From a virus, in the IMG/VR virus record IMGVR_UViG_3300042465_002266, positions 1-30,617 of that record: a DNA stretch of 30,617 bases; one strand, given 5' to 3'. Position 1 is the first letter of the stretch, and each line of letters starts with the position of its first letter. The notes beneath the pieces were generated by a model that saw nothing but the letters and a program-made list of their open reading frames with translations, was not told the origin of the DNA and made no database searches. This document shows, in pieces, positions 1-30,617 of this stretch. The position numbers were made by a program, and so were the translations under genes.

Positions 1-1
1 T

Positions 2-58
2 TCAACCTACCAGTACTCTATCCCCAGAGTCATTGTTGAACCAGATGCAAAACTTTAG
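2..58 (+). CDS. possible 3' end of an upstream gene
   Basis: From base 2 a frame runs from the window edge to TAG at 56-58, giving about 18 residues that end in VEPDAKL. It stops 8 bases before the next ATG, which has a good ribosome site, so it could be the tail of the preceding gene in the same transcript. Another frame also stays open here past base 100, so the assignment is weak and no function can be given. Confidence 0.3.
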   Translation, partial: STYQYSIPRVIVEPDAKL

Positions 59-66
59 GAAGCAAG

Positions 67-252
67 ATGACAACAGTTCTGGAGTTCAAAACAGCAGACG
101 AGAAACAGATTGACGATTACCGCAAGGCAAGCAAGCTGTGTGCAAAACTTAACTTTATATTTTATCAAGCCCATGTTGACGCAGGCTTCACGCCAGAGCA
201 GGCAATGATGTTGATGACTACCGAAAATTACGAGACTGATGTAGACTATTAA
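67..252 (+). CDS. small hypothetical protein, 61 aa
   Basis: This ATG follows an AGGAAG ribosome site about 5 bases upstream. The product is acidic and soluble, with no membrane segment. It looks helical, with a middle AHVDAGFTPEQAMML stretch resembling the small phage proteins that combine a helix with 'GFTxEQA'. It opens the rightward gene series ahead of packaging and is followed by a terminator-like hairpin. I do not recognise a named family. It is real on the strength of start, spacing and co-direction, but its function is unknown. Confidence 0.6.
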   Translation: MTTVLEFKTADEKQIDDYRKASKLCAKLNFIFYQAHVDAGFTPEQAMMLMTTENYETDVDY

Positions 253-298
253 GGCCAGCTTTATCCGACTGGTGGGCTGTTGTGTGGCAGCTCCTATT

Positions 299-327
299 AG
301 CCTCGTGAACATGCCGGGGCTTTTTTT
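299..327 (+). terminator. rho-independent terminator-like hairpin
   Basis: AGCCTC (299-304) pairs with GGGGCT (316-321), including one T-G pair, across an 11-base loop, and is followed by seven T in all (321-327). It lies between the 61-aa gene and the next small ORF. It could end or attenuate the leading transcript. The stem is short, so efficiency is uncertain. Confidence 0.5.
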
Positions 328-349
328 AAACTCTAGCGAGGTAAGAATC

Positions 350-412
350 ATGCCAATGAAGAAAGGTAAAAAGAAAGGCGGGAAGGGTTATGCCCAAAGA
401 CCCCAGGCTTGA
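350..412 (+). CDS. tiny lysine/glycine-rich peptide, 20 aa
   Basis: ATG at 350 sits 8 bases after GAGG (338-341), and the frame ends with TGA at 410-412. The peptide starts MPMKKGKKKGG and is strongly basic. Its 3' end overlaps the start of the next gene (390), and its GGGAAGGG codons also form that gene's ribosome site. The ORF may therefore be a translated leader that couples translation of the following gene. Basic mini-proteins of this look occur in phage genomes; a nucleic-acid contact is possible but not shown. Confidence 0.45.
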   Translation: MPMKKGKKKGGKGYAQRPQA

Positions 413-680
413 AAGAGTAGGTGTAGAGGGCTTTAACAAGCCCAAGCGCACTCCTAATCACCCAACCAAGAGCCATGTTGTAGTTGCCAAAGAAGGCAAT
501 GAGATTAAGACAATAAGGTTCGGGCAGCAGGGTGTTAGCGGCTCACCACCCAGAGAAAACGAGTCTAAGGCTGATGCAGCCAGACGAGCCAGCTTCAAAG
601 CTCGACACGCTGATGACATAGCTAAGGGCAAAATGTCTGCGGCATTTTGGGCAGATAAAGTAAAGTGGAGCAAAAAATGA
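390..680 (+). CDS. conserved phage hypothetical protein, 96 aa
   Basis: The start has a very strong ribosome site (GGGAAGGG, 3 bases before ATG). The protein is basic. The segments RVGVEGFNKPKRTP, a central IRFGQQGVSGSP and the C-terminal MSAAFWADKVKWSKK are recognisable from a conserved family in cyanophages and other aquatic phages, usually annotated as a domain of unknown function. The many Lys/Arg and small residues suggest a nucleic-acid-associated or virion-associated small protein, but no role is established here. It overlaps the next gene by ATGA. Confidence 0.75.
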   Translation: MPKDPRLERVGVEGFNKPKRTPNHPTKSHVVVAKEGNEIKTIRFGQQGVSGSPPRENESKADAARRASFKARHADDIAKGKMSAAFWADKVKWSKK

Positions 681-826
681 GCTTATACGAAAACATTAAT
701 GCAAAGCGTAAAAGGATCGAAGCAGGCAGCAAAGAAAAAATGAATCGAGTCGGCAGCAAAGCAGCACCATCTGCGGCAGACTTTAAAGAAGCAGCCAAGA
801 CAGCAAAGAAGCCTAAAAAGAAGTAA
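677..826 (+). CDS. small basic phage protein, 49 aa
   Basis: ATG at 677 overlaps the upstream stop (ATGA), which implies coupled translation; TAA is at 824-826. It begins MSLYENINAKRK and ends in a lysine-rich KKPKKK tail. The N-terminal 'MSLYxNINAxRK' signature matches a widespread tiny protein of marine and freshwater phages, often found beside the FNKPKRTP protein encoded just upstream. Function is unknown; the charge suggests binding to nucleic acid or to another acidic partner. Confidence 0.65.
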   Translation: MSLYENINAKRKRIEAGSKEKMNRVGSKAAPSAADFKEAAKTAKKPKKK

Positions 827-849
827 CTGTGTTACTATAAGCAACACCA

Positions 850-862
850 GCCCTTGAAGGGC
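850..862 (+). repeat. perfect inverted repeat in terminase leader
   Basis: GCCCTT (850-855), one G, then AAGGGC (857-862) form a 13-base perfect palindrome. It lies 24 bases upstream of the small-terminase ATG. The leader then carries ACCAGAGGT, the ribosome site. An analogous hairpin plus ACCAGAGGT precedes the scaffold gene. It could be a protein-binding site or an mRNA element. Confidence 0.5.
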
Positions 863-885
863 AAGCATTTTGACCAGAGGTCGAT

Positions 886-1263
886 ATGAGCAATACCATA
901 GTTGCTGTTGTAGGAAGACCATCAGAGTTTGATCCCGCATACATTGCCATCGCCATTGATTACATGGGCGATCAAGGCAAATCAATCACCCAACTAGCAA
1001 GACATCTACGAGTCTCAAAGCAATCTATCTACAATTGGATGGATAAATATCCTGAATTTTTGGACGCATTAAAGATGGCTCAGGAATGGGGTCAAGGATA
1101 TTGGGAAGATCGTCTTGAAGATATGATGACAGACAGGTCAGCCAATGCTCCATTGGTAAAGCTGTACTTCTCTAATCGTTTCGGCTGGACTGACAGATCA
1201 GACGAAGAAAAGAAGTCAGAACCCATCACAATAAACATAGTCAAACCCAATGGCGCAGATTGA
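886..1263 (+). CDS. terS: terminase small subunit
   Basis: This 125-aa protein probably recognises the packaging site and recruits the large subunit. Residues about 34-53 (ITQLARHLRVSKQSIYNWMD) form a clear helix-turn-helix, followed by a helical segment (EWGQGYWEDRL) and FSNRFGWTD, typical of DNA-binding small terminases. Its 3' end overlaps the large-subunit start by 14 bases, the usual terS-terL arrangement. The start is preceded by CAGAGGT. Identification rests on the HTH, size and position, since small subunits are poorly conserved. Confidence 0.85.
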   Translation: MSNTIVAVVGRPSEFDPAYIAIAIDYMGDQGKSITQLARHLRVSKQSIYNWMDKYPEFLDALKMAQEWGQGYWEDRLEDMMTDRSANAPLVKLYFSNRFGWTDRSDEEKKSEPITINIVKPNGAD

Positions 1264-2494
1264 GCCAACGCTGCCACAATACAAGTACATCACATCAGCG
1301 AACAAGTTCCCTGCAATGGTAGCTGGCTTTGGTGCTGGCAAGACAGAAGCAGCCATTATGCGCTCTGTGTTCGGCCTATTAAGCAACCCTGGCTTTAATC
1401 GTGGGTTCTACGAGCCAACCTATGACCTCATACGCATGATTGCTTGGCCGCGCTTTGAGGCGTTTCTGTCAGAAAATAACATTCCGTATAAGTTGCAAAA
1501 GTCACCGATTAATCAAATAAACATAGAAGGCTATGGGTGCATATTCTTTAGATCAATGGATAACCCATCACGCATTGTCGGCTATGAACACGCCGATGCT
1601 GATATTGACGAGCTGGACACGCTGAAGAAGGATGACGCTGCACACGTTTGGCGGCAAGTGCTGGCAAGGAACAGGCAGAAGAAACCATCAGGCATAAACT
1701 CTGTTGGCGTGACAACAACTCCAGAAGGCTTTAAGTTTGTTTACGAAACGTGGAAGAAAGAAACGAGATCAGGCTACGAGATAATCCAAGCGCCTACTAG
1801 GTCAAATCCGCACTTGCCAGAAGGTTACATCGAATCACTACAGGACATCTATCCTGCACAACTGTTGTCAGCTTACCTTGAAGGCAACTTTGTAAACCTA
1901 ACAAGCGGCACTGTTTACGCCAGCTACAACCGCACAGCGCACGACAGCAAAGAAACGATAAAGCCTGGTGAGCCGTTATTCATTGGCTGCGACTTTAACG
2001 TGACGAAACAGGCCGCAACGATCTATGTGCAGCGCGATGGCGGCAGGCAGTGGCACGCTGTAGCAGAGCTTGTGAACATGTATGACACACCAGAGATGAT
2101 CCGCATCATACAAGGCAGGTGGCAGTCACAAGGGCATAAGATTTACATCTACCCAGATGCAAGCGGCGGCAGTCGCAAGTCGGTCAACGCATCTATCAGC
2201 GACATTGCTTTGCTGGAGCAAGCTGCGTTTGTTGTCAGGTCGAAGACAACGAACCCAGCGGTGCGTGATAGGGTAATGGCAACTAATGCTGCGTTTGAAG
2301 CAGGACGGCTACGCATTAATGCTGACGCTTGTCCCAATGTGGCATCGTGCTTTGAGCAGCAGACCTACAAGAACGGCGAGCCTGACAAATCAAGCGGCAA
2401 TGACCACCAGAATGACGCATCGACATATCCGATTGCATATGAAATGCCTATCGTCAAGCCCGTTACTAATATTAAATTCAGTTTTGCGGTATAA
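1250..2494 (+). CDS. terL: terminase large subunit
   Basis: This 414-aa packaging motor cuts the concatemer and translocates DNA into the prohead. The ATPase half shows Walker A GFGAGKT (26-32), Walker B DIDELD (118-123) and a coupling motif region around VTTTPEGF. The RNase-H-like nuclease half has CDFN (D248), YPDASG (D303) and the NDAS motif (D389), plausible metal-binding acids. Length is normal for a siphophage TerL. It overlaps terS by 14 bases, which suggests translational coupling. All key motifs appear intact. Confidence 0.95.
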   Translation: MAQIEPTLPQYKYITSANKFPAMVAGFGAGKTEAAIMRSVFGLLSNPGFNRGFYEPTYDLIRMIAWPRFEAFLSENNIPYKLQKSPINQINIEGYGCIFFRSMDNPSRIVGYEHADADIDELDTLKKDDAAHVWRQVLARNRQKKPSGINSVGVTTTPEGFKFVYETWKKETRSGYEIIQAPTRSNPHLPEGYIESLQDIYPAQLLSAYLEGNFVNLTSGTVYASYNRTAHDSKETIKPGEPLFIGCDFNVTKQAATIYVQRDGGRQWHAVAELVNMYDTPEMIRIIQGRWQSQGHKIYIYPDASGGSRKSVNASISDIALLEQAAFVVRSKTTNPAVRDRVMATNAAFEAGRLRINADACPNVASCFEQQTYKNGEPDKSSGNDHQNDASTYPIAYEMPIVKPVTNIKFSFAV

Positions 2495-2525
2495 TCATCA
2501 ATTGACGCATTAAGAGGCCGCACCC

Positions 2526-3956
2526 ATGCCAGCATCGACTAAGAACCCGACATATCACATGTACTACGACACATGGCAGCAGACCCGTGATGCTGTCAAA
2601 GGCTCGGTTGCGATTAAAGAGAAGCGAGCGCGGTATCTTCCAGTGCCTGATGGCGAGACTGGCAGCGAGGGTGCAACTAACCTGCGCTACGCCAATGAAG
2701 AACACAAAGGTACTGGTACGCTGCGTTATCGCAACTACATCAAGCGAGCCGTCTACACCAACTTTACCGGCAGAACAAAGAATGCGCTAGTCGGTGCAGT
2801 GTTCCGCAAAGACCCGACAATCGTTGTACCTGCTGGGCTTGAGTATCTGATTGATGATGCTACAGGCGATGGCTTGAGTCTTAATCAACTGGCAAAGGAT
2901 GAGCTGTCCAACCTGCTTGAGGTCGGCAGGGCTGGGTTCTTAGTTGATTACCCACAGGCAGATCAGGGCTTGTCAGTTGAGGATGTTGATCTGTTGGACT
3001 TACGGGCAAGCATTGTGCCTTATACCGCAGAGCAGATAATCAACTGGAAATTGGATGCTTACGGTGGGCGCAAACTGCTGACGCTTATCGTGCTGGAGGA
3101 AGATTATCCAGATGATGATGACGAGTTCGGGCATGAGAAGAAAAAGCAGCAGCGCATTCTTAGGTTATCTGACGAAGGTTACAGTCAGCAAATTTACCGC
3201 GATGAGATGCCATACACTGAGCAGTTCTTCCCAACTAAAGCAGACGGCTCAAAGTGGTTTGAGATACCGTTTGTATTCTGCGGCTCAAAGAATAACGATG
3301 CCTCGATTGATGACGCGCCACTGGCTGACATTGCTGAAGTGAACTTAGCACATTATCGAAACAGCGCAGACTATGAGGAATCATGCTTTATCACTGGCCA
3401 GCCAACGCTATTTATAACGCACAGCCTAAGCGCAGAGCAGTTTGCTGAGTACAACCCTAACGGCATTAAACTGGGCAGCAGGGCAGGCCATGTGCTGGGT
3501 GAGACAGGCGCAGCAACACTTGTTCAAGCCGAAGCCAATAACATCGTGCGCGAGGCCATGAACTCTAAACTTAATGAGATGGTGGCCATTGGTGCAAGGA
3601 TAGTCACAGACAGAGGCCAGAACGAAACAGCAGAAGGTGCGCGAATACGCTTTGCGTCCGAAAACTCGGTGCTGGGCGATGTGGTCAACAATCTGTCTGA
3701 GGCTCTATTTACCTGCATTCTATGGGTAGGCGAGTTCATGGGCTTTGATGGCGACACTGAGTTTTACTTGAACACTGAGTTCTACGACAAGTCAGTTGAC
3801 CCGCAGTTGATTATGTCGATGGTTACTCTGCTGGACAGGGAAATCATTGGCGAGGCTGACATATTCGACAGGCTCAAGTCGGCTGGATTGATTGAGCCAG
3901 GCAGAACACTGGATATGGTCAAGTCAGAACGGGGCTTAAATAATCCGCTGATATGA
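2526..3956 (+). CDS. portal protein (DUF4055 type)
   Basis: This 476-aa protein should form the dodecameric ring at the head vertex through which DNA passes. The N-terminal region (YYDTWQQTRDAV, KEKRARYLP, then RYRNYIKRAVYTNFTGRT) and the central LAHYRNSADYEES segment are characteristic of DUF4055 portal proteins. The C-terminal half is helical and acidic. It lies between terL and the MuF gene, the canonical order, and overlaps the latter by four bases (ATGA). The ribosome site is AAGAGG. The family call is from memory of motifs, not a search. Confidence 0.9.
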   Translation: MPASTKNPTYHMYYDTWQQTRDAVKGSVAIKEKRARYLPVPDGETGSEGATNLRYANEEHKGTGTLRYRNYIKRAVYTNFTGRTKNALVGAVFRKDPTIVVPAGLEYLIDDATGDGLSLNQLAKDELSNLLEVGRAGFLVDYPQADQGLSVEDVDLLDLRASIVPYTAEQIINWKLDAYGGRKLLTLIVLEEDYPDDDDEFGHEKKKQQRILRLSDEGYSQQIYRDEMPYTEQFFPTKADGSKWFEIPFVFCGSKNNDASIDDAPLADIAEVNLAHYRNSADYEESCFITGQPTLFITHSLSAEQFAEYNPNGIKLGSRAGHVLGETGAATLVQAEANNIVREAMNSKLNEMVAIGARIVTDRGQNETAEGARIRFASENSVLGDVVNNLSEALFTCILWVGEFMGFDGDTEFYLNTEFYDKSVDPQLIMSMVTLLDREIIGEADIFDRLKSAGLIEPGRTLDMVKSERGLNNPLI

Positions 3957-5806
3957 GCAACCTACTGGACGGCGTTACAAGGCATCAGATATTCGTGCAG
4001 CGTTACGCAGCAGGTCGAGAGCGTGAGGCTGTTGCGTTTATCGAGCGCATGATTAAGACAGTAAACAGCCGTCTGGCAACCGACATTACCGACTTTAGCC
4101 GTGGACGATTAGAATCAATACTGTTTGACCTTGAGCAATACGCAAAAGAAACGCTTGCCAGCTATTCTGAGAAGACAGTTGAGGAGGCACTAAAGTTTGC
4201 ACAGTACGAGATTGGATTTAACGAAAGGTTGCTAGGGCAGAACATATCAGCCAGCCTGACTGTACCTGCTCCAAATCAAGTATCGGCTGCGATGTTCTCC
4301 AGCGTAATGAATGTTGAGCCTAAGCGCGGATATACTATTGAGCAGGCTCTGAAGGCGTTTGAGGGCAAGAAGTCATCACAGATCGTGGACACAATACGAT
4401 CAGGCGTAATACTTGGTGACACCAGAGAGCAGATTACTTCAGCACTGGTGAGAATGGGCGACTTGCAAAAGCAGCAGGCGGCAACACTGACGCGCACGAT
4501 TACCAATCATGTTTCTACTGAAGCACGATCTCTGTTTATGGACGAAAACGAGGATGTGCTAGAAGGCTACGAGTGGGTGGCAACGCTTGATAGTAGGACA
4601 TCGCTTATATGCTCAAGCCGTGACGGTACTGTTTACCCATTCACCAATGACCCGATTCGCAGCCCAAAGCCTCCGGCGCACTTCTCTTGTCGCTCGACTA
4701 TTGTGCCAAAGGTCAAAGATGAGTTTGATTTAACAGGCGGCAGAGTAGGCGTCAGACCCGCTATCGGCGCAGATGGTGTTGAGCAGGTGCGTGGCTCAAC
4801 TGATTACCAATCGTGGCTCACAAGACAGCCCAAAGCCTTTCAGGTTGAGGTGCTGGGCAAAGAGAGAGCAGAGCTATTTAGGAATGGAAACTTAAAGCTG
4901 ACCAACTTTGTTGACTCGGCAGGTGAAACAATCTCTCTTAATAGGTTGCGTGAGCTTGAGCCATTAGCGTTTCAAAAAGCAGGTGTTGAATTGCCTGTAA
5001 TTGTGCCAAGATCGGTAACAGTAGCTCCAGTCGTACAGCAAGTGCGACCGGATCAGGTTTTATCTTCCGCATTAAGTACAAATAAGTTTGTTACAAAAGA
5101 CACTTTAAACTCAATATACCAAAGCATAGGCACGCCAGAAATTGCTAAATTACAAGAATTTATAAGAGAAAAAGAAATAAAGACCGTTATTATCAATCAA
5201 AGCCAGATGAGTATAAAAACAAAGGCATCCAGAGACATATTTCCACAAGTGTTCAATTATCTGGAAACAAACAAAAATTCACTTTTAAGGGATAGGCTAG
5301 ATGCTGGCAGAATTACAAATAACTTATATGCCACTACCAGAGCAAGCTCGGTGAACGGATTTACAAGTTCAACTTATAATCATGTGGTCGTTAAAAATAA
5401 AGTTACTAAACAATTTGAAAACTTTTCTGAAATAGCTACCAATATGCAAAAACTGGTAGAAGATTATGTGAAATTACCTGCGGAGAACAAGCCGTGGTCA
5501 TTCTCTGATGGCATGGGTCGCATATACAAAAGTGACGCAGGGGCAATGGCGACTACTCTTTTGCATGAGCTAGGGCATCAAGTTCATTACTATGCAGGTG
5601 CGCCACAAATGCCTCAGTTTTTAAAGGAAGTTAGGCTCACAAAATATTCCACAACAAATAATGCTGAGTTTCATGCGGAGCATTTTGCGGCATGGGCAAT
5701 AAACAGAGAAGCATTGGCCGGCAAAAGTCAAAAATTAGCAGAGTATTTTGATGACCTAATGGAAAAGGCTTTGAAATCTAATTTTAGAAGTTCTGAGGGG
5801 TTATAA
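3953..5806 (+). CDS. MuF-type minor head protein with C-terminal zincin-like domain
   Basis: The 617-aa protein is about twice the length of a plain SPP1 gp7/MuF protein. Residues about 1-260 are the head-morphogenesis part: a long helical region, then the MuF core with CSSRDGTVYP (C220) and PPAHFSCRS (H243, C246). Residues about 262-345 look like a linker. From about residue 373 the coding DNA becomes sharply A+T-rich, and this part contains LLHELGH (H538, E539, H542) followed by NAEFHAEHF (E572, E576), a zinc metallopeptidase-like HExxH...E pattern. MuF proteins sit inside the capsid on the portal, and some phages fuse toxin domains to them, so this end may be an effector delivered with DNA or a capsid enzyme. 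The fusion and zinc motif are seen; toxicity is inference. The gene is directly abutted by a 61-aa gene. Confidence 0.88.
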   Translation: MSNLLDGVTRHQIFVQRYAAGREREAVAFIERMIKTVNSRLATDITDFSRGRLESILFDLEQYAKETLASYSEKTVEEALKFAQYEIGFNERLLGQNISASLTVPAPNQVSAAMFSSVMNVEPKRGYTIEQALKAFEGKKSSQIVDTIRSGVILGDTREQITSALVRMGDLQKQQAATLTRTITNHVSTEARSLFMDENEDVLEGYEWVATLDSRTSLICSSRDGTVYPFTNDPIRSPKPPAHFSCRSTIVPKVKDEFDLTGGRVGVRPAIGADGVEQVRGSTDYQSWLTRQPKAFQVEVLGKERAELFRNGNLKLTNFVDSAGETISLNRLRELEPLAFQKAGVELPVIVPRSVTVAPVVQQVRPDQVLSSALSTNKFVTKDTLNSIYQSIGTPEIAKLQEFIREKEIKTVIINQSQMSIKTKASRDIFPQVFNYLETNKNSLLRDRLDAGRITNNLYATTRASSVNGFTSSTYNHVVVKNKVTKQFENFSEIATNMQKLVEDYVKLPAENKPWSFSDGMGRIYKSDAGAMATTLLHELGHQVHYYAGAPQMPQFLKEVRLTKYSTTNNAEFHAEHFAAWAINREALAGKSQKLAEYFDDLMEKALKSNFRSSEGL

Positions 5807-5998
5807 ATGACAGAAGATAAAGCTATACAGGAGGCTCAAAGAATTATCAATTCAGACGAGTTAAGTATAGAAAAAATAACAGAATTTTTCTCTTTAGAAA
5901 AATACATTGCTGAATATATTTTTGGCGATTTGATAGAAGCATTGATTGCGGTTGCTCCTTTAAACCTAATTGATGAAATAGCAAACTCTTAGTAGTAA
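5070..5998 (+). other. A+T-rich inserted cassette (MuF C-terminal domain plus 61-aa gene)
   Basis: Hand counts of 60-base lines give G+C of 37% (5041), 33% (5101), 27% (5161), 33% (5221), 32% (5821) and 27% (5881). The lines at 4621, 4741 and 6421 give 57%, 62% and 50%. The shift begins near residue 373 of the MuF protein and ends right after the small gene. This fits a domain-plus-partner module acquired by recombination into an otherwise conserved head gene. Confidence 0.75.
5807..5992 (+). CDS. small acidic protein, candidate immunity partner of the MuF C-terminal domain, 61 aa
   Basis: ATG directly follows the MuF stop codon (TAAATG), and its ribosome site GAGGGG lies within the MuF 3' end, so the two are translationally coupled. 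The product is acidic and predicted helical (AQRIINSDELSIEKI, then YIAEYIFGDLIEALI) with no membrane segment or signal. Its base composition matches the A+T-rich MuF end and not the scaffold gene that follows. Position, size, charge and shared composition are what one expects of an immunity protein for a polymorphic effector. No immunity family was recognised, so the role is inference; an uncharacterised head protein is the alternative. Confidence 0.6.
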   Translation: MTEDKAIQEAQRIINSDELSIEKITEFFSLEKYIAEYIFGDLIEALIAVAPLNLIDEIANS

Positions 5999-6002
5999 CA
6001 AC

Positions 6003-6015
6003 GCGGCAGAGCCGC
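6003..6015 (+). repeat. hairpin in scaffold-gene leader
   Basis: GCGGC (6003-6007), loop AGA, GCCGC (6011-6015) form a perfect 5-bp hairpin. It follows the A+T-rich cassette and precedes the ACCAGAGGT ribosome site of the scaffold gene. It resembles the hairpin-plus-ACCAGAGGT leader before terS. No T-run follows, so it is not an ordinary terminator. Confidence 0.45.
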
Positions 6016-6038
6016 AACTTGCAAACCAGAGGTGAAGC

Positions 6039-6686
6039 ATGGACTTTTTAAAAGATATTGAGATCGCACCAGAGTTAAAAACAACCATTGAGCAGCAGTT
6101 TAAATCCTACGTGGAGGAAACCACAAAGGGCTTAAAGGCTAACAATGACGCACTGTTGGCTGAGAAGAAAAAGGCTCAGGAAGCAGCAGAACAAGCATCA
6201 GCATTAGCTAAACTCGAAAACGAGGAAAAGCTAAAGGCGAAAAATGACTACAAACAATTGTTTGAGTCTCAGCAGCAGGAATCGGCACAACTTAAGCAGC
6301 GGCTTGAAGAAATGATGACCAAAGATAAACGGTCAAAGATCAGCACTGAAGCCGCACGAATTGCCGCTGGTTTGACTAAAGACGTAGGCAGGCTTAAAAT
6401 GTTAGAAAAGGAGCTTGGCCAGAGGCTGACCCTTGTTGATGACCAGATCAGAGTAGCAGACCAAAACGGTCAGCTAACTGTCTCGACTATCAACGATCTC
6501 ATTGTACAGATCAAAACTGATTACCCGTTTTTAGTAGACGGCAGTCAGGCGACAGGCGGTGGAGCCGCACGTTCATCCGGTGGAGCTGGGTCGGGCGACA
6601 AGATTATAACCAGAGCTGACTATGACAGCATGAGACCTATTGAACGGTCTAAATACATGCAGGCAGGCGGCAAGGTTACTGATTAA
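6039..6686 (+). CDS. scaffolding protein
   Basis: This 215-aa protein should guide coat-protein assembly and then leave the prohead. Residues about 10-100 are a long charged coiled coil rich in Lys, Glu, Gln and Ala (KKKAQEAAEQASALAKLENE). A mixed region follows, then a Gly/Ser-rich linker (GGGAARSSGGAGSG, about 170-185) and a short C-terminal segment with RADYDSMRPIERSKYMQAG, likely the coat-binding end. The architecture and its place just before the major capsid gene fit scaffold proteins, including P22-type systems. The ribosome site is AGAGGTG. Confidence 0.88.
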   Translation: MDFLKDIEIAPELKTTIEQQFKSYVEETTKGLKANNDALLAEKKKAQEAAEQASALAKLENEEKLKAKNDYKQLFESQQQESAQLKQRLEEMMTKDKRSKISTEAARIAAGLTKDVGRLKMLEKELGQRLTLVDDQIRVADQNGQLTVSTINDLIVQIKTDYPFLVDGSQATGGGAARSSGGAGSGDKIITRADYDSMRPIERSKYMQAGGKVTD

Positions 6687-6720
6687 ATCACTCAATTTTC
6701 AACACCGGAGTTAATACGCT

Positions 6721-7884
6721 ATGACTACAAATACGCTAACCAATCTGTTACCTAACCTTTATGCCGACCTTGATGTTGTAAGCCGTGAGCTTACAGGCAT
6801 GATTCCTGCTGTAAGCATCGACGCCTCACTGGCTCGTGGCAAAGTAGGTCAGTCGGTCTTTATTCCACAAGCTCCAAGCAACACCAGTTCAGACATAACG
6901 CCTGCTATGACTGTGCCTGCCGAAGCAGATCAGGTTATTGCATCTGTTGCCGTTTCAATTAGCAAATCAAAATCCGTGAAGTTTAGCTGGGATGGGGAGG
7001 AAGAGCGCGGCCTGAACACTGGCCCCGGCATCTCTTCTATCTGGCGTGGTCAGTTTGCACAGGCACTGCGTGTATTGGTGAACGAGGTCGAATCTGACCT
7101 GACGGGCCTGCAATCCAAGTTCTCACGCGCTTTTGGTACGGCGGCGACAACTCCTTTCGGCACTGCTGGTGATTTTAGTGATGCTACGCAGACTTTGCGT
7201 ATTTTGAAGGACAACGGCGCACCTTTGTCTGACAACCAGCTAATCATCAACACTGCTGCTGGCGCGTCTTTTCTCGGTAAACAGGCTGATGCTAACCGTC
7301 AAGGCACAGACACAATTTTGCGTCAGGGCGTGTTTCAGACCGTAAGCGGCATGGACATTCGTGAATCTGGCCAGGTCGTTACTCAGAGTGCTGGCGCGAT
7401 GGCTTCTGCCACCAGCACATCTGCTGCCTTTACTGTCGGCCAGACCGTGATTCCGCTGGCAACTGCCGGTACTGGAGTTGTTGCTGCGGGCGATGTAATC
7501 AGCTTTGCCAACGATGCCAACAAGTACGTTGTGACCTCAGTCTCTTTCGCAGGCGCAAACCCTGCATCTGGCGACACGATCACAATTGCGGCTCCCGGCC
7601 TGCGAATTGCTCAGTCTGCTGCTACTCGCGCAATTACTGTCACTGCAACCAGCGCACGAAACATGGCGTTTAACCGATCAGCTATCGTGCTGGCAACTCG
7701 TCTGCCAGAGCGTCCTTCTGCTGGTGACATGGCGATTGACGTTACTACGCTGGTTGATCCGCGTTCTGGTCTGGCGTTTGAAGTAGCGATTTATCCTGGC
7801 TACCGCAAAGTGGTCTACGAAGTATCTTTGGCGTGGGGCGTGCAAGTTATCAAGCCTGCTCACACTGCACTGCTGTTGGGTTAA
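6721..7884 (+). CDS. major capsid protein (P22 coat-like)
   Basis: This 387-aa protein should form the icosahedral shell. The N-terminal NLLPNLYADLDVVSRELTG, the middle QLIINTAAGASFLG, and the C-terminal NMAFNRSAIVLATRLP with GYRKVVYEVSLAWGVQVIKP are strong signatures of the P22 coat family (HK97 fold). A Thr/Ala/Gly-rich beta segment at about 228-315 fits the inserted domain of that family. It follows a scaffold gene and is closed by a strong terminator hairpin, which would set its high expression. A P22-type coat with a long-tail module is noteworthy but has precedent in mosaic siphophages. Confidence 0.93.
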   Translation: MTTNTLTNLLPNLYADLDVVSRELTGMIPAVSIDASLARGKVGQSVFIPQAPSNTSSDITPAMTVPAEADQVIASVAVSISKSKSVKFSWDGEEERGLNTGPGISSIWRGQFAQALRVLVNEVESDLTGLQSKFSRAFGTAATTPFGTAGDFSDATQTLRILKDNGAPLSDNQLIINTAAGASFLGKQADANRQGTDTILRQGVFQTVSGMDIRESGQVVTQSAGAMASATSTSAAFTVGQTVIPLATAGTGVVAAGDVISFANDANKYVVTSVSFAGANPASGDTITIAAPGLRIAQSAATRAITVTATSARNMAFNRSAIVLATRLPERPSAGDMAIDVTTLVDPRSGLAFEVAIYPGYRKVVYEVSLAWGVQVIKPAHTALLLG

Positions 7885-7896
7885 TCGTAAGCAACG

Positions 7897-7919
7897 AGAG
7901 GCAGGAAACTGCCTCTTTT
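7897..7919 (+). terminator. rho-independent terminator after the capsid gene
   Basis: AGAGGCAG (7897-7904) pairs perfectly with CTGCCTCT (7909-7916) around a GAAA tetraloop, a stable GNRA loop, followed by TTTT in total. It lies 13 bases after the capsid stop, and downstream genes lack a visible promoter. It may therefore be partial, giving a capsid-rich transcript with read-through into the connector and tail genes. Confidence 0.85.
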
Positions 7920-7932
7920 GCTGGGGGATTTT

Positions 7933-8403
7933 ATGGCACTGATAGTCGAGAATGGCACAATCGTAGCAAACGCAGACAGCTATGTTTCAGTCGCTGACTA
8001 TGAGTCATGGGCTGACGCTCGCGGCATTGAGTATGACTCAAGCGTTATAGAGTCGCAGATACTTAGGGCGATGGACTACATTGAGACCCTGCGTTTTATT
8101 GGGCAAAAGTCCACTAAGGCGCAGCCGCTTCAATTCCCGCGTGTCGGTGTTGTAGTCGATGGGTTCGAGCTGGACTATAACGAGATTCCGCAGCAACTTA
8201 AAAAAGCAGTCTTTGAATCTGTCAAAGCAGAGTCAGAAGGATTGTCTCAACTTGCCAACATTGAGCGCAGAACATTACGCGAAAAGGTGGGCGAGATTGA
8301 AGTGCAGTATGCCGAGAACAGCAACTCTCAGACATCTGTGGTTGCTATAAACAAGGCACTCTACAAGCTACTCGCACCAGCATTCTTGGTATCGCGAGCG
8401 TGA
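7933..8403 (+). CDS. head-tail connector protein (DnaT-like fold type), 156 aa
   Basis: ATG at 7933 was chosen because GGGGGA sits just upstream; the in-frame TTG at 7918 lies inside the terminator T-run. The sequence has the typical opening IVENGTIVANADSYVSVADYESWADARG, here quoted in part by its ANADSYVSV and WADARG elements. The middle ILRAMDYIE and FPRVGVV also fit the small helical connector family often annotated as DnaT-like ssDNA-binding phage protein. It likely binds the portal as the first connector ring. The gene directly follows coat and overlaps the next start (GTGA). Confidence 0.8.
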   Translation: MALIVENGTIVANADSYVSVADYESWADARGIEYDSSVIESQILRAMDYIETLRFIGQKSTKAQPLQFPRVGVVVDGFELDYNEIPQQLKKAVFESVKAESEGLSQLANIERRTLREKVGEIEVQYAENSNSQTSVVAINKALYKLLAPAFLVSRA

Positions 8404-8771
8404 GCCGTTTCAACTACACTCCATTGCAGAACTCTGCTGCCAAGCTGATAGAAAAGTTTGGTGCAGAGTACCGCTTTGAGCGTCAGATTGACCGTGACTA
8501 TGACCCAGAGACTGGCAAGCCGGTCAGCAGAAAATTTTCTTACACATCAAATGGCATTGTTGTTAGCTTTACAGAAGCCGAAAGGGGCGCGTCTAGAGTT
8601 AATGCGGGTGAAAACGTATTGCAAGGCGACATTAAGCTATTAGCAGAAAGCCTAGATTACAACATAGGCGATCTTGTAAGCGTTGATTGCTTGTCATATA
8701 GAATCATCAACATAGCAACCATTCAGGGCAGTCAGCAAGTCATGGCTGTTTACCTGCACCTGAGGAAGTAA
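8400..8771 (+). CDS. head-closure / connector protein, 123 aa
   Basis: The gene begins with GTG at 8400, overlapping the previous stop as GTGA, which indicates translational coupling. The product is beta-rich, with DYDPETGKPV near residue 35 and NIGDLVSVDCLSYRI toward the end, the look of small head-closure or stopper proteins that seal the filled head. Identification rests on position between two connector genes, size and predicted beta structure; sequence similarity in this class is weak. Confidence 0.65.
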   Translation: MSRFNYTPLQNSAAKLIEKFGAEYRFERQIDRDYDPETGKPVSRKFSYTSNGIVVSFTEAERGASRVNAGENVLQGDIKLLAESLDYNIGDLVSVDCLSYRIINIATIQGSQQVMAVYLHLRK

Positions 8772-8773
8772 TC

Positions 8774-9157
8774 ATGGCGACAATCGCCGAAGCTATTATA
8801 AACATCAACAAGCGTACAGAAAAAATGGTGCGCGGAACTGTGATTGGGTGCGCTTCACGAATTATTAAACGAACACCAGTTAAGGACGGTACTTTGCGCG
8901 GCAACTGGCAAGCATCTATCGGCCAGCCAGTGCAAACAACAATAGACAGAATGGATAAAAACGGCGCAGCTTCAGTTTCAGACGTTGCTAGAGAAGGGCA
9001 GCGACTAAACATTGGCGCAGTATTCTATATGACGAATAATCTGCCTTATGCTGCTGCTATTGAGTTCGGCTCATCAACACAAGCACCACAAGGAATGATG
9101 CGAATTGAAGTGCTAGAGACAGCAGCGGCAATCGAAGCAAACAGGATGAAAGACTGA
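8774..9157 (+). CDS. neck / tail-completion protein (HK97 gp10-like), 127 aa
   Basis: Starts 3 bases after the previous stop. The N-terminal helix is followed by IIKRTPVKDGTLRGNWQASIG and, later, YMTNNLPYAAAIEFGSS. The pattern 'TPVKDGxLRxxW...PYAxxIEFG' is a hallmark of the HK97 gp10 family acting at the head-tail junction. The C-terminus is a short helix. It overlaps the tail terminator gene by one base (TGATGG). Good family recognition, with the precise joint position inferred from gene order. Confidence 0.82.
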   Translation: MATIAEAIININKRTEKMVRGTVIGCASRIIKRTPVKDGTLRGNWQASIGQPVQTTIDRMDKNGAASVSDVAREGQRLNIGAVFYMTNNLPYAAAIEFGSSTQAPQGMMRIEVLETAAAIEANRMKD

Positions 9158-9564
9158 TGGCAACTTACTTTGCAGACATTGAGGCCGCACTAACGATACA
9201 GATGAACGCTCTTGCAAGTCGGCCTGCTGTTGCTTTTCCTAACGTAAAGTTTGAACCAAACGGCAAGAAACCTTATCTGCGAATTAACGTAATACCAGCC
9301 GAGACTGTGCAGGCATCACTCGGAGCAACAGGGAAAGATGAAACAAACGGCATCTGTCAGATCACTTGTTTTGTACCAACTGGCACAGGACGATCCGATC
9401 TGCCAGATATAATTGCCGATCATTTTAAACGCGGCACTGTTTTAAGTTATAATGGAACTAGCATCAGATTACGCTCGCCCAGTATCGGGCCAGCAATAGC
9501 AGACGGCGCATTTTATTTTGTGCCAGTATCAATCCCGTATCAGACATTTACAGAGGCTAGATAA
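9157..9564 (+). CDS. tail terminator protein (DUF4128-like), 135 aa
   Basis: This protein should cap the head-proximal end of the tail tube and define the joining surface. It has an alpha/beta layout with FPNVKFEPNGKKPYLRINV near residues 28-46, then the GICQITCFVP strand and a C-terminal AFYFVPVSIPYQTF strand, as in DUF4128/gpU-like terminators. It sits immediately before the tail tube gene, the expected order for siphophages. Confidence 0.8.
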   Translation: MATYFADIEAALTIQMNALASRPAVAFPNVKFEPNGKKPYLRINVIPAETVQASLGATGKDETNGICQITCFVPTGTGRSDLPDIIADHFKRGTVLSYNGTSIRLRSPSIGPAIADGAFYFVPVSIPYQTFTEAR

Positions 9565-9566
9565 TC

Positions 9567-10484
9567 ATGGCAATTGCAAACGGCGCACAGCACACCATCC
9601 ACTTTGTTCCCGAAGTTACCTACGGCACAACTCCTGCCGCACCAGCCTTCAAGCCTTTCCCGCACACTGGCACAAACTTAGCCATGACCAAAGACGGTCT
9701 TGAGTCTGAAAAACTGCGCGGTGATCGCCAGGTTGAGGACTTCCGTCACGGCAACCAGTCAATCAGCGGTGATGTAACCTCAGAGTTCGAGTACGGTGAT
9801 CTTGATGACATTTTGCAGGCCGTACTGTGCGGCACTTGGGCTGCTGACGTTTTAAAGGCAGGCGTGACCCGCAGATCGTTTACGCTTGAGCGCAAGTTTG
9901 CTGATCTTGCTACGCCAGAGTTTCACCGATACACAGGCTGCGAATTCAACACGTTTGCAATGTCTGTTAGCCCTAATGCAATCGTCACTGCAACCTTTGG
10001 CGTGATTGGTAAAGGTCTTACACTTGCAACGACTGCAATAGCCAGCAGCACATACGCTTCACCATCAGCGGTTCAACCTTTCGACAGTTTCACTGGCTCA
10101 ATTACTGAAGGCGGCTCACCGATTGCTGTTGTGACAAGCATTGAGTTTACATTGGAGAACGGTCTTGAGCCTTTGTTCGCAGTTGGCAGCAAGACAACAA
10201 ATCGGCCATCAATCGGCAAGTCTCGACTGACAGGCACGATGACAACCTACTTTGAAAGCAAGACGCTCTACGAAAAATTCATCAACGAAACATCCTCCAG
10301 CATCGTGCTGACACTTGTTGATCTTGCAGGCAATGACTATGAGTTTGACTTTCCAAACGTCAAATACAACTCAGGTCAGCCAGACGTATCAGGTGAAGGC
10401 GCAGTCACTATCAGCATGGACTTTATTGCTCTTTATGATGCGACAGACGCAAGCCAGATCGTTATAACCCGCGATCCGGTATAA
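9567..10484 (+). CDS. major tail tube protein
   Basis: The 305-aa protein should stack as hexamers to make the tail tube. The N-terminal VPEVTYGTTPAAPAFKPF followed by the GNQSISGDVTSEFEYGDLDDIL region is typical of phage tail tube proteins of the 'Phage_tube_2' type. The C-terminal half has VKYNSGQPDVSGEGAVTISMDF, a common closing strand pattern. It follows the tail terminator and precedes the assembly chaperone. The length is at the upper end for a tube protein and may include an additional surface Ig-like portion, which I cannot delimit. Confidence 0.88.
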   Translation: MAIANGAQHTIHFVPEVTYGTTPAAPAFKPFPHTGTNLAMTKDGLESEKLRGDRQVEDFRHGNQSISGDVTSEFEYGDLDDILQAVLCGTWAADVLKAGVTRRSFTLERKFADLATPEFHRYTGCEFNTFAMSVSPNAIVTATFGVIGKGLTLATTAIASSTYASPSAVQPFDSFTGSITEGGSPIAVVTSIEFTLENGLEPLFAVGSKTTNRPSIGKSRLTGTMTTYFESKTLYEKFINETSSSIVLTLVDLAGNDYEFDFPNVKYNSGQPDVSGEGAVTISMDFIALYDATDASQIVITRDPV

Positions 10485-10488
10485 CATC

Positions 10489-10872
10489 ATGGAATTGTCC
10501 AATCTGATGACTGCTGATGACCATGCGGCAGGGGCGGAGTGCAACATCTTCTCCCCTGTTGATGGAAAACTTACGGATGTTTTTATCCTTGTTGCCGGTG
10601 CTGACTCACCTGTCTGGCGTAAATCAAAGCGCAAGCAAACCACTGAGATCATGGCTGTTGCCAGATCAAAAGATACGGTTGACCTTGATTACGACAAGAT
10701 GGACATAGAGGCACTGGTTGACGCAACGCTTGGCTGGCGCGGTATCGTGAAAGATGGCGAACCGTGGGAATACAGCAAAGCAAACGCGCTTGATCTGTAC
10801 AGCAAGTCGCCTGGTATTGTTTCGCAACTGTTAGACTTTATCGCTGACAAGAGAAATTTTACCAAAGGCTGA
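10489..10872 (+). CDS. tail assembly chaperone, short form (gpG-like), 127 aa
   Basis: This soluble alpha/beta protein is thought to coat the tape measure during tail assembly. It starts four bases after the tube stop and ends in helical DKRNFTKG. Its position between tube and tape measure matches lambda gpG. Close to its stop a slippery heptamer (10854-10860) allows a -1 shift into an open frame that continues to 11192, giving a longer second form. Family identity is based on location and the frameshift layout more than on sequence. Confidence 0.8.
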   Translation: MELSNLMTADDHAAGAECNIFSPVDGKLTDVFILVAGADSPVWRKSKRKQTTEIMAVARSKDTVDLDYDKMDIEALVDATLGWRGIVKDGEPWEYSKANALDLYSKSPGIVSQLLDFIADKRNFTKG

Positions 10873-10895
10873 TTGACGAATTTGTTACCTTTGGT
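10854..10895 (+). promoter_or_regulatory. programmed -1 frameshift signal
   Basis: In the chaperone frame the heptamer A AAT TTT (10854-10860) has the X XXY YYZ form. The -1 frame has a TGA at 10845-10847 and the 0 frame ends at TGA 10870-10872, so slippage can only happen in about 25 bases, and the heptamer is in that interval. ACCAAAGG (10861-10868) pairs perfectly with CCTTTGGT (10888-10895) around a 19-base loop. The stem begins with no spacer, closer than the usual 5-9 bases, so its lower part would be open during slippage. Confidence 0.78.
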
Positions 10896-11192
10896 CGCTG
10901 GTGTTTTTACATACACGCGCACCCTGAAGGCTCATCAATCAGCCGGTACGATACGCTTAAGCAGGTCGAGAAAAGCACAGGCAAGACGCCAAAAGATTTG
11001 CAAGGCGCACCATCTGTCGGCATAGAGCATGAGGACGCGTTAAAGGCTTATAAGTCGCTGACTACGCACACATGGCAAGAGCTTGACGCTTACATGCGCT
11101 TATCTGGCAACACGCTCTCAGGCTGGGAAATAGAGGCTGTTATGACACTGGCAAAGCATAGAGACGAGGTTCCAAAATGGCCACTGAAGTAG
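10860..11192 (+). CDS. tail assembly chaperone, -1 frameshift extension (gpT-like)
   Basis: After a -1 slip at 10854-10860 translation re-enters at TAC (10860) and runs to TAG at 11190-11192, adding about 110 residues to 124 from the short form (about 234 aa in all). The extension contains LIDEFVTFGRWCFYI, a middle STGKTPKDLQGAP linker and a helical C-terminus ending DEVPKWPLK. It overlaps the tape-measure start by 16 bases. A TTG at 10998 has no supporting ribosome site, so a separate gene is less likely. The layout mirrors lambda gpGT, in which the T part binds tube subunits. Confidence 0.78.
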   Translation, partial: YQRLIDEFVTFGRWCFYIHAHPEGSSISRYDTLKQVEKSTGKTPKDLQGAPSVGIEHEDALKAYKSLTTHTWQELDAYMRLSGNTLSGWEIEAVMTLAKHRDEVPKWPLK

Positions 11193-13342
11193 TTACCCTA
11201 GTATTTGGAGCTGATACCCGCCCACTGAAAAGTGCAAATGATGAGCTTGCTAAAACAGCAGCCGCAAGTGTTCGCGCTGAAGATGCTGCAAAGAGAATGG
11301 GCACTCAGTTAAAAAACGCAGCTAATGACTCCATCAATCCGATCAAAAAAGTAACCGCAGGCATATCAGGCTTACAGTCTGCATTGATTGCCATTGCTGG
11401 CTCTGTTGTTGTTGGCCAGATTGTAAACATGGCTAATCAATTTACGGACTTAAACTCTAGATTGATTAACGCGACTGGCAGCACTGAGGCCGCTAATCAG
11501 GCGTTCAAGGCGATTACAGAAACTGCTAGAGGCACATACTCAAGCATTCAGCAAACGGCGCAAGCCTTCCTTATGAACTCAATGGCTCTTAATGAGCTTG
11601 GGTTTTCTACTAAAGAGCAAATTGATCTTGCTGACGCATTAAACAACGCTCTTGTTATTAGCGGCACAAAAGGCGATCAAGCAGCGTCAGTAATGAATGC
11701 TTTGTCAAAAGCAATGGCACTTGGCAAGCTATCCGGTGATAACTTCAACACAGTTATTCAGTCGGGCGGCAGAGTTGTTCAAGCGTTAGCTGATGGCTTG
11801 GGTGTTACGACAAGCGAGCTTAGAAGTATGGCTGCTGATGGCCTGCTGACCACTGAGGTTCTTGTAAAGTCTCTGACTGGTGAGGTCTCCACTCTGCGCC
11901 GTGAAGCAGCAGCAATGCCTGCAACTATTGCTGATGGCATGGTTCTGTTTAAAAACTCAATGTTTGGGCTGATCGGTACACTTAACGAAGTATCAGGTGT
12001 TAGCCAATCAGTCTCTGGGCTAATTGTTGGCATTGCTGACTCGGTGCAAGGCTTTACTAATCGAATCGTCACGGCAAGAGAAAGACAGCAAGAATTTAAC
12101 GAAGTGTTTCAAGAGCTGTCTACCTTAACAACAACTGGCTATGTGCCTGCACTTGATGAGGCAATCAACTACGTTAATCGTTTGATTGAGTCTAAACTTG
12201 ATCTGATTGATGTGAGTTTGCTGGAAAACAAATCAATTACACAAAACCAAGAAGTGATTGACAGAGTTAATGCTCTTTATGGTGAGGCATCAAGACAGAG
12301 GCAACGACACAATCAAGTTGTCGGTGAGCAGAACCAGTTGTCTGCAATGCTTAACGCAACACTGCGTGAAAAAGCAGGCATTGTTGAAGAAGTCACTGCC
12401 AACGAAGGCCAAAATAACAATGCAACAGAAGCATCAATCAGCCTAGCATCACAAGTGATGGCATCAATCGCTGATGAAATTTATGCGCTTAACCTAAGTA
12501 ATCGCGAGCGAGCATTACGGGCAAACTTGATCGCGCTTGGCAATGACGCAACACCGGCTGAAGTGGCGGCAATCGTTGCTGCTACAAATGCGCTTTATGA
12601 TGAGCGAGACGCACTGGCAGCTTTGAATGAAGTAAAGTCAGTGCAGGCAGGCAAGCCAGGCGGCGGGAAAATAAAAAGCTTGGCAGAAACAGAGCGCGAG
12701 CAGCAGCAAGAAAGATTTGCTGAATTGCTTTTATGGAAGCAGGCAGAAGTTCGGCTTGATAACCGCGCAAACGATGCAAGGCTAGAGCGACAAAGAGAAC
12801 AAACATCTCAGCTTCTCGCATTTGAAGATGTGTTGCTGCAAGGCAAAAACTCTGCACTCGGCGAAGCATATCGAATTGGCGTGAATTATGCTGATAAAGA
12901 AAAGCGCGAGACTGCTGCAAAGATTATCTCTGACAGCTACGCTGCGGCGATGGGAGCTTTTAAATCACTGTCAGGCATTCCATTTATTGGCCCGGCTTTG
13001 GGCGCAGCAGCAGCAGGAGGCATTCTAGCGGCTGGTGTCTCTTATTCTGCTAAGTCACTTGCTGGTCGGGCATTAGGCGGTCAGGTGCGCGGTGGCGAGT
13101 CTTATGTTGTGGGCGAGCGTGGGCCAGAAGTTCTAACAATGGGATCAACTGGTGGCAAGATTATTCCTAACTCTGCTATTTCAAATCTTCCAGCTTCAGG
13201 AATAATAAACAACACTGCCAACGTCACATTCAGCATAACCGCAAACGACACACGCGGCTTTGATGAGCTGCTGTTGAAACGGCGCGGCATGATTGCTAGT
13301 TTGGTGCAGTCATCACTTAATAACTTGGGCAGAAGCATATGA
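11177..13342 (+). CDS. tail tape measure protein
   Basis: This 721-aa protein should set tail length and take part in DNA entry; at about 0.15 nm per residue it predicts a tail of roughly 100 nm. The N-terminus has a coiled region (ANDELAKTAAASVRAEDAA), a hydrophobic segment (ALIAIAGSVVVGQIVNMAN, about 72-90), and a TP901-type core with QTAQAFLMNSMALNELG and GDNFNTVIQSGGRVVQAL. A second hydrophobic stretch (IPFIGPALGAAAAGGILAAG) precedes the typical ending GRALGGQVRGGESYVVGERG and IIPN. The start is well fixed by overlap with the chaperone extension, and it overlaps the next gene by four bases. Confidence 0.95.
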   Translation: MATEVVTLVFGADTRPLKSANDELAKTAAASVRAEDAAKRMGTQLKNAANDSINPIKKVTAGISGLQSALIAIAGSVVVGQIVNMANQFTDLNSRLINATGSTEAANQAFKAITETARGTYSSIQQTAQAFLMNSMALNELGFSTKEQIDLADALNNALVISGTKGDQAASVMNALSKAMALGKLSGDNFNTVIQSGGRVVQALADGLGVTTSELRSMAADGLLTTEVLVKSLTGEVSTLRREAAAMPATIADGMVLFKNSMFGLIGTLNEVSGVSQSVSGLIVGIADSVQGFTNRIVTARERQQEFNEVFQELSTLTTTGYVPALDEAINYVNRLIESKLDLIDVSLLENKSITQNQEVIDRVNALYGEASRQRQRHNQVVGEQNQLSAMLNATLREKAGIVEEVTANEGQNNNATEASISLASQVMASIADEIYALNLSNRERALRANLIALGNDATPAEVAAIVAATNALYDERDALAALNEVKSVQAGKPGGGKIKSLAETEREQQQERFAELLLWKQAEVRLDNRANDARLERQREQTSQLLAFEDVLLQGKNSALGEAYRIGVNYADKEKRETAAKIISDSYAAAMGAFKSLSGIPFIGPALGAAAAGGILAAGVSYSAKSLAGRALGGQVRGGESYVVGERGPEVLTMGSTGGKIIPNSAISNLPASGIINNTANVTFSITANDTRGFDELLLKRRGMIASLVQSSLNNLGRSI

Positions 13343-13917
13343 GTGGCACATATCCGGCAGACCCGATTGCTTCAAGGGTGCAGATTTCATCATTAAAATT
13401 TAACCTGATGTCTGAGTCATTATCAGGCAGGCGACAGGTGCGCGGGATAGGCTCGCAGCGATGGTCAATCACGGCATCTTATAACCCAATGACACGCGCA
13501 GAGTTTATGCCTGTCTACGCTTTTATCGTTGCCCAAAATGGACAGTTTGAAACCTTTACCTTTTCGCCTCCAGTTGTTGGCTCAACATCAGGCACAGCAA
13601 CCGGCACTGTGACAACAAACACAAGCGTATCAATCGGGGCAACAACTGTATCGCTGACTGGATTAACTGGATCACTGAAGGCTGGCGATTACATCAAGTT
13701 CGCAAACCACACAAAAATCTACATGCTGATGGCTGACAGATCAGGTGCGGGGACAGTAGCAATACAACCTCCTCTGGTTGCTGCTGTAGCCTCTGGTCAG
13801 GGCGTTACTTATAACGATGTCCCATTCACTGTTCGGCTTGATAACGACCTCCAGCAGTACTCTCTGAACGGCTTTGAGCGTTATATTTACGAAGTTGACA
13901 TGGTGGAAGCATTATGA
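13339..13917 (+). CDS. distal tail / minor tail protein, 192 aa
   Basis: ATG overlaps the tape-measure stop (ATGA). Residues about 15-80 carry QISSLKFNLMSESLSGRRQV and WSITASYNPMTRAEFMPVYAF, and the C-terminus returns to a beta domain (FTVRLDNDLQQYSLNGFERYIYEVDMVEA). Between them is a Thr/Gly-rich inserted beta domain (about 85-160). A split N/C tube-like domain with an insertion is the plan of distal tail proteins that join tube to tip. Position right after the tape measure agrees. The exact family is not certain. Confidence 0.7.
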   Translation: MSGTYPADPIASRVQISSLKFNLMSESLSGRRQVRGIGSQRWSITASYNPMTRAEFMPVYAFIVAQNGQFETFTFSPPVVGSTSGTATGTVTTNTSVSIGATTVSLTGLTGSLKAGDYIKFANHTKIYMLMADRSGAGTVAIQPPLVAAVASGQGVTYNDVPFTVRLDNDLQQYSLNGFERYIYEVDMVEAL

Positions 13918-14468
13918 CCCGCGCTATTAATGCAGCCACTATCACGGCACTACAATCAGATGCGTTTAACATGGCGCATTTGATTCAGTTGGACTTTACC
14001 ACAGCAGTAAAGCTGACAGACTGGGGCAGAAACATAGCTGCGCTGTCTACTACCTTTCTAAGTTCTCCGCATCTTGTTGGCATTGGTGACTCATCTGAGT
14101 CTACTGATATTCGCGTCAACTCCATTGACCTTGTTTTATCAGGTGTCGAGCAAACCTTTATTGCTTTGTTTCTGACCAATAACTACATGGATGTGCGGGC
14201 GCGAATCTGGAAGGCGGTTCTTGATTCAGCAGATGCAATAATAGGCGATCCGTTTTTAGTGTTTGATGGGCGCATCAGCAGTTACAGCATAAGTGACGAC
14301 AGCGGCACAAGTGAGATCAGTATTGAGATGTCTTCACACTGGAAAGACTTTGAATTGAGCAAGGGCAGGCGCACAAACAGAAACAGCCAGCAGTATTATT
14401 TTCCAGCAGACAAGGGTTTGGACTTTGCCGGTGTTATTGTAAAAAACTTAAAGTGGGGTAAAGGCTAA
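13914..14468 (+). CDS. baseplate hub / tail assembly protein (DUF2163-like), 184 aa
   Basis: It overlaps the upstream gene by ATGA. Its opening MAHLIQLDFTTAVKLTDWGR, then VRARIWKAVLD and VFDGRISSYSISDD, fit the DUF2163-type hub proteins that follow the distal tail protein in GTA-like and siphophage tails. The final SRHWKDF-like element appears here as SSHWKDFE, followed by RRTNRNSQQYYFPADKGLDF. It probably connects the distal tail ring to the J-like tip encoded next, with which it shares one base of overlap. Confidence 0.75.
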   Translation: MTRAINAATITALQSDAFNMAHLIQLDFTTAVKLTDWGRNIAALSTTFLSSPHLVGIGDSSESTDIRVNSIDLVLSGVEQTFIALFLTNNYMDVRARIWKAVLDSADAIIGDPFLVFDGRISSYSISDDSGTSEISIEMSSHWKDFELSKGRRTNRNSQQYYFPADKGLDFAGVIVKNLKWGKG

Positions 14469-17400
14469 TGGCGCTTCCAGTATTACCAGCAGCGGCATCA
14501 GCAGCAGGGTCTGCGGGGGCTTCTGCAATAGCAGTATCATCAGCAACAGCAGGGTCATCACTGGCTGCGGCTCTTGGGCCAATAGGGCTTGGTGTTGCCC
14601 TGTTGAGCGCAGGCATCTCCTACTTTTCGCAGCGCAAGGCTAAAAAGAAAGCCAAGAAAGCAGCAAGGTCTGCACTTGGTGAATTGTTAAACTTTGACGG
14701 CACTAACAATTTTATTCCTGTTATCTATGGTGTGAGGCGAATAGAAGGAACTCTGGTTTATATCTCCACTAATGATGCGCCTGGCGGTGATCCTAACGAG
14801 TTTTTATATCTGGTCTACGCTCTTTGTGAAGGCGAGGTGCATCAGATATTAGAGGCAGATGTTTTGATTGATGACCTGCCAGTTAGTGATACTAGATTTG
14901 ATTACACCGATTCTATTAATACATCAATTTATCTTGGCACTGATGCACAAACAGCAGATTCAATGCTGATTAACGAAACAGCAGACTGGACGGCTGACCA
15001 CAAACTCAGCGGTATTGCTTACATCCGTGTGCGGTTGAAATGGGACAGAAAAGCCTTTAACAATATTCCGGTCGTGTCTGCACTTGTCTACGGTAAAGAG
15101 GTTTATGACCCGCGAACAGCGACAACCGCTTTCTCAACAAATCCTGCGCTGTGCATACGCGACTATTTAACGAATGAGCGATACGGCAAAGGGCTTGATG
15201 TAAGCCTAATTGACGATACTGCAATCAGTGCTGCTGCTGACTTTTATGATACGACTGTGACGTTTTACACAGGCGGCACAACGGGCAAGGTGTTTGAGTT
15301 TAACGCGATTGTGGACACTGAGCAGTCAATTCTTGATAACCTCAAAGACATGATGCTCTGTTGCCGTGGCTTTATGCCGTACACGAATGGCATCTACCAG
15401 TTAATACCCGATAAGTCAGCATCAAGTGTTTTTGCTTTTGACACTGACAACATCATCAGCGGCATATCCATCAGGGGCGAGAATAAGGCAGACAAATATA
15501 ATCGCATGGTCTGCACATTTACCGATCCGACAAACAACTATCAGGAAAATACAGTCATCTGGCCAGAGGCTGGCTCTACAGAAGAAATTGCTTTCCTGCT
15601 AGAAGATAACGGAACAGAGCTAATCGGTGAGATTGACCTGCCATACATTACAAACTTTTATGCTGCTCGTGATCTTGCGAGGGTGTTCTTGCTGCGCTCT
15701 CGCAACGCTATTAGGACATCGTTCAGCGCAAACAGTGACGCTCTGAATGTTTCTGTTGGCGATGTTGTCACAGTGACGCACCCAACGCCGGCATGGAGCG
15801 CAAAGCCGTTCCAAGTCGAAGAAGTGGCAATCAACTACGATGGCACATGCACTGTTGCACTGATTGAGTACGACAGCTCTATCTACAGTTACGATCCAGC
15901 CTCTGAGCAACTGGCATATGCTGATACTGACCTGCCAAATCCATTCGCAGTTGCTGCGCCAACGAGCCTAGTCGTTACTGAATCAACTTTGCTAAGTGAG
16001 GACGGCACAGTAGTAAGGGAAATTGATCTTGCATGGACAGCGGCTGATGATGCGTTTGTTGAAAGCTACGAACTGCAATTTAAACTGTCTGCGGCAACAG
16101 AATATTTTTCTGTGTTTACATTCGAACCAAGATACGTTGCAACCTATGGCGCAGTTGGCGAAGTCTATAATTACAGAATAAGAGCTATCAATTCACTAGG
16201 TGTTAGCAGTGCATTTTTAACTGGAACATATACCACTGTTGGTGATGTTACTGCGCCTGCTACCCCGACTGGGTTAACGATAACTGGCAGCTATAACGAA
16301 GCAATCCTTAAGTGGAACCTTGCAACGGAAAAGGATTACAAAGAAACTTTAATCTTTTCCAACACGGTTAATTCAATACCTGCAACGCCAACCCTGATTA
16401 TAACCGGCAACACAGTAACAGTTTTTGATCTAGCTAAAAGCACAACATTCTACGTCTGGCTGAAGCATGTGGATTTTAGCGGCAACATATCTGCTGCAAG
16501 CACTGTAGTTACGTTTAGCACAACCAGCGGTTTGACAGATGTTGCACTTGCCGACAATGCGGTGACAACTCCTAAAATAAATGCTGCTGCTGTGACTGAG
16601 GCTAAAATAAATGACGGCGCAGTGACTGTTAATAAAGTTGGAACTGGCGCGATTACAAACGCTAAACTTGATGCAAATGCCGTGGCAGCTAACGTGTTCG
16701 CTGCTGGTGTGCAGCCAATTGGCATAGCAGCGACAGTGCCGCTGAGTAGAACAGTTGATACGATATTTGTTACCGCAGATGCAAAGTTATACCGATGGAA
16801 TGGCAGTGCTTACATCAAGACTGTAGACGATGGTGACATCACTGGGATGGTAGTCAGCAAGCTCACTGCTGGCACTATCAATGTAGCTATCACCACCACA
16901 AACATTTTGCAGCTATCAACAGATGGCAAGATATACACAGCAGGCAAGACCTCCGCAGCCAGTACAACAGCCGGTGTATTTCTTGGGCATGACGGCGGGT
17001 CGAATTATGACTTTGCTGTAGGTGATGGCACGAAGTCTATCGTATGGGATGGGTCGGCGGGGACGTTTGTTATTACGAACGTGAATCTGGCAACGAATGG
17101 ACAGGTAAGTGCTACTGGCACAACATCTAGCGCGGAAGGTAACGCTTGTATTGTAGGTGCATCAGCAACCAGCGGAGTTCGCGGCGGTGTGTTTATTGCA
17201 ACTGACACATCCGGTGCTGTTGGCGTTTCTACATCTGGTTCAGGGTTATATGGTAAAACAGCAGGCACAAGTACTAGTGCGCCTGGTGTTTTAGCAAGCT
17301 CAGGCTCTGGAGGCTACGCACTAGCAACTGAAACCGGCAGCATAATTATTAATTCTGCAACTTCAAACATGATTATCGGCACAGCCACTAACACTGGCAA

Positions 17401-17611
17401 CAATAATCTGGTCATTAAAGAAGGCGTTGCAGGGTCAAGGCTCGACAACCAAATGATAGTATATGGCGCATTATCAACTGATGCAGATACAACGCTTGGA
17501 ATAATTACTGAACAAGGCGTAGTTGCAGGAACTGGCGCATTTGCTGGCATTCTACAAATCAGAATAGTATGGAACGGAGCAGAATACTGGCTCCCACTAC
17601 AGGCGGTATAA
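14468..17611 (+). CDS. tail tip / host-specificity protein (lambda J-like)
   Basis: The 1047-aa protein should cap the tail tip and contact the host. It begins with an Ala/Ser/Gly-rich hydrophobic region (about 3-53) and a lysine cluster (RKAKKKAKKAAR, 55-66). A central J-like domain follows (FIPVIYGVRRIEGTLVY, NPALCIRDYLTNERYGKG). Two fibronectin type III-like domains lie at about 497-593 and 597-690, then a repeat zone with 'AVTxxKIN'-like units (about 692-745) and a Gly/Ser/Thr-rich beta region ending in GILQIRIVWNGAEYWLPLQ. The last part is fibre-like and probably the variable receptor-contact end. No truncation is visible. Confidence 0.9.
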   Translation: MALPVLPAAASAAGSAGASAIAVSSATAGSSLAAALGPIGLGVALLSAGISYFSQRKAKKKAKKAARSALGELLNFDGTNNFIPVIYGVRRIEGTLVYISTNDAPGGDPNEFLYLVYALCEGEVHQILEADVLIDDLPVSDTRFDYTDSINTSIYLGTDAQTADSMLINETADWTADHKLSGIAYIRVRLKWDRKAFNNIPVVSALVYGKEVYDPRTATTAFSTNPALCIRDYLTNERYGKGLDVSLIDDTAISAAADFYDTTVTFYTGGTTGKVFEFNAIVDTEQSILDNLKDMMLCCRGFMPYTNGIYQLIPDKSASSVFAFDTDNIISGISIRGENKADKYNRMVCTFTDPTNNYQENTVIWPEAGSTEEIAFLLEDNGTELIGEIDLPYITNFYAARDLARVFLLRSRNAIRTSFSANSDALNVSVGDVVTVTHPTPAWSAKPFQVEEVAINYDGTCTVALIEYDSSIYSYDPASEQLAYADTDLPNPFAVAAPTSLVVTESTLLSEDGTVVREIDLAWTAADDAFVESYELQFKLSAATEYFSVFTFEPRYVATYGAVGEVYNYRIRAINSLGVSSAFLTGTYTTVGDVTAPATPTGLTITGSYNEAILKWNLATEKDYKETLIFSNTVNSIPATPTLIITGNTVTVFDLAKSTTFYVWLKHVDFSGNISAASTVVTFSTTSGLTDVALADNAVTTPKINAAAVTEAKINDGAVTVNKVGTGAITNAKLDANAVAANVFAAGVQPIGIAATVPLSRTVDTIFVTADAKLYRWNGSAYIKTVDDGDITGMVVSKLTAGTINVAITTTNILQLSTDGKIYTAGKTSAASTTAGVFLGHDGGSNYDFAVGDGTKSIVWDGSAGTFVITNVNLATNGQVSATGTTSSAEGNACIVGASATSGVRGGVFIATDTSGAVGVSTSGSGLYGKTAGTSTSAPGVLASSGSGGYALATETGSIIINSATSNMIIGTATNTGNNNLVIKEGVAGSRLDNQMIVYGALSTDADTTLGIITEQGVVAGTGAFAGILQIRIVWNGAEYWLPLQAV

Positions 17612-17612
17612 A

Positions 17613-17846
17613 ATGGGCGAAAACGAACAGATATTGAGCATGACGGTTGATTTTACACTAGGCGGCGTTTCTGCGATTGTCGGCATATTAGTTGATGGTA
17701 TTGGTAAGCATCACCGGCTGGTAAATTTGGGCAAGGCTGGCTTTGATGAGCTAATGTCTGCAAACCCGTCATGGGCTACTGACAAGCCTGCGAACACCTT
17801 CCGTAAAGATGACATTGAAGCATTGATTAACTACATGAGCGAATAA
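17613..17846 (+). CDS. small hypothetical tail-region protein, 77 aa
   Basis: It starts one base after the tip-protein stop (TAAAATGG) and is followed by an ATGA-linked gene, so it belongs to the tail operon. The first 30 residues are hydrophobic beta-like (VDFTLGGVSAIVGILVDGIG); the C-terminal part is charged. There is no clear membrane signal and no recognised family. It could be a small tip component or a chaperone for the adjacent adhesins. Confidence 0.65.
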   Translation: MGENEQILSMTVDFTLGGVSAIVGILVDGIGKHHRLVNLGKAGFDELMSANPSWATDKPANTFRKDDIEALINYMSE

Positions 17847-18002
17847 ATGAACAGCCAAGAGTTTGAGTGTATAATCAAGATTGTTGAGAAGGCTTTGAAC
17901 GAAAACGCAGGCCATCGAATTAACGAATATACCGGAACTGGTATATTGCACATCATAGCCAAGCAGGTTGGTGAGCTAGTAGATAAGGAACCAGAACCAT
18001 GA
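17847..18002 (+). CDS. small hypothetical protein, 51 aa
   Basis: ATG at 17847 directly follows the preceding TAA (TAAATGA), and its TGA (18000-18002) overlaps the next ATG at 17999. The product is a helical, slightly acidic protein (MNSQEFECIIKIVEKALNEN ... AKQVGELVDKEPEP). Tight spacing on both sides is the main evidence that it is translated. No family was recognised. Confidence 0.6.
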   Translation: MNSQEFECIIKIVEKALNENAGHRINEYTGTGILHIIAKQVGELVDKEPEP

Positions 18003-18337
18003 ACTGCGACATGATCTATCTAGTCAAAGACGACAACGGAAGCCAGCTTGAATGCAGAATAACCCGTGAGGACACTGACTCGCCTGTTAACCTCACAGGT
18101 GCAACTGCCAGGCTTAAGTTTCGCAAGAAGCGCACTACAAATATTCTATTTACGCTGACAAACATCACCATCGCGCCTGTTGACCTGCCTAACGGTCAGG
18201 CACTGTTCCAGTTCTCAGGTGCAAACCTTGATCTTGCTGCTGGCTTTTACGAGGGCGAGGTTGAGATCACATTCTCAAACAGCAACATAGAAACGATTTA
18301 CGAGATCATCGACTTTCAGGTGCGGGATGACTTTTAA
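17999..18337 (+). CDS. BppU N-terminal-domain-like baseplate protein, 112 aa
   Basis: A beta-rich protein with LECRITREDTDSPVNLTGATARLKFRKK (positions about 16-43, given here as a whole feature only by its SPVNLTGATA and LKF elements), then NGQALFQFSGANLDLAAGFYEGEVEI and IIDFQVRDDF. This 'PVdLTGAtv.l.f ... G.Y.aEi.i' pattern is that of the BppU-type upper baseplate N-terminal domain, which anchors receptor-binding proteins. Here it is a stand-alone domain among tail adhesin genes, so it may be an adaptor. ATGA overlaps occur at both ends. Confidence 0.7.
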   Translation: MNCDMIYLVKDDNGSQLECRITREDTDSPVNLTGATARLKFRKKRTTNILFTLTNITIAPVDLPNGQALFQFSGANLDLAAGFYEGEVEITFSNSNIETIYEIIDFQVRDDF

Positions 18338-18963
18338 TGAATCGCCTGCAAGCAATATCCAAGCGACTTTTAACCAGTAACATTTCAAAGCGAATTATCG
18401 CTGCGACTGTAAGACTCGGCATATTTATTTTTCTTTTTGCGACATCCAGCGCGGCATCAGCACTTGAGGCCATTGCTAAACTGCTTGGCAAGGCGTTACA
18501 GGACAATGCAAGCGCAACTGATGCACCAAGCAAGGGTGTGTCAAAGGTTGCCACAGACGCTGCTACAGGCTCTGACAGCAACGCTAAGACTGTCGGCAAG
18601 AACATCACTGACCAGCTTTTCTCGACTGATGATATAAATGGGGCTGGGGCTGATGACGACCAGAACATTTCATTCTTTAAAGTTCTAAGCAATCCGTCAT
18701 TCGCGGTAGACAATATTGTCCTGTTGGCGGCTTTTCTGCGCTCGTTTAGCAACACAGCTACTGCAACGGATGCGCCAGTTTTGTTAGCAGGCAAGGTATC
18801 TGCTGACACCTCATCCGCATCCGACTCTGATGTCAAATTAACAGGCTTGGGCAAAAGTGATACAATCGCGGCAGGCAGTGCAGGAACTGTTTTAAATCAG
18901 GACTATGTTGATAATGCTTTTTATTTTGCCGATGACTACGTTGGCGTAAAACGAACATTCTGA
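18337..18963 (+). CDS. virion structural protein with Ala/Asp/Ser repeats, 208 aa
   Basis: The start overlaps the upstream stop (TAATG). A basic N-terminus is followed by a hydrophobic segment (LGIFIFLFATSSAASALEA, about 27-45). Then come loose repeats rich in Ala, Ser, Thr and Asp (ASATDAPSKGVSK, GSDSNAKTVGK, TSSASDSDVKLTG), and the protein ends YVDNAFYFADDYVGVKRTF. This ending is recurrent in aquatic-phage structural proteins with 'sASDs' repeats. It is probably a tail or fibre accessory; a precise role is not known. The hydrophobic segment is unusual and could be a membrane or assembly anchor. Confidence 0.65.
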   Translation: MNRLQAISKRLLTSNISKRIIAATVRLGIFIFLFATSSAASALEAIAKLLGKALQDNASATDAPSKGVSKVATDAATGSDSNAKTVGKNITDQLFSTDDINGAGADDDQNISFFKVLSNPSFAVDNIVLLAAFLRSFSNTATATDAPVLLAGKVSADTSSASDSDVKLTGLGKSDTIAAGSAGTVLNQDYVDNAFYFADDYVGVKRTF

Positions 18964-18973
18964 GGGTACGAAA

Positions 18974-19423
18974 ATGATCAAAGATAAATTAGGTGCAACT
19001 GGCCGTCTTAATGTCGTTTTGCTCGATGCTGACGGCAATGTTAAACATCAACAAGATATTCCAAACTTGGTAGTTAATACTGGTCTGGCTTATATCGCCA
19101 GCCGCATGAAGGACACTACCGCAACCGCGATGACGCATATGGCTGTCGGCTCAGGCACAACCGCTGCTGCTGCTGGCAACACGGCTCTTGAGACGCAGAT
19201 TAGCTCTAGGGTGTCTCTGACCTCGACTACGGTCACTGCAAACGCAATTGAGTACGTTGCTGCATTCGGAGCTGGCGTATCAACAGGCGCGATCACAGAG
19301 GCTGGCATATTTAACGCCTCAACGTCTGGCACAATGCTTTGCCGCACAGTGTTTAGTGTTGTCAACAAAGCCGCTGCTGATACGCTCCAGATAACCTGGA
19401 CTATCACTATAAACGCTGTTTAA
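18974..19423 (+). CDS. tail fibre-associated structural protein, 149 aa
   Basis: It starts 10 bases after the previous stop with a GAGGG ribosome site. The motif NLVVNTGLAYIASRMKD, then MAVGSGTTAAAAGNTALE and TEAGIFNASTSGTML, matches a conserved phage family annotated as structural or fibre-related protein. The predicted structure is almost all beta, ending ITWTITINAV. It lies directly upstream of the large fibre gene and may attach to it. Confidence 0.7.
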   Translation: MIKDKLGATGRLNVVLLDADGNVKHQQDIPNLVVNTGLAYIASRMKDTTATAMTHMAVGSGTTAAAAGNTALETQISSRVSLTSTTVTANAIEYVAAFGAGVSTGAITEAGIFNASTSGTMLCRTVFSVVNKAAADTLQITWTITINAV

Positions 19424-19438
19424 CAATGAGGGCTGGCA

Positions 19439-21778
19439 ATGTCTACAATCGTAACGAGGGCAGGCAAAGGCAGCCCGTTAACCAACACTGAAGTCGATTC
19501 TAATTTTACGAATCTAAACACTGACAAATTAGAAATCAACGCTGCTCTCGGCACTCCGGCATCTGTCACGCTAACCAATGCAACTGGCTTGCCAACCGCT
19601 GGTTTAGTTGATAACGCGGTTACTGATGCAAAGCTGCGAGATTCTGGCGCACTGTCAGTAATCGGCCGCTCTGCTAACTCAACGGGCAATCCTGCTGACA
19701 TCTCTGCTGGCGCTAACCATCAAGTACTACGCAGAGACGGCTCATCACTCGGTTTCGGGGCAGTCGATCTCAGTAGTAATCAGGCGGTCACTGGTACGCT
19801 ACCTGTCAATCAGGGCGGCACAGGCATAACGTCTTTCGGCTCTGGTGTAGCTACATGGCTCGGCACACCAACATCGGCTAACCTCGCTGCTGCTGTAACA
19901 AATGAGACTGGCTCCGGCGCATTAGTATTTGCCACATCACCAACTTTAGTTACTCCACTCTTGGGCACTCCAACAAGTGGCGTATTAACCAACGCTACCG
20001 GCCTACCTCTGACCACAGGCGTGACAGGCACTCTCCCAGTTGCTAATGGCGGTACGGGTCTAACAAGCTACACAGCAGGCAGTGTTGTGTACTCAGAAGA
20101 CGGAACCAGCCTAACAAGCGGCATCAAGTTTGGCACAGCACCACAAGATATTGTTCTGAACCAATTCTTAAGCGGTATGGCCTACCAAGACCCTAACAAC
20201 GTCACCATCGGCGGCGGTAGTGCAACACTGACCAGCCTGACGGCGACCACGGTGACTGGTACGTCAATGGTCTACAACGGCGCAGAGCTGAACTCTCGGC
20301 TCAATCCACTTGCTCAGGCTGTGTCGGTGCAGATGACGGCTGCAACAAGTGGTAGTAACGGCATCCAGCAGCTTGATAACGCCAATCTTGATATGGGGAC
20401 AAATAATTTTACCCTGCATTGGGAAGGGTCGCTGCCGGATTGGACGCCTGTGGCTGTTAGCAGAGTGATCCATAAGCGGCAATCAGCGTCGGTTAGGTGG
20501 TCTTTTGCTGTAAATACAGACGGGACGCTTTCAGCATTTGCAACTGATGGCGGCACTATATTCAGCACTACAAGCACATCTGCTGCATCAATAGCAGCAA
20601 ATGAAGTAGCCAAGATTACTGCGGTTATTGTCCGAGAGTCTGCCCTAGTTGCGGGAAGCGTGGCCTTTTACGTGAACGGCACTGCGCTTGGCGCTTCTGT
20701 TGCAATCACTGCGGCAACGACTGCCTCAATAAATAACACTGGGGCTTTGAGCATTTGCGCGGCAAATTCTACGGCAGACGGGCGAATAGAATCAACCACC
20801 CGCGCCTGCTACTTATTCAACCGCGCCCTAACCTCAGCAGAAGTCCTTGACCTTAGCATCAACGGAGTTGCGCTGGCTGATCGGGGGGCGAGTCAGTTAA
20901 CGCCAATAAGTGGAAATGCACAAAACGGAACGTCAACACGCGCTTTATCATCTTTTGTGGGGACTACAACGGGTTTTAGCGGATCAGCGTCATCATCAAC
21001 AGGTACTGCAAGGCAAGGTGGGTGGACGCTGAATGCTCAAACTGGAAAACGCTACAGAGTGAAGTTATCATATGTTGCTAACGCTACAGCAGGTGGCACT
21101 CTTGAGTTGTCGGCTAGAATATCCACATCTACAAGTGATTTAACGGCTCTATCAAACGTAGAGACCGTAAGCGGCACAACCACGATGACAGGCACTTTGA
21201 CCACAGAGCTTGTGGCTACGTCAACCGGAGCTTTTTTTGCCGCTGTAACAATACGCAGCCCTTCGGCGGCCGCATCTATTGATATAACCGTTACGGATTA
21301 TTCGATTATTCAAGTGGGCATCACCTCCGAACTCCTAGCCAGCAACGCTCAATCCGACACCGGCCAAATCTTTGACACAAGCGGCAACAAGAATCACGCG
21401 CTGCTGCCTGCATCCGGCGCAACAGTCGTTGGTCGCCCTGTATCGCAAACCCGAGAAGTACGCTGGACTAACACATGGGCTGGGACAAATGAATTGCAAT
21501 ACATAGGCGGTGTCAATCAAGCAATCTTGCCTGCTAATGCCTACATCGAATCAATCGTAGGCACAGTAAGTGGCGCGACACCACATGACATTATTGTCGG
21601 TGACGGCTCAGACGCTGACCGCTACGTGACGATTACAACGGGGCTGGCTGCTGGGACAACGACATTCACGCTGGCTAACCGGACGACAGACGGCACGAAC
21701 CTTAAACTTACGGTCGATCCCGATACTGACTGCTCGATGTCAATCGCGTGGGTTATTACCTACTACACTATGGAGTAA
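19439..21778 (+). CDS. tail fibre with ConA/LamG-like domain
   Basis: The 779-aa protein starts [20 protein letters not shown], a familiar fibre N-terminus ('[11 protein letters not shown].EvD.NFtnLN'). Residues about 38-215 are repeats such as [15 protein letters not shown] and [16 protein letters not shown], common in phage fibre shafts. Residues about 285-470 look like a concanavalin/LamG lectin domain ([43 protein letters not shown]). The remaining beta region (about 490-779) may hold a further carbohydrate-binding module. It is a likely receptor-binding fibre acting outside the cell. Confidence 0.85.
19547..20075 (+). repeat. degenerate coding repeats in fibre shaft
   Basis: Two kinds of units recur: GGCACTCC-led units encoding '[16 protein letters not shown]' (starting near 19547 and 19960, with a related unit near 19860) and units encoding 'TGTLPVxxGGTGxTSxxxG' (near 19792 and 20026). 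They are diverged at DNA level, so they are protein-level repeats and not recent duplications. Such blocks are common recombination points for fibre exchange. Confidence 0.6.
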
Positions 21779-21781
21779 ATC

Positions 21782-23482
21782 ATGGCTAACAACTTCCCAA
21801 ATTTGCTTCCGAGTCTAAATCTCGATCTAGTCAACGGCATCTATGTCGATCCCAGAATTACATTTACGAGGGCGGGGACACGCACATACTACGGCAGGGA
21901 TGTGGTTAAAGCTGAGGAGAATTTGCTGCTGCAAAGTCAGACGTTTAATACTGCAAGTTGGACGAAGGGAGCAAGCGTAACGCTAACAACCGATGCGGCA
22001 GTTGCGCCGGATGGCACATCAACTGCGGAAATGTTTAGCACCGCTCTAGGCAGTGATTCATCAGCGCAGCAAATCTCCCAAGTTACAACATCTGGCACTG
22101 GCGTGTTCACCGTAAGCATTTTTCTAAGATCGGCATCAAGTCAAACAGTTCGATTAAAATTGTTCGAAAACAACGGTGTAACGCTTATCGCCAACGAAGA
22201 TGTGTCTGTGACTTCGACATGGACAAGGTTTGCTTTTACAGTCACTGTCACTACAGCAAACTTTACATTAGGTATACGGCCATCAGGCACGGCACTTACA
22301 GACATTGAAATATGGGGCGCTCAACTAGAACAACGCAGTTCAGCCACAGCCTACACAGCCACCACCACCCAGACCATCACAAACTACCAGCGACAACTTA
22401 AAACCGCTGCTGCAAACGAATGGCCGCGTGAGTTTGACCCTGTGACGGGGGAGTGTTTGGGGAGGAGTGTTTGGGAGAGTAGGACTAATTTGTCCTTAAG
22501 GTCTGAGGAGTTTGATAATGCGTATTGGACAAAAGTCGGCGCAACAGTAAGTGCAAATCAGGTAATAGCGCCTGACGGCACGTTGTCGATGGATAAGTTG
22601 GTTGAAGATACTGCTAACAGCGGTCACAGCGTACAAGGTACGGGGGTATCCGTCACTTCAGGGATTGTATATACATTTACTATTTACGCAAAAGCTGCGG
22701 AGCGTTCTTTTATACGGATAAATGGAAACACCACAGGGCTGGTCGGTGCGGCCTACTATAATTTAAGCACTGGCGCGCTGGGTACGGTTGCGGCAGGAAC
22801 AACGGCATCTATTGTCAATGTTGGAAATGGCATTTACCGCTGTGTTTTTACTCGCACTGCTACCGCAACAAGCAGCGTTAGTTTTTTGGTTTCCGTCACA
22901 AACGCAGACAATGTGTCAAGCTATCTTGGAGACGGCTACTCAGGCATCTACATCTGGGGCGCACAACTAGAAGCCGGAGCATTTGCAACACCCTACATCC
23001 CCACAGTAGCCGCACAAGTCACCCGTCTTGCTGACAGTGCTGTGATGACGGGGACTAACTTTAGTAGTTGGTTTAATCCTAGTGAGGGGACGTTTGTAGT
23101 CAACTCAACTGGGCTTGATACATCGTTTACAGTTGCGGTTCAAGTGGATGACGGGACAACAAGCAACAGGATAGGTATGATAATTCCAAGGGCAAGCTCT
23201 GCCTCGCCAGCATTTATTTTTACGAGTGGCGCAGCTCAAACGGCTTTCTCAAACGTCACCTTTGTTGGTGATGATAAAGAAGCGTTATCTTACGCTGCAA
23301 ATAACGTGTTGTTGTCTGTAAACGGTGCGGCTGTTCAGACAGATACGACCGTAGTGCTGCCTGTAGTTGACCGATTAAGAATTAGAAATAACTCAGCGGC
23401 TCCTTCATCCGGCTACATCAAACGCATAACCTACTACCCACAAGCCCTGACAGCGGCCAACTTACAGGCGGTGACGCGATGA
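21782..23482 (+). CDS. tail adhesin with two carbohydrate-binding-like modules, 566 aa
   Basis: It starts three bases after the previous stop. The N-terminus (FPNLLPSLNLDLVNG, DPRITFTRAGTRTYYG) belongs to a phage structural family. Two similar beta modules follow: about 47-190 (ENLLLQSQTFNTASW ... IWGAQLEQRSSATAYTATTT) and about 235-410 (TNLSLRSEEFDNAYW ... IWGAQLEAGAFATPYIPTVA). The signature 'W.k......apDGt ... IWGAQLE ... YipT' is typical of CBM-like modules in phage adhesins. The C-terminal 150 residues form another beta domain. The first module appears to be inserted within a motif that is normally continuous. It probably binds host surface glycans. Confidence 0.82.
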   Translation: MANNFPNLLPSLNLDLVNGIYVDPRITFTRAGTRTYYGRDVVKAEENLLLQSQTFNTASWTKGASVTLTTDAAVAPDGTSTAEMFSTALGSDSSAQQISQVTTSGTGVFTVSIFLRSASSQTVRLKLFENNGVTLIANEDVSVTSTWTRFAFTVTVTTANFTLGIRPSGTALTDIEIWGAQLEQRSSATAYTATTTQTITNYQRQLKTAAANEWPREFDPVTGECLGRSVWESRTNLSLRSEEFDNAYWTKVGATVSANQVIAPDGTLSMDKLVEDTANSGHSVQGTGVSVTSGIVYTFTIYAKAAERSFIRINGNTTGLVGAAYYNLSTGALGTVAAGTTASIVNVGNGIYRCVFTRTATATSSVSFLVSVTNADNVSSYLGDGYSGIYIWGAQLEAGAFATPYIPTVAAQVTRLADSAVMTGTNFSSWFNPSEGTFVVNSTGLDTSFTVAVQVDDGTTSNRIGMIIPRASSASPAFIFTSGAAQTAFSNVTFVGDDKEALSYAANNVLLSVNGAAVQTDTTVVLPVVDRLRIRNNSAAPSSGYIKRITYYPQALTAANLQAVTR

Positions 23483-23856
23483 ACACATACTACCTACGCA
23501 CAGTAAACTACCCGCAGCTTCTGGAGATGGGTGTCAAACTAGGTGTCCTTGCGATTGCCTACGAGGCTTATGACGAGGAAGGCTTGCCCATTGGTGACGG
23601 TGCTATATACGCCACAGACTGCGGATGCCTAGATTACATCGGTGAGATCAGCAAAGACGAGGTAGTCATTACCAACCCTGATGACATCCCATACATTCAC
23701 GCCAACCTGATTACGCCGCATGACATTAAAGCCTTAGCCGAGGCATCAACCGATCCTGAGATACAGGCGGCATTGACTGATATTGCTGGCTGGTTTGTGG
23801 TAGACGCTGAGGGCAATGCTACAATACCTAATCATCCACACCGCGTATTTGGCTGA
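23479..23856 (+). CDS. hypothetical protein downstream of the adhesin, 125 aa
   Basis: Its start overlaps the adhesin stop (ATGA), implying coupling. The product is acidic and soluble, with YYLRTVNYPQLLEMGVKLGVL at the N-terminus and a C-terminal WFVDAEG-like segment (GWFVVDAEGNATIPNHPHRVFG). Position after a fibre/adhesin suggests an assembly chaperone or a fibre accessory, but I do not recognise a family and this is only inference. Confidence 0.65.
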   Translation: MNTYYLRTVNYPQLLEMGVKLGVLAIAYEAYDEEGLPIGDGAIYATDCGCLDYIGEISKDEVVITNPDDIPYIHANLITPHDIKALAEASTDPEIQAALTDIAGWFVVDAEGNATIPNHPHRVFG

Positions 23857-23864
23857 GGTATGTC

Positions 23865-24107
23865 ATGCCCGAATCGAGCCTAATTGATATGCTGATTGCA
23901 GGAGCTGGTGCTGTAGTAGCCTGGTTTGTCAAATCAACACGCGAGGACAATAAGGAGCAAGATCGCAAGATTGAAAACTTGCAACGTGAACAGGCTGCTT
24001 TGTTAAGCCGTGAAGAGTTTCGCCAGGACATGCAAACTTTCAGGCAAGAGATGAATCAAAACTTTGACAAGGTTTTTTCTAAGCTCGACAAGAAGGCAGA
24101 TAAGTAA
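23865..24107 (+). CDS. small membrane-anchored coiled-coil protein, 80 aa
   Basis: The ribosome site GAGGT precedes ATG by 6 bases. One N-terminal hydrophobic segment (LIDMLIAGAGAVVAWFV, about 6-22) is followed by a highly charged coiled coil (DNKEQDRKIENLQREQAALL and on to the end). The layout recalls haemolysin/XhlA-like lysis helpers or a short inner-membrane spanin-like protein. The orientation differs from XhlA, which has its membrane span at the C-terminus. It opens the lysis region; the role is not proved. Confidence 0.65.
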   Translation: MPESSLIDMLIAGAGAVVAWFVKSTREDNKEQDRKIENLQREQAALLSREEFRQDMQTFRQEMNQNFDKVFSKLDKKADK

Positions 24108-24583
24108 TGCTCGATCCGGTCTCAGCTCTTGCCATAGCCACATCTGCGTTTAATCTGCTAAAAAAGGGAATATCCGCAGGTCGAGAATTGGAAGACATGG
24201 CAGGCCAGCTGGGAACGTGGTTCGGCGCAGCCAGTGATGTCAAATCCGCAGAAGAAGAAGCAAAAGACCCACCACTTTTCAGAAAGCTGATCGCCAAAGG
24301 CAGTGTTGAGCAGGAGGCTATGCAAGCCCTGATAGCCAGGAAAAAAATTGAGCAGCAAGAGAAGGAGCTGCGCGAGTTAATAGTCTGGCGATGGGGCACT
24401 GAAGAATACACTGCAATGATGCGCGACAGAGCGCGTATTAAAGACACTCGCGCTAAAGCAATTCAAAACCAGCGGCGCAAGATGAGAAAGTTTATCGCAA
24501 ACGTGCTGACCATTGTTGTGATACTCGGGTTAGTAGGTGCGTTACTGGCGTTAATAATCGGCATAATTTTAAATCTGGGGTAG
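24107..24583 (+). CDS. membrane protein in the lysis region, 158 aa
   Basis: It overlaps the preceding stop by one base (TAATG). The N-terminal DPVSALAIATSAFNLLKKGIS with RELEDMAGQLGTWFG is a pattern seen in a conserved family of aquatic-phage proteins. The middle is a charged helix, and the C-terminus is a strong membrane segment (FIANVLTIVVILGLVGALLALIIGI, about 129-153). It may be a lysis accessory or a virion protein with a membrane anchor. Family membership is from memory and the function is unknown. Confidence 0.65.
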   Translation: MLDPVSALAIATSAFNLLKKGISAGRELEDMAGQLGTWFGAASDVKSAEEEAKDPPLFRKLIAKGSVEQEAMQALIARKKIEQQEKELRELIVWRWGTEEYTAMMRDRARIKDTRAKAIQNQRRKMRKFIANVLTIVVILGLVGALLALIIGIILNLG

Positions 24584-24586
24584 TAA

Positions 24587-24847
24587 ATGAACGAAAGTGA
24601 CATCAAAGGCAAATTGACATTCGCCGTAACGCTGATGGTTTCCGCCACGCTGTGTGTCTCTGTCCTAGTCATGGTCATTGCACTAGTCTCTGGTCTCTGG
24701 TTTGACAACATCGACAACGCCGAAATATTCAAATTAATCAGTCCTGCTTTTCAGACAATTATCGGGGGCTTTATTGGCCTGCTTGCCGGGATAAAACTTG
24801 GTAACGGCGATGCTGAACCCCCTTGCCGAGGTAACAAATCATGTTAA
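24587..24847 (+). CDS. two-span membrane protein, possible holin or antiholin, 86 aa
   Basis: Two hydrophobic segments are visible: about 11-36 (FAVTLMVSATLCVSVLVMVIAL) and about 50-71 (LISPAFQTIIGGFIGLLAGI). Size and topology fit class II holins. The C-terminal tail is short and charged with two cysteines. It overlaps the 3TM holin gene by 7 bases, so it may be a second holin or a regulator (antiholin) of the neighbouring one. Confidence 0.6.
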   Translation: MNESDIKGKLTFAVTLMVSATLCVSVLVMVIALVSGLWFDNIDNAEIFKLISPAFQTIIGGFIGLLAGIKLGNGDAEPPCRGNKSC

Positions 24848-25326
24848 GTTTAATATCAAGTTTGATGGGTTTTGCTGCCGGTGGCTTGCCGAAGGTGCTG
24901 GATTTTGTACAAGATCGAGGCGACAAGAAGCACGAACTGGCGATGATGGCAGCTAATCGTGAGCGCGAGATTGCACTAGCTCGTGAGGGCTTTGTTGCAC
25001 AAGCTAGGGTCGAGGAGATCAAGACCGAGCAGATAGAGATGCAGACACAGGCGCAGGAAAAACTGGCTATGTGGAAGCACGATATGAAAATCGGTGAGGG
25101 TGCAAGTACTTGGGTTATTAACCTACGCGCCTCTGTTCGCCCAGTCGTAACATACATTTTTGTTGGCCTGCTTGTAGTCGTTGACGTTGCCGGAATCTGG
25201 TATGCGTACTCAACTGGCGTGGCGTTTGCCGAAGCGATGGACATGGTTTTCTCTGATGACGAAATGGCTATCCTAGCCGCAATCATCAGCTTCTGGTTTG
25301 GCAGTCAGGCGTTCAATAAGAAATGA
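24841..25326 (+). CDS. holin, 3TM / GTA-holin-like, 161 aa
   Basis: This protein should permeabilise the inner membrane so that the signal-less endolysin next door can reach peptidoglycan. It has an N-terminal amphipathic/hydrophobic stretch (LISSLMGFAAGGLPKVLDFV), a charged helix with EREIALAREG and QAQEKLAMWKHDM, then two spans (VTYIFVGLLVVVDVAGIWYAY, about 103-123, and AILAAIISFWFGSQAF, about 142-157). The FWFGSQAFNK ending is characteristic of 3TM holins. It overlaps the lysozyme start by four bases. Confidence 0.8.
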   Translation: MLSLISSLMGFAAGGLPKVLDFVQDRGDKKHELAMMAANREREIALAREGFVAQARVEEIKTEQIEMQTQAQEKLAMWKHDMKIGEGASTWVINLRASVRPVVTYIFVGLLVVVDVAGIWYAYSTGVAFAEAMDMVFSDDEMAILAAIISFWFGSQAFNKK

Positions 25327-25808
25327 GCATATCCGAGGCTGGTATCCAGTTGATCAAATCCTTTGAGGGCTGTCACAATCAGCCCTACAAGTGTCCTGCT
25401 ACGCTTTGGACGATTGGCTATGGCAGAGTACTCTATCCAGATCAGGCAAGGCTCAAAACAGACGAGAGAGCCAGCTATCCACTACGCTCAGAGCATAACC
25501 GAGTGTTTGCAAATGATGAGATTGACTCGCTTCTTGAAGCGGATTTACAACGCTTTTCGAATGGCGTACTCAGATACTGTCCTGCTGCTGCTGATAATAT
25601 GTGCCACCTGGATGCAATGGTCTCGTTTGCTTACAATGTGGGACTAGGTAACCTTCAATCCAGCACACTACGGATGAAGTACAATCGAGGTGACTATCAG
25701 GGCGCAGCAGATGAGTTCCTGAAGTGGACTAAAGCTGGCGGCAAGGTACTCAATGGCTTAGTCAGGCGCAGAGAAGCCGAGAGAGCGTTATTCCTCTCCG
25801 GCGGCTAG
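25323..25808 (+). CDS. endolysin, GH24 lysozyme
   Basis: This muramidase should cleave the glycan backbone of peptidoglycan. The catalytic pattern is E15 (SFEG), C24 and T30 (LWTIGYG), i.e. E-x8-C-x5-T. Aspartate in the second position is usual in T4 lysozyme, whereas cysteine occurs in P1 Lyz-type enzymes. The C-terminal AFNVGLGNLQSST-type motif appears as FAYNVGLGNLQSSTL, and GLVRRREAERALF closes it. No signal peptide or SAR segment is present, so release depends on the holin. Its last 21 bases overlap a convergent minus-strand gene. Confidence 0.93.
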   Translation: MSISEAGIQLIKSFEGCHNQPYKCPATLWTIGYGRVLYPDQARLKTDERASYPLRSEHNRVFANDEIDSLLEADLQRFSNGVLRYCPAAADNMCHLDAMVSFAYNVGLGNLQSSTLRMKYNRGDYQGAADEFLKWTKAGGKVLNGLVRRREAERALFLSGG

Positions 25809-25958
25809 TCTATCAAGTATCTCCTGCACCTCTTGCTGGGCTTTATCGTGACGCTCCTGCAACGATAGGTGCATGTCGCTACATAGTGCCATGATTGACC
25901 CAGAATCGTGTGGAGCGCAGCACAGGACGCTTCCAGATGGGTAGGTAACAAACTTCAT
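25788..25958 (-). CDS. small hypothetical protein, 56 aa
   Basis: On the minus strand ATG is at 25958-25956 and TAA at 25790-25788. The ATG overlaps the stop of the upstream minus-strand gene (ATGA), and GAGG lies 5 bases before it. The N-terminal half has four cysteines (VLCCAPHDSG, ALCSD) and the C-terminal half is a charged helix (QERHDKAQQEVQEILDRL). It is the last gene of the leftward operon and overlaps the lysozyme 3' end by 21 bases tail to tail. Function is unknown. Confidence 0.65.
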   Translation of the reverse strand: MKFVTYPSGSVLCCAPHDSGSIMALCSDMHLSLQERHDKAQQEVQEILDRLAAGEE

Positions 25959-26152
25959 CGCGGCCTCGGTCTCTTTTTGTGGAAGGCAATGTTGTCGTCA
26001 TTGTAAAAACCGGCAGGCCATTCGTTTGTGCCATCAACTGCAACAGATTCACCAGGCTTACGCACATCAATCTTGCCGCCACCTGACAGATACATCTTGA
26101 TGTCTAACTCAAGCCGTTTCTTGATATCCTTTTCCACCTTCTGATATTTCAT
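25955..26152 (-). CDS. small basic hypothetical protein, 65 aa
   Basis: ATG at 26152 is preferred, though an in-frame GTG one codon upstream is possible; neither has a very strong ribosome site. The protein begins MKYQKVEKDIKKRLELDIKM and ends in a basic KKRPRPR tail, so it could bind nucleic acid. It overlaps the next upstream gene by 44 bases in a different frame and the downstream one by ATGA. No family recognised. Confidence 0.65.
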   Translation of the reverse strand: MKYQKVEKDIKKRLELDIKMYLSGGGKIDVRKPGESVAVDGTNEWPAGFYNDDNIAFHKKRPRPR

Positions 26153-26324
26153 CACGTTTCATTTGCTCCAGTATCTCGATCAGTTGTGCTTGGTCAGGCT
26201 TTGGGCAGTCACCTTCTGGCATTACTATATAACCTTTTCTGATTTGCCGGTGATTGATTGGGCAATAGCCTCGCGCATTATTGTTCTCCAAGCGGTACGC
26301 TGGGCAGTCGAAACAGGTTTTCAT
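26109..26324 (-). CDS. small cysteine-containing protein, possible zinc binder, 71 aa
   Basis: The start has GGAGG 10 bases upstream on the minus strand. Cysteines C4, C7, C21 and C40 (TCFDCPAY, GYCPINHR, GDCPKP) could bind a metal ion. The C-terminal half is a charged helix (QLIEILEQMKRDEI). Its 5' end overlaps the upstream 55-aa gene by 47 bases and its 3' end overlaps the next by 44 bases. Such small zinc-like proteins are common in phage early operons; a target is not evident. Confidence 0.68.
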   Translation of the reverse strand: MKTCFDCPAYRLENNNARGYCPINHRQIRKGYIVMPEGDCPKPDQAQLIEILEQMKRDEISEGGKGYQETA

Positions 26325-26445
26325 TTTCGATCAACCTCCGCTTTAAAATTGTTATTTCCGTTCGCGTTTGATCCAACCACTTTACCTTTAGCTGATCTTG
26401 TTTCTGTTCGATAGCGTACAGCAAAAACTCTGAGTCAAGTATCAC
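26278..26445 (-). CDS. small hypothetical protein, GTG start, 55 aa
   Basis: GTG at 26445-26443 overlaps the upstream TGA (GTGA), and the frame ends TAA at 26280-26278. A GGGAG element lies about 11 bases upstream. The product is a charged helix (LLYAIEQKQDQLKVKWLDQ ... TILKRRLIENENLF). It shares 47 bases with the start of the zinc-like gene in another frame. Coupling and helix pattern support it, but the long overlap and GTG make it less certain. Confidence 0.5.
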   Translation of the reverse strand: MILDSEFLLYAIEQKQDQLKVKWLDQTRTEITILKRRLIENENLFRLPSVPLGEQ

Positions 26446-26588
26446 GATAACCGCACTCCCACCACAATGATGATGACAGCCAGCACAATAATCGTACCGC
26501 AGATAATGCTTGCCTCACGCAGCATTTTCTTTGCCTCAGCCTCTCGTAGCTTTTTAACTCTGGTCACTGTGTCGATGACATCTTTCAT
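26442..26588 (-). CDS. single-span membrane protein, 48 aa
   Basis: ATG at 26588 overlaps the stop of the upstream gene (ATGA), and GGGAGGTG lies 6 bases before it. The N-terminal half is a charged helix (RVKKLREAEAKKMLREAS). The C-terminal half is one hydrophobic span (CGTIIVLAVIIIVVGV, about 30-45). It may anchor something at the membrane or act in superinfection exclusion, but nothing in the sequence decides this. Confidence 0.65.
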   Translation of the reverse strand: MKDVIDTVTRVKKLREAEAKKMLREASIICGTIIVLAVIIIVVGVRLS

Positions 26589-26791
26589 CTTGACACCTCC
26601 CTTGCCTTAAGCATTGCGTCTGCCATTTCGTAAGCAATCTCTGCTTTTTTAGATATTGGAATTATAGATTTGGCTGTGTCTGCTGCAAACATGCCCTGCA
26701 TTGCCTTTGCTGCAAAGTAATCGCGCAGGCTCATGCCATCGTAATCATCGCATTGTTGCGGAAACGCTCGTCCGTATTTGTGTACGCTCAT
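26585..26791 (-). CDS. conserved small phage protein, 68 aa
   Basis: ATG at 26791 is chosen because GGGAGGTAAG stands 6 bases upstream; an in-frame TTG at 26812 has no such site. The core (GMSLRDYFAAKAMQGMFA, then AEIAYEMADAMLKARE) is a widely seen small protein in phages of Gram-negative bacteria, with unknown function. It ends AREVSR, the same six residues that end the upstream gene, because these codons encode the ribosome site of the next gene. Confidence 0.75.
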   Translation of the reverse strand: MSVHKYGRAFPQQCDDYDGMSLRDYFAAKAMQGMFAADTAKSIIPISKKAEIAYEMADAMLKAREVSR

Positions 26792-27003
26792 CGACTTACC
26801 TCCCTTGCACAACCCGCTGACGACTCAGCAGGCTCATACTCCGTCAGCAGATCGCCCTTGCGGTATATGCCGTCTGCGCGGCGGTTGGTGGCTTCAATGT
26901 TAATCATGGCTTGCAGGTCACTGTTGCGCTGATAACGCACACCGGCAGAGCCTACGAGGTAGCCTGATAACAAGCCAATAATTAAGACTGTTAAGTGTGT
27001 CAT
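26788..27003 (-). CDS. membrane-anchored small protein, 71 aa
   Basis: The start has GGAG about 8 bases upstream. The N-terminus is a hydrophobic span (LTVLIIGLLSGYLVGSAGV, about 4-22), followed by a soluble charged part with RRADGIYRKGDLL. It overlaps the downstream gene by ATGA and ends AREVSR. It could be a small inner-membrane protein; no family recognised. Confidence 0.65.
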   Translation of the reverse strand: MTHLTVLIIGLLSGYLVGSAGVRYQRNSDLQAMINIEATNRRADGIYRKGDLLTEYEPAESSAGCAREVSR

Positions 27004-27041
27004 TTGTTATTCTCCTGCGCCGTGGCGCTGTTGTGTGTGCT

Positions 27042-27281
27042 TTAAAACAACGTGTGCTGCACAGTGTTGGTGTCGGTCACTGTCGATTGAATAACCCATT
27101 GCCACAAAACATCACCAGCACAAGTCAAATCCGCGCCTGGCTTAAGGTGCGCCACTTCCAACTTGTTGACTTTAAAGTGTGGCTTCTCGGCAATCTCCTT
27201 TTCGGCCATTGCTCTGGCTTGTTCAGGCGTAGACCCTATGCCCCAAACAACTTTGTGATCTGGTTCAATGATGGCGATCAT
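27042..27281 (-). CDS. hypothetical protein, 79 aa
   Basis: ATG at 27281 is preferred over one at 27317 because GGGAGG sits 4 bases upstream of it. The protein has an alpha/beta look: IAIIEPDHKVVWGIGSTPEQARAMAEKEI, whose central GSTPEQARAMAEKEI segment is helical, then VAHLKPGADLTC. It ends WVIQSTVTDTNTVQHTLF. A perfect 7-bp hairpin (27291-27310) abuts its ribosome site. Function is unknown. Confidence 0.68.
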   Translation of the reverse strand: MIAIIEPDHKVVWGIGSTPEQARAMAEKEIAEKPHFKVNKLEVAHLKPGADLTCAGDVLWQWVIQSTVTDTNTVQHTLF

Positions 27282-27290
27282 AATGCCTCC

Positions 27291-27310
27291 CTGCACCTGA
27301 TTCGGTGCAG
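27291..27310 (-). promoter_or_regulatory. hairpin abutting a ribosome site
   Basis: CTGCACC and GGTGCAG form a perfect 7-bp stem with a 6-base loop. On the minus-strand mRNA the stem ends directly against the GGAGG of the 79-aa gene. No T-run follows, so it is not a terminator. It might keep the ribosome site open, bind a regulator or mark an RNA processing site. Confidence 0.55.
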
Positions 27311-27338
27311 TATCCAAGTTAAATAGTGTGAGTTGTGT

Positions 27339-27530
27339 TTAGTCATCTGGGTGCAGAACCCTAGCAATTCGGCTTGGGTAGCCCAAGATGCGGCACTTTT
27401 CTTTTACAGTGTGGCAAGCACCTACGCCATCAACCCACCACATCGAATCATCCGGCGCGTCAACAAACTCAGGGTTTGTCATCTCACCATCATCGTCATA
27501 CTCGCAAAAAAACCACTTAGTAGTAGTCAT
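27339..27530 (-). CDS. small acidic hypothetical protein, 63 aa
   Basis: ATG at 27530 is favoured by GAGGAG 7 bases upstream; a longer frame from 27647 would overlap the neighbouring gene heavily. The product has TKWFFCEYDDDGEM, then FVDAPDDSMWWVDG and a CRILGYPSR segment. It overlaps the upstream gene by 14 bases. No family recognised. Confidence 0.65.
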   Translation of the reverse strand: MTTTKWFFCEYDDDGEMTNPEFVDAPDDSMWWVDGVGACHTVKEKCRILGYPSRIARVLHPDD

Positions 27531-27801
27531 TCTGTATCTCCTCAAGTTCTGCATCCCACATTTCAGCAGCTTCCGCGTGAGCCGTTGCTGCCAACTCACC
27601 GCAGCCATTCCACTGCGCGTAAGGAACCTCAGTGCCGTCTTCATCAATCATGACTTTAACAATCTTACCGTCATAAAAGGTAAACAGGGTAGGCTCTCCG
27701 CTTTCATCCTCAACATACACTTCACCAGTGTACTCGTGACCTTCTGGGTACTCTGGCGGGAGCATGTTGTCGTAACGCGCTTGTGCTGCTTGTAATGTCA
27801 T
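27517..27801 (-). CDS. acidic hypothetical protein, 94 aa
   Basis: ATG at 27801 has AGGAG about 8 bases upstream and is preferred to an upstream ATG at 27828. The product is very acidic (EYTGEVYVEDESGEPTLF, MIDEDGTEV, ending EEIQNDYY). Strong acidity in a small early phage protein could mean DNA mimicry of a host or defence factor, but nothing specific supports that. Confidence 0.65.
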   Translation of the reverse strand: MTLQAAQARYDNMLPPEYPEGHEYTGEVYVEDESGEPTLFTFYDGKIVKVMIDEDGTEVPYAQWNGCGELAATAHAEAAEMWDAELEEIQNDYY

Positions 27802-27834
27802 TTTTATAACTCCTGCTGTGTGTGTCATTTAATT

Positions 27835-27852
27835 GTGCTTTATTTTAAGCAC
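27835..27852 (-). promoter_or_regulatory. AAGCAC inverted repeat at the end of the HTH gene
   Basis: GTGCTT (27835-27840) and AAGCAC (27847-27852) form a perfect 6-bp inverted repeat with a 6-base centre, overlapping the stop of the HTH gene. The 11-mer TTTAAGCACTT (27844-27854) also occurs at 29843-29853 in the divergent control region. It may be a second operator for the same regulator, or a weak hairpin between genes. Confidence 0.5.
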
Positions 27853-28046
27853 TTCTGCAATGCTTTCAAGCAATCAATTTGCCTTTTTATTGCAGTTTTA
27901 ACCTCAGATGCGGTTTTGATGCTGATCAACCGTTCGCCAGACCTCATGGCAACCACCATCCTTTCTGACAAGCCGATCTCAGCAGCCATCCTTGCATTGT
28001 CGTAGCCAAGCGCAGCCTGAACCTTCACAAACGTGTTCGATTCCAT
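27840..28046 (-). CDS. small helix-turn-helix protein, 68 aa
   Basis: The residues about 18-40 (ARMAAEIGLSERMVVAMRSGERL) look like an XRE/Cro-type HTH. The C-terminal part is a basic helix ending KRQIDCLKALQKCLK. The start overlaps the MazG stop by one base (TAATG), and AAGGA lies upstream. Its size suits a Cro-like repressor or activator. The AAGCAC repeats at its 3' end and in the 29808-29944 control region are candidate targets. DNA binding is inferred from the motif. Confidence 0.72.
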   Translation of the reverse strand: MESNTFVKVQAALGYDNARMAAEIGLSERMVVAMRSGERLISIKTASEVKTAIKRQIDCLKALQKCLK

Positions 28047-28357
28047 TAATTGCCATCCTTAACGAACTGGCCGTTGACCATTCGCCCAGTGCGTTTTGAG
28101 ATTACGTTGTAGGCTCCCTCGATGCACTCTGACATGCGTAGACCTTGCATTTCAGCTTGGATAACAAGGGTCACATAAATGTCGCCAATGGCATCAGCAA
28201 TCTCAGCAATGTTGCGATCAGCCAAAGCATGGGTAAGTTCTTCAACTTCCTCCAGCGTCTTCATGTGCTGGCCTGCTTCAGTGCCTCGACCTTTTGCGCC
28301 CAAGATGCCTTTATCATGCGCCCAATCCAGTATTTCTTCTTCCAAATATGCGCTCAT
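28046..28357 (-). CDS. MazG-like nucleotide pyrophosphohydrolase, 103 aa
   Basis: This family hydrolyses nucleoside triphosphates or (p)ppGpp to monophosphates. Residues E36-E37...E40 (LEEVEEL) and EIAD (E52, D55) followed by D59 (IGDIYV) give the EExxE...ExxD metal-binding pattern in an all-helical frame. Phages use MazG-like proteins to adjust nucleotide pools or the host starvation response. It sits between SSB and the HTH gene in the leftward early operon. All key acidic residues are present. Confidence 0.85.
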   Translation of the reverse strand: MSAYLEEEILDWAHDKGILGAKGRGTEAGQHMKTLEEVEELTHALADRNIAEIADAIGDIYVTLVIQAEMQGLRMSECIEGAYNVISKRTGRMVNGQFVKDGN

Positions 28358-28366
28358 GGTTTATCC

Positions 28367-28702
28367 CTAAAATGGCAAGTCGCCGGAGTCATCAAAATCG
28401 TCATAAGCTGGAGCTGGCTGCGGTGCTTGCCTGCCGTGATTGCTGTGCTGTTTTGCGCTTGGCTGCTGCTGCTGATCTTTCCAAAACACTTTACAGTTAC
28501 CGAGGATTGCTCCATTCTTGCCAGCGTCACGGTTCTCCTTTGTCTCATCCTGAGTGATCATGCCGTGGTTTCCGTACTGATCAGCCTGGTCTATGTCCAC
28601 AAAAACGGTAGCAGACAGGTAAACGCCTTTAGCTCCTTTGTACAACAAAGCCTTGTCGATCTTTGATACATCAATGGATAATTTAACGCCTACTTTGCTC
28701 AT
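28367..28702 (-). CDS. single-stranded DNA-binding protein-like, 111 aa
   Basis: The N-terminal 80 residues are beta-rich (VGVKLSIDVSKIDKALLYKG, YLSATVFVDIDQADQYGN, GAILGNCKVFWKD), fitting an OB-fold. A Gln/Pro-rich linker follows, and then an acidic tip DDFDDSGDLPF that mimics the SSB C-terminal protein-docking tail. It overlaps YqaJ by ATGA and follows the annealing protein, so it probably protects and hands over ssDNA during recombination. It is shorter than host SSB and forms its own phage group. Confidence 0.78.
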   Translation of the reverse strand: MSKVGVKLSIDVSKIDKALLYKGAKGVYLSATVFVDIDQADQYGNHGMITQDETKENRDAGKNGAILGNCKVFWKDQQQQPSAKQHSNHGRQAPQPAPAYDDFDDSGDLPF

Positions 28703-29283
28703 ATCAATCTCTCATAATTAACGGTTGGTAAAATTGGTTTCTTTCGTTTTGCAGGCTCTTGGTCTGACTTCCAAAAACTGTAGAAGTCTGACAACAGCGC
28801 AAGGCATTGCTGCCAATATTCTTTATCAAACGGCACTTCCCATACTTCAAAGCCTTCTGGTGTCCAGCAAACAAAGTGCGACAACTTGCGCCCAGTTATG
28901 AAAAGCTGTCCCTGCACTTGCGGCATGTAAACATCAGGAACCTTTCCGTATAAGTTCATGCTGGCTGGGCATTTGGCCTCGATAACGATGTCACTGCCGA
29001 CAAAGCCATCAGGAGTGCATCCCAGCCAGTCATGGCTCGCAGATATAACGAAACCCTGCTTACCACCAGCACTTTGCACGATGTCGCCTGTATGCACCTC
29101 GTAGGCGGTTATAGCGTGATGCTCGTTTGCTGATCCCCACTCGGTTGCAGCATTTCCTTCAAAGCGAGGCTCGCGGCCTGTGAGCTGCCGCCAGAGCTTT
29201 TGTCTGGAGTCATAGCCTATGCCTATGGCTGACGCAAACACGCTTGCAGTCAGCCTGCCTTCTCTATCAGGTGACAGGCTCAT
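28699..29283 (-). CDS. YqaJ-type recombination exonuclease, 194 aa
   Basis: This lambda-Exo-like 5'-3' exonuclease should resect DNA ends. It begins with the usual SPDREGRLTAS, then WGSANE (E54), GCTPDG (D92), IEAKCP (E102, K104) and YMPQVQGQLFITG (Q122, Q126), the PD-(D/E)XK core with all catalytic residues. Length is normal for the family. It is flanked by an annealing protein (ATGA overlap upstream) and an SSB-like gene (ATGA overlap downstream), making a complete exonuclease-annealase pair. Confidence 0.92.
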   Translation of the reverse strand: MSLSPDREGRLTASVFASAIGIGYDSRQKLWRQLTGREPRFEGNAATEWGSANEHHAITAYEVHTGDIVQSAGGKQGFVISASHDWLGCTPDGFVGSDIVIEAKCPASMNLYGKVPDVYMPQVQGQLFITGRKLSHFVCWTPEGFEVWEVPFDKEYWQQCLALLSDFYSFWKSDQEPAKRKKPILPTVNYERLI

Positions 29284-29807
29284 GCTAGACGCTCTTTGAC
29301 TTCTGCCAGCACATCGCCGTGGGCTTCACGCTGGTCAGGTGTCATTGACTTCCAAGCGGCTCTCAGCTCATCAATGTTGGTGCAGGCATGTAGCATCTGG
29401 CTAAGGATTGGATCAGGCTTGCGGTCAGGCTTGTGAGCCTGTGGGACATCTTCACCAGCGTAGATATAATGTGCGAGACCAAACAAAGCCAAGCACTTAA
29501 CCAGGCATCGCATCATTGCCGTATTAACAGCAAAACTGTCGGGGTTTGGAATAGCCTTGTTCTTATAGTCCATCACTGGCAACCACATCTTGCGGCTGCA
29601 CTCTTGAATGCTGACAGTGCAGAACACCATCATCGTGCCGTCAGCCATAACCTTTGGCTCGTCAAACTCAAACGTGGCTTCTGGGTAATGCTCCATCAGC
29701 GTTGACCAAGCCCATGCCCAGCTTAGGTAGGTCAAGTTGGCTTTCTTTTCAACGTGATCAGAACAATCAATGCTGCTAAGGGTCTGCCAGATTTCTTTGT
29801 GTATCAT
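29280..29807 (-). CDS. single-strand annealing protein (DUF1071 / Sak3-like), 175 aa
   Basis: ATG at 29807 has GAGG upstream and is preferred over one at 29843. The hallmark KKANLTYLSWAWAWSTLMEHYP (residues about 21-42, cited in part) and AVNTAMMRCLVKCLALFGLAHYIYAG identify the DUF1071 group of Rad52-like annealing proteins. It likely anneals complementary ssDNA exposed by the YqaJ exonuclease. The C-terminal 40 residues are a helical tail (CTNIDELRAAWKSMT). It is the first gene of the leftward operon, next to the control region. Confidence 0.88.
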   Translation of the reverse strand: MIHKEIWQTLSSIDCSDHVEKKANLTYLSWAWAWSTLMEHYPEATFEFDEPKVMADGTMMVFCTVSIQECSRKMWLPVMDYKNKAIPNPDSFAVNTAMMRCLVKCLALFGLAHYIYAGEDVPQAHKPDRKPDPILSQMLHACTNIDELRAAWKSMTPDQREAHGDVLAEVKERLA

Positions 29808-29944
29808 TGTTATATCCTCTTTTTGGTTTGTGTGTTCGCACATTTAAGCACTTATGGTGCGCCCAAGCAAGCACAAATAGAGTTTACTTTGCAAAAATAG
29901 TGTGCTTACAATAGCGCATCAACAACAAGATTGAGGGTTAAACA
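29808..29944. promoter_or_regulatory. divergent control region with AAGCAC repeats
   Basis: This 137-base gap separates the leftward early operon from a rightward gene. A rightward promoter may be TTTACT (29883-29888), 18-base spacer, TACAAT (29907-29912). AAGCACA (29869-29875) and TGTGCTT (29901-29907) flank its -35 as an inverted pair, and TAAGCACTTA (29845-29854) is a third site with TAAG/CTTA symmetry. A leftward promoter is not clear; the best match is weak. The layout is what a repressor/activator switch would use. Confidence 0.6.
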
Positions 29945-30283
29945 ATGAGGCAGACAGGGTATGCCATTGACTGGACAGCCAGCCTGGACAAAGATGAGAG
30001 CAGGTCACAAGACCCGTGGATCAGCCTAGAAACAATGCAGCCAGACAAGTACAGGCCAACAGGTCGCCTAGCACTTTACAAAGGCACAAGGTACGACATA
30101 TTTACTGTCTACCTACCTCGCAAGGGCATTGATCTGGCTACAACAGTTAAAGCCTACGCATCAGGTCACTTCAAGATGATCGAATGCAATGGCAGGCTTT
30201 ACCTGACTATGATTGATGGCGTGGTGTTTGAAAGGAATAAGCCAGAAGGTTTTAATATCAAAAAAGAATTACGCAGACAGTGA
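29945..30283 (+). CDS. hypothetical protein, 112 aa
   Basis: The first rightward gene after the control region. GAGGG lies about 8 bases before ATG. It has an alpha/beta appearance, with GRLALYKGTRYDIFTVYLPRKG (residues about 40-61, cited in part), a KMIECNGRLYLTMIDGVVFE beta pair and a basic end (KKELRRQ). It is preceded by a promoter-like sequence and followed by a terminator-like hairpin, so it may be expressed as a single gene. I do not recognise a family. Confidence 0.7.
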   Translation: MRQTGYAIDWTASLDKDESRSQDPWISLETMQPDKYRPTGRLALYKGTRYDIFTVYLPRKGIDLATTVKAYASGHFKMIECNGRLYLTMIDGVVFERNKPEGFNIKKELRRQ

Positions 30284-30293
30284 GTTCTGTATT

Positions 30294-30617
30294 ATGATTA
30301 AGAGGCTTACCGCAGAAAGACAAAAGCCCCGTTCGGCTAAAAACGAGGCTTTTGAGGGGGTAGGCAAGGTTGGAATCAGCAACCCTGTTAGACGGCATAT
30401 TACTTTATATGTTTTGTTTATTCAAGATTGCTCTGCTATTCACCAGCCTTATAACACTTTAGCCCGTGACGGGTATAACAACGGCAACGTATCGCGCAGA
30501 GTTCCGACACTTAAAACGGTAATCAAAATTCCAAGCTCTGACCGACCCTTGTCAACTTGGCCCATGAAGCAGCCACTGGCTGACCGATTCGCAGATAGGA
30601 TGCTGCGTGAGACTTGT
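30294..30617 (+). CDS. possible partial gene running off the window
   Basis: Open for 108 codons from ATG with no stop before the edge, a run that would be uncommon by chance but possible. The C-terminal visible part (VPTLKTVIKIPSSDRPLSTW, then QPLADRFADRM) looks protein-like. Against it are the weak ribosome site and the terminator-like hairpin inside codons 10-20. Function unknown. Confidence 0.3.
   Translation, partial: MIKRLTAERQKPRSAKNEAFEGVGKVGISNPVRRHITLYVLFIQDCSAIHQPYNTLARDGYNNGNVSRRVPTLKTVIKIPSSDRPLSTWPMKQPLADRFADRMLRETC
30322..30353. terminator. bidirectional terminator-like hairpin
   Basis: AAAAGCC-C-CGTT (30322-30333) pairs with AACG-A-GGCTTTT (30342-30353) with one C-A mismatch and an 8-base loop. 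The flanking A and T runs make it work in both directions; the T-rich tail is better on the minus strand. It lies 38 bases after the 112-aa gene. It fits the end of a rightward unit meeting a leftward one. Confidence 0.65.

Follow-up and report, generated by a model that had tools for sequence, protein, structure and literature searches.

Frameshift signals in phage tail genes and in bacteria

The closest described system to the locus reported here is the G/GT frameshift of phage lambda, which was reportedly studied by Levin in 1993 and by Xu, Hendrix and Duda in 2004 and 2013. The roles of G and GT in the assembly of the lambda tail have been described (PMC5009743). For bacterial signals, a survey gives rules according to which the hairpin begins 4-10 nt past the motif, opens with a G-C pair followed by at least three pairs, is 17-140 nt long and has a dG of at least 7.6 kcal/mol (PMC4066793). 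In E. coli measurements, H_HH.U_UU.Y heptamers, including A_AAU_UUU, are among the most shift-prone, and T_TTY tetramers shift when accompanied by a stimulator (PMC4066793). That survey considered hairpins to be of possible relevance in one phage cluster only; comparative hairpin evidence of the kind described below is uncommon for phage G/GT signals.

The locus is, in all likelihood, a -1 programmed ribosomal frameshift signal of the lambda G/GT type in a tail assembly chaperone gene, comprised of a slippery heptamer, a 6-nt spacer and a stimulatory hairpin. It is a known kind of signal and, as far as sequence can tell, it has the features of both the lambda-type G/GT arrangement and the bacterial heptamer-plus-hairpin element. 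According to the comparative evidence, the hairpin of this tail-chaperone frameshift, found in a group of uncultivated phages, covaries, is under selection and has the classical spacing.

Organization of the locus

The window, which is the whole stretch of 30,617 nt that was analysed, contains a module of phage structural genes: terminase, head genes, tail terminator, tube protein, chaperone and tape measure. All features of the frameshift locus are on the + strand. The upstream neighbour of G is the gene of the tail tube (major tail) protein at 9567-10484 (Pfam PF18906 Phage_tube_2, E 9e-58; phrog_290). Gene G is an open reading frame at 10489-10872, the 0-frame product of which, a tail assembly chaperone of 127 residues, matches phrog_313 (E 2.9e-14). 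The T part, an extension of 110 residues past the slip site in the -1 frame, occupies 10860-11192 and is kept in the homologues; its match to PF23812 (Phage_TAC_18, Phage tail assembly chaperone; E 6e-8) exceeds the curated cut-off of that family. The downstream neighbour is the tape measure gene at 11177-13342 (Pfam PF20155 TMP_3, E 8e-48), whose ATG (11177) overlaps the end of T by 16 nt. Two overlapping reading frames are therefore found between the tube gene and the tape-measure gene, the second of them in the -1 frame, with homology to the T domain and without a start of its own near the junction.

The final -1-frame stop ahead of the slip site is the TGA at 10845-10847, beyond which this frame is open until the stop at 11190-11192; the 0-frame stop of G is the TGA at 10870-10872. 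The first-pass annotation had placed the heptamer A AAT TTT inside the sole 25-nt interval that these two stops (10845-10847 and 10870-10872) leave for a -1 shift, with correct coordinates. It had also described the -1 frame as open up to the tape measure start, which was confirmed, the terminating codon being located past the ATG.

Elsewhere in the window, Pfam gave no match at E 0.001 for two big open reading frames of 779 and 566 residues that follow the tail genes (19439-23482). Genes of a YqaJ-like recombinase nuclease and a Sak single-strand annealing protein are adjacent to each other at 28699-29843 on the - strand, opposite to that of the structural genes.

Homologues and the slip site

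Scans of IMG/VR, for which G, T and alignments of T served as queries, yielded 91 distinct junctions. These are represented by 52 sequences with mutual nucleotide identity below 90%. The alignment and the column-shuffle tests of the stems were made with 41 representatives, the folding scores were computed for 51 sequences, and the position of the stop was compared in 72 distinct homologues. No relative was found when prokaryote genomes were searched with the T alignment.

The heptamer A AAT TTT that forms the slip site occupies 10854-10860; AAT (10855-10857) is the P-site codon and TTT (10858-10860) the A-site codon. It is kept in the 52 representatives, and all 91 junctions have a slip site at the same G/T position. 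Chaperone homologues devoid of the heptamer or of an open -1 frame, proposed beforehand as the observation that would speak against a frameshift, did not emerge: the slip site is present in 52 of 52. The heptamer is AAATTTT in 35 representatives, GGGTTTT in three and AAATTTC in one, making it a perfect X_XXY_YYZ in 39/52. The first triplet is imperfect in the other 13 (CAATTTT in five, GAATTTT in five, GGTTTTT in two and TAATTTT in one), while T_TTY is present in every one of the 52.

The codons of the slip site are strongly biased. Asn is encoded there by AAT in 47 of 47 cases (background 56%), Phe by TTT in 51 of 52 (background 54%), and A precedes AAT in 36 of 47 where 16 are expected, all of these counts taking the representatives as independent. 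By this measure, the conservation of the heptamer exceeds chance. A literature search for the A_AAT_TTT heptamer together with tail assembly returned nothing.

Imperfect first triplets next to a constant T_TTT are found in separate lineages: CAATTTT in L027, L045, L055 and L110, GAATTTT in L026, L084 and L010, TAATTTT in L111, and GGTTTTT in L019 and L079. Dual-tRNA slippage would be imperfect in the 13 representatives that lack a perfect X_XXY, and re-pairing of the A-site tRNA on T_TTT would have to bear more of the load. The constancy of T_TTT beside an imperfect X_XXY hints that slippage may take place mainly via the A-site tRNA.

The conserved hairpin

The heptamer is followed by a spacer of 6 nt (10861-10866), which has the identical length in 52/52 representatives, and then by a hairpin of 78 nt (10867-10944). 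The hairpin has a 10-bp stem, formed by the 5' arm GGCTGATTGA (10867-10876) and the 3' arm TCAATCAGCC (10935-10944), and an interior of 58 nt (10877-10934) delineated by constrained folds of the 52 representatives; in a constrained fold its dG is about -28.5. Both arms were identified by RNAalifold, by covariation counts and by the all-pairs scan, and the 3' arm also by the amino-acid-preserving permutation described below. The inner helix has the same register in most of the 52 folds, and the apical part is variable and not conserved. The first pair is G-C in 41 of 41 alignment rows. Spacer, first pair, stem length and energy are thus of the kind seen in bacterial stimulatory hairpins.

RNAalifold reported the 10867-10876/10935-10944 stem and nothing else. 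When all positions between -46 and +260 were scanned against one another, without bias, for covarying helices, the same stem came first, and within that range neither a second covarying helix nor a pseudoknot extension had strong support. Folding energies along G and T were also compared with those of synonymous-codon shuffles, in windows that were all 80 nt long. The excess of folding peaks at the window start 10866-10867, with a mean z of -3.62 (sem 0.2, 51 sequences, about 80% of them below -2). Elsewhere in G and T z is about -1 or weaker, save for windows a few bases from the peak, so the structure stands above its local background as well as being conserved in more than the half of homologues that is expected for such a signal. 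A Shine-Dalgarno-like stimulator upstream of the slip site, an optional feature of such signals, was found in 0/52 representatives. No known element in Rfam matches the signal.

Covariation of the stem

The pair 10871/10940 is the clearest example of covariation. Among 41 sequences it is G-C in 25, A-U in 14 and G-U in two, with no mismatches; both positions are synonymous third positions (Leu versus Ile/Val wobble), and the changes are compensatory. In the ten-pair stem as a whole, 84.1% of the cells are paired compared with 79.6% after shuffling, and pairing falls to 53% or less on sliding by 1-3 columns. Double changes occur in 34 cells, against 13.8 in the shuffles. A further permutation preserves the amino acids by swapping the codons of the 3' arm only among sequences that share the amino acid in question. 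The eight basal pairs are formed in 405/416 cells, compared with 384.5 +/- 2.6 in the permuted sets, and none of 2000 permutations reached the observed value. Codon choice in the arms is also constrained: Leu4 is CTG or CTA in 52/52 (background 33%) and Ser28 is AGC or AGT in 52/52 (background 32%).

To take kinship into account, independent contrasts were computed on a tree from which the hairpin columns had been left out. The three informative pairs gave 4.7, 5.2 and 1.0 agreeing contrasts (about 11) and 0 opposing ones, with median p values of 0.06, 0.06 and 1, no single pair clearly passing 0.05. In these sequences, the kinship-corrected agreement runs one way only, and each pair on its own is at best of borderline significance.

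The stop codon inside the 5' arm

The 0-frame stop is 9 nt past the heptamer, within the 5' arm of the hairpin, and is found at this place in 69 of 72 distinct junctions. The preceding Leu codon is CTA where the next codon starts with G, which creates TAG, and CTG or CTA where the next codon starts with A. This fit of the CTA/CTG choice to the next codon indicates that the near stop is probably also under selection. Retention of the stop could not account for the way in which the distant 3' arm has changed in step. Moreover, L003, L004 and L018, which belong to the clade nearest to the window, have lost the stop and would extend gpG by 35-39 out-of-frame residues, and the hairpin is kept in all three, so that stop retention does not explain the stem.

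As the stop is inside the 5' arm, terminating ribosomes would have to open the hairpin that makes others slip, and this makes a coupling conceivable in which termination, recycling and refolding of the hairpin would set the G:GT ratio by ribosome traffic and not by the slip site alone. Such a coupling is unlikely. The three stop-less loci that keep the hairpin are a sign that it is at least not indispensable. The natural variants of this family, with their imperfect heptamers and lost stops, are suited to testing the role of each part.

Alternative explanations

Another stem was considered initially. In the window, ACCAAAGG (10861-10868) and CCTTTGGT (10888-10895) on the + strand are perfectly complementary over 8 bp, with a loop of 19 nt, and the first-pass annotation had noted that, as this stem abuts the heptamer, the mechanism might differ from that of lambda; as a stimulator, the stem would have to act by close contact. 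The inverted repeat is real and, in the window sequence alone, mildly or marginally unusual, as a stem of at least 8 bp within 60 nt occurs in 1.7-2.6% of codon-shuffled versions. In the comparison across homologous phages that had been suggested, however, only the heptamer turned out to be conserved. The abutting stem is fully paired in 1/41 representatives, solely in the window's own group, and 57.6% of its cells are paired in the 41 homologues versus 57.7% in shuffled columns, with no covariation. It is also weaker than the conserved hairpin (dG -10.9 versus -28.5) and incompatible with it, the two being mutually exclusive. During the decoding of the slip codons, when TTT is in the A site, positions +7 to +14, which make up its 5' arm, would be inside the mRNA channel of the ribosome and already melted. 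A stimulatory role of the abutting stem is hence very improbable, and the best explanation of the repeat is that it arises incidentally from the YQR and TFG codons. With a conserved, covarying hairpin at the classical 6-nt spacing, nothing calls for a signal unlike those known from bacteria, and the suggestion of a mechanism unlike that of lambda G/GT was not borne out. The nearest perfect stem in a single sequence can mislead.

The remaining alternatives concern the need for a stimulator and the origin of the fusion. The heptamer alone might drive the frameshift, the hairpin being retained for another purpose such as mRNA stability; A_AA.U_UU.Y heptamers do shift well in E. coli (PMC4066793), and bacterial signals do not always show a stimulator. 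This is improbable: the hairpin is exactly 6 nt from the heptamer in all representatives, no other place in G or T is strongly structured, and the hairpin is retained even at loci with an imperfect heptamer. T could instead be a separate gene with its own start, as annotated in some database records, which list two distinct open reading frames here. This is highly improbable, given that in the window no ATG, GTG or TTG occurs among the 46 -1-frame codons that follow the slip site, that 51 of 52 representatives have no -1-frame start codon upstream of the slip site, and that protein conservation of T starts at the first codon past the slip site. Transcriptional slippage, to which an A/T-rich site might lend itself, would also yield a fusion, but the AAATTTT run is too short for polymerase slippage, judging from general experience, and it is broken in homologues with CAATTTT or GGGTTTT. 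A conserved RNA hairpin at 6 nt, moreover, suits the ribosome, and slippage of the polymerase is extremely improbable.

Proposed mechanism

A -1 frameshift joining chaperone G to T, as put forward in the first-pass annotation, is well supported by the PF23812 match and by the slip site in 52 homologues. According to the mechanism proposed here, the majority of ribosomes would read A AAT TTT ACC AAA GGC TGA and terminate to produce gpG of 127 residues. Some ribosomes would meet the 78-nt hairpin while AAT occupies the P site and TTT the A site, and would pause at its foot. Counted from the first base of the P site, the foot of the hairpin would then be at about +13, at the point of mRNA entry to the ribosome, which is the expected place of a stimulator. 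After slipping back by one base, to AAA TTT, the paused ribosomes would continue with ...NF-YQRLIDEF..., and the product would be a GT fusion of about 234 residues. If lambda is a guide, the G part would bind to the tape measure protein, the tube protein would be recruited by T, and the G:GT ratio would matter for the assembly of the tail. We infer the occurrence of slippage, its stimulation by the hairpin, its efficiency and the roles of the proteins from these comparisons.

Comparison with known systems

The locus shares with lambda G/GT the gene order tube - G - T - tape measure, the -1 direction of the shift, a heptamer near the end of G, and a T frame running to the start of the tape measure gene. 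The heptamers differ, being A_AAT_TTT in the window and G_GGA_AAG in lambda. The hairpin of the window has comparative support, whereas that of lambda is predicted from one sequence only. In the lambda sequence (L203, 9600-10700; heptamer at locus position 510), this predicted hairpin of 71 nt starts 7 nt after GGGAAAG and has a dG of -34.8, with a codon-shuffle z of about -2.3 for that single sequence.

With the signals of the IS3 family the locus has in common an X_XXZ_ZZN heptamer and a hairpin whose start, G-C pair and size are within the published rules and whose dG far exceeds the limit of 7.6 kcal/mol (PMC4066793). It differs from them in its host gene, a phage tail chaperone, and in the upstream Shine-Dalgarno-like element, which none of the representatives has.

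Acinetobacter phage DMU1, a related phage, has been deposited with a joined gpGT. DMU1 and related Pseudomonas and Vibrio phages have the same T family and a slip site at the equivalent position, and several of them have a predicted hairpin 5-6 nt past the heptamer, as in the window. The heptamer of these distant relatives, in contrast, is mostly T_TTT_TTC, their 0-frame stop is 18-102 nt downstream compared with 9 nt in the window, and their helices are different. In Pamexvirus and Bradleyvirinae (L120, L204 and L208; heptamers at locus positions 1186, 1186 and 3703) a common hairpin of 49 nt, GGGTCGAGC...GCTCGACC, follows T_TTT_TTC after a 6-nt spacer, with codon-shuffle z values of about -3.5 to -4.8; these three records do not annotate it as a frameshift. 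The occurrence of a different hairpin at the same spacing suggests that hairpins are widespread across this chaperone family but evolve separately.
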